A stretch of DNA of 64,000 bases from positions 1 through 64,000 of the forward strand of contig JAIVJI010000003.1 in NCBI GenBank assembly GCA_020200135.1, read 5' to 3'. Shown here piece after piece: positions 1 through 64,000 of the stretch. The stretch's first letter is position 1, and the number at the start of each line of letters is the position of its first letter. Position numbers and translations under genes: made by a program. Source of the DNA: Acidobacteriota bacterium (GTDB lineage Bacteria > Acidobacteriota > Blastocatellia > Pyrinomonadales > Pyrinomonadaceae). The notes beneath the pieces are model-generated. The model saw only the letters and a list, made by a program, of their open reading frames with translations. It searched no databases and was not told the origin of the DNA.

Positions 1-3000
1 GTTGGTGAGCGCGGCGGTCAGGCCGAGGTCGTCGAGCGCCGTCGGCCTCAGCTCCCAGGCGAGGAAGTCCACCTCGGAGTCGATGCTCTCGGCGAGCGCC
101 TGCACCTCCTCGACGCGCTCGCGCGACTGCCCGTCCTGCCCGCAGGACTCGCGGAGCGCGGCCAGCTTCAGGCGCAGCGCGGTCAACTGCTGACCCAACT
201 GGTCGTGCAGGTCGCGCGAGATGCGGCGGCGCTCGTCCTCCTGCGCGGTGACGAGCTGGCCGACGAGGTTGCGGGCGTGCTCCTCGGCCGCGCGCCGCTC
301 CTTCACCTCCCTGAGCATCGTCTCGACGGTCTGCTGTAGCGCGTCGGTGCGTGCGCCGACGCGCTGCTCCATCTCGTCGTGGGCGCGGCGCAGCTCCTGG
401 TCGGCGCGCTCCCGCTCGGTGAGGTCGCGCGCCACCTTGACGAAGCCCGAGTCGGGCGAGCCGTCGAGCTGCGAGAGCACGCCCGAGGCGTAGAAGCGCG
501 AGCCGTCATTGCGAACGTGCCAGCGCTCGTCGGCGGCGCGCCCATGCTCGCGCGCGCGGCGCAACTCCTCCTCGGGGACGCCCCGCGCCCTGTCCTCGGG
601 CGTGAAGAGGATGGAGCTGTGGCGGCCGACGATCTCGTCCGCGGTGAAGCCGAAGATGCGCTCGGCGCCGTAATTCCAGGCCTCGACGTGTCCGCCGGCG
701 TCCATCGAGAGGATGGCGAAGTCCTCGACGCTGTCCACGAGCGCGCGCATGTGCCCCTCGGAGCGGCGCAGCGCCCGCTCCGCCCGCCGGCGGTCGTCGA
801 TGTCCTGCACGATGAGGATGGCGTGCGTCGGGCGCCCCCTCCGGTCGCGGATGAGCGAGCCGGTGATGAGCGCCCAGACCGGCGCGCCGTCCCTGCGGAC
901 GAGCCGCATCTCGGTCGCGTACTCGGGCAGGTCGCCGCCGAGCAGCGAGTCGAAGAGCGCGACGCCCGACGCGCGGTCGTCCGGGTGCGTCAGCTCGCCG
1001 AGCGTCCTGCCGAGCAGCCCCTTCGGCTGGTAGCCGAGCAGCCCGGACAGCCGGTCGTTGGCGTTGAGGAACCGCCCCGATTCGAGGTCGGCCTGCGCGA
1101 TGCCGACGACCGCCAGCTCGAAGATGGCGCGGAACTCCGACTCGGTCTTGTGGAGCGCCTCCTCGTACCGCTTCAGCTCGCTGATGTCGATGAAGGAGAT
1201 GACGACGCCGATGATGCGGTCTTCGGCCGAGCGGTAGGGCGAGACGCGCATCAGGCGCCAGCGCCCGTCGCGCGTCGCGACCTCCTGCTCGTGCGTGACC
1301 AGCGAGTCGAGGACGTGCGCGACCACGTCGGTCAGTTCGCCGTCGGCGAACTGACCGGCGATGTCGGAGAGCGGGCGCCCCACGTCGGCCGGGATGATGT
1401 TGAAGATGTCGCGGGCGCGCGGCGTGAAGAGCCGGATGCGCAAACTGCGGTCGAGGAAGACGGTGGCGATCTCGGTCGAGTCGATGAGGTTCTGGAGGTC
1501 GCTGTTGGTCTCGCGCTGCTCCTCGATCTTGCTCTTGTACTCCTGGTTGACGGTGGAGAGCTCCTCGTTGAGCGACTGCAACTCCTCCTTCGAGGTCTCC
1601 AGCTCCTCGGCCGTCGAGCGCAGCTCCTCGTTCATCGCCTGCAACTCTTCGTTCGAGGCGCGCAGCTCCTCATGCTGCACCTCGTACTGCTCGACGGTCG
1701 AGCGCAGGTCCGCCTTGACGTGCGTCAGCTCCTCTTCGAGCCGGCGTGCGGGCGTGTCGGGGGCGCTGATGACCGTGGCGTCGGCGGGGGCCGGTGTGGC
1801 CTCGGCCAGCCGCTCGAAGATGACGAGGAAGAAGCCGCGCGCCGTGTCGTCGGACGCCGTCACGGGGCGGACGTGGATTTTGACCGACTCCGTGCGGTCG
1901 CCGACCCCGACGACCAGGGGCGGCACCTCGACGTTCGCCCGGTGCTGGGCGGCGTGGAAGAGGGCGCTGCGGAGTTCGAGCCGCAGCTCGGGGCTGGCGA
2001 CCGCGAGCAGGTTGTGCGTCGGCTCGCCGCCCGGCAGCGCGAGGTAGCGTCCGGCCGAATCCGAGAGGTGGACGATCTCGTAGTCGGCGTTGACGAGCAC
2101 CGACGGCGGCGCGTACACCTCCAGCAGCCGCCGGTGCAGTTCGATGTACGAGAGCCGCTCGCGCATGCCCAGCTCCAACCGGAACTCGGCGGGCGCCGGC
2201 CGGGCGAAGGCCGCGGCGGGGTGCAGCGTCGCGGGCGAAAGCATCGGGGGCGGGACGCGCGGGCCGGCCGCCCGCGCCTGGAAGGCGTCCTCGTCGATGT
2301 CGGAGGCGAAGACCTGGATGGAGGGCGGGGTGGCGAGCGTCTCGGCGTGCTCCATGAGCAGCATCGCGACCGAGTACGCCTCCTCGCCCGTGGCGCAGCC
2401 CGCCACCCAGACGCGCACGAACCCGCCCGCCCCCTTGTTCTCGAAGAGCCGCGGGATGACGTTCCGCTCCAGCGACTCGAAGGCGCTGCGGTCGCGGAAG
2501 AAGTTCGTCACGCTGATGAGCAGGTCTTTGAGGAGCGCGCGCGTCTCCTCCGGGTGTTCGCGGATGTAGGTGGCGTACTCGACCACGTCGGCCGCCTGCG
2601 TGACGGTGACCCGCCGCTCGATGCGGCGGCGCACGGTGGGGCGCTTGTAGCTCGTGAAGTCGTGCCCGGTCCTCAGCCGGAGCTGCGTGATGATGACGGC
2701 CAGCGCCCCCTCCTCGGCCGCCTGCTCGTCCTTCCCGGCCGGCTCGTCCGGCGGCGCCGCCACCGCGTCCGGCCCGGCCGCCAGAATGTCTCTGAGCTTG
2801 TCGCGGTAGTAGACGAGTCGCTCGGGCATCTCGGCTACGGGGAGCACCATGTCCACCAGCCCCGTGGCGATGGAGCTGCGCGGCATGTCCGGGTACTCGG
2901 CCTCCTCCGGCTCCTGCACGATGGCGACGCCGCCCCGCTCCTTCACGCACTTGAGCCCCATCGAGCCGTCCGCGCCCGTTCCCGAGAGCACCACGGATGC

Positions 3001-3411
3001 TGCGCGCGCCCCGTGCGTCTCGGCCAGCGTGCGGAAGAAGATGTCCACGGGCGCGCGGCGCTCCTCGACGCGCGTCATCTCCGAGAGGACGAGCGAGCCG
3101 TCCACGACCGAGAGGCTCTTGTTCGGCGGGATGACGTAGACGTGGTCGGGCGCGAGCTTGACAGACTCGGTCACCTGCGTGACCGGCATCTGCGTGCTCG
3201 TCTGCAAGACCTCGGCCAGCCGGCTCTCGTGCTCGGGCGAGAGGTGGAGGATGACGACGTAGGCCATCCCGCTCCCCTCGGGGACGTGCTCGAAGAACTC
3301 CCTGAAGGCGCGGATGCCGCCGGCCGAGGCCCCGAGCGCGACGACCATGAACCCGTCGCCCGCGTCCGGCGCCGGACGCGCGGCGCCGTTGCCGTCTGGG
3401 GTGCTGCTCAT
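1..3411 (-). CDS. CheB-CheR-PAS hybrid sensor kinase (HisKA_3 type), 3' end truncated by window edge
   Basis: Minus frame from ATG at 3411 (MSSTPDGNGAARPAPDAGDGFMVVALGASAGGIRAFREFFEHVP...LSGTGADGSMGLKCVKERGGVAIVQEP) is CheB-like; it stays open to base 1, where it reads EDERRRISRDLHDQLGQQLTALRLKLAALRESC, a HisKA_3 dimerisation motif. Not in the supplied ORF track because it lacks a stop in the window. Confidence 0.88.
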   Translation of the reverse strand, partial: MSSTPDGNGAARPAPDAGDGFMVVALGASAGGIRAFREFFEHVPEGSGMAYVVILHLSPEHESRLAEVLQTSTQMPVTQVTESVKLAPDHVYVIPPNKSLSVVDGSLVLSEMTRVEERRAPVDIFFRTLAETHGARAASVVLSGTGADGSMGLKCVKERGGVAIVQEPEEAEYPDMPRSSIATGLVDMVLPVAEMPERLVYYRDKLRDILAAGPDAVAAPPDEPAGKDEQAAEEGALAVIITQLRLRTGHDFTSYKRPTVRRRIERRVTVTQAADVVEYATYIREHPEETRALLKDLLISVTNFFRDRSAFESLERNVIPRLFENKGAGGFVRVWVAGCATGEEAYSVAMLLMEHAETLATPPSIQVFASDIDEDAFQARAAGPRVPPPMLSPATLHPAAAFARPAPAEFRLELGMRERLSYIELHRRLLEVYAPPSVLVNADYEIVHLSDSAGRYLALPGGEPTHNLLAVASPELRLELRSALFHAAQHRANVEVPPLVVGVGDRTESVKIHVRPVTASDDTARGFFLVIFERLAEATPAPADATVISAPDTPARRLEEELTHVKADLRSTVEQYEVQHEELRASNEELQAMNEELRSTAEELETSKEELQSLNEELSTVNQEYKSKIEEQRETNSDLQNLIDSTEIATVFLDRSLRIRLFTPRARDIFNIIPADVGRPLSDIAGQFADGELTDVVAHVLDSLVTHEQEVATRDGRWRLMRVSPYRSAEDRIIGVVISFIDISELKRYEEALHKTESEFRAIFELAVVGIAQADLESGRFLNANDRLSGLLGYQPKGLLGRTLGELTHPDDRASGVALFDSLLGGDLPEYATEMRLVRRDGAPVWALITGSLIRDRRGRPTHAILIVQDIDDRRRAERALRRSEGHMRALVDSVEDFAILSMDAGGHVEAWNYGAERIFGFTADEIVGRHSSILFTPEDRARGVPEEELRRAREHGRAADERWHVRNDGSRFYASGVLSQLDGSPDSGFVKVARDLTERERADQELRRAHDEMEQRVGARTDALQQTVETMLREVKERRAAEEHARNLVGQLVTAQEDERRRISRDLHDQLGQQLTALRLKLAALRESCGQDGQSRERVEEVQALAESIDSEVDFLAWELRPTALDDLGLTAALTN

Positions 3412-3572
3412 GAATACCTTTCGACTTAAAAAAAACCGCGGTGGCGGCGGGCGGCCGGCGCCCGCCGTGTATGGTCAAAAGCGGGTTCGGGGAGTATCAT
3501 CAACCCGTTAAAGAATAAAGCTCGCGGATTCGAGGGGGCGCGCCTCTGGGCGCCGCCGTGGAGGGTTCGAGA

Positions 3573-4601
3573 ATGCCGGGTAGAGACATCGTCGTCGTCG
3601 GGACTTCCGCCGGGGGCGTCGAGGCGCTCAGAGAGCTCGTGGGCGGACTGCCCGCGGACTTCCCCGGCTCCGTCTTCATCGTCATGCACACCGCGCCCGA
3701 CTCGCCGGGAGTGCTGGCGCAGATACTCGCCCGCGCCGGGAAGCTTCCCGCCGCCGCCGCCTCGAACCGCGAGCGCGTGCGCCCCGGCCGTGTCTACGTC
3801 GCGCCGCCCGACATGCACCTGCTGCTTGAGCCGGGGCTGATGCGGCTCACGCGCGGGCCGAAGGAGAACCGCTTCCGCCCCGCCGTAGACCCGCTCTTCC
3901 GCTCGGCCGCGGCCGTCTACGGGCCGCGCGTCACCGGGGTCATCCTGACGGGGGGCTTAGACGACGGGACTTCGGGGCTGTGGGCGGTCAAGCGTCTCGG
4001 CGGCGTCGCGGTCGTGCAGGACCCCGAGGAGGCGTTCATGCCCTCGATGCCGCAGAGCGCGCTCGAACAGGTGGAGGTGGACTACACGCTGCCGCTCGCG
4101 GAAATCGCCCCGCTGCTGTCGCGGCTCGCGGGCACGTCCGTCGCGGAGCAGGGAGGTTATGAAGTGCCCGAGGAGTTGAACATCGAGGTGAAAATCGCCA
4201 TGGAGGACAACGCGCGGGACTTGGGCCTGGCGCGGCTGGGTTCGCCCTCGGTCTTCACCTGCCCGGAGTGCCACGGCACGCTCCTCCAGTTGAAGGAGAA
4301 CGACCGGCCGCGCTACCGCTGCCACACCGGACACGCCTACTCCTCCGACAGCCTGCTCTCGGAACTGACCGAGTCGGTCGAAGATACCCTGTGGAGCGCC
4401 ATCCGCTCCATCGCCGAGAGCGCGATGCTCATGCGCCACATGGCCGAGCACGTCGGCGAGTCGGACGCCCCCGCGGCCGCGCGCTTCCTTGAGAAGGCGC
4501 GCGAGGCCGAGCGGCGCGGCGAGATCGTCCGCCGCGCCGTCTTCGACCACGAGAACCTCAGCGAGGAGAAGGTGGCCGAGGCCGCCGACGCCGTGAAATG
4601 A
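3573..4601 (+). CDS. CheB-type protein-glutamate methylesterase with C-terminal zinc-ribbon-like segment
   Basis: MPGRDIVVVGTSAGGVEALRELVGGLP...GVILTGGLDDGTSGLWAVKRLGG; no N-terminal REC domain; C-terminus has CPECHG...YRCHTGHAYS. Confidence 0.88.
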   Translation: MPGRDIVVVGTSAGGVEALRELVGGLPADFPGSVFIVMHTAPDSPGVLAQILARAGKLPAAAASNRERVRPGRVYVAPPDMHLLLEPGLMRLTRGPKENRFRPAVDPLFRSAAAVYGPRVTGVILTGGLDDGTSGLWAVKRLGGVAVVQDPEEAFMPSMPQSALEQVEVDYTLPLAEIAPLLSRLAGTSVAEQGGYEVPEELNIEVKIAMEDNARDLGLARLGSPSVFTCPECHGTLLQLKENDRPRYRCHTGHAYSSDSLLSELTESVEDTLWSAIRSIAESAMLMRHMAEHVGESDAPAAARFLEKAREAERRGEIVRRAVFDHENLSEEKVAEAADAVK

Positions 4602-4607
4602 CTTTCC

Positions 4608-4985
4608 TCACCCGGTCGTGAGGCGCGCGATTAGTTTGTGGAGCTGCGTGGAGTCTTCCATGTAGGTCACCCACTCGCCCTCGCCCTCGCGCACGTCCGT
4701 GCCTTCGAGGCCGTCCCCGTACTTCTCCGCGATGACGACGACCGGCGTCGAGCCGTCGAGCGCGTTGAGCCGCTTGACGCGCCGCGCGGCCGCGAACGCC
4801 TCCCCGGTCGTCTTGCCAACGAGGTTGACCAGAATCAGGTCGGCGCGCGCGCAACCCGCCGCGAGCCAGTCGCGCGCCGACGCCTCGTCCACGGCCACCA
4901 GCACCTCGTAGCCCTCGCGCCGGAGGTTATGCCGAAGTATCGGCCGCGCGTCGTCGTCCTCCTCGATCAGTAGAATCGTTGCCAT
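4608..4985 (-). CDS. Single-domain response regulator (REC)
   Basis: 125 aa MATILLIEEDDDARPILRHNLRREGYEVLVA...LILVNL...PVVVIAEKYGDG; REC-like pattern. Confidence 0.75.
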   Translation of the reverse strand: MATILLIEEDDDARPILRHNLRREGYEVLVAVDEASARDWLAAGCARADLILVNLVGKTTGEAFAAARRVKRLNALDGSTPVVVIAEKYGDGLEGTDVREGEGEWVTYMEDSTQLHKLIARLTTG

Positions 4986-5168
4986 CGTGCAGACCCCTTG
5001 TTCGTACGCTCCGAGACATTTTCCCGCCGGGGGGAATAATTGTGTTAATAATCTACACGACCACGAGCCGATTGAAAAACAACCCTCGCACGCCGCGGCT
5101 CCCCCGCGTTCAGGCGCGAAGCCCGCACGCGCGCCGCCCGGCGACGATGACCCAGAAGGGAACTCCCG

Positions 5169-5885
5169 ATGTCAACGAGCGCACTAGACCGGCTCGCCGA
5201 GAACAGGCTGCTGGCGCTTCTGCCGGCGGCGGAGCTTGACGCCATGCGCCGCCACGCCGAGGTCGTCTCGCTCCGCCACGGCCACCACGCCATCGTCCCC
5301 GACGAGCCGATACGCGACGTCTACTTCCCTCTGACCTGTCTGCTCTCGATGGTGACGACGATGGAGGACGGCTCGACCGTCGAGTCCGGCTCCATCGGGC
5401 GCGAGGGCATGTCGGGCATCCCCGTCGTCCTCAACGCCGGGCAGACGACGATGCCGACCTTCTGCCAGATACCCGGCGACGCCGTCCGCCTCCGCGCGGA
5501 GATTTTGAAGGAGTCCTACGAGCGAAGCTGTGAGGCGCGCCGCACCCTCAACCGCTACGTCCACACGGTGGTCGTCGTCGGCTCGCAGTCGGCGGCGTGC
5601 AACGCGCTGCACCGCGTCGAGGCGCGGACGTGCCGGTGGCTGCTGATGTCGAGCGACGGGGTGGCCTCCGACGTGGTGAACCTGACGCAGGAGTACCTGG
5701 CCGCGATGCTCGGCGTAAGAAGGCCGGGCGTGACCGAGGTCGCGGGCAAGCTCCGCGCCGAGGGGCTCATCGACTACAGCCGCGGGAACGTCCGCATCGT
5801 AGACCGCGCCGGGATGGAGCGGCTCGCCTGCGAGTGCTACGGCCGCGTCAAGGGCGAGTACGAGCGGCTGTTCGGCGGGGCGTAG
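5169..5885 (+). CDS. Crp/Fnr family transcriptional regulator
   Basis: cNMP-like N-terminus and C-terminal HTH (LTQEYLAAMLGVRRPGVTEVAGKLRAEGLIDYSRGNVRIVDR). Confidence 0.85.
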   Translation: MSTSALDRLAENRLLALLPAAELDAMRRHAEVVSLRHGHHAIVPDEPIRDVYFPLTCLLSMVTTMEDGSTVESGSIGREGMSGIPVVLNAGQTTMPTFCQIPGDAVRLRAEILKESYERSCEARRTLNRYVHTVVVVGSQSAACNALHRVEARTCRWLLMSSDGVASDVVNLTQEYLAAMLGVRRPGVTEVAGKLRAEGLIDYSRGNVRIVDRAGMERLACECYGRVKGEYERLFGGA

Positions 5886-8281
5886 GGCAGTTCGGAAAGT
5901 AAGAAGGGGCGGGGGCGCGGCTTACCAGTTGTAAGCTTGATCTCGAAGGGCGTCTTGGGGCCGTAGGCCATGACGGTGCCGCTGGCCCACTGGTTGCCCC
6001 CGAAGTTCATCACCAGCGGGAGCGGCATGAACCACGTCTCCGGCACGTTCTCCTGGTAGACGTTCCCGCTGACGACGGCCTTGCCGTCCGGCGCGTCCTG
6101 GATGCGGTACTCGACCTTGTAAGACGGCAGCCCCGTCTGGTAGACCCACTGGCTGAAGAACCAGTTGAGGTCGCGCAGCTTGTACCGCTGCGCGATGGGC
6201 GTGCGCGCGAAGTGCTCGTTGGCGACCGCGCGGAAGTCGTCGGTCGAGGCGTAGCCGTCGCGGTGGCGCGCGACGAAGTCGGTCATCATGTCGAAGAACG
6301 CCTTGTCGTCGCCGGAGGCGGGGTTGGCGAAGAGGAAGTGGAGCATCCGCAGGACGAGCGCGCCCTTGCTGTAGATGAGCGTCTGGTAGGCGCCGTACGT
6401 CTTGCTCGTGTTCAGGCGGTGGCCGAGGATGATGGGCCCCACGTCGTTGAGCCGCCCCTTGCCGAGCCCCGTCTTCGTCACCGGCGGGTCGCGCAGCGCA
6501 CGCCGCATGTCGTTGACGAGGTCGGTGCGCGCGTCCATGCTCTCGCGCAAGCCGGTGTAGAGCACGCCCGAGTACTCGGCGAACCCCTCGCTCAGCCACT
6601 GGTCGCGGTACGAGCGCCAGAGGACGACGTCGCCCCACCACTGGTGCGCCGTCTCGTGCGCGATGAAGGCGTAGGTGTGCTTGTTGGCGCGGTCGGCGGG
6701 CGGAATCATCAGCAGGCCGGGCAGCCCCTGGCCGAAGCCGAAGGGGTGGAAGGCCGCGCTGAAGACCGGGTACGGGTACTTGCCGAAGAGCACGCTGAAG
6801 TAGCGCAAGGAGTTGTCCATCTCGGCGAGGATGAAGTCCTCCTTGATGGCGGCGTACGAGCCGGGCAGCGAGTTGAACTCGACGGGGATGGGGTCGCCGC
6901 CCCTGTCCCACTTGACCATCTGCGTGTGGCGCTGGAAGGGCCCTATCGCGAAGGTCACGAAGTCGATGGGGTGCTCCATCCGGTAGCGCGTCACCATCAG
7001 GTCCTTGTCCTCCGGGGACGGCTCTTCGGAGAGGCGCAGGCCGACGCTGGCGACGCGCCGGTTCTTGCGGTGGCGGAAGGTGAGCTCGTATTGGGCGCGG
7101 TCGAAGTTGTCGTGGCGCGGGTACCAGTCCGTGTTCGAGAGCGGGTAGAAGCAGTCGCGCACGAAGTCCGAGCCGCCCAGGAAGTCGCCCTCGAACTCCA
7201 ACTCGAACTCGACCGGCTGTCCCGCTTCGAGCGCCTTCGGGAGGAAGACGGTCAGGCCGCCCTCCCAGTCCTCCTGCGCGGCCGACGCCTCGGCGCCGCC
7301 CACGCGCGCCGCCTTCAGACGCATCTGCTTCTTCAGCCTCATGCTCTCGAAGTCGGGCAGCGACTCGCCTATCTGGAACGGGACGGCGCGCAGCCCCGCG
7401 GCGCGCGACTGCGCCCTGATGCGCGCGCGGAGCCGCAGGCGTGCGGCGGGGTCGCGCAGGTCGGCCTCCATGTCGTAGTGCGTCGCGTCGATGAGCGCGT
7501 TCATGTCCGAGTAGGCGACCGAGCGTCGCGCGTAGTCTTCGAGCGAGTAGAAGGCCATCCAAATCTCGTTGCCGAAGACGGTGTCCTGGTACTTGACGAG
7601 GAGCCCCTTCTCGCCGCCGTTGAGCCCGAAGTGGGCGACGGGGATGCGGGTCTGGTGGTCGAGGACGAGGCTGAAACGGCCGCGCCGTCCGCCGTCGAAG
7701 CTGGCGAAGAAGAAGCCGGGCCGCTCGCCGTTCAGGATCGAGAGCGCGAGCCGCGAGGCCAGGTTCGCGCCGGTCTCCTTCAGCACGCGCGCGTCGGTCT
7801 CCGCCGCCAGCTTCTCGGCGCGCGGGTTCGCGGCGCCCTCCTGCCGGTTCTTCCCGACGACCTCGAAGGTGTCGTCCGTGAACCGCAGCACCGCCGTCTT
7901 GAAGTCCGACTCGACGGCGGCGGCCGCGTCGGCGCCGAGCAGACGCCTGACGTTCTCGCGCTCGAAGTCGCTCGGCGGAACCTCCAGCCGGAACTTCCCC
8001 TCGCCGATGAAGACGGCGCAGGTCACGCGCCCCTCGACCGGCGCGGCGAAGTGGAAGGCGCCGTCGAAGGTCATCTCGGCGCGGTCGCGCTTGAGCACGA
8101 GCCCGCGCGCCTCGGCCACCCCGCCCGTGAGCGCGGCGGCCTTGAGTCGCTCGTACAAGTCCTTGCCCTTCGCCGAGGCGTCGTCCTGCGCGGAGGCGGA
8201 CGGGGCGGCAGCGAAGGTCGCCGCGAGAAGCGCGAGCGCGCACAGCAGCCGGCGCCCGTCAGAAAGTCTTTGGTTTGTCAT
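5837..8281 (-). CDS. M1 family metallopeptidase (secreted); C-terminus appears altered
   Basis: Signal peptide MTNQRLSDGRRLLCALALLAATFAAAPSASAQ; HETAHQWWGD zinc motif; start ATG at 8281. Converges with and overlaps the Crp gene 3' end. Confidence 0.85.
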   Translation of the reverse strand: MTNQRLSDGRRLLCALALLAATFAAAPSASAQDDASAKGKDLYERLKAAALTGGVAEARGLVLKRDRAEMTFDGAFHFAAPVEGRVTCAVFIGEGKFRLEVPPSDFERENVRRLLGADAAAAVESDFKTAVLRFTDDTFEVVGKNRQEGAANPRAEKLAAETDARVLKETGANLASRLALSILNGERPGFFFASFDGGRRGRFSLVLDHQTRIPVAHFGLNGGEKGLLVKYQDTVFGNEIWMAFYSLEDYARRSVAYSDMNALIDATHYDMEADLRDPAARLRLRARIRAQSRAAGLRAVPFQIGESLPDFESMRLKKQMRLKAARVGGAEASAAQEDWEGGLTVFLPKALEAGQPVEFELEFEGDFLGGSDFVRDCFYPLSNTDWYPRHDNFDRAQYELTFRHRKNRRVASVGLRLSEEPSPEDKDLMVTRYRMEHPIDFVTFAIGPFQRHTQMVKWDRGGDPIPVEFNSLPGSYAAIKEDFILAEMDNSLRYFSVLFGKYPYPVFSAAFHPFGFGQGLPGLLMIPPADRANKHTYAFIAHETAHQWWGDVVLWRSYRDQWLSEGFAEYSGVLYTGLRESMDARTDLVNDMRRALRDPPVTKTGLGKGRLNDVGPIILGHRLNTSKTYGAYQTLIYSKGALVLRMLHFLFANPASGDDKAFFDMMTDFVARHRDGYASTDDFRAVANEHFARTPIAQRYKLRDLNWFFSQWVYQTGLPSYKVEYRIQDAPDGKAVVSGNVYQENVPETWFMPLPLVMNFGGNQWASGTVMAYGPKTPFEIKLTTGKPRPRPFLLSELPYAPPNSRSYSPLTRP

Positions 8282-8445
8282 GAGGGTTTTCAGCCTTCGG
8301 CTAAGGGTCGGGGAGTCCGGACGGCGTGTAAAGTAACTTCTGCGGCGCGCCGGGTCAAGCGAAGCCGCGCGCCCCGAGGGCGACGGCGCTTGCCATCTCG
8401 GGCGGAGGTGGTAATCTCCAAAGTGGCCGGAATGGGACAGCCCCG

Positions 8446-11400
8446 ATGCAGGAAGAAGCGGCGAGACCACACACCCCCGAGGAGATCGAGCGCGCGCTGA
8501 GGCAGAGCGAGGAGCGCTACCGCGCCTTCATCTCCAACAGCTCCGAAGGCATCTGGCGCTTCGAGCTGGAGGAGCCCGTCCCCACCTCGCTCCCCGAGGA
8601 CGAGCAGATAGAGCTCTGCTACCGCCACGGCTACCTCGCCGAGTGCAACGACGCGATGGCGCGCATGTACGGCTTCGAGCACGCCGGCGAGATAGTCGGC
8701 GCGCGGCTCGGCGACTTCCTCGTCCGCGACGACCCCGAGAACGTCGAGTACCTGCGCGCCTTCATCCGCTCGGGCTACCGGCTGACCGACGCCGAGTCGG
8801 TCGAGGTCGACCGGCGGGGGCGCCGCCGGCACTTCCTCAACAACCTCGTCGGCGCGCTGGAGGGCGGCCGGATGCTCCGCGCCTGGGGCACGCAGCGCGA
8901 CGCCACCGCGATGAGGGAGGCGCAGGACGAAATGCGCCGCAGCGAGGAGCGCTACCGCTCGCTGCTGGAGAACGCCAACGACATCATCTACTCGCACGAC
9001 CTCGCCGGCAACTACCTCACCATCAACCGCGCCGGCGCCGAGGTGACGGGCTACACGCGCGAGGAGATTCTCGGCGGGCTCAACATCTCGCAGGTCGTCG
9101 TCCCCGAGCACCTCGAGCTGGCGAAGCAAATGACCGCGAAGAAGCTCGCCGACCCGGACTCGCCCACCGTCTACGAGATCGACGTCATCTCGCGCGAAGG
9201 CCGCCGCCTCACGCTCGAGGTCTCGACCCGCATCGCCTACGCCGGCGGCCGCCCCGCCGCCGTCGAAGGCATCGCCCGCGACGTGACTGAGCGCGTGCGC
9301 GCGTCGGCCGAGCGCGAGCGCCTGCTCGAAGAGGCGCGCGCCGCCCGCGACGAGGCCGAGGAGGCTCTCCGCCAGCGGCGCAGCGTCGAGGAGAGGCTCC
9401 GCTGGCTCGTCGGAGCCTCGGCCAGCCTGCTCGGGTCGCCGCAGACCGAGTCGGTGCTCCCGGCGGTCGTGGAGCTCTCGCGCAGCCTCATCGAGGCCGA
9501 CGCCTACGCCGTCTGGCGGCTTCTGCCGAAGGAGTCGGCGTGGGCCGTCGTCGCGTCGAGCGGGCTTTCGGAGGAGTACAGCCGCGACCGCATCGAAATC
9601 ACTTCGGCCACGCCGCACCTGCCCGAAGCGCCGCTCATCGTCGAGGACGTTTTCGCCGCCGACCCCCTGCTCGCCACGCGCCGCGAGACCTACCGGCGCG
9701 AGGGCATCCGCTCGATGCTCACGCTCCCGCTGCGCGCGCACGGCGAGCCCGTCGGCACGCTCGTCTTCTACTACCGCACGCCGCGCCGCTTCGCCGAGAC
9801 CGACGTGGTCGTCGCGCAGGCGCTCGCCAACCTCGCCGCCTCGGCCGTCCGCACCGCCGAGCTGTACGACGAGCAGCGAAGCCTGCGCGGCGAGGCCGAG
9901 GCCGCCGAGCGGCGCGCGACCTTCCTCGCGGAGGCGACCAGCCTGCTCTCCACCTCGCTCGAATACGAGAGGACGCTGGAGGCCATCGCGCACGCGGCCG
10001 TGCCGTGGGTCGCCGACTGGTGCGGCGTCGACATCGTCGGCGAAGACGGCGGCGTGCGCCGGCTCGCCGTCGCGCACGTCGACCCGGGGAAAGTCGAGTG
10101 GGCGCGCGAACTGGCCGAGCGCTACCCCTACGACCCCGACGCGCCGCACGGCATCGCGGCGGTGCTGCGCACGGGGCGCTCGGAGCTGTACGAGGAGGTG
10201 CCGGACGAGCTGCTCGTGGCGGCGGCGAAGGACGAGGAGCACCTGCGCACGATGCGCGGGCTGGGCTTCACGTCGGTCATGGTCGTGCCGCTCTCGGCGC
10301 ACGGCCGCGCCTTCGGCGCCATCACCTTCGTCACGGCCGAGTCGGGGCGACGCTACGGCGCCGACGACATCGCCTTCGCCGAAGACCTCGCGCGCCGCGC
10401 CTCGCTCGCCGTCGAGAACGCGCGACTCTACCGGCAGGCGCAGGAGGCCAACCGCATCAAGGACGAGTTTCTCGCCACCCTCTCGCACGAGCTGCGCACA
10501 CCGCTGACCGCCATCCTCGGCTGGGCCTCGATGCTGCGCGGGGGCGGCTTCGACGCCGAGGCCACGCGCCGCGCCGTCGAGACCATCGAGCGCAACGCGC
10601 GCGCGCAGCGGCAGATAGTCGACGACATCCTTGACGTCTCGCGCATCATCACGGGCAAGCTCCGCCTCGAGCTGCGACCCGTCGAGGCGCGCTCGCTCTT
10701 GCAGGAGGCGGTCGAGACCGTCCGCCCGGCGGCCGAGGCGAAGGGCGTCTACTTCTCCACGCTGCTCGGGACGGACGTGGGCGAGGTCTCGGCCGACCCC
10801 GACCGCCTGCGGCAAGTCCTGTGGAACCTCCTGTCGAACGCCGTCAAGTTCACGCCGCCCGGCGGCCGCGTCGAGGTCGAGCTGCGGCGCGAGGGCGCGC
10901 AGGCACTGGTGCGCGTGAGCGACACGGGGCAGGGCATCCCGGCGGAGTTTCTGCCGCACGTCTTCGAGCGCTTCCGGCAGGCCGACATGGGGACGACGCG
11001 CCAGCACGGCGGCCTCGGGCTCGGGCTCGCCATCGTCCGGCACCTCGTCGAGCTGCACGGCGGCGAGGTGACGGCCGAGAGCGCCGGCCCCGGCCACGGC
11101 TCTGCCTTCCGCGTGCGGCTCCCGCTGAGGGCCGCAGCGCGCGCGGACGAATCTGCGCGTGCGGAGACATCGACGCCGGCGTCGCGGGGCGTTGCCGACG
11201 AGTCGGCGTCGCTCGCGGGCGCGCGCGTGCTGCTCGTCGAGGACGAGGCGGACGCGCGCACGATGCTGAAAGCCCTGCTCGAAGGCGCGGGCGCGAGCGT
11301 GTACGCGGCCGGCTCGGCGGCCGAGGGCTGGGCGTCGCTCGAAGGCGACGGCTGCGACGTGCTCGTCAGCGACATCGGCATGCCGCAGGAGGACGGCTAC

Positions 11401-11595
11401 TCGCTCATCAAGCGCGTGCGCGAGCGCGACGCGCGCGGCGGCACACGCACGCCGGCCATCGCGCTGACCGCCTACGCGAGGGAGGACGACTGCCTCCGCT
11501 CGCTCGACGCGGGCTTTGACGAGCACCTGGCGAAGCCCATCGAGCCTTCGGAACTGCTCGCGGCCGTCGCGCGGCTCGCCGGGCGCGCCGCCTGA
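8446..11595 (+). CDS. Hybrid sensor histidine kinase (PAS-PAS-GAF-GAF-HisKA-HATPase-REC)
   Basis: [25 protein letters not shown]-box; [16 protein letters not shown]-box; VSDTGQGI; C-terminal REC ([14 protein letters not shown]...[21 protein letters not shown]). Confidence 0.93.
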
Positions 11596-11620
11596 ACTCA
11601 TCCCGGAGGCGTCGAGCACG

Positions 11621-11880
11621 ATGATAAGGCTGCCCGAGTCTGACGAAGATTTGCTGCGCGAGTGCGAGGTCGAGACCTTCCGCTCGGGCGGCCCCGGCGG
11701 GCAGCACGTCAACAAGGTCGAGACCGGCGTCCGCCTGCGCCACCCGCCCTCGGGCGTCGTCGTCAACTGCCGCGAGGAGCGGAGCCAGCACCGCAACAAG
11801 ATGAACTGTCTGCGGAAGCTGCGAAGACCCGCCGCTCGCGCGTCAAGAGCCTCCGCTCCAAGCCGACGCGCGAAGACTGA
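11621..11880 (+). pseudogene. Release-factor-like (RF-1 domain, GGQ) protein with probable internal deletion/frameshift
   Basis: Frame 2: [68 protein letters not shown]; the basic C-terminus [21 protein letters not shown] is in a different frame ending at 11880. Confidence 0.65.
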
Positions 11881-11991
11881 CCAACGTCGTCGCGCACCCG
11901 TGCGCCCTCCCGCTCCTTGTGGCCCTCTTTCGTTGCTTGTTATATTCAGTCCGCGCACTCAAGCCCCGCACCAGTCGCCCGGAGCCTTCGG

Positions 11992-12618
11992 ATGCTTCAC
12001 GTCGCGGTCGTCGCCCTCGCGTACCTGCTCGGCTCGATCCCGTTCGGGTACCTGCTGGTTCGCCTGCGCGGCGGCGGCGACGTGCGCCGGACCGGCTCGG
12101 GCGGGACGGGCGCGACCAACGTCACGCGCAGCGCGGGCAAGGGCGCGGGACTGTTGACGCTGCTGCTCGACGCGTTGAAGGGGGCGGCGGCCGTGCTCGT
12201 CGCGCGTTTGGTGCTCGGCGAAGGTGATGAGTGGTGGGTGTGCGCGGCGGCGACGGCGGCGGTGCTGGGGCACGTCTTCCCGGTGTGGCTAAGTTTTCGC
12301 GGCGGCAAAGGCGTCGCGACGGGACTGGGCGTCTTTCTCGTCCTCGCGCCGCTGGCGACCCTGTGCGCGCTCTTTGTTTTTGTCCTGGTCGTCTGGTTGT
12401 GGCGCTACGTCTCGCTCGGGTCGATGACGGCGGCTGTCGTCCTGCCGCTCGCGGCCTGGGCGCTCGGCGCGCTCGGGGTCGGCGAACGCGCGTCGGCGCC
12501 GGTGCTCGCGGTCGCCGTCACGGGCGCCGCGCTCATCGTCTTCATGCACCGCGCCAACATCGGGCGGCTCCTCCGCGGGGAGGAGAGCAAGTTCCAGAGC
12601 GTGAATCGTGAACCGTAA
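11992..12618 (+). CDS. plsY: Glycerol-3-phosphate acyltransferase PlsY
   Basis: [53 protein letters not shown]... GNxGATNxxR-type motif and membrane segments; last residues derive from repeat A1. Confidence 0.92.
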
Positions 12619-12676
12619 AACGTGATGAGATTAAAAACGGTTCTTTCTTGTCACGGTTTACGGTTCACGGTTCACG
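12600..12676. repeat. Heptamer-armed palindromic repeat, copy A1 (diverged left arm)
   Basis: Left arm CGTGAATCGTGAACCGTAAAACGTGATGAGA (12600-12630) vs right arm TCTTGTCACGGTTTACGGTTCACGGTTCACG (12646-12676); 31 nt with 4 mismatches. Confidence 0.85.
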
Positions 12677-12688
12677 GCTCTTTAAGTT

Positions 12689-13702
12689 ATGCGCGTGGCT
12701 GTCATCGGGGCGGGCGGTTGGGGCACGGCGCTGAGCATCGCGGCGGCGCGCGCGGGGCGCGAGGTGCGCCTCTGGTCGCGCAGCGCGGCGCTGGCCGAGG
12801 AGGTCAACGCGCGGCGTGTCAACTCGGTCTACCTCGGAGGGCACGCCGTCCCCGAGGGCGTCAGCGCCACTCCGGACGCGCGCGAGGCGCTTGAGGGCGC
12901 GGGGCTGGTCGTTCTCGCCGCCCCATCTCACGCGACGCGCGGGGTGCTTGAGAGTCTGCGCGGGCTTTTCGAGCCCGGCGCGGTCGTCGTCAGCGCGACG
13001 AAGGGCGTCGAGGTCGAGACCGGGCTCCGGATTTCCCAGGTCGTCGGCGAAGTCCTCGGCTCCGAAGCGGCGGCGCGCTTCGTCTGCCTTTCGGGGCCGT
13101 CGTTCGCGCGCGAGGTGGCGGCCGACCAGCCGACGGCGGTCGTCGCGGCTTCGGCCGACGAGGCTTTGGGGAGGGAAGTGCAGCGGGCTTTGAGCGCCCG
13201 GAACTTCCGCGTCTACACCAACCCCGACGTGACGGGGACGGAGCTGGGCGGCGCCTCCAAGAACGTGATGGCGCTCGCGGCCGGGATGGTGGCGGGGCTG
13301 GGGTTGGGGACGAACAGCGTGGCCGCCCTCGTCACGCGCGGCCTGGCGGAGATGACGCGGCTCGCGCTCGCGGAGGGCGGGCGGCTCGAAACGCTGACGG
13401 GGCTGGCGGGCCTGGGCGATCTCGTGCTGACCTGCACGGGCGGCCTCTCGCGCAACCGCCGCGTCGGGGAGGAACTCGGGCGCGGGCGCGCGCTCGAAGA
13501 CGTGCTCGCCGGGATGCGCGAGGTCGCCGAGGGCGTCCGCACCGCGCGCGCCGTCCGGCTCCTCGCCGCGCGGCGCGGAGTCGAGATGCCCATCACCGAA
13601 GAGGTCCACGCCGTCCTCTACGACGGCAAGCCGGCGCGCGCGGCGGTCGAGAGCCTGATGTCGCGGCCGCTCAAAGACGAGTTTGAAGTGAGTGGACGGT
13701 AG
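12689..13702 (+). CDS. gpsA: NAD(P)H-dependent glycerol-3-phosphate dehydrogenase
   Basis: MRVAVIGAGGWGTALSIAAARAG...CLSGPSFAREVA...ELGGASKNVMALAAGMVAGLGLGTNS...ITEEVHAVLYDGKPARAAVESLMSRPLKDE. Confidence 0.96.
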   Translation: MRVAVIGAGGWGTALSIAAARAGREVRLWSRSAALAEEVNARRVNSVYLGGHAVPEGVSATPDAREALEGAGLVVLAAPSHATRGVLESLRGLFEPGAVVVSATKGVEVETGLRISQVVGEVLGSEAAARFVCLSGPSFAREVAADQPTAVVAASADEALGREVQRALSARNFRVYTNPDVTGTELGGASKNVMALAAGMVAGLGLGTNSVAALVTRGLAEMTRLALAEGGRLETLTGLAGLGDLVLTCTGGLSRNRRVGEELGRGRALEDVLAGMREVAEGVRTARAVRLLAARRGVEMPITEEVHAVLYDGKPARAAVESLMSRPLKDEFEVSGR

Positions 13703-13706
13703 ACCT

Positions 13707-14171
13707 ATGGCCGACGAAGAGAAGAATCTGGTGACGAACCGCTCGGCGCTGCACGAGTACCACATCCACGACAGGTACGAGGCGGGCATCGCGCTCCAGG
13801 GGACGGAGGTGAAGAGCATCCGCGCGGGGCAGATTCAGTTGAAGGAGTCCTACGTCTCCGTCCGCGACGGCGAGGCGTGGCTCTTCAACGCGCACATCTC
13901 GCCCTACTCGCACGGCAACCGCTCCAACCACGACCCGACGCGCACGCGCAAGCTCCTCCTCAACCGGCGCGAGATCGAGCGGCTCGACGAGCAGGCCACG
14001 ACGAAGGGCATGACGCTCGTCGTCACGCGCGTCTACCTCAAGGGCGGCCGCGTCAAATTTGAAATAGGCGTGGCCCGTGGTAAAAAACTCTACGACAAGC
14101 GAGAGACAGAGATGCGCCGCACAGTCGAGCGCGAGACGCGCGCGCAGTTGAAGGAGCGCGACAAAGGATAG
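13707..14171 (+). CDS. smpB: SsrA-binding protein SmpB
   Basis: NRSALHEYHIHDRYEAGIALQGTEVKSIRAGQIQLKESYVSVRDGEAWLFNAHISPY...LYDKRET. Confidence 0.96.
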   Translation: MADEEKNLVTNRSALHEYHIHDRYEAGIALQGTEVKSIRAGQIQLKESYVSVRDGEAWLFNAHISPYSHGNRSNHDPTRTRKLLLNRREIERLDEQATTKGMTLVVTRVYLKGGRVKFEIGVARGKKLYDKRETEMRRTVERETRAQLKERDKG

Positions 14172-14187
14172 GGGGGACAAAGCGATT

Positions 14188-15738
14188 ATGGAGATTCAAA
14201 CGAGCGCCGGCGGCTTCGCCGGGCTGGACGTGCAGGCGCTGGCGGTCGCCGTGTTCAAGGACGAGCGCGCCGACGAGGGCTTCCTCAAGGAACTCGACGA
14301 GGCCTCGGGCGGTCTCGTCCGCTCCGTCCTCGAGTCGGAGGAGCTGAAGGGGAAGGAAGGCGAGTCGGTCTACCTGCACCTGCCGGCCGGCGCGGCGGGG
14401 CCGAAGGCCAGGCGCCTGCTGCTCGTCGGCGTCGGCGAGCGCGCGGACTACCGCGCCTCGCATGTCTCGCAGTTCGGCGGCCTCGCCGTCCGGCAGCTCC
14501 GCGCGCGGAACGTGAAGTCGGTCGGGCTCGTCCCGCGTCACGAAGGCGGCGACGCCGCGCGGTCGGCCTCGGCCGCGGTCGAGGGCGCGGTCATCGGACT
14601 CTTCGAGCCCGACAAGTACCGCACCGTCGACAAGGAGGAGCGGACGGTCGAGCGCCTCGTCGTCGTCGCGGCGGGCGCGGACGAGGAGGCGCTGCGGCGC
14701 GGCGCCGAGCGCGGACGCGTCGTCGGCGAGTCGGTCAACTTCACGCGCGACCTCGCCAACGAGCCCGGCGCCTACATGACGCCGACCATCATGGCCGAGC
14801 GCGCGCAGGAGATAGCCAACGAGTTCGGGCTCGACATCGACGTGCTCGACCAGGCGCGGATGGAGCAGGAGGGCATGGGCGCGCTCCTCTCGGTCGCGCG
14901 CGGCTCCGACCAGCCGCCGAAGATGATGGTGCTCACCTACATGCCCGAGGGCAAGGAGCGCGTCGAGGACGGCGAGGACTTCCTCGCGCTCGTCGGCAAG
15001 GGCATCACCTTCGACACGGGCGGCATCTCCATCAAGCCGGCCGAGAACATGGAGCTGATGAAGTACGACATGACGGGCGGCGCCACCGTCCTCGGCGTCA
15101 TGCGCGCCGTCGCGCAGCTCAAGCCTCCGATTCCGGTCCTCGGCGTCGTCCCCTCGACCGAGAATATGCCCTCGGGCAAGGCCACCAAGCCGGGCGACGT
15201 CGTGCGCGCCATGACGGGCAAGACCATCGAGGTCATCAACACCGACGCCGAAGGCCGGCTCATCCTCGCCGACGCCGTCTCCTACGCCAAGAAGCTCGGC
15301 GCCACGCGCGTCGTCGACATGGCGACGCTCACCGGCGCGGTCTCCATCGCGCTCGGTGACGTGAACACCGGCATCCTCGGCACCGACCAGGAGCTCATCG
15401 ACGAGGTCATCGAGTCGGGGCGCGAGGTCGGCGAGAAGTTCTGGCAGTTGCCGCTCGACAAGGAGTACTCGAAGCAGATCAAGTCAGACATCGCCGACAT
15501 CAAGAACGTCGGGGGCCGGAAGGCCGGGACGATCACGGCCGCGGCCTTCATCAAGGAGTTCGCCGACGGCATCTCGTGGGCTCACCTCGACATCGCCGGC
15601 ACGGCCTGGGGCGACGAGGCCAAGCCCTTCCGCGCCAAGGGGCCGACCGGCGTCGCCGTCCGCACGCTCCTCAACTTCGTCGAGCGCGAGGCGGCGCGCG
15701 CAGGCGGCGCGAAGGAAGCCGAAGGGAAGACGAAGTAA
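14188..15738 (+). CDS. pepA: Leucyl aminopeptidase (M17)
   Basis: VGKGITFDTGGISIKPAENMELMKYDMTGGATVLG...NTDAEGRLILADAVSYAKK. Confidence 0.96.
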   Translation: MEIQTSAGGFAGLDVQALAVAVFKDERADEGFLKELDEASGGLVRSVLESEELKGKEGESVYLHLPAGAAGPKARRLLLVGVGERADYRASHVSQFGGLAVRQLRARNVKSVGLVPRHEGGDAARSASAAVEGAVIGLFEPDKYRTVDKEERTVERLVVVAAGADEEALRRGAERGRVVGESVNFTRDLANEPGAYMTPTIMAERAQEIANEFGLDIDVLDQARMEQEGMGALLSVARGSDQPPKMMVLTYMPEGKERVEDGEDFLALVGKGITFDTGGISIKPAENMELMKYDMTGGATVLGVMRAVAQLKPPIPVLGVVPSTENMPSGKATKPGDVVRAMTGKTIEVINTDAEGRLILADAVSYAKKLGATRVVDMATLTGAVSIALGDVNTGILGTDQELIDEVIESGREVGEKFWQLPLDKEYSKQIKSDIADIKNVGGRKAGTITAAAFIKEFADGISWAHLDIAGTAWGDEAKPFRAKGPTGVAVRTLLNFVEREAARAGGAKEAEGKTK

Positions 15739-15765
15739 AAGTCCTCACGACCGTCTAACCGCTGG

Positions 15766-15810
15766 CGCCGGTGTCCACTTAAGTGAACACCGGCGTCAAC
15801 ATTTGTTGAC
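15766..15810. promoter_or_regulatory. Two adjacent palindromes (operator/enhancer-like)
   Basis: CGCCGGTGTCCACTT|AAGTGAACACCGGCG (15766-15795, one mismatched pair) followed by GTCAACA-TT-TGTTGAC (15795-15810, perfect). Confidence 0.6.
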
Positions 15811-15871
15811 AGGTCTCGTGGGGGCAGGTCTAAAAATCTAGTAAATTTTCAAAAATGTGCTTGCAACGGAT

Positions 15872-15888
15872 TTGGCATATGTGTTGCA
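15872..15888 (+). promoter_or_regulatory. Putative sigma-54 (RpoN) -24/-12 promoter
   Basis: TTGGCATATGTGTTGCA: GG-N10-GC with full TTGGCA and TTGCA half-elements, in an AT-richer stretch of an intergenic region. Confidence 0.65.
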
Positions 15889-15903
15889 ATGTGGCCGTGT
15901 AAC

Positions 15904-15987
15904 ATGAGTTTGAGGGAGCGGGCACCACAAAAAAGTCCTCGCCCCCCTCGGAGGCCGCCCGAGGTCAAGCATCGCCCCCAGACTCAT
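15904..15987 (+). ncRNA. Candidate structured RNA (small RNA or leader)
   Basis: Closing helix ATGAGTTTG (15904-15912)/CAGACTCAT (15979-15987), 9 bp with one G-U; adjoining GGG/CCC; internal CCTCGG...CCGAGG hairpin. Starts a few nt after the predicted sigma-54 start. Confidence 0.4.
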
Positions 15988-15990
15988 CCC

Positions 15991-16052
15991 TTCACACGCG
16001 TACGTCCCGCCCGAAGCTCTTAAAAGTTTCTGGCGGGACGTACGCGTGTGAA
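15991..16052. repeat. Perfect 21-bp inverted repeat with 20-nt spacer
   Basis: TTCACACGCGTACGTCCCGCC (15991-16011) / GGCGGGACGTACGCGTGTGAA (16032-16052). Confidence 0.9.
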
Positions 16053-16158
16053 AATGTTATAGTGGCGCCCGACGGGCTGCCTCCCCGCCCGCGGCGGTTC
16101 ACGTGGGGTGTTGACCCTTCGGGGATACCGCCGGCCACAGCGTTTTCGGAAGCTGGTC

Positions 16159-16971
16159 GTGGTCGATTACTACAAAGTCTTAAAGGTCAAGCGGGCGGCC
16201 TCGGCGGCCGAGATCAAGTCGGCCTACCGGAAGCTCGCGCGCGAGCGGCACCCGGACTTGAACGGCGGTTCGGAGGGCGCCGCCCGCGAGTTCACGCTCG
16301 TCTCGCTCGCCTACCGCACGCTGAGCGACCCGCAGGAGCGCGCCTTCTACGACTCGCAGCTCCAGCGCGTGCACAGCACGGACTTCCGCGGCGGCTCGGT
16401 CTTTCACTCGAACAACCCGCACGCGCAGCGCCTGCGCCGCATGGCCGTCCAGGCGCGCTTCGACCGCCGCGTGGACCAGCTCATCGAGGCCGACCGGCGC
16501 GAGAACTTCGCGCTCCAGCAGGCGGTCTTCACCACCGTCACGCTCTTCCTCTCCACCTTTTTCGTCTCCTGGTTCAAGCCACTCTTCTGGAGCAACCTCC
16601 AGTTCTTCGGTCGCGCCGCGCTCGTCACGCTGAGCGCCATCGGCCTGTGGCACCTCGCCGTCCGCCTCAAGGCGGTCTTCGAACACTTCACCTACGACCC
16701 GAGATCGATTCACGACTCGATCACCGGCGACGGCGACGGCTTCCCCGACAAGCCCTTCACACGCTTCGCCGCCTCGACCTTCCTCATCCTGGGCCCGGCC
16801 GTGAGCATCGCCGTCGGCCACTTCTTCCGCGCGCAGACCCAGTACCTGACCATCTTCCGCGATCTGCCCAACACCTTCGGGCAGCAGTTCACATACGACC
16901 TGCTCTTCTACCCACCCATCGCCGTCCTCATCGTGGACACGATGCACAACATCGCGTCGAAGATCGACTGA
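16159..16971 (+). CDS. J-domain (DnaJ-like) membrane protein
   Basis: [36 protein letters not shown]-domain with HPD, followed by hydrophobic segments. GTG start at 16159 preferred; the longer ORF starts at 16108. Confidence 0.8.
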
Positions 16972-17219
16972 CGGCCGGGCCGGCATCTCCAAGCCCTCCC
17001 CACGAATCTTGCGCGCCGCCGTGCGCGTCATGTATATTTCGCCGCACGAGTTTGCCGAACACGGAGACCCAGACGAACACGGTGAAGAGACACATCGCGC
17101 GCGCCCAGGCCGCGCCGAATACGAACGCCGACGGCCCGTACGCCATCGAACGATTCGCCACGCCGCATTAGTCTTCGAGAGCGGTTGGCCGTCCGGCTTC
17201 GCAGGAAGGGAGCCGTCCG

Positions 17220-17486
17220 ATGGCCAGACGCATCACCGAGCGACAGCGCCTCGCTCTCAAGCTGGAACACCTGAGCGAAACCGAAGTCCACGAAGTCCTC
17301 GACTACATCTCGATCATGGAGTCGATGCGGCGGGCCTCCGCCGTCCCCACGAACTGGGACGACGAGCTGGTCGCGCTCCTCTCCGGTTCGGTGGAGAACG
17401 AGCGCGCACGCCAGGCTTTCGAGTGGGAGTCGGTGCGCCGACGCGCCGAGCGGAAGGCCGCGCTCACGCTCTCCGCCCGCGCATGA
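17220..17486 (+). CDS. Hypothetical protein, 88 aa
   Basis: ORF MARRITERQRLALKLEHLSETEVHEVLDYISIMESMRR...; its stop overlaps the start of the next gene. Confidence 0.6.
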   Translation: MARRITERQRLALKLEHLSETEVHEVLDYISIMESMRRASAVPTNWDDELVALLSGSVENERARQAFEWESVRRRAERKAALTLSARA

Positions 17487-18394
17487 GAAGGCACGCGCGC
17501 CCGCGCCGCCACGACCCGCAAGCCGCAACCCCCGCGCGCCCCGCGCGGCGGGCCTCCGTCTCCTTTTTTCTGACACTCGCCTTCACGTTCGCCGCCGTCA
17601 CATTTGACGCGCCGCGCGCGCGCGCCCAGAGGGAACTCACACCGCTCCAGCAGCAGATAAGAGCCCAGGAGGCGCGGCTCTCGTCGTCCGACGTCGAGGA
17701 GAGGCGCGACGCGGTCGTGCGCCTCGGCGCGTCGGCGAGACCCGAGGCGTCGAGGGCGGCCGCCGCCGCGCTCGGCGACAGGGCGGCCATCGTCCGCGCG
17801 ACCGCCGCGCGCGCCGTGCTCTCGCTCGCGCCCGGCGAAGCCGCCACGCTGATTTTGCCGCTGCTGCGCGACCGCGACGTGTTCGTCCGGCGCGAGGCTG
17901 CCTACGCGCTCGGCCTCACGCGCAGCGCGCTCGCCGTCGGGGCGCTCGCGGCGGCCACTCAGACCGACAAGGAGGCTTCGGTGCGCGGCGCGGCCGCCGT
18001 CGCGCTCGGCCAAGTGGGTGACCCGGCCTCAGTGCCCGCGCTCGCCGGCGCCCTGACGCGAAGGCTGCAAGGCTCCGGCTTCTTCAACCGCTTGCTGCGG
18101 CGCAAGGTCGAGGAGGACGAGTTCGTGCGCCGCGCCGCGGCCGTCTCGCTCGGGCAGATCGGGAGCAGGGAGGCCGTGCCCGTGCTCGTCGAGACGCTCT
18201 CCGACGCGCGCGCGCCCGGAGATGTGCGGCGCGAGGCCGCGCACTCGCTCGGCCTCATCGGCGACCCGGCGGCCGTCCCCGCGCTCCGCGCCGCGCTCGC
18301 GCACCCTGACCCTTACCTTTCGCGCATCGCCTTTGAGGCGTTAAGAAGACTCGACCCGTCGGCGGTAACGCGGCCGGCCGGCGGGAAGCTGTAA
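17483..18394 (+). CDS. HEAT-repeat protein, secreted
   Basis: Signal-like N-terminus then repeats such as RREAAYALGLTRS, VRGAAAVALGQVGDPASVPALAGAL, VRREAAHSLGLIGDPAAVPALRAAL. Confidence 0.85.
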   Translation: MRRHARPRRHDPQAATPARPARRASVSFFLTLAFTFAAVTFDAPRARAQRELTPLQQQIRAQEARLSSSDVEERRDAVVRLGASARPEASRAAAAALGDRAAIVRATAARAVLSLAPGEAATLILPLLRDRDVFVRREAAYALGLTRSALAVGALAAATQTDKEASVRGAAAVALGQVGDPASVPALAGALTRRLQGSGFFNRLLRRKVEEDEFVRRAAAVSLGQIGSREAVPVLVETLSDARAPGDVRREAAHSLGLIGDPAAVPALRAALAHPDPYLSRIAFEALRRLDPSAVTRPAGGKL

Positions 18395-18408
18395 CGCCGA
18401 ATACGCCC

Positions 18409-18456
18409 AAAAAAGAGGGACGGAGAGAGTTGTGACTCTCTCCGTCCCTCTTTTTT
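18409..18456. terminator. Bidirectional intrinsic terminator
   Basis: AAAAAAGAGGGACGGAGAGAG-TTGTGA-CTCTCTCCGTCCCTCTTTTTT: 21-bp perfect stem, A/T tracts on both sides, between convergent genes. Confidence 0.95.
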
Positions 18457-18470
18457 GAAGTGTCCCAGGC

Positions 18471-19676
18471 TCAGGCGTCAGTCTTGTCGCCGCGGCTGTG
18501 GCTCTTGCGCGCGGCCTTCGCCTGCGGCAGTTGGACGGCCGCGCCGCCGGACTTCGCGGCCGGCTTGTCCGTCTCGTCTTCGGCCTCCTGCGAGTCGGCG
18601 ATGAGCGCGCCGCCCGAGCGCTTCGAGAAGGTGAGCTTGCCGCGCGAATCGTCGAAGTCCACGTAGACGAGGTCGCCCAGACCCACCTGCTCGGTCGCCA
18701 CGAGGTTCGAGAGCGGGTAGACCATGAAGCGCTCGATGGCCCTCTTCAGGTGTCGCGCGCCGTACTTGAAGTCGATGCCCTCTTCGAGCAGGAAGTCCTT
18801 CGCCGAGTCCGAGCACTGGAAGATGAACTTGGTGCCCGCCGACCTCATGATGCGGTCCTGCACGGACTGCAGCTCCAGTTCGAGAATCTGCTTCAGGTGG
18901 TGCTCCTTGAGCGAGCGGAAGACGACCACCTTGTCGATGCGGTTCATGAACTCGGGGCTAAACTTCTTGCGCGCCGCCTCGACCGCCGTGCGGTAAATCT
19001 TCTGGTCGACCTCGGTGTCGTGCGGGTTCTTGCCGTTCTTCGACGGGGCGAAGCCGATGCCGCCCGAGATCAGCTCAGACATCTCGCGCGCGCCGAGGTT
19101 CGAGGTCATCACGACCATCGTCTTCGAGAAGTCAACGCGCCGGTTGTCGCCCAGCGTCAGCGTCGCCTTGTCGAGGATGCCGAGCAGGAGCTGCCAGAGC
19201 GAGTCCGAAGCCTTCTCGATCTCGTCGAAGAGGACGAGCGAGAGCTTGCTCTCCTCGGTGTGGTAGCGGTCGAGATTCTCCTGCGTGAGCATCGGCGAGG
19301 TCTCGCGGTGGCCCAGGTAGCCTGGGGGGCTGCCGATTAGCTTCGCGATCTCGTGCGAGTGCTGGAACTCGGCGCAGTCGATCTTGATGACCGCGTTGGG
19401 GTCGCCGAAGAGCACCTCGGCCGCGGCCTCGACGACGCGGGTCTTGCCCGAGCCGGTGGGGCCGAGGAAGAGCATCGTGCCGACGGGGCGGTTCGGCGGG
19501 TTCATCCCGGCGAGGAAAATCTGGTAAAGGCCGCTCATGCGGCGCACGGCGCGCTCCTGCCCCACGATGCGCGCGGCGAGCTTCTCCTCGAACTCCTGCG
19601 CGCGGGGGCTCTTCTGGTCGGGGTCGAGCAGGACCGTGTTGGTGTTGGTCGTTTCTCTTTCCATTGATGCAACCAT
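18471..19676 (-). CDS. Stand-alone Clp-type AAA+ ATPase (single AAA module plus D2-small-like C-terminus)
   Basis: MLFLGPTGSGKTRVVEAAAE Walker A; LVLFDEIEKA Walker B; DFSKTMVVMTSNLGAREM; YGARHLKRAIERFMVYPLSN. Good SD (AAGGAGGACGAGCC) before ATG at 19676. Confidence 0.88.
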   Translation of the reverse strand: MVASMERETTNTNTVLLDPDQKSPRAQEFEEKLAARIVGQERAVRRMSGLYQIFLAGMNPPNRPVGTMLFLGPTGSGKTRVVEAAAEVLFGDPNAVIKIDCAEFQHSHEIAKLIGSPPGYLGHRETSPMLTQENLDRYHTEESKLSLVLFDEIEKASDSLWQLLLGILDKATLTLGDNRRVDFSKTMVVMTSNLGAREMSELISGGIGFAPSKNGKNPHDTEVDQKIYRTAVEAARKKFSPEFMNRIDKVVVFRSLKEHHLKQILELELQSVQDRIMRSAGTKFIFQCSDSAKDFLLEEGIDFKYGARHLKRAIERFMVYPLSNLVATEQVGLGDLVYVDFDDSRGKLTFSKRSGGALIADSQEAEDETDKPAAKSGGAAVQLPQAKAARKSHSRGDKTDA

Positions 19677-19881
19677 GGCTCGTCCTCCTTTGCAGAGAGC
19701 GCTGGCCTCGCGTCCTTCCGGCTTGCGGGGGCCGCCGCGTTTGGCGACACCCGTCCCTCGGGCCGCTTCCAGTCTTACTCCATGCAAAGAGCGAACCGCA
19801 CCTCTTTGATGAGACGTCTTAAGTCGTGGTTTGCTTTAGCGCATCGGCCGGGGGGCGGCGGCGCTCAATTGATGAGAGCAC

Positions 19882-19910
19882 TATATATACGACAAAGGGT
19901 CCGTTGTCAC
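19882..19910 (-). promoter_or_regulatory. Putative sigma-70 promoter for the AAA+ gene
   Basis: On minus strand GTGACA-N17-TATATA (-35 at 19910-19905, -10 at 19887-19882). Confidence 0.5.
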
Positions 19911-20009
19911 TACAAAATGTTCGAGGAAGTTAAATTTTTTGTCCGCGGGGTCGGGGCTGCCGTTGGGCCGTGTCCTGACACATCGCGGCACCCGACGGGT
20001 GACAAGAAA

Positions 20010-20039
20010 CGGCCGCATTCAAAAAAATGAATGCGGCCG
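20010..20039. terminator. Stem-loop CGGCCGCATTCA/TGAATGCGGCCG with poly-A loop
   Basis: 12-bp perfect stem, 6-nt A loop; no clear T tract. Confidence 0.45.
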
Positions 20040-20144
20040 CCGCCTCTTTCGCCACACCTAAACGTGGAGCGCCGCGCCGCCCGTGCGTCAAAACGTGAGC
20101 GCCGCACCCCGCGCGACGGCCCCCGCCCGCGACAGAAATATTAA

Positions 20145-20172
20145 GGGCGCGGCGGGCAACCCCGCCGCGCCC
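20145..20172 (-). terminator. GC-rich hairpin downstream of ino1
   Basis: GGGCGCGGCGGG-caac-CCCGCCGCGCCC perfect stem, followed on the minus strand by CTTAATATTTC; a second hairpin GGTTGCC/GGCAACC at 20177-20196. Confidence 0.55.
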
Positions 20173-20225
20173 TCCCGGTTGCCTGTGGAGGCAACCCCGC
20201 GGTCGTCGCCACGTCGTCGCCGGCC

Positions 20226-21569
<1,344 letters not shown>

Positions 21570-21738
21570 GTTTATAAGGTGAGCATACCGGCTCGCGGCC
21601 GCGGAGTCTTGCCGAATCTTGCGGAATACGGGCGGCCGCTTGCTGTCGGGCCGCCCCGCGCCGCCCGGCTTTGAAAAAAGGCGCGCCCTTCGCCTCGCGG
21701 CGGCGCGTGCGCGTTTCCGCCCGGCAAAGGCTTCGGGC

Positions 21739-21744
21739 TATAAT
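21739..21744 (+). promoter_or_regulatory. Perfect -10 box TATAAT upstream of the SBBP-family gene
   Basis: GGGCTATAATCCCG in a very GC-rich context; weak -35 (TTTCCG). Confidence 0.5.
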
Positions 21745-21761
21745 CCCGCGCGCGAGTTAAG

Positions 21762-21880
21762 ACTCAGGTTCTACTCGTGCCGGCCCGCAACGGGCCGCGC
21801 TTGTTTGCCCTGAGTTCCCAATCCCCGAAACAAGAACTCTCAGAGCAAGTTTTTCTCTCGCCTCGAAGGAGGCCGGGAGT
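21762..21880 (+). promoter_or_regulatory. Structured 5' leader candidate
   Basis: ACTCAGG/CCTGAGT helix enclosing CGGCCCG/CGGGCCG hairpin; competing helix GAGTTC/GAACTC with TTTGC/GCAAG; downstream GCCTC-GAAG-GAGGC hairpin. Confidence 0.4.
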
Positions 21881-21915
21881 GTGCTCTCACGCGGTGACAG
21901 AAGAGGTTGTTCGCA

Positions 21916-24900
21916 ATGCCCCTGCCCCCTTACCGTCTCGCGAAGGCGCGCCCGAACGGCGCGCGCGCGTGGTTGGCAGCCGCCTGCCTGCTGACGGCGG
22001 CGCTCGCGTGCTCGCAGACTCTGCTGCCCTCGGGCAGCGCCGAAGCAAGCCGCCCGCCGGGGCCCGTGCGTGAAGGCGCGGCAGCTCGCCTCTCCGAACG
22101 CTACGGCGAGCTGCCGCTCAGGTTCGAGGCCAACCGCGGGCAGACCTCGGGCCGTGTAAAGTTCCTCGCGCGCGGCAGCGGCTACACGCTCTTCCTGGCG
22201 GACGCGGGCGCGGTGCTGCGCCTGCGCGGCGCAGGGGCCGTTGAAGGGGACGACGCCTCGCGCGGCGCGGAGCGCCGCGACGCCACACTCCGCCTCAGGC
22301 TGGTGGGCGCGAACCGCTCGCCGAAAATCTCGGGGCTGGGCGAGCTGCCGGGGAAGAGCAACTACCTCGTGGGCCCTGACGCGCGCCGCTGGCGCACCGG
22401 CGTCCCAGCCTTCGAGAAGGTCAGGTACGAGTCGGTCTACTCCGGCATCGACGCCGTCTACTACGGCCGCCAGGGCCGGCTCGAATATGACTTCCATCTG
22501 GCGCCCGGCGCCGACCCGGCGCGCATACGGCTCGCGTTCGACGGCGCGCGCTCGGCGCGGGTGGACGAAGCCGGCGACCTCGTCATCACGACCGACGTCG
22601 GCGACGTGCGGCAGCAGCGCCCCGTCGCCTACCAGGAACGGAGCGGCGCGCGCACCGAGGTCGCGGCGGGCTACCTTATCGACGCGCGGGGCCGCGTGAG
22701 CTTCGGGCTGGGCGACTACGACCGCTCGCGCCCTCTCGTCATCGACCCCGTCCTGATTTTCTCCTCCTACCTCGGCGGCCTCGACGCCGACCAGGGGCTC
22801 GCCGTCGCCGCCGACTCCGCGGGCAGCGCCTACGTCACCGGCACGACCGTCTCGACCGACTTCCCCGTCACCGCCGGCGTGCAGTTCACGAAGAGCGGAT
22901 TCACCGACGCCTTCGTCCTGAAGCTGAGCCCGGACGGTCAGTCGCTCGTCTACTCGACCTACCTCGGCGGCAACGGCGACGACTTCGCCAACGCCATCGC
23001 GGTCGATTCGGCCGGCAACGCCTACGTCGGCGGGCTCACCGGCTCGGGCGGCTTCCCCACGACGCCGGGCTCGTTCCAGGAGAGCAAGGACGGCGTGATA
23101 GACGCCTTCGTGACGAAGCTCAACCCGACGGGCACGGGACTGGTCTACTCGACGCACATCGGCGGGCAGGGGCTCGAGCAGGTCAACGCCATCGCCGTCG
23201 ACGCGGCGGGCGCCGCATACGTCGCGGGGCGCACCGACTCGCCCAACTTCACGAAGGTCCCCGGCGTCACGCGCGCCGGCAGCGCGGCCTACAAGAGCAC
23301 GGACGGCGCCGCGAGCTGGAGCACGAGCAACACGGGTCTGACGGCGAACTCGGTCAACGACTTCGCCGTCAGACCCGCCGAGCCGAACCTCGTCTACGCG
23401 GCCACGAACCTCGCCGTCTTCAGGAGCACCGACGGCGGCGCCAACTGGCAGCGCGCGGGGCTGAACAGCTCGACTTCGCCGAACTCCACGCGGGCGGTGG
23501 TCGTCGACCCCACGAACTCGGCCGTCCTCTACGCGGGGACGAACAGCGGCTTCGGCCTCTACAAGAGCACCGACGGCGGCCTCACCTTCGCGGTGAAGAA
23601 CAACGGCCTCATCGTCAACGCCGTCAGCTCGCTCGCCATCCACCCGACTAATCCCTCGACGCTGTTCGCCGGAACCGTCTTCGGCATCTACCGGACGACC
23701 GACGGCGGCGAGTCGTGGGTCGAGGTGCGCGGCGGCCTGCCGAGCGGCGTGACGCCGAACGTCAGCAAGGTCGCCATCGACCCTTTGAACCCGCAGAACG
23801 TCTACGCCGGGACGACGAACCGCGGGCTGCTCAAGAGCACCGACGGCGGCACGAACTGGGCGCCGGCCAACAACGGGCTCACGTCCTTCGGCAGCACGGC
23901 GCAGGCGCGCGCGCTCGCCTTCGACCCGACCAACACCTCGACGCTCTACGTCGGCGTGACCGGCTTCCTCACCGGCGTCTTCAAGTCCACGGACGGCGGG
24001 GCCAACTGGACGAACAGCAGCACGGGTCTGACCTCCACGATCAACGGCCAGACCATCACGCCCGGCGTCAACGCGCTGCTGGCAGACCCCGCGTCGCCCT
24101 CGACCGTCTACGCCGCGACGAGCGGCTTCGGCGTCTTCAAGAGCACCGACGGCGGCGCGAGCTGGGCCCCGACCAACGCGGGTCTGGCGAACAGGAACAT
24201 CCTCGCTCTGGCACTGCGCGCGGGCAGCCCCGCGGCCATCCTCGCCGGCGCGCTCGCCGGGGGCGACGGCTTCGTCATCAAGCTCAACCCCGCCGGCTCG
24301 CTCCCCGAATACCTGCGTATGCTCGGCGGCTCCGAGAACGACGACGCGCGCGGCATCGCGGCCATCCCGGGCGGGGGCGCGTACGTGGTGGGCACGACAG
24401 CCTCGGCCGACCTCCCCGTGCTGAACGCGTTCCAGGCGTCGCCGGGCGGCTCGAACGACGCCTACGTCACCAAGCTCGACGCGTCCGGCAACACTTCTTA
24501 TTCGACCTACCTCGGCGGCACCTCCAGCGACCAGGGCGCGGGCGTCGCGGTCGGCCCGGACGGCGCCGCCTACGTCACCGGCACGGCCGGCTCGAACGAC
24601 TTCCCCGTGGCGAACGCCTTGCAGCCCACGATGGCGGTGCCGGACTTCAGCGACGCCTTCGTGACCAGGTTCGCGCCGAACGGGCAGGTGCTCGTCTACT
24701 CGACCTTCCTCGGCGGCGGGAGCTTCGACCAGGGCACAGGCATCGCCGTCGGCGCGGACGGGAGCGCGTACGTCACCGGCCTGACCGGGTCGGCGAACTT
24801 CCCGCAGTTCGCGCCGGTGCGCCCTTACGGCGGGCTGGCCGACGCCTTCGTGGCGCGGCTCAACCCGGCCGGCTCGGGGCTGCTCTTCTCGACGCACCTC

Positions 24901-27900
24901 GGCGGGGCGGGGAGCGACCAGGGCAACGCCATCGCGGTGAACGGGCTCAACGAAGTCTTCGTCGTGGGCAACACGGCCTCGACGGACTTCCCCCTGCTGG
25001 GCGCCGTTCGCGCCACCTACGGCGGCGGGAGGACGGACGCCTTCATCGCCAAGTTCGCCCCCGGCATCGACCTCGCCGTGACGATGACGGACTCGCCCGA
25101 CCCCGTCGCGTTCGGCGCCGACCTGACGTACGCCATCAAGGTGCGGAACCAGGGCGACCTCCCGGCGACCGGCGTCCGGCTCACGGACCCGCTGCCCGCG
25201 GGCGCCTCGCTCGTCTCGGCCGTGACCGACCGCGGCTCCTGCTCGGGCGCGGCGACGGTCGTGTGCGAGGTGGGAACGCTCGCCGGCGGCGAGGAGGCGA
25301 ACGTCACCGTCAAGGTCAAGCCGCCCGCCACCCGGACTATCAACAACACGGCGACCGCGACGCTCAACGAGACCGACGCCGTCGCCGCCAACAACTCGGC
25401 CACGACCGGGACGACCGTAGACTTCGCCAACCTCGTCATCTTCAAGTCCGCGCTGAACAGCAGGGTCGCGCCGGGCTCGAAGGCGGTCTTCCTGCTCACC
25501 GTGACGAACACGTCGGGCGCGGCCGCGCCGTCGGTGTCCGTGAGCGACGTGCTGCCGGCCGGGCTGACCTTCGTCTCGTGCGACGCGCCCGGCGGCACGT
25601 GCGGCGGGGCGGGGAACAGCCGCACCGTCACCTTCCCGACGCTGGCCGTGGGCGCGACCGCGAGCGCCACAATAACCGCGACGCTCGACCCGGCCACGGC
25701 CGCCGGGACGGTCGTGACCAACACGGCGGCCGTCTCCTCCGCCTTCCCCGACACGGACGCGTCGAACAACACCGCTTCGGCGTCGCTGACGGCCAACGTC
25801 TTCGTCGCGGGGGCGCGCTCGAACGGCAAGGTCGTGCTGGCGTCTGGTGACGGCATCTACACCGTGAACCCCGACGGCACGGGGCGGACGAAGATTCTGA
25901 GCACGCCGCAGGGGGCGGCCGACCACGACCCGGTCTGGTCGCCCGACGGGACGAAAATCGTCTTCCGGCGGAACGTGTTCGGCGCGAGCTTCCCGGCCAC
26001 GCCGTACGACTTCTACGTGATGAACGCCGACGGCTCGAACCCGCGCCGGGTCGCGGGCAGCATGACGGAGTCGCGCGCGACTTGGTCGCCCGACGGCTCG
26101 CACGTCGCCTACGTCAGGTACAGCGGTACCGCGAACGTTTACGACCTCTACGCGGTGCGCGTGGACGGGACGGGCGAGACGCGCGTCGCGTCCACCCCCG
26201 ACATCGCGACGAACTTCGACTGGTCGCCGGACGGCTCGCGCTTCGTCTTCGAGAGGAGCCACCAGCACATCTTCGTCATGGACGTTGACGGCTCGAACCG
26301 GCGCCAGCTCACCTTCACCGAGCAGACGGCCGACGGCAACACGCGCGACGAGGACCCGTTCTGGTCTGCCGACGGCGCGCGCGTCGTCTTCACGCGCCGC
26401 ACCAACGCCTCGGCGAGCGTCGTCGTCGTCAACGCCGACGGGACGGGGCTCAGGCGCCTCATCAACGAGTACGCCGTCCGCGGGCAGCTCTCGCCCGACG
26501 GGACGAAGCTGGTCTCCGACGGCGTGTACGTCAGGAACGTTGACGAGACGGTCTACCCGTACTCGCTCGGCGAGGGGCACGACCCATCGTGGCAGTCGCT
26601 GCCGAACCCGAACCCGACACCAACCCCGGCGCCCGTCGAGACCTTCGGCATCTCGGGGCGCGTCACGCAGGCGCCGCAGAACCCTCTCGGCGGCCACTTC
26701 CTCGTCCGGCTCACGGGGACACGCGCGGTCAGCGTCAGCACGGACTCCGCGGGCAACTACAGCTTCGTCAACCTGCCGAAGGGCGGCACCTACACGGTGA
26801 CGCCGCAGCGCTCCCTCGGCGACATCGCCTCCGTCTACACCCCCGGCAGCCGCACGGTCTCCGACCTCCAGTCGGACGTGACCGGCTTCGACTTCACGCA
26901 GACCCGCGTGCCGCACGTCGTCAGCGGGCGCGTGATGGACGCGGCGGGGAACGGCCTCGCCGGGGTGAGGGTCACCGACACGCCCGGCAACAACTTCTTC
27001 GGGGCGACGACCGACGCGCAGGGGAGGTACTCCATCAACCTGTTCTTCAGCTCGGAGTCACTGACGATCCGGCCCTTCTCGAACACCTTAGCCTTCGACC
27101 CCCTCTGGGCCATCTTGCGGCGGCCTGCGGGCGACCTGACGATCAACTTCGTCGGCGCGCCCTTCGCCAGCGTGGGCTCGCTCGGGGGGCGCGTCATCGA
27201 CACCTCGGGTTTCGGGATTGTCGGGTTGCCCGTCACGCTGGGCGGCGCGCGCAGCGGCGTCGTCAGGACGAATCAGGACGGCTTCTACGTCTTCGATAAC
27301 CTGCCGGTGGGGCAGAACTACACGGTCACGCCCTCGACGGCCGACGGGCTCGCCTTCACGCCCCCGGAGCGGACCTATCAGAACCTCGGCGACGCCCGGA
27401 CCGGGTTGGAGCCCTTCGTCGCGAACGTGGCGCTGCCGACCGCGCAGTTCGCCGTGACGAACGTCACCGTGTCCGAGAACGCGCGGGTCGTCGAGCTGAC
27501 CGTGACGCGCTCGCCCGACCCGCAGCTCGCCGCCTACCTCGACTTCGAGACCTCCGACCTGACGGCCTCGGAGCGCTCGGACTACATCGCGACCTACGGC
27601 ACGGTGCGCTTCGCGCCGGGCGAGACGAGCCAGAAGGTGCGCGTGTTCATCACCGACGACAACCTGCTCGAAGGCGAGCGCGCCTTCAAGGTCACGCTGA
27701 CGGGCGGGCGGAACCTGTTCGTCGGCGAGGCGCGGGAGGCGCTCGTCCGCATCACGGAGGACGACGCCGCGGCCTCTTCCACGAACCCGCTCGACACGTC
27801 GGGGTTCTTCGTCCGGCAGCACTACGCCGACTTCCTCAACCGCGAGCCGGACGCCTCGGGGCTCCAGTTCTGGACGAACGAGATAGAGCAGTGCGGCGCG

Positions 27901-28542
27901 GACGCGGCGTGCCGCGAGGTCAAGCGCATCAACGTCTCGGCCGCGTTCTTCCTGTCGATCGAGTTCCAAGAGACCGGCTTCCTCGCCTACCGCGCCTACG
28001 AGGCCGCGTACGGCACGGGCCCGAAGCTGAGGCTGAAGACGTTCCTGAAGGACACGCGCGAGCTCGGGCGCGGCATCGTCGTCGGCGCGCCCGGCTGGGA
28101 GGGGCAGTTGGAGGCGAACAAGCGGGCCTTCATCGAAGAGTTCGTCATCCGACCCGAGTTCCTGCTGGCGTACCCGCGGTCGATGCCGCCGGGCCACTTC
28201 GTAGACGCGCTGAACGCGAACACCGGCGGCTCGCTCACGCAGGCCGAGCGCGACGCGCTGGTCGCGGGGCTCACGTCGGGCCAGACGACGCGCGCGGCGG
28301 CGCTGCGCGCCGTGGCCGAGAACGAGGAGTTCACGCGCCGCGAGACGAACCGCGTCTTCGTCCTGATGCAGTACTTCGGGTACCTCCGCCGCAGCCCGGC
28401 GGAGCCGCCCGACTCGGACTTCGCCGGCTGGCAGTTCTGGCTGGGCAAGCTCAACGAGTTCAACGGAAACTTCGTCGCGGCCGAGATGGTCAAGGCGTTC
28501 ATCTCGTCGGCCGAGTACCGCCAGAGGTTCGGGAGGCAGTAG
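21916..28542 (+). CDS. Giant secreted multidomain protein: SBBP propeller with inserted BNR block, DUF11 repeats, TolB/PD40-like repeats, carboxypeptidase-regulatory-like domains, Calx-beta, DUF4214
   Basis: DQGLAVAADSAGSAYVTGTT-type SBBP repeats; FKSTDGGANW BNR/Asp-box repeats; PATGVRLTDPLPAGASLVS DUF11; WSPDGTKIVF PD40; Calx-beta segment at AQFAVTNVTVSENARVVELTVTRS; QHYADFLNREPDASGLQFWTNEI DUF4214. Confidence 0.92.
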   Translation: MPLPPYRLAKARPNGARAWLAAACLLTAALACSQTLLPSGSAEASRPPGPVREGAAARLSERYGELPLRFEANRGQTSGRVKFLARGSGYTLFLADAGAVLRLRGAGAVEGDDASRGAERRDATLRLRLVGANRSPKISGLGELPGKSNYLVGPDARRWRTGVPAFEKVRYESVYSGIDAVYYGRQGRLEYDFHLAPGADPARIRLAFDGARSARVDEAGDLVITTDVGDVRQQRPVAYQERSGARTEVAAGYLIDARGRVSFGLGDYDRSRPLVIDPVLIFSSYLGGLDADQGLAVAADSAGSAYVTGTTVSTDFPVTAGVQFTKSGFTDAFVLKLSPDGQSLVYSTYLGGNGDDFANAIAVDSAGNAYVGGLTGSGGFPTTPGSFQESKDGVIDAFVTKLNPTGTGLVYSTHIGGQGLEQVNAIAVDAAGAAYVAGRTDSPNFTKVPGVTRAGSAAYKSTDGAASWSTSNTGLTANSVNDFAVRPAEPNLVYAATNLAVFRSTDGGANWQRAGLNSSTSPNSTRAVVVDPTNSAVLYAGTNSGFGLYKSTDGGLTFAVKNNGLIVNAVSSLAIHPTNPSTLFAGTVFGIYRTTDGGESWVEVRGGLPSGVTPNVSKVAIDPLNPQNVYAGTTNRGLLKSTDGGTNWAPANNGLTSFGSTAQARALAFDPTNTSTLYVGVTGFLTGVFKSTDGGANWTNSSTGLTSTINGQTITPGVNALLADPASPSTVYAATSGFGVFKSTDGGASWAPTNAGLANRNILALALRAGSPAAILAGALAGGDGFVIKLNPAGSLPEYLRMLGGSENDDARGIAAIPGGGAYVVGTTASADLPVLNAFQASPGGSNDAYVTKLDASGNTSYSTYLGGTSSDQGAGVAVGPDGAAYVTGTAGSNDFPVANALQPTMAVPDFSDAFVTRFAPNGQVLVYSTFLGGGSFDQGTGIAVGADGSAYVTGLTGSANFPQFAPVRPYGGLADAFVARLNPAGSGLLFSTHLGGAGSDQGNAIAVNGLNEVFVVGNTASTDFPLLGAVRATYGGGRTDAFIAKFAPGIDLAVTMTDSPDPVAFGADLTYAIKVRNQGDLPATGVRLTDPLPAGASLVSAVTDRGSCSGAATVVCEVGTLAGGEEANVTVKVKPPATRTINNTATATLNETDAVAANNSATTGTTVDFANLVIFKSALNSRVAPGSKAVFLLTVTNTSGAAAPSVSVSDVLPAGLTFVSCDAPGGTCGGAGNSRTVTFPTLAVGATASATITATLDPATAAGTVVTNTAAVSSAFPDTDASNNTASASLTANVFVAGARSNGKVVLASGDGIYTVNPDGTGRTKILSTPQGAADHDPVWSPDGTKIVFRRNVFGASFPATPYDFYVMNADGSNPRRVAGSMTESRATWSPDGSHVAYVRYSGTANVYDLYAVRVDGTGETRVASTPDIATNFDWSPDGSRFVFERSHQHIFVMDVDGSNRRQLTFTEQTADGNTRDEDPFWSADGARVVFTRRTNASASVVVVNADGTGLRRLINEYAVRGQLSPDGTKLVSDGVYVRNVDETVYPYSLGEGHDPSWQSLPNPNPTPTPAPVETFGISGRVTQAPQNPLGGHFLVRLTGTRAVSVSTDSAGNYSFVNLPKGGTYTVTPQRSLGDIASVYTPGSRTVSDLQSDVTGFDFTQTRVPHVVSGRVMDAAGNGLAGVRVTDTPGNNFFGATTDAQGRYSINLFFSSESLTIRPFSNTLAFDPLWAILRRPAGDLTINFVGAPFASVGSLGGRVIDTSGFGIVGLPVTLGGARSGVVRTNQDGFYVFDNLPVGQNYTVTPSTADGLAFTPPERTYQNLGDARTGLEPFVANVALPTAQFAVTNVTVSENARVVELTVTRSPDPQLAAYLDFETSDLTASERSDYIATYGTVRFAPGETSQKVRVFITDDNLLEGERAFKVTLTGGRNLFVGEAREALVRITEDDAAASSTNPLDTSGFFVRQHYADFLNREPDASGLQFWTNEIEQCGADAACREVKRINVSAAFFLSIEFQETGFLAYRAYEAAYGTGPKLRLKTFLKDTRELGRGIVVGAPGWEGQLEANKRAFIEEFVIRPEFLLAYPRSMPPGHFVDALNANTGGSLTQAERDALVAGLTSGQTTRAAALRAVAENEEFTRRETNRVFVLMQYFGYLRRSPAEPPDSDFAGWQFWLGKLNEFNGNFVAAEMVKAFISSAEYRQRFGRQ

Positions 28543-28553
28543 AAGACAAAACG

Positions 28554-28626
28554 GCGTAAACCGTAAATCGTGACAAGTAAGAAAGCCCGCTCTTACTTGT
28601 CACGGTTTACGGTTTACGGTTCACGC
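28554..28626. repeat. Heptamer-armed palindromic repeat, copy A2
   Basis: GCGTAAACCGTAAATCGTGACAAGTAAGA (28554-28582), spacer AAGCCCGC, TCTTACTTGTCACGGTTTACGGTTTACGGTTCACGC; 28 nt paired with 1 mismatch. Confidence 0.9.
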
Positions 28627-28633
28627 TTTACTT

Positions 28634-29824
28634 CTACTTGATGCCTTTGCGCGCGAGCTGCTCCTTCAGCGCGGAGGCGACGGCGGCGTCGAAGCCGTTC
28701 GGCGCGCCCGTCTGCTTCCTGCGCTCGGCGGCGACGTACTCGTCGCGCCGCTTCTTGAGCGTGACTATCTCTTCGCGTATCTTCTTGCGCTCGTCGAGCC
28801 GGCGCTCGACCTCCTTCCTGCGCTCGGCGGCCGAGAGCTTCCGGATGTCGGCGGGCATGTCTTCCGCCTTGACCTCTTCGAGCTTGACCGTCCCGTTCTC
28901 GATGGACTGGAGCAGGTCGCCGACGTACGCGTCGCGGTTGAGCGCCTTGTTGACGGCGCGCTCGGCCTGCGCCGTCATGGGCGCGGCGGCCGCGACCGTC
29001 GTTTCAGTCCTGTTCTGGCCTGCCTTCGCCGACTCGCGGAAACGCTCGCCCTCGGGGCCGGCCCCGCCGCCGTAGGCGACGTAGGTCGCGCCCAAGCGGT
29101 TGCCCAGCTCGGAGAGCCGCGCGTCGTAGGGCGTGGCGATGGTCTGGACGCCGCCGTCCTGCGCGATGCGGAAGTACTGCCCCTCGCCGCGCCGCGCAAT
29201 CTGCTGCCACACGGCCTGCGTCTGCGGGTCGGCGCCGCACTGGATGGTGTTGACGACCATGCCGGACGTGACCGCCTCGGCCGTCGTCGTGAGCGTGTCG
29301 GGCTCCTGCACGTAGTCGTCGTGCGGCGGCGCGTCGCCGACGAGGAAGACTATCTGCGCGAGGTTGCCGTCCGGCTTCGACCAGCCCGCCTTGCGCACGC
29401 CGTCGGCGAGCGCGCGGCGCACGTCCTCGGGGCCGTCGCCGCCGCCGTCGGCGCGGTACTCCATCAGCGTCGTGTAGACCTTGTCGAGGTCGTTGGTGAG
29501 CGGCAGCACCTGCGTGACGTAGGCGTCGCCCTTGTCGCGGTAGGCGACGAGCCCGACGCGCACGTTCGGGCGCGCGGGCGACTGCTGCACCTCGTTGACG
29601 ATGCCCCAGATGCGCTGCTTGGCGCCGTCGATGAGCCCGCCCATCGAGCCGGTCGTGTCGAGGACGAAGACCATCTCCAGCGTCTTGTCGGCGTTCTTCA
29701 CTTTGGCGGGCGGCTCGTGCGGGTCGGGCAGGCAGGCGCAGGTCTTCACCAGCGCGGAGGCCGCGCCGACGCCGACGGCGAAAGTCAGGACGGCGGTCGA
29801 GAGTCTGAACTGGCTGCGTTTCAT
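28634..29824 (-). CDS. VWA-domain protein, secreted
   Basis: LEMVFVLDTTGSMGGLIDGAKQRIWGIVNEV (MIDAS DxTGS) after a signal sequence. Confidence 0.88.
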   Translation of the reverse strand: MKRSQFRLSTAVLTFAVGVGAASALVKTCACLPDPHEPPAKVKNADKTLEMVFVLDTTGSMGGLIDGAKQRIWGIVNEVQQSPARPNVRVGLVAYRDKGDAYVTQVLPLTNDLDKVYTTLMEYRADGGGDGPEDVRRALADGVRKAGWSKPDGNLAQIVFLVGDAPPHDDYVQEPDTLTTTAEAVTSGMVVNTIQCGADPQTQAVWQQIARRGEGQYFRIAQDGGVQTIATPYDARLSELGNRLGATYVAYGGGAGPEGERFRESAKAGQNRTETTVAAAAPMTAQAERAVNKALNRDAYVGDLLQSIENGTVKLEEVKAEDMPADIRKLSAAERRKEVERRLDERKKIREEIVTLKKRRDEYVAAERRKQTGAPNGFDAAVASALKEQLARKGIK

Positions 29825-29930
29825 AGTCGTCTCCATTTCCACGAAATCTTCCGGGCCGGCTCGGCGGCCGATTGGTTCCGAGGGTTGAACGGCGGGCGGG
29901 CCGGACTCTTGCGGAAAAATTTCGGGAGGC

Positions 29931-30887
29931 TCAGCCGCGGACGAGCGCCTTGCGGTAGGCGCGCGGCGAGATGCCGGTCGCCTGCCGGAAGGCGCGGGCG
30001 AAGTGGCTGGAGCTCATGTAGCCGACGCGCGCGCCGACCTCGGTGACGGGGAGGTCGGTCTCGGCGAGGAGCTGCTGGGCGCGCGCGGCGCGCAAGCTCG
30101 CGAGGTAGGCGTGCGGCGTCGCGCCGGTCAGCTTTTTGAAGAGGCGCGCGAAGTGGAACGGCGAGAGGTACGCGGCCGCAGCTATCTCTTCGAGCGAGAG
30201 GTCGCGGTTGAGGTGCGCGTGCATCAGCTCGACGGCGAGGCGTATGCGGCGGTCGACGAGTCCGGCGCGCGAGAGTTCGAGGTGCGCCGAGCGGCGCAGG
30301 TTCGCGTACCGGCGCAGGAGGTGGACGAGCGCCTGCTCGACCAGCGCCGAGACGACGAGCCCCTGCCCGGCCGCCTCCTCGCGCAGCTCGTCCGCGAGGT
30401 CGCGCGCGAGCCGCGCGAGCCGCTCGTCGCCGCGGACCTCGCGCGCGCGGAAGCTGACGACCATCTCCGTGCGCGACAGCCCCGCGCGGGCCGCGCAGTC
30501 CGCGACGAAGACTGGCGAGAGCCGCACGAGCACGTACTCCGCGTGCGCGCCGCCGCCGGCCGCGTTCAGCTCGTCGCCCGGCGCGGCCAGCAGCGCCCCG
30601 CCCGCCGCCAACTCGCCCGACTCCGGCGACACCGCCGACATCGCCCGACCTTTGACCGCGCCGCCCGACGCTTTCGAGGTCGCCGCTGCGCCTTCGACGG
30701 CGGCGGTCGTCGCCTCGTTCCCGGCGCGCGCCGCGCGCCAGCGCAGTCGGCCGTCGACCAGGAGGAGCGCGGCGTAGTCGGCCGCCGCCCCTCCCGCGAG
30801 GCGCAGCCGCCGTCCCGCGCGCAGGTGTACGGAGAAGTGCGGCGGGCGCGTGTAGATTCTGTCGGTGGCCTGCTCGGCGGGACTCAT
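29931..30887 (-). CDS. AraC family transcriptional regulator
   Basis: C-terminal double HTH: LSLEEIAAAAYLSPFHFARLFKKLTGATPHAYLASLRAARAQQLLAETDLPVTEVGARVGYMSSSHFARAFRQATGISPRAYRK. Confidence 0.93.
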   Translation of the reverse strand: MSPAEQATDRIYTRPPHFSVHLRAGRRLRLAGGAAADYAALLLVDGRLRWRAARAGNEATTAAVEGAAATSKASGGAVKGRAMSAVSPESGELAAGGALLAAPGDELNAAGGGAHAEYVLVRLSPVFVADCAARAGLSRTEMVVSFRAREVRGDERLARLARDLADELREEAAGQGLVVSALVEQALVHLLRRYANLRRSAHLELSRAGLVDRRIRLAVELMHAHLNRDLSLEEIAAAAYLSPFHFARLFKKLTGATPHAYLASLRAARAQQLLAETDLPVTEVGARVGYMSSSHFARAFRQATGISPRAYRKALVRG

Positions 30888-31717
30888 GCTGTTTGGCGTC
30901 GCCCCGTGCCGCCGCGCGCGCGGAGCTTCTTCGAGAGGTAATCGCGCATCCGTCCGGGGCGGTCTGTGAACACCGCGCGGACGCCGAGCGCGCGCGCGCG
31001 GCGCAGCCAGAAGGGCGAGTTCACCGTCCAGACTAGAACCTCGAAGCCCCGCCGCCGCGCCTCCTCGACCGTGGCCTTTCTGAGCAGCGAGTGGTGGAGT
31101 GAGATTTCGTCGGCGCCGCAGCGCTCGGCCGCGGCGATGATTTCGGCCCCCGGAAGGAGCGGGCGCGGCCAGGTGCGGCCGAAGAGCGCGGCGGTGCGAA
31201 TCTCGGGCGCGAGCCGTTTGACCTCCGAGAGCGCGTCGTGCTCGAAGCTCTTGACGACGACGCGGTCTGCGATTGCGTAAGCGCGGGTCATCTCGACGAC
31301 GGCGCCGGCCAGCGCCGGCCGGCGCGAGGCGTCTTCACACTTCATCTCGGCGTAGAGCGTGTGCGCGCCGTACCGCTCGAAGACCTGCGCGAGCGTCGGG
31401 ATTTGTTGGAAGATGAACGTCGGGTGTCCGCGCTCCGGATAGCGCCTGTTGAACCACGCCCCGGCCCAAATCTGCGACAAATCCGTCGATGGATGGTCGT
31501 CCGCGTCGCCGTCGATCATGACCGTGCGCTTGAACGTCGCGTCGTGGAAGACGAAGGGGACGCCGTCGCGCGCGAGCCGCACGTCGAACTCGATGCCGTC
31601 CGCGCCGTCGGCGAAGGCGCGCTCGAAGGCGGCGTGTGTGTTCTCGGGCGCGTGGGCCGAGGCTCCCCTGTGGCCGATGATAAGAGGGCCGCTGTCCGGA
31701 ATCTCTCCGACGCTCAT
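30884..31717 (-). CDS. Glycerophosphodiester phosphodiesterase
   Basis: LIIGHRGASAHAPENTHAAFERAFADGADGIEFDVRLARDGVPFVFHD. Confidence 0.94.
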   Translation of the reverse strand: MSVGEIPDSGPLIIGHRGASAHAPENTHAAFERAFADGADGIEFDVRLARDGVPFVFHDATFKRTVMIDGDADDHPSTDLSQIWAGAWFNRRYPERGHPTFIFQQIPTLAQVFERYGAHTLYAEMKCEDASRRPALAGAVVEMTRAYAIADRVVVKSFEHDALSEVKRLAPEIRTAALFGRTWPRPLLPGAEIIAAAERCGADEISLHHSLLRKATVEEARRRGFEVLVWTVNSPFWLRRARALGVRAVFTDRPGRMRDYLSKKLRARGGTGRRQTA

Positions 31718-31981
31718 CAGGGCTGTCTCCCGTCCGCGCTCACTCTGATGTCTCGCCGGTGGCTCGCCGCGACGACTTGCGCGGCGCCTTCCTCGCGGGT
31801 CCCCTCTTCGCGGGTTCCCTCTTCGCAGCCCCCTTCTTCGCCGCCGCGCGCTTCCTGCTCCCGGCCGCCTTCTTCGGCGCGGGGTTGTCTTCGGCCGGCG
31901 CGGCGCAAGCCTCGGGGCTCTCGCCCGCCTGCGCGGCGGGCGCGGGCGCCTCAAGCAGCAGCGCCGACAGCGGCGGGAGGT

Positions 31982-33910
31982 CTACCGCCGCAGAGAGAAG
32001 CCGCGCGGCTCGACGTCGAGCTGGTGGAGCGCCGCGCGGTCGCGCGCCAGCCGGTTGAGGTCGCCGACGAGCGTGTTCAGCCCGCGGTGGTGCGCGTCTT
32101 CGAGCAGGTGCCAGTCGAGGCTGCGCTCCTCGCTCCACTCGCGCCACTGTCCTATCTCGCCGCCCATGAACAGAAGCTTCTTGCCCGGGTGCGCCCACAT
32201 GAAAGCGTAGAGCGCGCGCAGGTTGGCGAACTTCTGCTCGCGGCCGCCGTGCATCTTGTCGAGCATCGACCCCTTCATGTGGACGACCTCGTCGTGCGAG
32301 AACGGCAGGACGAAGTTCTCGCTCCACGCGTAGGTCAGGCCGAAGGTGAGGTTGTTGTGGAAGTAGCGGCGCGCGAGCGGGTCGCGCTCGAAGTACTTGA
32401 GCGTGTCGTGCATCCAGCCCATGTTCCACTTGAGGTCGAAACCCAAACCGCCCTGGTCAGTCCCCTTGGTGACGAGCGGCCACGAGGTCGACTCCTCGGC
32501 GATCATCATCACGCCGGGCTGCTCGCGGTGGACGACGTCGTTCAGCTCGCGGACGAAGCCGACGGCTTCGAGGTTCTCGCGCCCGCCGTCCTTGTTCGTC
32601 GCCGCCTGCCCGTGCTCGCGCCCGTAGTCGAGGTAGAGCATCGAGGCTACGGCGTCCACGCGCAGGCCGTCGACGTGACACTCCTTCAGCCAGAAGAGCG
32701 CGTTGGCGATGAGGAAGTTGCGGACCTCGTTGCGGCCGTAGTTGAAGATGAAGGTGCCCCACTCGGGGTGCTCGCCGAGCCTCGGGTCGGCGTGCTCGTA
32801 GAGCGGCGTGCCGTCGAAGCGCCCCAAGGCCCACACGTCTTTCGGGAAGTGCGCGGGCACCCAGTCCATGATGACGCCGAGGTTTCTGTTGTGCAGGTAA
32901 TCGACGAGGAAGCGGAAGTCGTCCGGGCCGCCGTAGCGCGCGGTCGGCGCGTAGTAGCTCGCCACCTGGTAGCCCCACGAGCCGCCGTACGGGTGACCCT
33001 TGAGCGGCATGAACTCGACGTGCGTGAAGCCGAGCCGCTCGCAGTAGTCGGCGAGCGCGGGCGCGGTCTCGCGGTAGGTGAGCGCGCGGTCGCCCTCCTC
33101 CGGGATGCGACGCCACGAGCCGAGGTGGACTTCATAGATGTTGAGCGGCCGGCGCAGGTGGTCCTGCTTCGCGCGGCGCTCCATCCACTCGCCGTCGGTG
33201 AACCGGTAGCCGGGCTTGAAGACTATCGAAGAGGTCGCGGGCGGCACCTCGGCGAAGAGCGCGTAAGGGTCCGCCTTGAGGAAGGCGAGCCCGCCGCGCC
33301 TGTGCATCTCGTACTTGTAGAGCGCGCCCTGTCCGAGGTCGGGGATGAAAATCTCCCAGATGCCCGACGCGCCGAGCCGGCGCATCTGGTGGAGGCGGCC
33401 GTCCCAGCTGTTGAAGTCGCCGACGACGCTCACGCCGTCCGCGTTCGGGGCCCACACGGCGAACGAGACGCCGCCGACGCCGCCCAGGTCGCGCGGGTGC
33501 GCGCCGAGCTTCTCGTAGAGATTCCAGTGGCGGCCCTCGCCGAAGAGGTGCTCGTCGAAGGAGCCGAGCGTGGGCATGAAGGCGTAGGGGTCGCGGTGCG
33601 TGAACTGCGCGCCGCCGGGGTAGCGCGAGCGGAGTCGGTAGGGGAACAGCTCGGCGCGCCCTTCGAGCAGTATCTCGAAGAACCCGGCGGGGTGCGTCCG
33701 CGTCAGCTCGCGCGGGGCTTCGCCCTCGACCATCAGCTCGACGCGCTCGGCGTCGGGTCGGTAGGCGCGGACGGCGACGCCGGCGGGCGTGGGGTGCGCC
33801 CCGAGGATGGCGTGCGGGTCGGGAGAGTCGAGTGCGAGCAGGCGTTCGAGCTCGACACGCGACACGCCCGGGTAGGCGGTCGAGCCCGTGTGCCCCGGCT
33901 GGTTCGACAT
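31982..33910 (-). CDS. glgB: 1,4-alpha-glucan branching enzyme GlgB, C-terminal beta domain apparently lost by deletion/frameshift
   Basis: GH13 GlgB sequence (VSFAVWAPNADGVSVVGDFNSWDGR...GSWGYQVASYYAPTARYGGPDDFRFLVD...DGLRVDAVASMLYLDYGRE...PFSHDEVVHMKGSM); frame ends at FSLRR* while AVDLPPLSALLLEAPAP... continues in another frame to 31740. Confidence 0.88.
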   Translation of the reverse strand: MSNQPGHTGSTAYPGVSRVELERLLALDSPDPHAILGAHPTPAGVAVRAYRPDAERVELMVEGEAPRELTRTHPAGFFEILLEGRAELFPYRLRSRYPGGAQFTHRDPYAFMPTLGSFDEHLFGEGRHWNLYEKLGAHPRDLGGVGGVSFAVWAPNADGVSVVGDFNSWDGRLHQMRRLGASGIWEIFIPDLGQGALYKYEMHRRGGLAFLKADPYALFAEVPPATSSIVFKPGYRFTDGEWMERRAKQDHLRRPLNIYEVHLGSWRRIPEEGDRALTYRETAPALADYCERLGFTHVEFMPLKGHPYGGSWGYQVASYYAPTARYGGPDDFRFLVDYLHNRNLGVIMDWVPAHFPKDVWALGRFDGTPLYEHADPRLGEHPEWGTFIFNYGRNEVRNFLIANALFWLKECHVDGLRVDAVASMLYLDYGREHGQAATNKDGGRENLEAVGFVRELNDVVHREQPGVMMIAEESTSWPLVTKGTDQGGLGFDLKWNMGWMHDTLKYFERDPLARRYFHNNLTFGLTYAWSENFVLPFSHDEVVHMKGSMLDKMHGGREQKFANLRALYAFMWAHPGKKLLFMGGEIGQWREWSEERSLDWHLLEDAHHRGLNTLVGDLNRLARDRAALHQLDVEPRGFSLRR

Positions 33911-33924
33911 CTGTGCTCCCTCCC

Positions 33925-36390
33925 TTAACTGTTGACGAGGACGGTCGGCCCCGACTCTTCGGGTACGGGGGGGGCGAGCGCGGCGGGCGCGAGCCCCAGC
34001 GCGAGGGCGAACTCGCGCGCCTCGTCCGAGAGCGGCGCCCCCTTCGCGGCGGCCTTGTAGAGAATCTCCTGCCCGCGTTCGAGGTTGGCTTCGAGCCCGA
34101 GCTCGCGCCCGAGGGCGATGAGCGCGCGGGCGGAGCGGACGTTCTCGGCGTTCGGCTGGACGACGACGAGCCGCGCGGCCTCCGTCACCGTCTCCTCGAA
34201 GACGCGCGTGACCGAGGTGCGGTCGATGCGGTAGCCGAAGCGCGCCGCGTCGCGCGCAATCTCGGCCGCCGCGCTGAAGTCGCCCTCGCCAGCGCGTCGC
34301 CCGCGCAGCTCGCGCTCCATGCGCAGCCCCACGGTCAGCTCGGCGGCGAGGCGCAGCTCGCGCGGCGGGTGGAAGCCTATCTCCTGAAGACGCTCGATGA
34401 CGCGCCGGTTCTCTTCGTAGAGCTGCTCGTACTGCTCCATGAAGCGCGCGACGAGACGGCCGAAGACGCCGCGCGAGAGGTGCCCCTGCCCCTGCGGCAG
34501 CAGCGCTTCGAGCCCGAACTCTTCGGGGCCGAACTCGCTCTGCGCGACGCGCAGGAGCACCGGGAGCGACGCGGCGCGCAGGTGCTCCCAGAGCCTCGAC
34601 GTCGCCTCCTCGAACTCGCGCCCGCCCTCGGAGGGGCGGAGCGCGCAGTAGTAATCGACCTCGCCGAAGTGCATCGCGGCGAGCGCGAACTCGTGCCGCC
34701 GACCCGTGGCCTCCTCTTCGAGCGCGAGCCGGACGGTTTCGAGCGTGACGCGGCCGTGGCGCTGCTTGCGGAAGTCGAGCTTGCGGTAGACGTAGCCGGC
34801 AGACCCGCACTCGGGTGGCTGACCCTCGCGCTCGATGAGGTTGCAGATGGCGACGTGCGCGGCGACGCGCTGCGGCGTGACGCGCGAGCGGCCGACGGCG
34901 CGCAGGTAGATGTCGGCGCCGGTCTGCGCGTCGCGCAGGTTGCTCCGCGCCCCGGAGAGCGTTTCGAGGAAGGCGTCGAGCGGCGGCGCCAGGCCCAGCG
35001 TCTCCATCGTCTCGACGACGCGGCCGGCGTAGCACAGGGTCTGGACGGTCTCGATGCCCGACACGTCGTTAAAGAACCAGCCGCAGCTCGTGTACATCGT
35101 CATCGCCGCGCGCTGCGCTTCGAGGAGGGTCAGGGCGCGCACTCGCTCGTCGTCCGAGAGCGGGCGCGCGGCGTGCCGGCGGAAGAACTCTTCGCGGCGT
35201 GCGCCGCCGCCGGGGCCGAGCAGTTCGACGTACTCGTCGCGCGCCAGCCACGGGTCGCCGAGCAGACGGCCGGCCGCCTCCTCGAACTTCGGCGCGAGGT
35301 CGTCGCGCAGCAGGTCGATGGCCGCGCGCAGCGGCGCGCGCCAGCGCTGGTTCCAGCCCACGGGCGCGGAGGCGTTGCAGCCGCAGTCGCGCGTCCAGCG
35401 ACCCAGCCCGTGCGTGCAGCTCCACGCCGTGCCCTCGCCGCCCGCGCCGGAGTTCAGACGCACCTCTTGCTCCGGCTCGTACGCGTCGAGGAACTCGCCG
35501 TAGTTCGTGACCCGCAGTCCCTGACGCTCCGCTTCGAGTTCGAGCGCGTAGGCGATGCAGCGGTCGCCCCAGCGGAAGTGGTGGCCGTAGCTTTCGCCGT
35601 CGGTGGCGACGCTGACTATCCGCGCGTCGCCGCGCGCCGCGCGCGCGCAGGCCGCGACTAACCCCTGGCTCGAAGCGAGCAAGCCCTCGAAGGCGACCCC
35701 GCGCGCGACCCGCCCGTCGTAGAAGAAGACCGCGATGGAGCGCCCCGAGCCGTCGCGGTGCGTGAACTTGTAGGGGACCGTCGTGTCGACCGAGCCGTCC
35801 GGCACCGTCACCCATTCGTCCGAGCCCGCGGCGCGCACGGCGCCGGCCTGGAAGGGCGAGAGGATGACGTATCTCAAGCCCTCCTCGATGAGCGCTTCGA
35901 GCGTCGCCTCGTCGCAGGCGGTCTCGGGGAGCCAGAGCGACTCGGCCTCGCGCCGGTAGCGGCGGCGAAAGTCTGCGAGCCCCCAGCGTATCTGCGTGCG
36001 CCGGTCGCGCGGGTCGCAGAGCGGGAGGATGGAATGGTCGTAGCCCTGCGCGACGGCGTTGCCGTGCCCCCCGCGCGAGAGGGCGCTCTCGCGGTCGGCG
36101 TCGAGGATGCGGCGGTAGGTCTCGGGGTGGAGGCGTTCGAGCCAGTTGAGGAGCGTCGGGCCGAAGTTGAAGCTGAGCCGCGCGTAGTTGTTGACGATGC
36201 GCTCGACGCGCCCCGAAGAGTCGGAGATGCGTGAGAAGGCGTTGGGGCGATAGCACTCGGCGTGGATGCGCTCGTTCCAGTCGTGGAAGGGCGAGGCGCC
36301 CGGCTCGCGCTCGACCAGTTCCGTCCAGGGGTTCTCGCGCGGCGGCTGGTAGAAGTGGCCGTGAATGACCAGCGCGGTCGTCATCGACAA
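33925..36390 (-). CDS. GH57 family glycoside hydrolase with DUF3536 domain
   Basis: ALVIHGHFYQPPRENPWTELVE...ARLSFNFGPTLLNWLERLHPETYRRIL...GHGNAVAQGYDHSILPL; SVATDGESYGHHF. Confidence 0.9.
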   Translation of the reverse strand: MSMTTALVIHGHFYQPPRENPWTELVEREPGASPFHDWNERIHAECYRPNAFSRISDSSGRVERIVNNYARLSFNFGPTLLNWLERLHPETYRRILDADRESALSRGGHGNAVAQGYDHSILPLCDPRDRRTQIRWGLADFRRRYRREAESLWLPETACDEATLEALIEEGLRYVILSPFQAGAVRAAGSDEWVTVPDGSVDTTVPYKFTHRDGSGRSIAVFFYDGRVARGVAFEGLLASSQGLVAACARAARGDARIVSVATDGESYGHHFRWGDRCIAYALELEAERQGLRVTNYGEFLDAYEPEQEVRLNSGAGGEGTAWSCTHGLGRWTRDCGCNASAPVGWNQRWRAPLRAAIDLLRDDLAPKFEEAAGRLLGDPWLARDEYVELLGPGGGARREEFFRRHAARPLSDDERVRALTLLEAQRAAMTMYTSCGWFFNDVSGIETVQTLCYAGRVVETMETLGLAPPLDAFLETLSGARSNLRDAQTGADIYLRAVGRSRVTPQRVAAHVAICNLIEREGQPPECGSAGYVYRKLDFRKQRHGRVTLETVRLALEEEATGRRHEFALAAMHFGEVDYYCALRPSEGGREFEEATSRLWEHLRAASLPVLLRVAQSEFGPEEFGLEALLPQGQGHLSRGVFGRLVARFMEQYEQLYEENRRVIERLQEIGFHPPRELRLAAELTVGLRMERELRGRRAGEGDFSAAAEIARDAARFGYRIDRTSVTRVFEETVTEAARLVVVQPNAENVRSARALIALGRELGLEANLERGQEILYKAAAKGAPLSDEAREFALALGLAPAALAPPVPEESGPTVLVNS

Positions 36391-36474
36391 GGGCTGCTCC
36401 GTCGGCTGATAGGGAAGTCGGATTTAAGCTATCACGAATCGCCCGAGAGTCAAATCAGGCCGCGCAAAGAGAGA

Positions 36475-36502
36475 GGGCGGGGGCGCCGCAACGCCCCCGC
36501 CC
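36475..36502 (-). terminator. GC-rich hairpin downstream of the DUF3108 gene
   Basis: GGGCGGGGGCG-CCGCAA-CGCCCCCGCCC perfect 11-bp stem, with CTCTCTTTGC following on the minus strand. Confidence 0.6.
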
Positions 36503-36528
36503 ACATTGGCCCGGACTGAAATTTTGTC

Positions 36529-37437
36529 TTAACGCTGTGCGACCTGCGCCTCTTCGCGCTGGATGCTCTTGAGCGTGATGTCGAGCTGACCCACGTCGTG
36601 CGACAGGCGGGCCTTGACGGGGACGTGGCGCTCGTCGCTCGTCACCCAGATGAACATCTTGCCCTTGCCCTGCTCGACCGGGCGCCCCGGCCCGAACAGC
36701 TCGACCTCGACGCGGACGACCTCGACCTTGCCCAGGACGCTCTTCATCTTCTTCCTCTCGGCGAAGACCGTCGCCGGCACCTGATAGACGCGCCCCGAGT
36801 CGCTGATGGCGATGTTAAAGGTCTGCCCCGGCGTGAGCGGCTGCGTGCGGAGGAAGTAGAGGGCGGAGACGATGTCCTGCGTCGGGCCCGAGAGCGCGGC
36901 CGTGATGACGCGCGGCGCCAGCTGCGTGTTGTTGGGGTCGCGCTCGGTGTACTCGACCGTCTTGGCCTCCTGGTCGAAGACCGCCTCGCTCGTGCGGACG
37001 CGCTGGCCCTGCTCGTCCTTTTTGGTCGTGCGCATCGCGTAGAAGTCGTTCGGCTCGACCTGCGACTCGGCGTGGAACTTGAAGGTCACGCCGAAGAGCT
37101 TGCTGAAGAAGCCCTTCGAGACCACGTCGGTCGAGAGCAACAGAGGGGCCTGCGCGGGCGTCTCGCCCTCGACCGTGACGCCGCTGGGCGTCGGGCGCTG
37201 CGCCTTGAAACGCAGCTCGGCGATGTTGATGCCCCGCAGGATGGCGCGCGTGAACTCGCCCTCGTAGACCAGCTCCTCCGAAGGCCCGAATGGCATGGCC
37301 CACGCGGGGCGCGGTTGTGTACGCTCTTTGGGCGTGTCCGTTGCCAGTACGACCGAAGAGAGTACAACGGCAAAAAGCAGCGTCGCCGTCGTCGTCGCGG
37401 TGATTTTGGACAAAATGCTGCGAGGCATAGCGTACAC
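36529..37437 (-). CDS. DUF3108 domain-containing protein
   Basis: Secreted; EELVYEGEFTRAILRGINIAELRFKAQ...KGFFSKLFGVTFKFHAESQVEPNDFYAMRTTKKDEQGQR. Confidence 0.75.
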   Translation of the reverse strand: MYAMPRSILSKITATTTATLLFAVVLSSVVLATDTPKERTQPRPAWAMPFGPSEELVYEGEFTRAILRGINIAELRFKAQRPTPSGVTVEGETPAQAPLLLSTDVVSKGFFSKLFGVTFKFHAESQVEPNDFYAMRTTKKDEQGQRVRTSEAVFDQEAKTVEYTERDPNNTQLAPRVITAALSGPTQDIVSALYFLRTQPLTPGQTFNIAISDSGRVYQVPATVFAERKKMKSVLGKVEVVRVEVELFGPGRPVEQGKGKMFIWVTSDERHVPVKARLSHDVGQLDITLKSIQREEAQVAQR

Positions 37438-37473
37438 CCTTCCTCCACCCTAGTTTTCGTGTGCTTGTTCAGG

Positions 37474-38058
37474 TCAGAGAGCCAGAACTGCTTTCAGCCA
37501 TAGCACGCCCCATGCCACGAGCAGCCCGAGCGCCGCGCGGTATTCGCGGTAACGCATGTAGAGAGTCGAGTCGAACTTCACCGCCGCCGCCGCGGGGTCG
37601 CCTGGCCTGTACGGCGTGGGACGTGGGAAGAGGAGCGGGACGGCCTCGGCGTAAGCCTTGTACTCGTCGCCGAACATCTCGGCGAGCGTCGCAGCTTCGA
37701 CGCGCATCACCGGCCAGTAGATGCCCAGGAACAGCGCCGCGAACAGCCCGCCGAGCAGGAGCAGCAGCCACCAGTTGGAAGAGGCCGCGACGGTGAAGCC
37801 CAGCCCCAGGATGAAGCTCCCGAGGTAAAGCGGGTTGCGCGTGTGCGCGTAAGGGCCCGAGACGGCGAGCCGCGCGTTCTTGCGTATGTGCCCCGAAGCC
37901 CACGCGCGAATCAGGAGGCCGACGAGCGCGACCGCGCCGCCGACGGCGAGCGAGCGCCGGTCGGGTCGCGCCAGCACGATGAAGACGGCCGCGCAGGCGA
38001 ACCCCAAAGGCACGCGCCACCGCTGCACCCACGTCCCGCCCCTACGCGCCACCGGCAC
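37474..38058 (-). CDS. Isoprenylcysteine carboxyl methyltransferase-like (ICMT/PEMT) membrane protein
   Basis: SGPYAHTRNPLYLGSFILGLGF motif with several transmembrane segments. Confidence 0.85.
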   Translation of the reverse strand: MPVARRGGTWVQRWRVPLGFACAAVFIVLARPDRRSLAVGGAVALVGLLIRAWASGHIRKNARLAVSGPYAHTRNPLYLGSFILGLGFTVAASSNWWLLLLLGGLFAALFLGIYWPVMRVEAATLAEMFGDEYKAYAEAVPLLFPRPTPYRPGDPAAAAVKFDSTLYMRYREYRAALGLLVAWGVLWLKAVLAL

Positions 38059-39124
38059 TCACCTCGGCCGCCCCAGAGATCAACGCCGCACGCCGCAGCC
38101 TCTCGCCCACGGCCTCGGCCACGCGCCCGACCTCGATGTCCATGCAGACCCACTGCGAGCAGGCGCGGCGGTGACAGTCCGCGCGGCAGCCGATATCGTT
38201 GCGCTCGACGCAGATGTCCTCGTCGCGCGGGCTGCCGTTGCGCCACCACTCGGTCGGGCCGAAGAGGCCGACCACTGGCGCGCCCGCCGCGACCGCGAGG
38301 TGCGTCGGGCCCGTGTCGCCGCCGACGTAGACGGCCGCGCGCCGCGCCAGCGCGTAGAAACCTTTGAGCGTCGGCGAAGTCGCAACGGCCGCGCCCGCCC
38401 GGCTCGCGGCGACGGCGCGCTCGGCCAGCTCGCGCTCGCCCGGGCCGTAGGTGACGACGGAGCGCAGGCCGTGTGTGACGAGGAGCGCGTCGGCGAGCGC
38501 GCCGAAACGCTCCGCGCCCCAGAGCTTCGTGGGCCAGCCGCCGCCCGGGTTCAGAATCGTGAACCTTTGTCCGACGAGTTGGACGACCTCGTCGGCCTCG
38601 CGCTCGTGCGCGGGAGAGACCGCGACGGGGAACTCGAACGTGTCGGCGGACGACGGCAGCTCGACGCCGAGCGCGCCCGACGCCAGCGATAGATTTTTTC
38701 TAATGACGTGGACGTGCGAAGGGGCGCGGACGGTCTGCGTCAGGAGCAGACGGCTCAGCGGCTCGCGCAAGTGTGCGCGGTCGAAGCCGGCGCGGCGCTT
38801 CGCGCCCGAGAGCAGCGCGACGAGTGCGGATTTAAAGAGTCCCTGGAAATCTAAGGAAAGGTCGAAGGGTGAGGCGCGTAACCGCCGCAACTGACGGCGC
38901 GTTGCCGCCAGCGTCTCCCCAGACAACGGCCCGCGCCTCAAGCCCTTCGTGTCCACTTCGATGAGGGTTTTTAAAAAGTGGTTGTCCCTCAAAATTTCCG
39001 CCGCGCCGCGCTCGACCACCCACGAAATCTCCGCCCCCGGCACGGCCCTCCGCACCGCCGCCAGCGCGGGCAGCGTGTGGACGATGTCGCCGATGCTTCC
39101 GAGTTTGACGAAGAGAATCTTCAT
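38042..39124 (-). CDS. Glycosyltransferase family 9 (ADP-heptose:LPS heptosyltransferase-like)
   Basis: MKILFVKLGSIGDIVHTLPALAAVRRAVPGAEISWVVERGAAEIL...AVYVGGDTGPTHLAVAAGAPVVGLFGPT. Confidence 0.92.
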   Translation of the reverse strand: MKILFVKLGSIGDIVHTLPALAAVRRAVPGAEISWVVERGAAEILRDNHFLKTLIEVDTKGLRRGPLSGETLAATRRQLRRLRASPFDLSLDFQGLFKSALVALLSGAKRRAGFDRAHLREPLSRLLLTQTVRAPSHVHVIRKNLSLASGALGVELPSSADTFEFPVAVSPAHEREADEVVQLVGQRFTILNPGGGWPTKLWGAERFGALADALLVTHGLRSVVTYGPGERELAERAVAASRAGAAVATSPTLKGFYALARRAAVYVGGDTGPTHLAVAAGAPVVGLFGPTEWWRNGSPRDEDICVERNDIGCRADCHRRACSQWVCMDIEVGRVAEAVGERLRRAALISGAAEVSAGGA

Positions 39125-39130
39125 AGGAGG

Positions 39131-39206
39131 CGTGAACCGTGAACCGTAAACCGTGACAAGAAAAATCCCGCTCTTTCTTGTCACGGTTTACGGTTCACGG
39201 TTCACG
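39131..39206. repeat. Heptamer-armed palindromic repeat, copy A3 (perfect 33-bp stem, 10-nt loop)
   Basis: CGTGAACCGTGAACCGTAAACCGTGACAAGAAA (39131-39163) - AATCCCGCTC - TTTCTTGTCACGGTTTACGGTTCACGGTTCACG (39174-39206). Confidence 0.97.
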
Positions 39207-39697
39207 TTCTTCAACATTTCCGTGCTCGAATGGTCTTTCGGGTCGCCGACTATCTGGACGCGGCCGCCGAAGGAGCGCACCACGTCGCGCTCGGGGACGG
39301 AGTCTTCCGTGTAGTCCGTGCCCTTGGCGTGTACTTCGGGGCGGAGCGCGAGCAGGAGTTCGGTCACGGTCGGCTCGTGGAAGACCGTGACGTAATCGAC
39401 CGCGCGCAGCGCCGCGACCGTCTCGGCGCGCTCGCGCTCGGGGACGAAGGGGCGCCCCTCGCCCTTCATCCGACGCACCTGCTCGTCGCCGTTGACGCCC
39501 ACGACCAGAAGGTCTCCGCACCCCTTCGCCGCTTCGAGGTAGCGGACGTGCCCGACGTGCAGGATGTCGAAACAACCGTTGGCGAAGACGACGCGCGCGC
39601 CGCCCTTGCGCGCGATAGCCACGCGCGCGATCAGGCGGTTGCGCTCAAGGATGCGCGCCGCCGCCGTAGACTTTGCCTGCTCCTCGCTTTCTCTCAT
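39188..39697 (-). CDS. rfaE2: D-glycero-beta-D-manno-heptose 1-phosphate adenylyltransferase domain protein
   Basis: [64 protein letters not shown]-terminal VNREP comes from repeat A3. Confidence 0.93.
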
Positions 39698-39782
39698 GCC
39701 CTCACTGTTCGCCGACCCGTCTGAACTGTAAAGCAGGATGATATGACAAAGTGAGGCCGGGGGCACGGCGCGCGCGGCGCGC

Positions 39783-40805
39783 TCAGGCTTGACACTCTTG
39801 CTCGATTGAGGCGAGCAGCTCTGCGGGCGAGACCGAGGCGGTGCCGGGCTTGAGGACGACGACCCCGCCGGCGTGGTTGGCGAGCCGCGCCGCCTCCGAG
39901 AAGCTGGCGCCGGAGGCGAGCGCGAGCGCGTAGGTGGCGATGACGGTGTCGCCCGCGCCCGTCACGTCCACCGCGCCGTGTGAGCCGACGGCCGCGGCGT
40001 GGAGCGGCGCCCGCCCCTCCTCAAGCAGGAGCATCCCGTGTTTGCCGCGCGTGATGAGCAGCGCGCGGTAGCCGAGCGCGGCGCGCAGACGCTCGCCCTC
40101 GGCCGCAAGCTCTTCGGGGTCGGCGAAGCGCCGGCCCGCGACCTGCTCCACCTCGTCCTCGTTCGGCGTGGCCGAGGTGAGGCCGGCGAACTCGCGCAGG
40201 CGGAAGCGCGAATCGACGAGGACGGGAGCGCCGCCCGCTTCGGCCGCAACGCGCAGCGCCGACACGGTCGCCCCGCACGCGACGCCGTAGTTGTAGTCGG
40301 AGACGACGGCCGCCTCGGCGCCCTGAAAGGCTTCCTTTACGTTCTCCGCCAGGCGTCCGAGAAGCGGCGAGTCCTTGAGCGTTTCGCCCTCGTAGTCGAG
40401 CCGCACGACCTGCTGGCGGGGCGAGTGCGCGTGGCCGGCGAGGATGCGCACCTTGGTCGTCGTGCGCGAGCCGGGCGCGACGACCACGCCGCCGCAGTCC
40501 ACGCCCGCGGCCGTCAGCCTGTGCAAAAGCTCGCGGCCGGCCTCGTCTTCTCCGACCGCCCCCACGATGGCCGCGCGCGCGCCGAGCGTGGCGAAGTTCA
40601 GCGCGCAGTTGGCCGCGCCGCCCGGCACGGTCTCCGTCCGCTCGTGCCGCAGAATCATCACCGGCGCCTCGCGCGAGACGCGGCTGATCTCGCCCGAGAT
40701 GAACTGGTCGGCTATCAGGTCGCCCAACACCAGCACGCGCCGCGACGCGAACGCGCGCACCAGCGACGCCAGACGCACGCCGGAAATTTGTCCGCTGTCA
40801 CTCAT
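39783..40805 (-). CDS. rfaE1: D-glycero-beta-D-manno-heptose-7-phosphate kinase (PfkB/RfaE1)
   Basis: [53 protein letters not shown]...[17 protein letters not shown]. Confidence 0.93.
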
Positions 40806-41382
40806 CGCTCTCTTCGACGATTTTACGCACGGCCTCAAAAAGGTTCTCGGCGACGAGGTCGGGCTGGTGCTTCCACGCGTGGCTCTGGTACTCGAGCTCG
40901 CCGCGCCCGTAGCCCGTGAGCACGAAGGCCGAGCGGACGCCCGCGTTGCGCGCCAGCTCCACGTCGCTGTAGCGGTCGCCGACCATCCAGCTCCGCGCGA
41001 GGTCGAGCTGGAACTCGCGCGCCGCGCCGTGTATCAGCCCCGGCTTCGGCTTGCGGCAGTCGCAGTCGAGCCGGTACGGCGCGTCGCCCACCGAAGGGTG
41101 GTGCGGGCAGTAGTAGACGGCGTCGAGCCGCGCGCCGTCGCGCCAAAGCTCGTCGGCGAGGCGCGTGTGAACCTGACCAATCAAATCCTCCGCGAAGTAG
41201 CCGCGCGCGACCCCCGCCTGGTTGGTGACGAGGATGGCGAGCCAGCCCGACTCGTGCAGCGCGCGCACCGCGCCGGCGGCGAAGGGGAAGACCCTGTAGC
41301 GCGAGACGTGGTTGACGTAGCCGACCTCCTCCGAGATGGTCCCGTCGCGGTCGATGAAGACCGCGCGACGCGCGACGCTCAA
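40798..41382 (-). CDS. gmhB: D-glycero-beta-D-manno-heptose-1,7-bisphosphate 7-phosphatase
   Basis: RRAVFIDRDGTISEEVGYVNHVSRYRVFPFAAGAVRALHESGWLAILVTNQAGVARGYF; CYYCPHHP-type zinc region. Confidence 0.94.
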   Translation of the reverse strand: MSVARRAVFIDRDGTISEEVGYVNHVSRYRVFPFAAGAVRALHESGWLAILVTNQAGVARGYFAEDLIGQVHTRLADELWRDGARLDAVYYCPHHPSVGDAPYRLDCDCRKPKPGLIHGAAREFQLDLARSWMVGDRYSDVELARNAGVRSAFVLTGYGRGELEYQSHAWKHQPDLVAENLFEAVRKIVEESDE

Positions 41383-42467
41383 CGCGCCACCTCGACTTTC
41401 CGGCGCGCTCCGAGCGCGCTCGCGGCGCGCTCGAAGACATCCGCGGGCGTGACGGCGGTCATGCAGCGGTGGTCGATGGGGCAGTCGCGCAACATGCAGG
41501 GCGCGCAGTCGGGCGGGCGCCTGACGACCTCGGCGGTCGAGGAGAAGGGGCGCGTCGTCAGCGGGTTCGTCGGCCCGAAGACGACGACGACGGGGCAGCC
41601 GACGCCCGCGGCGACGTGCGCCGGGCCCGTGTCGTTAGTGACGAGCAGGTCGGCGGCGCGCAGCACGGCCGCCGTCTGCGCGAGGTCGGTCCGGCCCGTG
41701 AGCACCACGGGGCGCGCGCGCATGAGCCGCGCGACCTGCTCGGAGATTTCCGCCTCTTCGGCCGCGCCGACGAGGACGACCCGCGCGCCCGCGCTCTCGG
41801 CGAGCATGTCCGCGACGGCGGCGAAGCGCTCGGCCGGCCAGCGCTTGGCGCGGCTGTTGGTCGAGCCGGGGCAGATCGCGACGAGCGGCAGACTCGTGTC
41901 CACGCCGTTTTCACGCAGCAGGTCCAGCGCCTCGCGACCGCGCGCCTCCGGGGCGGGCAGGCGCGTGTCGGGCTCGCGCTCGGCGACGGTCGTGGTGCCG
42001 TAGAGCAGGCGCTCAAGCTCCGCGACGATGTTGAGGTAGTAGAAGACTTCGTGACGGCGGCCGCGCCATTCGGGGACGCGGAAGCGGTGCGTGAGGAGCG
42101 CCGAGCGCCCCTGCGTCGCGTAGCCTGCGCGAAGGGGCACGCGCGCGAGCGCGGCGACCAGCGCGGGCGCGAAGGCGTTGGGGAGCAGCACCGCGAGGTC
42201 GAAGCGTCGGGCGCGCCACTCGCGCGCCTCGGCGAAGACGGCGCGCGGCTGGTTGGAAGTCTCGCCCGCCGCCAGAAAGTCGTCGACGAAGTCGGCGCCC
42301 TCGAAAATCCCCTCAGCCCACGGGCGCGTCGCGAGCGTGACGCGCGCGCGCGGCAGCAGGCGGCGCAGCTCGCGCAGAGCGGGCACGGTCATCACCGCGT
42401 CGCCCACCCAGTTGGCGCCGCGCACGACGACGCGCTCGATCTGCTCTGGCCGGAGAGTTCGTCCCAC
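41379..42467 (-). CDS. waaF: Lipopolysaccharide heptosyltransferase II
   Basis: RVVVRGANWVGDAVMTVPALRELRRLLPRARVTLATRPW...VAICPGSTNSRAKRWPAERFA...LLVTNDTGPAHVAAGVGCPVVVVFGPTNP. Confidence 0.94.
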   Translation of the reverse strand: MGRTLRPEQIERVVVRGANWVGDAVMTVPALRELRRLLPRARVTLATRPWAEGIFEGADFVDDFLAAGETSNQPRAVFAEAREWRARRFDLAVLLPNAFAPALVAALARVPLRAGYATQGRSALLTHRFRVPEWRGRRHEVFYYLNIVAELERLLYGTTTVAEREPDTRLPAPEARGREALDLLRENGVDTSLPLVAICPGSTNSRAKRWPAERFAAVADMLAESAGARVVLVGAAEEAEISEQVARLMRARPVVLTGRTDLAQTAAVLRAADLLVTNDTGPAHVAAGVGCPVVVVFGPTNPLTTRPFSSTAEVVRRPPDCAPCMLRDCPIDHRCMTAVTPADVFERAASALGARRKVEVAR

Positions 42468-42521
42468 GCCACGGATTGTAAGTCAAAAACTATGTGAGCC
42501 GTTACAGGGCGGCGCGCGGGG

Positions 42522-43565
42522 CTAACTCCGGCGGTACTGTTTGCCGCGCGCCAGCGCCGTGAGTTCCGACATCGACTCGGAGCGGCCGATGCCGATGAGC
42601 ATGTCGCCGGCGTGAATCTGCGTGTCGCCCGAGGGGTTGAAGATCATCTCGCCGCCCTGCCGGCGGATGGCGGCGACCACGACGTCGAGCCTTGAGCGGA
42701 TGTCCGTGTCCTCGAGCCGGCGCCCCTCGAGCGCGGTGCCCGGCGCGACCTCGACCTGCTCGAAGGCGAGGTCTAAGTTCTCGGCCGTGATGGAGTCCAT
42801 GAAGTCTTCGACGGCCGGCTTCAGAAGCGCCTGCGCCATGCGGTGGCTGCCGATGATGGTCGGGGCGATGACGCGGTTCGCGCCCGCGCGCACGAGTTTG
42901 GGCTCGGCCGACTCCTCGACCGCGCGCGAGACGATGCGCAGCGTAGGGTTGAGCGTCCGCGCCGTCAGCACGACGTAGAGGTTGTCCGCGTCGTCGGGCA
43001 GGCACGAGGCGAGGCCGGCCGCGCGCCCGACGCCGGCCTCGACGAGCGACTCGTCGAGCGTGGCGTCGCGGATGAGCACCTGCGCGTCGGGCAGTTTCAA
43101 CTCGGCGGCGAGGAGCGCGTTGCTCTCGACGACGACGAAGGGGGCGCCCGCGCGCCGCATCTCGGCGACGATGCGGCGGCCGACGCGCCCCGCGCCGCAG
43201 ATGATGTAATGATCGTGGAGTTTGCTCATCTCGCGCTGGCGGCGGCGCTCGCCGTACGCCGCAAGGATTTCGGAGCGGACGAGCGACTGGACGGCCGTCG
43301 AGAGCAGGTAGCCGGCCGTGCCCACGCCGACGACCATGAAGAGGATCGAGAAGTTGCGCCCGGCCGGCGTGAGCGGGAGCGGCGGGCCGTAGCCGACCGT
43401 CGTCACCGTCATTATCGTCATGTAGAGGCTGTCGAGGAGCGACCAGCCTTCGATGAGCGTGAACCCGACGGTGCCGAAGGCCACCACGCCCGCGAGCGCG
43501 GCCAGCGAGTAGGCCAGGCTCGCGCGCGGCCTCAGCCTCCTACTCAGTTCTGCGGGGGGCGGCAT
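42522..43565 (-). CDS. Potassium channel protein with TrkA-N (RCK) and TrkA-C domains
   Basis: Selectivity filter MTVTTVGYG between two TM segments; HYIICGAGRVGRRIVAEMRRAGAPFVVVE Rossmann motif. Confidence 0.93.
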   Translation of the reverse strand: MPPPAELSRRLRPRASLAYSLAALAGVVAFGTVGFTLIEGWSLLDSLYMTIMTVTTVGYGPPLPLTPAGRNFSILFMVVGVGTAGYLLSTAVQSLVRSEILAAYGERRRQREMSKLHDHYIICGAGRVGRRIVAEMRRAGAPFVVVESNALLAAELKLPDAQVLIRDATLDESLVEAGVGRAAGLASCLPDDADNLYVVLTARTLNPTLRIVSRAVEESAEPKLVRAGANRVIAPTIIGSHRMAQALLKPAVEDFMDSITAENLDLAFEQVEVAPGTALEGRRLEDTDIRSRLDVVVAAIRRQGGEMIFNPSGDTQIHAGDMLIGIGRSESMSELTALARGKQYRRS

Positions 43566-43807
43566 CGAACCCTGCGACTCCGCGGCGGCATCCTAAAAGC
43601 CTCGTTCGAGCTAACGCGCCACGTTAGCTAAACGTGCGGGAGGTGTCAAACATTACGTGGACAGTCTGGCCGGGGACGGTTTACAGTTCGCGGCGGGCGG
43701 GCGGCGCAGGTAAACGGTTCTCTTCGGCCGTGCGTCATCTGTTACTGCCCGAGTCTAATCGCCGAGGTGTTTCGGACTTGATTCCGGTGCGCCGCATCAT
43801 CGGCAGG

Positions 43808-44023
43808 GTGACGGTTATCGAGAACATAGCCGTCGGTGCTAAGATTCGAGACGCGCGCCGGCTGCTGAAGTTGTACGGGCGTGGGCGCTGGCGCAAGGTC
43901 AAGGCCCTCGCCACCGTCGAGTTGGCCGACGGGCAAATACGACTGGCGGAGATCCATTATTACGAGGCCCACGGGGTCGGCAGAAAAGATGTAAAAGTGA
44001 AACGTTTTCTCGACCAGCCATGA
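43808..44023 (+). CDS. Small hypothetical protein (GTG start proposed; ORF extends to 43634)
   Basis: TVIENIAVGAKIRDARRLLKLYGRGRWRKVKALATVELADGQIRLAEIHYYEAHGVGRKDVKVKRFLDQP; ATGA overlap with next gene. Confidence 0.55.
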   Translation: MTVIENIAVGAKIRDARRLLKLYGRGRWRKVKALATVELADGQIRLAEIHYYEAHGVGRKDVKVKRFLDQP

Positions 44024-44280
44024 CGCGAAGGAAGAGGAATAAAGACGCGACGCCGTACGCGCTCTGCGTCAGTAATGAAGGTAACGAGGTCTCGCTGGAG
44101 CTTCTGAAGCTCTACCGCGTAGTCGAGCCGCGGGCGAACGACCCGGCCGACTGGGTGCGCGTCGTAGACGAGTCGGGGGAGGATTACATCTACCCCGCCG
44201 CCAATTTCGTGCTGCTCACGCTCCCCGGCGACGTGGAGGAGATCGTCGCCGAGGCGTTCAATTCGGCCGCCGCCGTATAG
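44020..44280 (+). CDS. Small hypothetical protein, 86 aa
   Basis: ORF with coding-like composition, start overlaps preceding stop. Confidence 0.6.
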   Translation: MTRRKRNKDATPYALCVSNEGNEVSLELLKLYRVVEPRANDPADWVRVVDESGEDYIYPAANFVLLTLPGDVEEIVAEAFNSAAAV

Positions 44281-44310
44281 TCCCGTCGCCGCTCGAACGT
44301 CACGGCCCTT

Positions 44311-47073
44311 ATGGCTCTGCGTCATCCGCCGAAAGATGTGGTCCCGCCCGCCGCGCGCGTGCGCCAGCGCGCGGCGCGCGTCGTCAGGTACGAGGAGCCC
44401 CCCGAGGGCTTCTGGCGCCGCTGGCGCCGCCGACTCATTCGCCCCGCCACCGTCATCCCCGCGGTCGTCCTGACCGTCGCCGCCGCCGGCATGCTCGCCT
44501 ATTACTACACGGTCTTCTCCGAGCGCATCGACCGCCTGCTGCGCGGCGAGGTCTTTACGCGCAGCGCCGGGCTCTACTCCACGCCGAAGCAGCTCAGGGC
44601 GGGGGAGAACATCTCGGCCGAAGATTTGGTCACGCGTCTGAAACGCGCCGGCTACGTCGAGCGGGCGCGGCAGGCCGACACCTCGCGCGGCCGCTACCAC
44701 CTCGACGGCGCGGGGCTGGAGATAGAGCCGAGCAAGGACTCGCTCATCGACGGGCGGCCGCAGTTCCCGCACGTGCGCGTGGTGTTCGCAAAGGGGGGGA
44801 AGTCGGTCGCGGAGCTGCGCGACCTCGACGCGGGCGGCGCGAAGTTGCAGAGCGCGTGGGTTGAGCCGGAACTCATCAGCTCGGTCGCCGGGCCGCAGCG
44901 CGAGCGCCGGCGGGTGATCGGCTTTAACGACCTGCCCGACCCCCTGGTCAAGGCCATCGTCGTCACCGAAGACCGCGACTTCTTCAACCACTACGGCGTC
45001 AACTTCCGCGGCATCCTGCGCGCGGCCATCCGGCGTTACGACGCCGACCCGAACTCGTTCCTCTCGCGGCAGGGCGGCTCCTCCATCACGCAGCAGCTCG
45101 TCAAGAACCTCTTCCTCACGCCCGAGTACTCGCCCAAGCGCAAGCTCTCCGAAGCCTACATGTCCATCATCCTCGAGACGCGGCTGGAGAAGAAGGAGAT
45201 TTTCTCGCTCTACTGCAACGAGGCCTACCTCGGACAGCGCGCGGGCTTCTCCATCAAGGGCGTGGGCGAGGCGAGCGAGGCTTACTTCAACAAGGACGTG
45301 ACGGCGCTCACGCTGCCCGAGGCGGCGCTGCTCGCGGGGATGATTCGCAGCCCGAACCGCTACAACCCGTACAAGTACCCCGACGTCGCCTTCGAGCGGC
45401 GCAACCAGGTCCTGAAGTCGATGGTCGAGGCGGGCGCCGTCTCCGAGGTCGAGGCCGCCCGCGCGATGGCGACCGAGGTCAAGCTCGCGCCCGCCAGGGG
45501 GCGCATCGACGCCTCGGAGGCGCCCTACTTCGTGGACTACGCGCAGGGTCAGCTCGCCGACATCATCGCCGACACGTCGGCCGCCGAGCGGCTGCGCATC
45601 TACACGACCATCGACATGGACTTGCAGCGCGCCGCCTACTCGGCGCTCGTCAAGCAGCTCGCCGCGCTCGACAAGGTGCAGGCCAGGCGCTTCCCGGCGG
45701 GGACGCTCCAGGCCGCGCTCGTCGCGATGAAGGCCGACACCGGCGAGATAGTGGCGATGGTCGGCGGGCGCGACTACGAGAAGAGCCAGCTCAACCGCGC
45801 GACCGACGCGATGCGCCAGCCCGGCTCGGTCTTCAAGCCGTTCGTCTACGCGACCGCGCTCAACACCGCCTACGACCCCGTGCCGCGCCTCATCACCGCC
45901 GCGACCACGTACAGGGACGAGCCGACGACCTTCTCCTACGGCGGCCAGCAGTACTCGCCCGGCAACTTCGGCGACACCTTCTCGAACGCCGACGTCACGC
46001 TGCGCGACGCGCTGACGCGCAGCCTCAACGTCGTCACCGTCAAGGTCGCCGACGAGTTGACCATCGGCCGCGTGATGAGCCTCGCGGCGAAGGCGGGGCT
46101 GCCGAAGCCGAAGCAGAACTACCTGGCGCAGGCGCTCGGCACCAACGAGGCGACGCCGCTCCAGGTCGCCTCGGCCTACACGGCGTTCGCGCAGTTGGGG
46201 ACGCGCGTCACGCCGATCGCCATCAGCCGCGTGACGACCGGCGCCGGCACGACCATCGCCGCGCCGCAGGGGCAGAAGAACGAGGTCATGCGCCCGCAGG
46301 TCGCCTACATCATGGACTCCATCATGAAGGACGTGGTGAACCGCGGGACGGCGGCGAAGGTTCGCGCGCGGGGCCTGCGCGCCAACGTCGCGGGCAAGAC
46401 GGGGACGAGCCGCGACGGGTGGTTCGCGGGCTTTACGCCCAACCTCGTCTGTGTCGTCTACGTCGGCTTCGACGACGGCTCAGACCTCGGCATGACGGGC
46501 GGCGACACGGCGCTCCCGATCTGGACCGACTTCATGACGGCGGCGCTCGCGGCGCACCCCGAGTGGGGCGGCGAGTGGCAGGAGCCGTCAGACATCGAGC
46601 GCGCCGAGATAGACCCGCGCACGGGTCTTCTGGCCGGCCCCGACGCGACCGAGCGGCGGGCCGAGCTTTTCGTCCGCGGCACGACGCCCGCGCAGGAGAG
46701 CGTGCCGGAAGAGCTGCCGACGCCCGAAGAGCTGCCGACGCCCGACGCAGACTTCCCGCTCACGGACCCGACGCCCGGCCCCGTCTACGTCCCGCCGTTC
46801 CCGGAAGCGACGCCGCCGTCTTCGAGGCGTGGCCGCACCGGGCTTGAGAGTCGCGGCGAGGACGACCCCGACGCGCCCTCGCGCCTGGCGGGCACCGTCA
46901 CGCTCGACATCGACCCCGAGACCGGCCTCATCGCCGCGCCGACCTGTCCCGTTATACGCGCCAAGACCTTCACCATCGGCACCGAGCCGCGCCGGCGCTG
47001 CGGCCCGCAGTATCACCAGAACCAGACCATCATCCCCTCCGAGACCCGCCCCCGCCGCGCCGCGCCTCCGTGA
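44311..47073 (+). CDS. Bifunctional penicillin-binding protein (PBP1-type transglycosylase/transpeptidase)
   Basis: VVTEDRDFFNHYGVNFRGILRA...GGSSITQQLVKNLFL GT51; RQPGSVFKPFVYATAL SxxK; GKTGTSRDGWFAGFTP KTG motif. Confidence 0.95.
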   Translation: MALRHPPKDVVPPAARVRQRAARVVRYEEPPEGFWRRWRRRLIRPATVIPAVVLTVAAAGMLAYYYTVFSERIDRLLRGEVFTRSAGLYSTPKQLRAGENISAEDLVTRLKRAGYVERARQADTSRGRYHLDGAGLEIEPSKDSLIDGRPQFPHVRVVFAKGGKSVAELRDLDAGGAKLQSAWVEPELISSVAGPQRERRRVIGFNDLPDPLVKAIVVTEDRDFFNHYGVNFRGILRAAIRRYDADPNSFLSRQGGSSITQQLVKNLFLTPEYSPKRKLSEAYMSIILETRLEKKEIFSLYCNEAYLGQRAGFSIKGVGEASEAYFNKDVTALTLPEAALLAGMIRSPNRYNPYKYPDVAFERRNQVLKSMVEAGAVSEVEAARAMATEVKLAPARGRIDASEAPYFVDYAQGQLADIIADTSAAERLRIYTTIDMDLQRAAYSALVKQLAALDKVQARRFPAGTLQAALVAMKADTGEIVAMVGGRDYEKSQLNRATDAMRQPGSVFKPFVYATALNTAYDPVPRLITAATTYRDEPTTFSYGGQQYSPGNFGDTFSNADVTLRDALTRSLNVVTVKVADELTIGRVMSLAAKAGLPKPKQNYLAQALGTNEATPLQVASAYTAFAQLGTRVTPIAISRVTTGAGTTIAAPQGQKNEVMRPQVAYIMDSIMKDVVNRGTAAKVRARGLRANVAGKTGTSRDGWFAGFTPNLVCVVYVGFDDGSDLGMTGGDTALPIWTDFMTAALAAHPEWGGEWQEPSDIERAEIDPRTGLLAGPDATERRAELFVRGTTPAQESVPEELPTPEELPTPDADFPLTDPTPGPVYVPPFPEATPPSSRRGRTGLESRGEDDPDAPSRLAGTVTLDIDPETGLIAAPTCPVIRAKTFTIGTEPRRRCGPQYHQNQTIIPSETRPRRAAPP

Positions 47074-47127
47074 AAGGGCCGGCGTTTCAGGTCGGCTCTA
47101 AATTTTAAGGAAGCGGAGGGCCAGTAG

Positions 47128-48078
47128 ATGAATGTCTCGCGGAAGGTGTGCGCGCTCGTGTTCGCGGCCTCGCTCTGTACGGCGGTCGGCGCGGGGCGCG
47201 CGCAGGTGGCGAAGAAGGAGAAGTCCGCGGAAAGCCCCTTCACGGTGAGGCTGGGCGCGCGCGTCCTCGATGCGCGGGGCAGGCCGGTGGGCGGCCTGCG
47301 CGCCGAGGACTTTCGAGTCGCCGAGGACGGCGTGCCGCAGAAGGTCACGCACTTCGAGAGGCTGGAGGGGCCGCACGCCTTCGCCCTGGTCGTCGACCGC
47401 TCCGGCTCATTGCGCAGTGACGTCGGCCGCGTCGTCGAGTTCGGGCAGTTGATAGTGAACGGCACGGGGGAGGATGCCGCCGGCATCGTCGTCACCTTCG
47501 TCGACTCCGACGACATCAAAGTCTCTCAGGACGCGACGACCGACAAGCGCGCGCTGTCCTCCGCGCTCGAAGACATCTTCATCGAGGGCGGGCCAACCGC
47601 CATCAACGACGCCGTCCACTTCGCCGCCGAACGCCTCGCGCAGTTCAAACGGACGGAGAAGTCGCCGCGCCGCTACTCGCTCGTTCTCGTCACCGACGGC
47701 GAAGACCGCGCGAGCCGCTACAAGGACGAGCAGGTCTTCGAGAAGCTGCGCGCGGCGGGGCTGCGTCTATTCGTGGTCGGGCTCGTGCAGAGAAGTTATC
47801 AGCACACGACCCCGGAGAAGGCGAAGCTGTACATGCGCCGTCTGGCGTCCGAGTCGGGCGGCTCGGCCTACTTCTTCGAGCGTGGCGGCGACCTCTTACG
47901 GGTCGCCATGCACATTCTCGCGGACATGGACGCCGACTACCTGGTCGGCTACGAGCCGACGAACCAGAAGCGGGACGGCGCGGAGCGAAAGGTCGAGGTG
48001 AGCGTGACGGCCGGGCCCGACGGCGCCGTGCGGAAGGTGTTGGTGAAGGACGGCTACGTCGCGCCGAAGAAGAAGTAG
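47128..48078 (+). CDS. VWFA-related domain protein, secreted
   Basis: VRVAEDGVPQKVTHFERLEGPHAFALVVDRSGSLRSDV; TAINDAVHFAAERL; RYSLVLVTDGEDRASRYK. Confidence 0.9.
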   Translation: MNVSRKVCALVFAASLCTAVGAGRAQVAKKEKSAESPFTVRLGARVLDARGRPVGGLRAEDFRVAEDGVPQKVTHFERLEGPHAFALVVDRSGSLRSDVGRVVEFGQLIVNGTGEDAAGIVVTFVDSDDIKVSQDATTDKRALSSALEDIFIEGGPTAINDAVHFAAERLAQFKRTEKSPRRYSLVLVTDGEDRASRYKDEQVFEKLRAAGLRLFVVGLVQRSYQHTTPEKAKLYMRRLASESGGSAYFFERGGDLLRVAMHILADMDADYLVGYEPTNQKRDGAERKVEVSVTAGPDGAVRKVLVKDGYVAPKKK

Positions 48079-48108
48079 GTCGCGCCCGCGGGTCGTAGTC
48101 GCCGCCGT

Positions 48109-48480
48109 TCAAAAGGCTCCGCGCGTCAGCGATTCGAGCGCGGCGCGGAGCGTCTCAATGGCGAGCGAGGCCGCATGGCGCTTGCGCGCCGGCAGTCCTC
48201 CGACCGCCTCCGTGACCCGCTCACGTGTCACGCGCGCGGCCTCTTCCAGAGTCATCCCCTCCAACATCCCCGCGAGGGCGGAGCCGCAGGCGAGCGTGGG
48301 CGGGCAGCCGTAGGCGAGGAAGCGCGCGGCCTCGATGCGCCCCGACCCGAGGCGGAGCGACAGACGCAGGCGGTCGCCGCAGACGGGGTTCGACTGCTCG
48401 GCCTCCGCGTCTGCGTCTGCGAGCGTGCCGGCGTTGCGCGGGTTCGCGAGGTGGTCTTTGAGGGTGTCGGAGTAGGCCAC
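48109..48480 (-). CDS. IscU/NifU-N-like Fe-S scaffold homologue, third ligand Cys not conserved
   Basis: MAYSDTLKDHLANPRNAGTLADAD...NPVCGDRLRLSLRLGSGRIEAARFLAYGCPPTLACGS...GGLPARKRHAASLAIETLRAAL. Confidence 0.85.
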   Translation of the reverse strand: MAYSDTLKDHLANPRNAGTLADADAEAEQSNPVCGDRLRLSLRLGSGRIEAARFLAYGCPPTLACGSALAGMLEGMTLEEAARVTRERVTEAVGGLPARKRHAASLAIETLRAALESLTRGAF

Positions 48481-48484
48481 GGAC

Positions 48485-49690
48485 TCAGGCCGGCGTGCAG
48501 GCGCGCTCCGTCCGCGCCTTCTGGTAGAGCGGCGAGAGGCGGCGCAGCGTCTCGACGGCGCGGGGCAGCACCTCGAGCACGTAGTCCACCTCCCCCTCGG
48601 TCGTGTCCTTGCCGAGGCTGAAGCGGATGGAGCCGCGCGCCAGCTCGTCGTCGCGGCCGAGCGCGCGGATGACCGGCGAGGGTTCGAGCGAGCCGGATGA
48701 ACACGCCGAGCCGGTCGAGACGGCGACGCCCTGCATGTCGAGGTTGATGAGCAGCCCCTCGCCCTCGACGTAGCGGAACGAGATGTTCGAGACGCCGGGC
48801 AGGCGCCGCGCGCGGTCGCCGTTGTAGACGAAGTCTGAGACGCGCGCCTCGACGCCGGCCTCGAAGCGCTCTCGCAGGCGGCGGACGTGCTCGGCGCGCG
48901 CGTCGAGTTCGAGCCGGGTGAGGCGGGCGGCCTCGCCGAAGGCGACGACGAGCGGGACGGCCTCGGTGCCGCCGCGCCGCTCGCGCTCCTGGTGGCCGCC
49001 GACGTTCTGCGGCGCGAGCCGCACGCCGCGCCGGACGTAGAGCGCGCCCACGCCCTTCGGCGCGTAGAGCTTGTGCGCGGACAGCGAGAGCAGGTCGCAG
49101 GCCAGCTCGTCTACGTCAACTCGCAGGCCGCCGGCGGCCTGCACGGCGTCGGTGTGGAGCCAGATTTTCTGACCGGCGGCGCGGCGCTCGCGGATGAGCG
49201 CGCCTATCTCGGCGACGGGCTGGACGGTGCCGACCTCGTTGTTGGCGAGCATCACGGTGACGAGCACGGTGTCGGGCCTGAGCGCCGCTCGCACGTCCTC
49301 GACGCGGACGACGCCCTCCTCGTAGACGGGCAGTCGCGTCACCTCCCAGTCGCGCCGACCCAACGCGTCGCAGATGCCGCGCACCGAAGAGTGCTCGATG
49401 GAGGTGGTGATGACGTGACGGCCGTGCTCGGCGTGCTGCTCGCAGACGCCGCGGATGGCGAGGTTGTTGGCCTCCGTCCCGCCGGAGAGGAAGACTATCT
49501 CGTTCGGGCGCGCGCCGACGAGGCTCGCCACCTCGCGCCGCGCGCGGTCGACCGCGGCGCGCGACTCCTGCCCGTAGAAGTGTACGCTCGAAGGGTTGCC
49601 GAACTTTTCGGTCAGGTACGGCAGCATCGCCTCGACGACCCGCCGGTCGACCGGCGTCGTCGCGCTGTGGTCAAAGTAGACTCTGAGCAT
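48485..49690 (-). CDS. Cysteine desulfurase (NifS/IscS family)
   Basis: MLRVYFDHSATTPVDRRVVEAMLPYLTEKFGNPSSVHFYGQESRAAVDRARREVASLVGA...LLSLSAHKLYAPKGVGALYVRRG...STGSACSSGSLEPSPVIRALG. Confidence 0.95.
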   Translation of the reverse strand: MLRVYFDHSATTPVDRRVVEAMLPYLTEKFGNPSSVHFYGQESRAAVDRARREVASLVGARPNEIVFLSGGTEANNLAIRGVCEQHAEHGRHVITTSIEHSSVRGICDALGRRDWEVTRLPVYEEGVVRVEDVRAALRPDTVLVTVMLANNEVGTVQPVAEIGALIRERRAAGQKIWLHTDAVQAAGGLRVDVDELACDLLSLSAHKLYAPKGVGALYVRRGVRLAPQNVGGHQERERRGGTEAVPLVVAFGEAARLTRLELDARAEHVRRLRERFEAGVEARVSDFVYNGDRARRLPGVSNISFRYVEGEGLLINLDMQGVAVSTGSACSSGSLEPSPVIRALGRDDELARGSIRFSLGKDTTEGEVDYVLEVLPRAVETLRRLSPLYQKARTERACTPA

Positions 49691-49896
49691 AATAAAAAAG
49701 AAAAATTCCGATAAACCGGCGGGCGGGCGGGGGGCATCATAGGCTGCGGATGGCTCTCCCGCTCCCCCGGGTCGCACGCTTCGTCCGGAGTCTATGTCGC
49801 TCAAAGACGGAGCGTCAAGGCGGTTGGACGGCGCGGCGCGCTGTTGTAAGCTCACCCCGGCCACTTCGCCGTTTCCGAACTTCAGGAGAGAACTCG

Positions 49897-50916
49897 ATGA
49901 AGACCAGCAGACGCCTCTACGCCGCCGCGCTCGCGCTCGCCATGTCCCTCGGCGCGCTCGCCGCCATACCCGCCGCCGCGCAGGCGCAGCAGTACGGCGC
50001 GCTCGAACGCGGCTACCGCACGGGCTACTCCGACGGCTACCAGGCGGGCTGGACCGACCAGGTGAAGGGCGCGCGCGCAGATTACCGCGGCAAGGCGGAG
50101 TACGCGAGCGCCGACCGCGCCTACATCGCCGCCTACGGGTCGCTCGAAGACTACCGCGACGGCTACCAGCAGGGCTTCGAGGTCGGCTACGAGGCCGGCC
50201 ACGCGCGCGGGGGCTTCAACTCCGAGCTGCCCGCCGGCGGCGTCAGGCGCCGAGGCGCGAGCGCGCGCGAGGCGGCCGGCAGCGGCATTGATAACGGAGT
50301 CGGTAACAGAAGCGGCGGGAGGCCGACGGGCGAAGCTCACGAAAGCAGCTCGCAGCCCGTGCGCGGCGGCTCAGACTCGGGCGGGCGCGGCGCCGTGTCC
50401 GACGTGGTGCTCCTCGTCGAGTTGCAGAACCGGCTCTCGACCGACGTGAGCCAGCGCGGCGACACCTTCGAGGCGCGCGTGCTTGAGCCGCAGCAGTACA
50501 CGGGCGCGACGGTCACCGGCCGCCTCTCCGACGTGCAGCGCGCGGGCAAGGCGCGCGGCCGCGCGCTCCTCCAGCTCGACTTCGAGCGGATACGAATGCC
50601 CGGCGCGGCCGACTGGGAGGAGTTCAGCGGGCAGGTCGTCGAGGTGCTCGCTTCCGAGGCGGCGGGCGTCGGCGAGGTCGACCGGGAGGGCGGCGTGCGC
50701 GGCAAGGGCTCGACCAGGGAGGACGCGGCGAAGGTAGGCGCGGCGGCGGGCGTCGGCGCCATCATCGGGGCCATCGCGGGCGGCGGCAAGGGCGCGGCCA
50801 TCGGCGCCGTCATCGGCGGCGGCGCGGGCACGGCCGGCGTCATGACCCAGCGCGGCCAGGACATACGCCTCGAACCCGGCCAGCAGCTCCGCGTCCGCGC
50901 GAACGGAATCAGGTAA
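49897..50916 (+). CDS. Secreted protein with glycine-zipper-like segment
   Basis: Signal MKTSRRLYAAALALAMSLGALAAIPAAAQA; GYRTGYSDGYQAGWTDQ repeats; AAAGVGAIIGAIAGGGKGAAIGAVIGGGAGTAG. Confidence 0.75.
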   Translation: MKTSRRLYAAALALAMSLGALAAIPAAAQAQQYGALERGYRTGYSDGYQAGWTDQVKGARADYRGKAEYASADRAYIAAYGSLEDYRDGYQQGFEVGYEAGHARGGFNSELPAGGVRRRGASAREAAGSGIDNGVGNRSGGRPTGEAHESSSQPVRGGSDSGGRGAVSDVVLLVELQNRLSTDVSQRGDTFEARVLEPQQYTGATVTGRLSDVQRAGKARGRALLQLDFERIRMPGAADWEEFSGQVVEVLASEAAGVGEVDREGGVRGKGSTREDAAKVGAAAGVGAIIGAIAGGGKGAAIGAVIGGGAGTAGVMTQRGQDIRLEPGQQLRVRANGIR

Positions 50917-50917
50917 T

Positions 50918-51009
50918 GTCTGGAGTCTGGAGTCCGACTTCACCGAGGGCGGATTGTTGATGAGGGCGCCTTTGTCTTGACTCCGGACTCCAGACTTCAG
51001 ACTCCAGAC
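50918..51009. repeat. Heptamer-armed palindromic repeat, family B
   Basis: Left GTCTGGA GTCTGGA GTCCGAC (50918-50938); right GACTCCG GACTCCA GACTTCA GACTCCA GAC (50979-51009), inverted relative to each other. Confidence 0.85.
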
Positions 51010-51015
51010 CCTCCA

Positions 51016-51813
51016 ATGATCGTCACCCTGCTCACAGACTTCGGGACGGCGGACTATTTCGTCGGGGCGTTGAAGGGCGCGGTGCTGGCCGCGAACCCCG
51101 AGGCGCGCGTGGTGGACATCACGCACGAGGTTCCGCCCTACGACGTGGAGGAGGGCGCGTTCACGCTGCGCGCGGCGTTCGAGACCTTCCCGGAGGGGAC
51201 AGTCCACGTCGCGGTCGTCGACCCCGGCGTCGGCTCCGCGCGGCGCGGCATCGCGGTGGAGGGGCGCGGCCACACCTTCGTCGGGCCGGACAACGGCCTC
51301 TTCGGCCACGTCTACGAGCGCGTGCGACCCTTCAAAGTCTTTCACCTCACGAACGAGAGTTTCTTTCGACGCGAAGTCAGCGCGACCTTCCACGGGCGCG
51401 ACGTCTTCGCCCCCGTGGCGGGCGCGCTCTCGCGCGGCGTGAGCGCCGTTGAGCTGGGGCCCGAGGTCGAAGACTACGTGCGCCTGCCGTCGGCCGCGCC
51501 CGAGCGGCTCGCGTGCGGGACGCTCGCGGGCACGGTCATCCACATCGACCGCTTCGGCAACTGCGTCACCAACCTCTCGCCCGCCGATCTGTCGGACGAA
51601 ATGGTCCGGGGCGGCGCGCTCCTCGTCGTGTGCGGGCGCGAGATACGCTCGTTCCGGCGCTTCTTCGCCGAGGACGCCGGCGCGGCGGGCGAGCCCTTCG
51701 TCGTCTGGGGGAGCGCGGGGCTGCTGGAGATAGCCGTCTTCCGCGACTCGGCCGCGCGCGTGCTGGGGATACGGCGCGGGCAGAGCGTCGAAGTGAGGAA
51801 AGTCGAGCGGTAG
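51016..51813 (+). CDS. S-adenosyl-L-methionine hydrolase (adenosine-forming), DUF62 family
   Basis: MIVTLLTDFGTADYFVGALKGAVLAANPEARVVDITHEVPPYDVEEGAFTLRAAFETFPEGTVHVAVVDPGVGSARRGIAVEGRGHTFVGPDNGLF. Confidence 0.93.
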   Translation: MIVTLLTDFGTADYFVGALKGAVLAANPEARVVDITHEVPPYDVEEGAFTLRAAFETFPEGTVHVAVVDPGVGSARRGIAVEGRGHTFVGPDNGLFGHVYERVRPFKVFHLTNESFFRREVSATFHGRDVFAPVAGALSRGVSAVELGPEVEDYVRLPSAAPERLACGTLAGTVIHIDRFGNCVTNLSPADLSDEMVRGGALLVVCGREIRSFRRFFAEDAGAAGEPFVVWGSAGLLEIAVFRDSAARVLGIRRGQSVEVRKVER

Positions 51814-51944
51814 AGGGAGAGAGTTTGAAACCTTGACCCTCGACCCGTGACACTTTTCCCGCAGAGCTGTCATCCTTCCGACTTGTCACCCCTCGCGGCA
51901 CTTTGCTATTTTCGACACACTACAACTCTTAAGGACAGGGCCAC

Positions 51945-53090
51945 ATGGATAAAGCAGAGGGCAAGCCCGCCGCAAAGACCGGCGCGGGGCTTGAGGGGGT
52001 CGTCGCCGCCGAATCGTCTATCGGAGACGTTGACGGCGTAAACGGCGTACTCATCTACCAGGGTCTCGACATCCACGACCTCGCCGAGCACTCGACCTTC
52101 GAGGAGACGGTCTTCCTGCTCTGGCACGGCCGCCTCCCCGGTCGCGCGGAGCTGGACGGGCTGCGTGCGGAGCTGGCCGCGAACCAGCAGCTCCCGGCGG
52201 AAGTGTCCGAGCTGATGCGCCGCTTCCCGGCCGGCGCCGAGCCGATGGACGCGCTGCGGACGGCCGTCTCGGCGCTCGCCTTCTACGACGCGGGCTCGCG
52301 CGACCTCTCGCGCGAGGGCGCGCTGCGCACCGCGACGAAGCTGACGGCGCGGCTCCCCGTCGTCGTCGCCACCTTCGAGCGGTTGCGCAACGGCAAAGAG
52401 CCCGTCGAGCCGCGCCCCGACCTGAACATCGCCTCGAACTTCCTCCACATGCTCTCGGGCGAGGAGCCCTCGGAGCGCGTCGCGCGCATCTTCGACGTCT
52501 GCCTCATCCTCCACGCCGACCACGAGCTGAACGCCTCGACTTTCACGAGCCGCGTCATCGCCGGCACGCTCGCGGACATGTACGGCGCGGTGACGGGGGC
52601 CATCGCGGCGCTCTCGGGGCCGCTCCACGGCGGCGCCAACACCAACGTCATGAAGATGCTCCTTGAGATAGGCGAGCCCGAGCGCGCCGAAGCGTGGCTG
52701 CGCGAGGCGCTGGCGTCGAAGAAGAAGGTCATGGGCTTCGGCCACCGCGTCTACAAGACCGAAGACCCGCGCTCGGTGTGGCTGAGGAAGTTCTCGCGCG
52801 AGCTGGGCGAGGCGCGCGGCGAGACGCGCTGGATAGAAATCTTAGAGCGGCTGCGCGAGCTGATGTTCGCCGAGAAGAAGCTTTACCCGAACGTCGATTA
52901 CTACTCGGGCTCGGCCTACTACCTGATGGGCATCCCGCTCGACCTCTTCACGCCCATCTTCGCCGTCAGCCGCATCTCGGGCTGGACGGGGCACATCCTC
53001 GAACAGTACGCCAACAACCGCCTCATACGCCCCCGCGCCGAGTACGTCGGCCCGCGCGGCGTCCCCTACGTGCCAATCGAAGAGAGATAG
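51945..53090 (+). CDS. Citrate synthase
   Basis: GVLIYQGLDIHDLAEHSTFEETVFLLWHGRLP...GPLHGGANTNVMKMLLEIG...VMGFGHRVYKTEDPRS...YVGPRGVPYVPIEER. Confidence 0.96.
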   Translation: MDKAEGKPAAKTGAGLEGVVAAESSIGDVDGVNGVLIYQGLDIHDLAEHSTFEETVFLLWHGRLPGRAELDGLRAELAANQQLPAEVSELMRRFPAGAEPMDALRTAVSALAFYDAGSRDLSREGALRTATKLTARLPVVVATFERLRNGKEPVEPRPDLNIASNFLHMLSGEEPSERVARIFDVCLILHADHELNASTFTSRVIAGTLADMYGAVTGAIAALSGPLHGGANTNVMKMLLEIGEPERAEAWLREALASKKKVMGFGHRVYKTEDPRSVWLRKFSRELGEARGETRWIEILERLRELMFAEKKLYPNVDYYSGSAYYLMGIPLDLFTPIFAVSRISGWTGHILEQYANNRLIRPRAEYVGPRGVPYVPIEER

Positions 53091-53110
53091 ACGGTCGAAC
53101 TTTCCGTAGA

Positions 53111-53156
53111 GAAGGGGCGGGGCTGCCGACGAATGAGTCGGCGGCCCCGCCCCTTC
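53111..53156. terminator. Strong hairpin between convergent genes
   Basis: GAAGGGGCGGGGCTGCCGAC-GAATGA-GTCGGCGGCCCCGCCCCTTC: 20-bp stem, 1 mismatch. Confidence 0.75.
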
Positions 53157-53211
53157 CGTCCGCTTACGCGACCCCGAGTCCGAGTGACGCGGGGACTTGC
53201 TCCGGCTGACT

Positions 53212-54189
53212 CTAAAGGAGGTTGAGCGGGGCGGGCGCGCCGCCCGTCTCCGAGTTGGGGTTCTCGCCGTCGGTGTACTGACGCAGCTCGGGCGTCGCCG
53301 CGAGCAGGCGCGTGCGCCAGATGAAGATGGTCGAGAGCAGGAGCGCGAGCGTGCAGGCGGCGCCGCCCTCGATGCCGTAGGCGCCGCCGCCGAGCCAGTG
53401 CGGCCCCGCATCCGCCATGCGCAGCAGGGGGTCGGGCGTTATCTTCGTGATGCCGCTCACGGGCGAGCCGAGCGCCGCGCCCTGCACCCAGTTCCACCCG
53501 GCGTGGACGCCGAGCGGGAACCACAGACTCCGCGTCCGCCAGTAGGCCACGCCGAGCCACACCCCGGCCAGCACAGTGTTCGCGAACGTAAAGACCGGGG
53601 CCACGTTCGGGTTCGTCAGGTGTACGAGCGCGAAGGGAACCGACACGGGGACGAGCGCCGCCCACAGCGGCCACGAGCGCAAAAGCGTCTGAAAGGGGTA
53701 GCCGCGAAACAGCATCTCCTCGGCGGCCGCGCCGAGCAGGAAGACGACGCCCGAGACGACGACCGTCCGCAACAGCGCCGCGCCCGCGACCCCGTCGTTA
53801 AAAGCGAAGCTGTAGCCCCCGAACCCCCCGCCGATGAGCGCGGCCAGGCAGACCGACGCGCCGCCGACGAGCAGCCCGAAGAGCGTGTCGCGCAGCCAGC
53901 CGCGGTGGAGCGACCACCCGAGCGAGCGCCAGGGCAGCTCTTCAAGCACGTACACGCAACCCCACCCGATGAGCGCGGCCGGGACGAAGAGCTTCACCGA
54001 CTGGATGACCCAGTTCCAGCCGCTCTCCGCGACCAGCCACCTGTAAGTCTCTCGCGGAAGGATGAGCGCCTGCACGAGGTCGGTCGCGGCGAAGGCGGCG
54101 GTCACGGCGGCGAGGTAGGCGGCGGTGAAGACGGCCAGCCGCCACACGCTGCGCAGGCGGCCCGCGCGGTTGTAGAAGAAGTCTGTCAT
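53212..54189 (-). CDS. CPBP family intramembrane protease
   Basis: LGAAAEEMLFRGYPFQTLL; VPFALVHLTNPN; FPLGVHAGWNWVQG motifs in a polytopic protein. Confidence 0.92.
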   Translation of the reverse strand: MTDFFYNRAGRLRSVWRLAVFTAAYLAAVTAAFAATDLVQALILPRETYRWLVAESGWNWVIQSVKLFVPAALIGWGCVYVLEELPWRSLGWSLHRGWLRDTLFGLLVGGASVCLAALIGGGFGGYSFAFNDGVAGAALLRTVVVSGVVFLLGAAAEEMLFRGYPFQTLLRSWPLWAALVPVSVPFALVHLTNPNVAPVFTFANTVLAGVWLGVAYWRTRSLWFPLGVHAGWNWVQGAALGSPVSGITKITPDPLLRMADAGPHWLGGGAYGIEGGAACTLALLLSTIFIWRTRLLAATPELRQYTDGENPNSETGGAPAPLNLL

Positions 54190-54319
54190 GCTCTCCCCGG
54201 CAGGGCGAAGGGATTTAGTGGGTCGGCACAATATAACTGAAAGCGCGCCGGGAAGACGAGACGCGGCCGGTGCGCGCGCGTCGGGGCGCGTGGTAAACTC
54301 CCGCGCGGACTCCGAGCGT

Positions 54320-56689
54320 ATGGCGAAAGGCGGCGGCGAGTTGGGGGAAGAGAAGCCCGCGGCACCGAGGCGGCGGGGCGCGCCGTGGCTGTTCGGCGGG
54401 CTGGTGCTGCTGCTCCTGACGGTGCTCGTCGCGCTCCAGCTCTTCGGGCTGTGGGAAATCTTCACGCCCGACACGGCGAGCGACACGCTCCTCCTCTACG
54501 CGCTCTCGACGCTCAACTTCGTCGCCTTCTTCCTCTTCAGCTTCATCTTCATCCGCAGTCTCCTCAAGCTCCGGAGTGAGCGGCGCGCCGCTCAGCTCGG
54601 GTCGAAGATCAAGACGCGGCTGGTCGTCTACTTCATCGCCGTCAGCCTCCTGCCCATCACGGCGATGGCGCTCTTCTCCTACATGTTCTTCAACCGCTCG
54701 CTGGAGAAGTGGTTCAGCTTCTTCCCCGGCGACGTGGTGCGGCAGGCGCGGCTCGCGCAGGAGGATGACGCCCGCCAGCAGGCCGAGCACCTACTCGAAG
54801 TGACCCGCGCCGCCGCGGGCGCTCTCAGCGCCGACGGCGAGGTGACGCCCGAGCGCGCCGAGACCGCGCTGCCCCGGCTCTGGGTGATGAGCGGGGGGAA
54901 GCTCGCGCGCGTCGCCGTGCTCTCGGCCGGCGGCGCCGTCATGACCTCAGTCGGCTTGGAGGGAATCAACGTCGGGGACGCCGACATCGAGGCGGCGTTG
55001 CGCGGCGCCGACTTTCAAGAGGGCGTCGTCAGCGTTCAGACTGTGGCCGGAGTGCTCGACGTGGCGGCCGCGCCTTTGGCCGGCGGGACTCGGCTCGCCG
55101 CGGCCCGGCCACGCCGGGGTGACGCGAGCATCGGGCGGCTCATCGCCAGCGCGCAGACCTTCGAGGACTTCCGGAGCAACCAGCGGCGCGTGCGCGTGCT
55201 CGGCGTGACGACGCTGGGCCTGCTGACATTGATGCTTCTGTTCGCCGCGACGTGGAGCGCCATCCACCTCGCGCGCGGCATCGGCACGCCCATCCGCGCG
55301 CTGGCCGAGGCGGCGCGCGAGGTCGCGGGCGGCAACCTCTCGCACCGCGTCGAGGCCATCACCGACGACGAGCTGGCCGTGCTCGCCTCTGCCTTCAACG
55401 ACATGACCGCGCAGCTCGCCGAGAACCGCGGGCGGCTTGAGGTCAACGCCTCGGAGCTGCGCGAGAAGAACCTCGCGCTCGAAGAGCGGCGCCACTACAT
55501 CGAGACCGTGTTGCAGACGGTCTCGACCGGCGTCATCTCGCTCGACGAGGAGAACCGCGTGACGACCATCAACGCGGCCGCGCTCGCGATGCTCAGGCTC
55601 GAACAGCCGCCCGCGCCCTCGACGCCGCTCGCCGATGTCGTCAGCCCCGGCGACCTCGACGTGCTCGAACGCGTGCTCCGGCGCGCACGCGCGCGCGGCC
55701 GCGCGGCCGAGCAGTTGGAGCTTGCGCGCGGCGCCGCGCACGAGGCGAACGGCGCGGGCGTGAGCGGCGGCGCGGGTGTGGGCAGCGGCGCGGCGGGCGT
55801 CATCCCGGTCGCGCTCACGGCCACCGCGCTCGCGCCGCGCGAAGGCGCAGAGCGCCGCGGCGTCGTCCTCGTCATCGAAGACCTCTCGGAGCTGCTCGCC
55901 GCGCAGCGCGCCGCCGCGTGGAGCGAGGTCGCGCGCAGGCTCGCGCACGAGATTAAGAACCCGCTCACGCCCATCCAGCTCTCGGCCGAGCGTATCGCGC
56001 GCAACTTCAGGCGTCTCGGCGAAGGCGAAGACGAGGGCGCCGCCGTTTCGACCCCCCCGACACGGCCGGGGGACGGCAACGGCCACGCCGCCGAGCGCGA
56101 GCGCGTCGGGCGCGTCGTCGAGGAATGCACCGCGACCATCAGCCGCGAGGTCGAGGGGCTGAAGGCGATGGTCGACGAGTTCACGCGCTTCGCGCGGCTG
56201 CCGCACGCGCGGCTCGAACCCGCGGACCTGAACGAGGTGGTGCGCCAGGCCGTCTCGCTCTACCAGGAGCGGCTCGAAGGCGTGAGGATGGACGTGCTGC
56301 TCGCGCCGACCTTGCCCGGCGCGCTCCTCGACCCCGAGCAGATCAAGCGCGTCTTCGTCAACCTCATCGACAACTCGGTCGAGTCGCTCTCGGAGGGCGA
56401 GGGCGAGCGCCGCATCACGGTCGCCACGGGGCACGACCCCGCCCGCGGCCTGCTCATCGCCGAAGTCGCCGACACCGGCCACGGCATCGCGCGCCAGGAT
56501 TTGGCGCGACTCTTCCAGCCCTACTTCTCGACGCGCGGGCGCGGGACGGGGCTCGGCCTCGCCATCGTCCACCGCATCATGACCGAGCACGGCGGGCGCA
56601 TCCGCGCCGAGTCGAACCGGCCGAAGGGCGCGAGAATGATTCTCGAACTGCCCGTCGCCGAAGACGCGCGCGAAGGGCAGAGGGCTTAA
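54320..56689 (+). CDS. NtrY-type sensor histidine kinase (TM, HAMP, PAS, HisKA, HATPase)
   Basis: WSEVARRLAHEIKNPLTPIQLSAERI H-box; NLIDNSVESLSEGE N-box; TRGRGTGLGLAIVHRIMTEHGG. Confidence 0.93.
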   Translation: MAKGGGELGEEKPAAPRRRGAPWLFGGLVLLLLTVLVALQLFGLWEIFTPDTASDTLLLYALSTLNFVAFFLFSFIFIRSLLKLRSERRAAQLGSKIKTRLVVYFIAVSLLPITAMALFSYMFFNRSLEKWFSFFPGDVVRQARLAQEDDARQQAEHLLEVTRAAAGALSADGEVTPERAETALPRLWVMSGGKLARVAVLSAGGAVMTSVGLEGINVGDADIEAALRGADFQEGVVSVQTVAGVLDVAAAPLAGGTRLAAARPRRGDASIGRLIASAQTFEDFRSNQRRVRVLGVTTLGLLTLMLLFAATWSAIHLARGIGTPIRALAEAAREVAGGNLSHRVEAITDDELAVLASAFNDMTAQLAENRGRLEVNASELREKNLALEERRHYIETVLQTVSTGVISLDEENRVTTINAAALAMLRLEQPPAPSTPLADVVSPGDLDVLERVLRRARARGRAAEQLELARGAAHEANGAGVSGGAGVGSGAAGVIPVALTATALAPREGAERRGVVLVIEDLSELLAAQRAAAWSEVARRLAHEIKNPLTPIQLSAERIARNFRRLGEGEDEGAAVSTPPTRPGDGNGHAAERERVGRVVEECTATISREVEGLKAMVDEFTRFARLPHARLEPADLNEVVRQAVSLYQERLEGVRMDVLLAPTLPGALLDPEQIKRVFVNLIDNSVESLSEGEGERRITVATGHDPARGLLIAEVADTGHGIARQDLARLFQPYFSTRGRGTGLGLAIVHRIMTEHGGRIRAESNRPKGARMILELPVAEDAREGQRA

Positions 56690-56701
56690 GTCGAAGTCGG
56701 T

Positions 56702-58069
56702 ATGTCTGACTCGGTTCTAATCGTTGACGACGAGCGCGGGATACGCGAGACGCTGCGCGCCGTCCTGGAGGACGAGGGCTTCGAGTGCGAGGCCGTCGGG
56801 TCGGGGGAGGAGTGTCTGGTCACGGTCGCGCGCCGCTCGTTCGGGTGCGTGCTGCTCGACGTGTGGCTGCCGGGCCTCGACGGGCTCGAGACACTCGCAC
56901 GGATGCGCGAGCAGGGCGCGGACGCGGCCGTCGTGATGATCTCGGGGCACGCGACCATCGAGACGGCGGTGCGCGCGACCAAGCTCGGCGCGTTCGACTT
57001 CGTCGAGAAGCCGCTCTCCATCGAGAAGACCGTGCTCACGGTGCGCAACGCGCTCAGGCAGCGCGAGCTCGAGCGCGTCAACGCGGCCTTGAGCGACGAG
57101 CTGCGCGACGAGTGGGCGATGGTCGGCGAGTCCGTGGCGCTGCGCGCGCTCCGGAAGCAGATCGCGCTGGTCGCGCCGACCGACGGGCGAGTCCTCATCT
57201 ACGGCGAGTCGGGGACGGGCAAGGAGCTGGTCGCGCGCTCGATCCACGCGCACTCTCTGCGCGCCGCCGCGCCCTTCGTCGAGCTGAACTGCTCGGCCGT
57301 CCCCGAGGAGCTGATAGAGTCGGAGCTGTTCGGCCACGTCAAAGGGGCCTTCACCGGCGCGACGGGGCCGAAGCGCGGGAAGTTCGAGGCGGCCGACGGC
57401 GCGACGCTCTTCCTCGACGAGGTCGGCGACATGAGCCAGCGGATGCAGGCCAAGGTCCTGCGCGTGCTCGAAGAGCAGCGGTTCGAGCCGGTGGGCGGGA
57501 CGAACTCGATGCGCGTGGACGTGCGCGTGCTCGCGGCGACCAACAAGCGTCTGGAGGTCGAGATCGAGCGCGGGAACTTCCGCACAGACCTCCTCTTCCG
57601 CCTCAACGTCATCCCGTTCGAGGTGCCGCCCCTGCGCGAGCGCGCCGAAGACATCCCGCTCCTCGTCGAGCACTTCAACCGGCGTTTCTCGCTCTCCTAC
57701 AACAAGCGGCCGAAGCGCTTCGAGGCGGACGCGGTCGAGGCGCTGCGCGGCTACTCGTGGCCGGGGAACGTGCGCGAGCTGCGCAACACGGTCGAGCGCG
57801 TGGTCATCATGCACACGGGCGCTAAAGTTTCGGCCGCCGACCTCCCGCCGCTCGGCGGCGAGGAGCCGCCCGCCGCCGCGTCGCGCTTCTCCTCGTTCCG
57901 CCACGCCTCCGAGGCGCACCAGCGCGACTTCATCCGCGCGCGCCTCGCCGAGGCCGAGGGCAACGTCTCGCGCGCCGCCGAGCTGATGGGCATGGACCGC
58001 AGCCACCTCTACCGCCGCATGAAAGCCCTCGGCATCAACGTCCGCGAGGAGCGCGCCGGCACGGGCTGA
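56702..58069 (+). CDS. Sigma-54-dependent response regulator (NtrX/NtrC type)
   Basis: REC (VLIVDDERGIRETLRAVLEDEG); GESGTGKELVARSIH Walker A; GAFTGAT sigma-54 contact loop; C-terminal Fis-type HTH NVSRAAELMGMDRSHLYRRMKALGI. Confidence 0.95.
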   Translation: MSDSVLIVDDERGIRETLRAVLEDEGFECEAVGSGEECLVTVARRSFGCVLLDVWLPGLDGLETLARMREQGADAAVVMISGHATIETAVRATKLGAFDFVEKPLSIEKTVLTVRNALRQRELERVNAALSDELRDEWAMVGESVALRALRKQIALVAPTDGRVLIYGESGTGKELVARSIHAHSLRAAAPFVELNCSAVPEELIESELFGHVKGAFTGATGPKRGKFEAADGATLFLDEVGDMSQRMQAKVLRVLEEQRFEPVGGTNSMRVDVRVLAATNKRLEVEIERGNFRTDLLFRLNVIPFEVPPLRERAEDIPLLVEHFNRRFSLSYNKRPKRFEADAVEALRGYSWPGNVRELRNTVERVVIMHTGAKVSAADLPPLGGEEPPAAASRFSSFRHASEAHQRDFIRARLAEAEGNVSRAAELMGMDRSHLYRRMKALGINVREERAGTG

Positions 58070-58155
58070 CCGGCCGTCCCGCGTCATTCACATCTCACCT
58101 GCCACGCGGGCGCGCCCCGCACGTCGCGCGAGTCGGCACCTAAGGAGCTTCACAC

Positions 58156-59817
58156 ATGGACATCCGCATCATCGACCTCATCAGGCGGTTCGACAACGGA
58201 GAAATCCGCCTCCCCCTCATGCAGCGCGAGTACGTCTGGAGGCCGGCGAAGGTCGTCAAGCTGCTGGACTCACTCTACAAGCGCTGGCCCGTCGGCTGCT
58301 TTTACGTCTGGCACACGCGGCACGACCGACCGGCGAAGGAGCGCCGGGACGGCCGGCAGGTCGCGGTGCGGTCGATGGACAACTTCTACGGCTTCCTGCT
58401 CGACGGGCAGCAGCGCCTGACCAGCCTGTCGCGCGCCATCGCCGGGCCGGCCGAGGGGCACAACTCCACACGCGCCTTCTTCGACGTGGAGAACCAACAA
58501 TTCTTCCTGGGCCATATGAGGGAGACGATTCGGAGGCGAGTCGAGTCGGATGACCCGGCGCTCGTGCCCCTTTCCGAGCTGATCCTGCCCGAGGGCGCGG
58601 ACGAAGTGCGCCACCACGAAAACATCGACGCGATGGTCGAGCGCCTTTTGGAGCGGCGGCCCCAGGGCCGCGGCGGTGGGAGGGGCGCGGAATACCGCGT
58701 CCGGCTCAACCGCGTGGCGACCATGCTCCACGTGCAGGCGCTGTGCGAGGAGTTCAAGGACGAGCACGAGGAGAACGCCATCGAGCTGTTCGCGCGGCTG
58801 AACAAGGGCGGGACCTCGCTCTCGGCCGGCGACGTGGAGGCGGCGCGGCTCTCGCAAGAGGCGACCCAGCACATCGTCGGCCCGATGAGGGACTTCGTCC
58901 ACGAGCCGGCGCAGCAAGCCCTCGGGCTGAACTTCGTCTTCGTCACGCGCGCTCTGGTCACGCTCCACCGCGGCAATTCGAGCTTCGCCAGCCTCCCGAA
59001 GAGTTGGGCGTCGAACCCGAAAGACCTGATGGATGCGTGGCTCAAGACCGAGCGCGGGCTGCGCTACGCCTGTGGCCTCGTGCGCGAGGAGATGGGCTGG
59101 GCGAACAGGCGCTGGCTCCCGTCGGTGAACGCTTTGATCCCGGTCGCCTACCTCTTCAAGGACGGGCGGGGCGAGCCGACGCGCGCCGAGAGGGAGCAGT
59201 TGACGCGTCTCCTCCTGCTCACGGGCTTCCGCGGCTACTTCCGCGGCGCGGTCGAGTCGGCCATCAACACCCTCATCAACCCGCTGCGCGACGGCGCGCC
59301 CCGCGGCCGGAACCGCGCCGCGCTGATGGTGGCCAAGATTCCGCAAAACCGCCTCTACAGGATCAAGCCGGAGGACGTGAAGGGTGCCTCGGGCATGTAC
59401 TCGCCGCTGATGCAGACCTACCTCGCCTACCTCGTCGCGCGGGGGGCGCGGAGCTGGCCGAGCTGCCGCCCCGTCGCCGAGATCGCCGGCCGGAGCGTCG
59501 CCGGCGACATGCTGGCCGTGCACCACATCTTTCCGAAGAAGTTCATGCAGCAGTTCGACCTCCCCGTCGAGAAGACGAACACGGCGGCGAACTACGCGAT
59601 CCTGTCGCAGGCCGACAACGCTGAGCTGGGTGACCGCGACCCCTCCGTCGTCTTCAGGCGGCTGACGCCGGAGCAGCGCGAGGCCGCATCGGAACAGCTG
59701 TTCCTCCGGACGTGGGATGAGCTGCTGAGCTACGAGGCGTTCGACGAGTTCGTCGAGCGCCGCGCTAAGGAGCTGGCCGAGCGATTGAACGAATTCCTCG
59801 GCCTCGGGCGGAGGTAG
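58156..59817 (+). CDS. DUF262 domain protein with C-terminal HNH-like motif
   Basis: IRLPLMQREYVWRPAKVVKLLDSLYKRWPVGCFYVW; FLLDGQQRLTSLSRAI; ELFARLNKGGTSLSAGDVEAARLS; C-terminal AVHHIFPKKFMQQFD...NTAANYAILSQADNAELGDRDP. Confidence 0.88.
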   Translation: MDIRIIDLIRRFDNGEIRLPLMQREYVWRPAKVVKLLDSLYKRWPVGCFYVWHTRHDRPAKERRDGRQVAVRSMDNFYGFLLDGQQRLTSLSRAIAGPAEGHNSTRAFFDVENQQFFLGHMRETIRRRVESDDPALVPLSELILPEGADEVRHHENIDAMVERLLERRPQGRGGGRGAEYRVRLNRVATMLHVQALCEEFKDEHEENAIELFARLNKGGTSLSAGDVEAARLSQEATQHIVGPMRDFVHEPAQQALGLNFVFVTRALVTLHRGNSSFASLPKSWASNPKDLMDAWLKTERGLRYACGLVREEMGWANRRWLPSVNALIPVAYLFKDGRGEPTRAEREQLTRLLLLTGFRGYFRGAVESAINTLINPLRDGAPRGRNRAALMVAKIPQNRLYRIKPEDVKGASGMYSPLMQTYLAYLVARGARSWPSCRPVAEIAGRSVAGDMLAVHHIFPKKFMQQFDLPVEKTNTAANYAILSQADNAELGDRDPSVVFRRLTPEQREAASEQLFLRTWDELLSYEAFDEFVERRAKELAERLNEFLGLGRR

Positions 59818-59917
59818 GCGCGGCGAAAAACTTCCGCGTTCCGGTGGAGAAATCTGGCCTACCCGCTGGCCTCGGCGGGCATCAAACACATTTCGCGCCG
59901 GCCGCGGGCGCCGCGCG

Positions 59918-59946
59918 TTGACACGCGGAGATAAATCACTTATCTG
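59918..59946 (+). promoter_or_regulatory. Sigma-70-type promoter with overlapping palindrome
   Basis: TTGACA (59918-59923), 17-nt spacer, TATCTG (59941-59946); AGATAA-ATCAC-TTATCT palindrome (59929-59945) covers spacer and -10. Confidence 0.6.
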
Positions 59947-59990
59947 TTAGACTTATTCTTCCCCGGCGGGTGGGGTCGAGAAGGACTTAA

Positions 59991-61154
59991 ATGGATTATA
60001 CGACGAGAGAACTTTTAAAGAGGTACGCGAAGCTGGCCGTCGGCCAGCCGTTCGCGCCGATACTGCTGAACATTCTGGTGACGAGCGTGTGCGACATGCG
60101 ATGCACGCACTGCTTCTTCACGGACGAGCTGGACGACCGGCCCCGCAAGAAGCTGCAGATGAAGACGCACGAGATCGAGAACATCGCCAAAACGCTCGGC
60201 GGGAACCTCGGCGTGCTCATCCTCGCCGGCGGCGAGCCGTTCACGCGCAAAGACCTCCCCGAGATAGTCCGCGCCTTCTACGAGCACAACCAGCTCGAAT
60301 CGGTCTACCTGATGTCGAACGGGCAGATTCAAAAGCGCATCATCCCGGACGTCAGTCGCATCCTCGAAGAGTGCCCGAACCTGAACGTCACGGTCGCGCT
60401 CGGGCTGGACGGGCTCAAGGAGCAGCACGAGAAGATTCGGCAGAAGCCCGGCTCGTGGGACATCGCCGTCGACACGGCGCGCAAGCTCCAGGACATCAAG
60501 CGCGAGCGCCCGCGTCTGGACATCCAGACCTGCACCTGCTTCATGAACTCGAACCAGGACACCATCTTCGAGTGGTACGACTTCCTTAAATACGAGCTGA
60601 AGCCCGACAAGGTCAACTTCAACTACATCCGACCGCCGTCGGCCGACCCCGTCGAGCTCGACATCGACCACGAGCGTTACGCCAAGCTGGCGCGGATGAT
60701 CGACGACGACTCGCGCCACGCCGCGCTCAAGAACTCTTACGGCGGCGAGGCCGGCTTCTTCAAGGCCGCCATCGACATCTACATGCACGGCCTCATCGAC
60801 CGCGCGCAGCGCGAGCAGAAGGCGCAGATGACCTGCTACGCGGGCACGGCCGGCGCCGTCATCTACGACGAGGGCACGGTCTCGTCCTGCGAGAACAAGT
60901 CGGCGGTGGGGAACCTGCGCGACCACGACTGGAACTTCCAGTCGCTCTGGCGCTCGGGGGCGATGAAGGCGCGGCGCAAGGAGGCGGCCGGCGGCTGCTT
61001 CTGCACGCACGAGTCGAACAGCTACTACCCGAGCCTGCCCTTCAACCCGAAGCACCTGATTCAGATCAAGCGCCTGGAGCGCGAGATGAAGAAGGCGAGC
61101 CGGGAGCTGGCGCGCAAGGAAGAGCAGGCCGGCGGCCTGGCGGTGAAGGCTTGA
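59991..61154 (+). CDS. Radical SAM protein with C-terminal Cys-rich (SPASM/Twitch-like) region
   Basis: LVTSVCDMRCTHCFFTDEL (CxxxCxxC), LILAGGEPFTRKDLPEIVRAF; later CYAGTAGAVIYDEGTVSSCENKSAVGNLRDHDWNFQSLW...GGCFCTHES. Confidence 0.92.
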   Translation: MDYTTRELLKRYAKLAVGQPFAPILLNILVTSVCDMRCTHCFFTDELDDRPRKKLQMKTHEIENIAKTLGGNLGVLILAGGEPFTRKDLPEIVRAFYEHNQLESVYLMSNGQIQKRIIPDVSRILEECPNLNVTVALGLDGLKEQHEKIRQKPGSWDIAVDTARKLQDIKRERPRLDIQTCTCFMNSNQDTIFEWYDFLKYELKPDKVNFNYIRPPSADPVELDIDHERYAKLARMIDDDSRHAALKNSYGGEAGFFKAAIDIYMHGLIDRAQREQKAQMTCYAGTAGAVIYDEGTVSSCENKSAVGNLRDHDWNFQSLWRSGAMKARRKEAAGGCFCTHESNSYYPSLPFNPKHLIQIKRLEREMKKASRELARKEEQAGGLAVKA

Positions 61155-61194
61155 GGGTGCGCGGGGCGGCCTCCCTGAAATGAGTCTAACGAAA

Positions 61195-62106
61195 ATGCAG
61201 ACGCGAGCGGCGCGTGCGGCCCTGACGTGGTCGCTCGCGCTGCTCGCGTTCGCGTGTACCTGCGCCCGGCCGGCGGCGGCCCGGCAGGTCGGCCCCGCGC
61301 CGGACAAGACGGCCTCCGTCAAAAGTCTCCTTGAGGCGTCAGCCGCGCGGCTGCGCTCGGCGGAAGTCTTTGAAGAGCTGCTCGGGCGTTATCAGAAGAA
61401 CTGGCCCGATGCGGTAATCGAGGGTTACAGGTCGAAGCGCCTCTTCGAGGGACTGACCCCCGGCGAGACCGCGCAGATGGAGGCGCTCATCCGCGAGTTC
61501 AGCGACCGGATGTTCAAAGGCATCAAGACGCGCGTGGTCGGCGAACTGCTCACCGAGGAGAGCTTCGTCAGCCTGTGCGCGCCCGTCTTTGAAAAATACC
61601 TCGACGCGGGGGAGATGTCTCGGCTCGCGGTCTTCGCCCGGACGCCTGCGGGGCGGAAGCTGATCGACCTCACTTTCAAAAACCTGCGCGAGGCCGTGGT
61701 CGCCGCGCTAGACGAGAGAGAGTTTTTTAAGGTCTCGCCCTCGCCCGAGGAGGACGAGGCCAAGCTCGACCGCCTGCAGGCGGAGATGCGCGGGGGCGGG
61801 GTCTTCGCCGAAGTGCAGCGCACACTGCTGAAGCGCGCGCCGGGCGTCGCGGCCGAGTTCACGCCGGAAGAGCAGCGTGAGCTGGTCGCCTTCTCGCAGA
61901 CGCCGCTCGGGTCGAAAGTCTCCGGCGTGTGGCTGCCCCTGAGCGCCGAGTTGCTCCAACGCAACGCCGCGCTCTTCGCGCCGCGCGCGGGCGAAATCGC
62001 GGGCCAGGTGATGGAAGAACAGATGGAGTTTTTCAAGGAGCGGACGGCGGAAATTTTAAAGAACGCCGGGCCGCGGAGGCGCGCGAAGCGGCCGGCGCGT
62101 AACTGA
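61195..62106 (+). CDS. Secreted DUF2059-like protein with two similar segments
   Basis: Signal-like start; LTEESFVSLCAPVFEKYLDAGEMSRLAVFARTPAGRKLI and FTPEEQRELVAFSQTPLGSKV. ORF begins at 61180; start codon uncertain (MSLTKM or MQTRAA). Confidence 0.6.
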   Translation: MQTRAARAALTWSLALLAFACTCARPAAARQVGPAPDKTASVKSLLEASAARLRSAEVFEELLGRYQKNWPDAVIEGYRSKRLFEGLTPGETAQMEALIREFSDRMFKGIKTRVVGELLTEESFVSLCAPVFEKYLDAGEMSRLAVFARTPAGRKLIDLTFKNLREAVVAALDEREFFKVSPSPEEDEAKLDRLQAEMRGGGVFAEVQRTLLKRAPGVAAEFTPEEQRELVAFSQTPLGSKVSGVWLPLSAELLQRNAALFAPRAGEIAGQVMEEQMEFFKERTAEILKNAGPRRRAKRPARN

Positions 62107-62139
62107 CAGGCGGCGCCCCGCGCCCGAGACTTCGAGACG

Positions 62140-63342
62140 ATGCCCATACCGAGAGTCCCGAAAATTCTTATCATCTCGTCCGACACGGGCGGGGGGCACA
62201 AGTCCGCCGCGGCGGCCATCGTCGCCGGGGTGCAGAAGTTCGTCGTCGGCGACTCGTACGCGGTGCGCGTCGTGCGCGCCGTCGAGGAGTCGCACCACCT
62301 CTCGGCGAAGCTCGTCGGGTTCTACAACTGGGTGCTGCGCAACCGGCAGCACTGGATGAAGTACCTCTACTGGTTCGTCAACCGCTTCCGCCCCGAGACG
62401 CGCGAGTTCTTTCACCGCCGCAGCATCGGGTTCGTCCGCGACCTCTTCGAGCGCTGGTGCCCGCACGTCGTCGTCAGCGTCCACCCGCTCACGCAGCACA
62501 TCTTCGGCCGCGTGCTCAAGGAGCTGGGGCTCGCCGGCAAGGTGCCGCTCGTCACGGTCGTCACAGACCCCTGCTACGGCTTCTGGAAGGGCTGGGCCTG
62601 CGACGACGTGACGCTCTACCTCGTCGCGAGCGAGGAGGCCAAGCGGCAGCTCGTCGATTACGGCGTCCGCCCCGAGCGCATTAAGGTCTCCGGGATGCCC
62701 GTCCACCCGAAGTTCGAGCTGCCGGACGAGCGCTCGGCGCAGGCCGCGCGGCGCGAGCTGGGGCTCGACCCGCAGAAGTTCACCGTCTTCGTCAACGCCG
62801 GCTGGGTCGGCGGCGGCAACATCCCGCAGATTTTCAGCGAGTTAGTGCGCGGCGAGCTGGACGTACAGGCCATCTTCCTCGCCGGCCGCAACGAAGAGCT
62901 GCGCACCGAGGCCGAGTCGCTCGCCGCCTCGGCGAAGTTCCCCGTCAAGGTCATCGGCTACTCGGAAGAGGTCGAGCGGCTCATGCAGGCTGCGAACGTG
63001 ATGGTCTCCAAGCTCGGCGGGCTGACGACCTTCGAGGCGCTCGCCTGCCGCGTCCCCATCATCGCCGACGCGACCACGCCGCCCATGCCGCAGGAGTCCG
63101 GCGCGGCGACGATGCTCGTCAGGCGCGGCGCCGGCGTCCTCCTCAAACGCGCGAGTGACATCGTGCCCGAGGTGCGTCGGATGGTCGAGGACTCGCGCTA
63201 CTACGCGGGACTGCGCGCCGCGACCGCCGGGGTCGCCTTCCCGGACGCGACCCGCCGCATCGTCGAAGAGATAACCGCGCTGCTGCCCGCGTCCCTCATG
63301 CAGGAGGAGGAGCCGGCCGCGCTCGAACCACACTCCGCCTGA
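62140..63342 (+). CDS. Glycosyltransferase of the MGDG synthase/GT28 type
   Basis: KILIISSDTGGGHKSAAAAIVAGVQK...VVVSVHPLTQHIFGRVLKELG...TVVTDPCYGFWKGWACDDVTLYLVASEEAKRQLVDYGVRPERIKVSGMPVHPKF...MVSKLGGLTTFEALACRVPII. Confidence 0.9.
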   Translation: MPIPRVPKILIISSDTGGGHKSAAAAIVAGVQKFVVGDSYAVRVVRAVEESHHLSAKLVGFYNWVLRNRQHWMKYLYWFVNRFRPETREFFHRRSIGFVRDLFERWCPHVVVSVHPLTQHIFGRVLKELGLAGKVPLVTVVTDPCYGFWKGWACDDVTLYLVASEEAKRQLVDYGVRPERIKVSGMPVHPKFELPDERSAQAARRELGLDPQKFTVFVNAGWVGGGNIPQIFSELVRGELDVQAIFLAGRNEELRTEAESLAASAKFPVKVIGYSEEVERLMQAANVMVSKLGGLTTFEALACRVPIIADATTPPMPQESGAATMLVRRGAGVLLKRASDIVPEVRRMVEDSRYYAGLRAATAGVAFPDATRRIVEEITALLPASLMQEEEPAALEPHSA

Positions 63343-63482
63343 AACCCGCCAAGGCACCCGCCCGACCCCACCCGAAGTTGACGCGCCCTCCGCGTTTAAG
63401 CTTTAATCGAAACCGCTTTAGTCATCAACAAAACACGCGCGAGAGAGACCGCCGCGTTCGTGTCGAACGGGAGACCTTGACC

Positions 63483-64000
63483 TTGAGCCTTCTTCTGGAA
63501 GGGAAGCGTGCGTTCGTGACTGGCGGGACGCGGGGCCTCGGCGCCGCCCTCTGCGAGGTCTTCGCGCGCGAGGGCGCCGACGTCGCCTTTAACTACCACA
63601 CGCGCGAAGACCTCGCGGAGGAGACGAAAGCCAAGATCGAGGCGCACGGCCGCCGCGCGCACGCCTATAAAATCTCCGTCACCGACCGCCACGCCCTGAA
63701 GCACATGACGAGGGAGCTCGTGCAGGAGTGGGGGGGCCTCGACGTACTCGTCAACAACGCCGCCATCAACCGCGGCGACAATTTCGCCACCACGACCGAC
63801 CGCGCGTGGGACCTGGTCATCGACACGAACGTCAACAGCCTCTTCGCCGTCACCAAGCCCATCTACAAGCAGATGATCCGGCAGCGCAAGGGCTCGATTC
63901 TCAACATCACCTCCATCGGCGCCATCCGCGCACTCCCCACGGCCGTCCACTACGCCACCTCGAAGGCCGCCGTCATCGGCTTCACCAAGTGTCTATCGCG
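63483..64000 (+). CDS. SDR family oxidoreductase (FabG-like), 3' end outside window
   Basis: TTG-start frame LSLLLEGKRAFVTGGTRGLGAALCEVFAREGADVAFNYHTREDL...LDVLVNNAAINRGDNFATTTDRAWDLVIDTNVNSLFAVTKP...HYATSKAAVIGFTKCLS; not in supplied ORF track. Confidence 0.9.
   Translation, partial: MSLLLEGKRAFVTGGTRGLGAALCEVFAREGADVAFNYHTREDLAEETKAKIEAHGRRAHAYKISVTDRHALKHMTRELVQEWGGLDVLVNNAAINRGDNFATTTDRAWDLVIDTNVNSLFAVTKPIYKQMIRQRKGSILNITSIGAIRALPTAVHYATSKAAVIGFTKCLS

Follow-up and report, generated by a model that had tools for sequence, protein, structure and literature searches.

A new structured RNA family of Pyrinomonadaceae (Acidobacteriota), probably transcribed from a sigma-54 promoter under two-component control

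Small RNA (sRNA) genes wired to a sigma-54 promoter and a two-component system are so far known mainly from gamma-proteobacteria, and RNA regulation is hardly known in the Acidobacteriota, which belong to the commonest phyla of soil. In Pseudomonas, sigma-54 transcription of the sRNAs CrcZ and CrcY involves the CbrAB two-component bEBP system and multiple spaced enhancer sites, the CbrB subsites being three in number and non-palindromic (TGTTAC/GTAACA), with at least 61 genes controlled (PMC6296734). The Qrr RNAs of Vibrio (LuxO/SypG) combine two enhancer regions, roughly at -60 to -175, with a sigma-54 promoter and an sRNA output (PMC10162802), and in E. coli the two-component bEBP of QseEF/GlrKR activates the gene for the sRNA GlmY via upstream sites and a sigma-54 promoter (PMC6075780). 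The PEP-CTERM output of a further system, PrsK/PrsR (TIGR02916/TIGR02915), is RpoN-dependent (PMC9850573). The sequence studied here comes from a Pyrinomonadaceae genome available as a draft assembly of 5.27 Mb, and a stretch of 64,000 nucleotides of it—hereafter the window—carries an intergenic element that is best explained, with good probability, as an independent sRNA gene controlled by sigma-54 and activated by a two-component bEBP.

The element is located between pepA (leucyl aminopeptidase, M17; 14188..15738, + strand) and a J-domain gene (DnaJ domain, PF00226; 16159..16971, + strand), the start of which is most likely the GTG at 16159. Two dyads—the distal UAS1, TGTCCACTTAAGTGAACA, at 15772..15789 and the proximal UAS2, CGTCAACATTTGTTGACA, at 15794..15811—precede a -24/-12 promoter, TTGGCATATGTGTTGCA, at 15872..15888 of the + strand, which has an exact GG (-24) and GC (-12) separated by N10, fits TGGCAY-N5-TTGCW and predicts a start at ~15899, +1 having been set 12 nt after the GC. 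The sRNA body would cover 15899..15990 (+ strand, 3' end putative), its covariance-model match spanning 15906-15985 and its closing helix (ATGAGTTTG/CAGACTCAT) reaching 15904-15987. It comprises, all on the + strand, the 5' strand of the helix P1 including an inner CGG (15904..15921), a near-invariant segment, GTCCTCGCCCC, regarded as a candidate interaction site (15935..15945), the P2 hairpin CCTCGG-loop-CCGAGG (15946..15963) and the 3' strand of P1 (15970..15987). Further downstream follow a 19-bp near-perfect inverted repeat, CACACGCGTACGTCCCGCC/GGCGGGACGTACGCGTGTG, at 15994..16052, by its sequence a possible terminator or operator, and the J-domain gene's own promoter, GGGACG-N17-TATAGT (16035..16063, + strand), with an extended -10, TGTTATAGT, at 16055-16063. 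The positions that the original prediction had given for the promoter, the foldable segment and both dyads were all found to be correct. It should be pointed out that in the window taken alone none of the promoter or fold elements stands out from chance: with three mismatches at most allowed, the 17-nt consensus is found 19 times versus 23 expected, and the RNA by itself folds with a z of -1.55 versus shuffles. The element is considered real because relatives keep the promoter, the helices and the dyads; promoter and helix conservation, on which the prediction had staked itself, is thus found for both.

The RNA is ~85 nt in length; P1 is its long closing helix and P2 its apical hairpin, and its GUCCUCGCCCC segment is near-invariant. 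Covariance models place it in about 32 of the 119 family genomes, as one copy per genome and in the same genomic place. The first model, built from 14 sequences, matched 28 of these 119 genomes once each (E from 7e-19 up to 1.7e-7), genomes outside model building (G078-G080, G120-G135) being included, and the refined second model adds G134 and G122, with the copy in the latter cut by the contig end, and raises L009/G024 and L012/G028; for the RNA in the source genome, covariance model R1 gave E = 1.6e-17. With the J-domain protein as query, the relatives found belong to Acidobacteriota group 4/Pyrinomonadaceae, and the same intergenic array occurs in many relatives whose J proteins are only 50-75% identical. 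The gene pepA is found upstream of the RNA wherever the contig is long enough, and the 30 full loci all lie upstream of the J-domain gene. Beyond the family, a search of 396 phylum and 162 class genomes yielded weak matches only, with E > 0.001 (G195, G302, G057, G494 and others); G195 and G302 (L081, L082) were inspected as possible members and set aside, having no -24/-12 element. Among the genomes searched, the RNA thus appears convincingly confined to Pyrinomonadaceae. Just as the original prediction had failed to assign it to a known family, the search of the window against Rfam 15 gave no match at the gathering threshold, and an E-value search weak sub-threshold matches only. Since the RNA lies outside every Rfam family and its wiring resembles that of CrcZ, Qrr and GlmY, it is a new family inside a known kind of circuit. 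A limited library of open-access literature held no account of this RNA or of any sigma-54-dependent sRNA in Acidobacteriota.

Concerning the structure, 16 of the 19 pairs exhibit changes on both sides and 87.7% of the cells are paired in the model-fitted alignment, none of 500 shuffles reaching any of the measures; since the fitting followed the structure and the sequences are related to one another, the shuffle-based significance is overstated and the figures are upper bounds. Shifting the pair partners by 1-3 columns abolishes the covariation signal. Both strands of P1 covary in relatives, all ten pairs of its outer part being changed on both sides in some relative, and P2 has 94% of its cells paired and double changes in four of six pairs, with a loop of the AGGCCGC type in most relatives. 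The segment originally noted as foldable contains two helices that covary across relatives in this alignment. The structure-blind MAFFT/RNAalifold analysis recovered just seven P1 pairs, from the inner part of the helix only, its signal being weak because of gaps in P1. The near-invariant GUCCUCGCCCC, present as GTCCT..CCC in almost all of the 30 loci, sits between P1 and P2 and has a mean unpaired probability of ~0.25-0.8.

The promoter is retained as well. Of the 30 loci, 27 have a YGGCAY-N5-TTG sequence upstream of P1 at a nearly constant distance of 27-35 nt, and among these 27 both GGCA and TTG are invariant, with N5 free to vary. The C at -12 is kept in 16 of them and is A or T in the other 11, the GC having become GA or GT in the genus g10 and in one other genome. 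Across the 5.3 Mb genome there are 13 matches to the strict core TGGCAY-N5-TTGCW, as against three for the reversed control, and RpoN (PF04552) is found in 111 of the 119 family genomes, including the source genome. The sigma-54 element of the original prediction is accordingly well conserved, and what it had described as two enhancer-like palindromes turned out to be phased tandem dyads, TGTCYAC-N4-GTRGACA, with centres at about -118 and -96, i.e. 22 bp apart; for the majority of the 30 loci, the distal one has its centre between -117 and -121. They fall within the range of ~80-150 bp upstream typical of bEBP enhancer sites, and are predicted as such from sequence. The N4 spacing gave 49 matches versus ~1 expected in shuffles, the other enriched spacings being shifted readings of the same sites; the pattern was derived from the same loci and the count is therefore descriptive, which does not explain the fixed positions and the 22-bp phase. 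The tandem pattern is found at the RNA locus in many relatives and rarely elsewhere; four such places (L091, L095, L096, L097) were set aside, with no -24/-12 at the right distance. The two genomes of the genus g26 (G028 and G078) have neither the -24/-12 nor the dyads at the RNA, and keep the bEBP discussed below with its own dyads and -24/-12.

A few other places carry comparable arrangements. Sites of the form TGTCRCC-N4-GGYGACA with a -24/-12 element (L153, L155, L156, L160; G001, G002, G000:C119, G009) precede a gene for a small membrane protein and make up a second sigma-54 regulon; they were excluded here as a separate class, located beside another bEBP and Flp-pilin-like genes. In G000 and G001, Flp-pilin-like and prepilin-peptidase-like genes follow the small membrane protein gene, and in G000 a receiver-less bEBP (L120) is found near this regulon. 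In a genome without the RNA (G071:C301, L087), tandem dyads of the TGTCAAC type, together with a -24/-12-like element, stand before the gene of a receiver-less bEBP, which suggests possible autoregulation. Two more dyad and -24/-12-like places in G009 (L136, L092), with no obvious gene start downstream, might represent additional sRNA genes in the regulon of the RNA.

The source genome encodes ~20 bEBPs. The original prediction had pointed to an NtrX-type regulator encoded in the window (56702-58069), the best match of which among all families is NF051870 (NtrX) with 451.8 bits against a cut-off of 600, so that it is NtrX-like only; it was rejected as the activator, having no TGTCYAC-type dyad nearby, whereas the RNA co-occurs with a PrsR-like bEBP that is encoded elsewhere and has the enhancer of the RNA beside it too. 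This candidate, at G000:C123:13429-14823 (the C123 bEBP), has the architecture REC-AAA+-Fis, and its gene comes after that of a HAMP histidine kinase in the four loci examined. Its best NCBIfam match is TIGR02915 (PrsR), with 435 bits and thus below the equivalog cut-off of 502.6. No bEBP locus of the source genome other than this one has a TGTCYAC-type dyad with a -24/-12 element; near the L120 bEBP, dyads of another class are present. The C123 sites lie in front of a gene for a stand-alone receiver that directly follows the bEBP; such a receiver, adjoining the bEBP and preceded by this dyad and -24/-12 element (L043 / L191:11098-11511), could be a feedback or phosphate-sink partner. Orthologues of the C123 bEBP (64-89% identity, the next proteins reaching at most 53%) occur in 33 of the 119 genomes, and the RNA is present in 29 of these 33, which corresponds to a Fisher p of 4e-20 over genomes and 2e-5 over genera, in a statistic that ignores phylogeny. 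The RNA is without the bEBP orthologue in G020, G121 and G128 (62-87% complete), and the orthologue is without the RNA in G132, G004, G006 and G027, the J-domain orthologue being absent from the assembly in the latter three. Of 30 orthologue loci, 11 have the dyad and -24/-12 beside the bEBP, those of both g26 genomes included, with mostly 80-83 nt from the dyad centre to the promoter. Within the genus, a half-dyad with -24/-12 is conserved at two intergenic places only—that of the RNA and that of the REC gene adjoining the bEBP—the other matches being in coding DNA or unshared. The activator of the RNA is thus likely the C123 pair of histidine kinase and PrsR-like bEBP.

The evidence on what is transcribed has to be weighed against two other readings. 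The RNA could form the beginning of a long J-domain mRNA that is made conditionally, i.e. act as a sigma-54-driven 5' leader regulating in cis, as the original prediction had allowed beside a small RNA; the order of RNA and J-domain gene is indeed the same in all 30 loci, at a distance of 102-296 nt, and a clear hairpin and U-run terminator between them is missing in most of these loci. The J-domain gene, however, has a promoter of its own: in 28 of the 30 loci an extended -10 (TGnTATAnT) follows the RNA and precedes the gene, and relatives without the RNA have a similar promoter before the gene. For this reason an independent sRNA is preferred to a leader. Moreover, pepA is equally syntenic, two relatives (L012, L079) have a strong hairpin with a T7-T8 run between RNA and gene, and the conserved segment shows no pairing with the start of the J gene. 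The leader is consequently judged improbable, and of the two options in the original prediction it is the small RNA that has gained support. In several genera, an RGGACG hexamer is seen 17 bp upstream of the J-domain extended -10, in the source genus inside the near-perfect inverted repeat; it might be an unusual -35 or, alternatively, an operator. A short peptide, for which the ATG at the start of P1 in the window and a frame open for some distance might speak, can be given hardly any credence: lengths in relatives range over 77-98 nt and leave every possible remainder on division by three, every frame is broken in about half of them, and the changes track base pairing rather than codons. As the lengths ignore multiples of three and no frame is open throughout, the segment is, by this comparison, non-coding.

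As for the control of the sRNA gene, a housekeeping promoter may be thought to drive a genuine RNA structure, with the -24/-12 match being incidental. TTGCA(A/T)-N16/17-TATNNT-like sequences are indeed present just upstream in several genera and are the sole promoter-like sequence in two genomes, but a YGGCAY-N5-TTG preserved at its distance around a freely varying N5, together with dyads at two fixed positions that are both gone in the two genomes lacking the -24/-12, makes this reading very unlikely. Such a sequence with N16 lies just upstream of the -24/-12 position at L012, L079, L058 and L061, and in the genus g26 a promoter of this kind may have replaced the sigma-54 control of the RNA. 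It is also conceivable that gene and promoter are read correctly and the activator is another of the ~20 bEBPs, since binding by the C123 bEBP is a prediction and its orthologue is missing from three RNA-bearing, incomplete genomes. The near-perfect co-occurrence of this bEBP with the RNA and the sites it shares with it, absent from the remaining bEBP loci of this genome apart from the different class near L120, argue against that, and we regard another activator as unlikely.

Based on the above results, the sRNA circuit may be envisaged as follows. The HAMP histidine kinase and the C123 bEBP would sense some signal, and the phosphorylated bEBP would bind the tandem dyads at -118/-96 and activate sigma-54 RNA polymerase at the -24/-12 promoter. 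The product, presumably ~90-150 nt long and starting a few nt before P1, would form P1 and the hairpin P2 as well as an internal loop that contains the near-invariant GUCCUCGCCCC. Its mode of action and targets are a matter of speculation: it would most likely act in trans, the C-rich segment pairing with GA-rich (Shine-Dalgarno-like) mRNA sites or binding a protein, and this near-invariant segment offers a direct handle for target finding. A limited scan for duplexes with 42 gene starts, neighbours and co-regulated genes included, gave no convincing pairing. An alternative helix between the near-invariant segment and the 5' strand, GGGnn.GGAC/GTCC.CGCCC, could form in many of the sequences, has 80% of its cells paired and is a possibility suggested mostly by columns that barely vary. 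On a tentative and rather doubtful reading, the sole conserved sigma-54 output of a dedicated two-component system, besides the stand-alone receiver, would be a conformation-switching RNA in which GUCCUCGCCCC is either accessible within the P1 internal loop or masked by the 5' strand (GGGCGcGGAC type); if true, the RNA would be a regulated device in a phylum with little-known RNA regulation.

Compared with the systems described previously, PrsK/PrsR is related through the bEBP, TIGR02915 being the best NCBIfam match of the C123 protein, which differs, however, in staying below the family cut-off and in its gene surroundings (inositol-phosphatase-like and metallophosphoesterase). With GlmY the acidobacterial RNA shares a two-component bEBP, upstream sites and a sigma-54 sRNA promoter, as predicted from sequence, whereas the RNA is a different one from a different phylum. 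The likeness to Qrr would consist in two enhancer regions, a sigma-54 promoter and an sRNA output, but the UAS of LuxO is TTGCAWWWTGCAA, and the acidobacterial RNA is unrelated in sequence and structure as far as Rfam tests. Concerning CrcZ/CrcY, the site centres are 20-25 bp apart for CbrB and 22 bp for the acidobacterial RNA; the latter, however, has two palindromic TGTCYAC-N4-GTRGACA dyads instead of three non-palindromic subsites, belongs to no Rfam family and would share its regulator with one further conserved site in the genus, two in all, as opposed to the 61 or more genes of CbrB. If the proposed circuit is true, a complete and testable one—kinase, bEBP, enhancer pair, sigma-54 promoter and structured RNA—would be added for a lineage of Acidobacteriota, and the wiring of the CrcZ/Qrr/GlmY type would extend beyond the proteobacteria.
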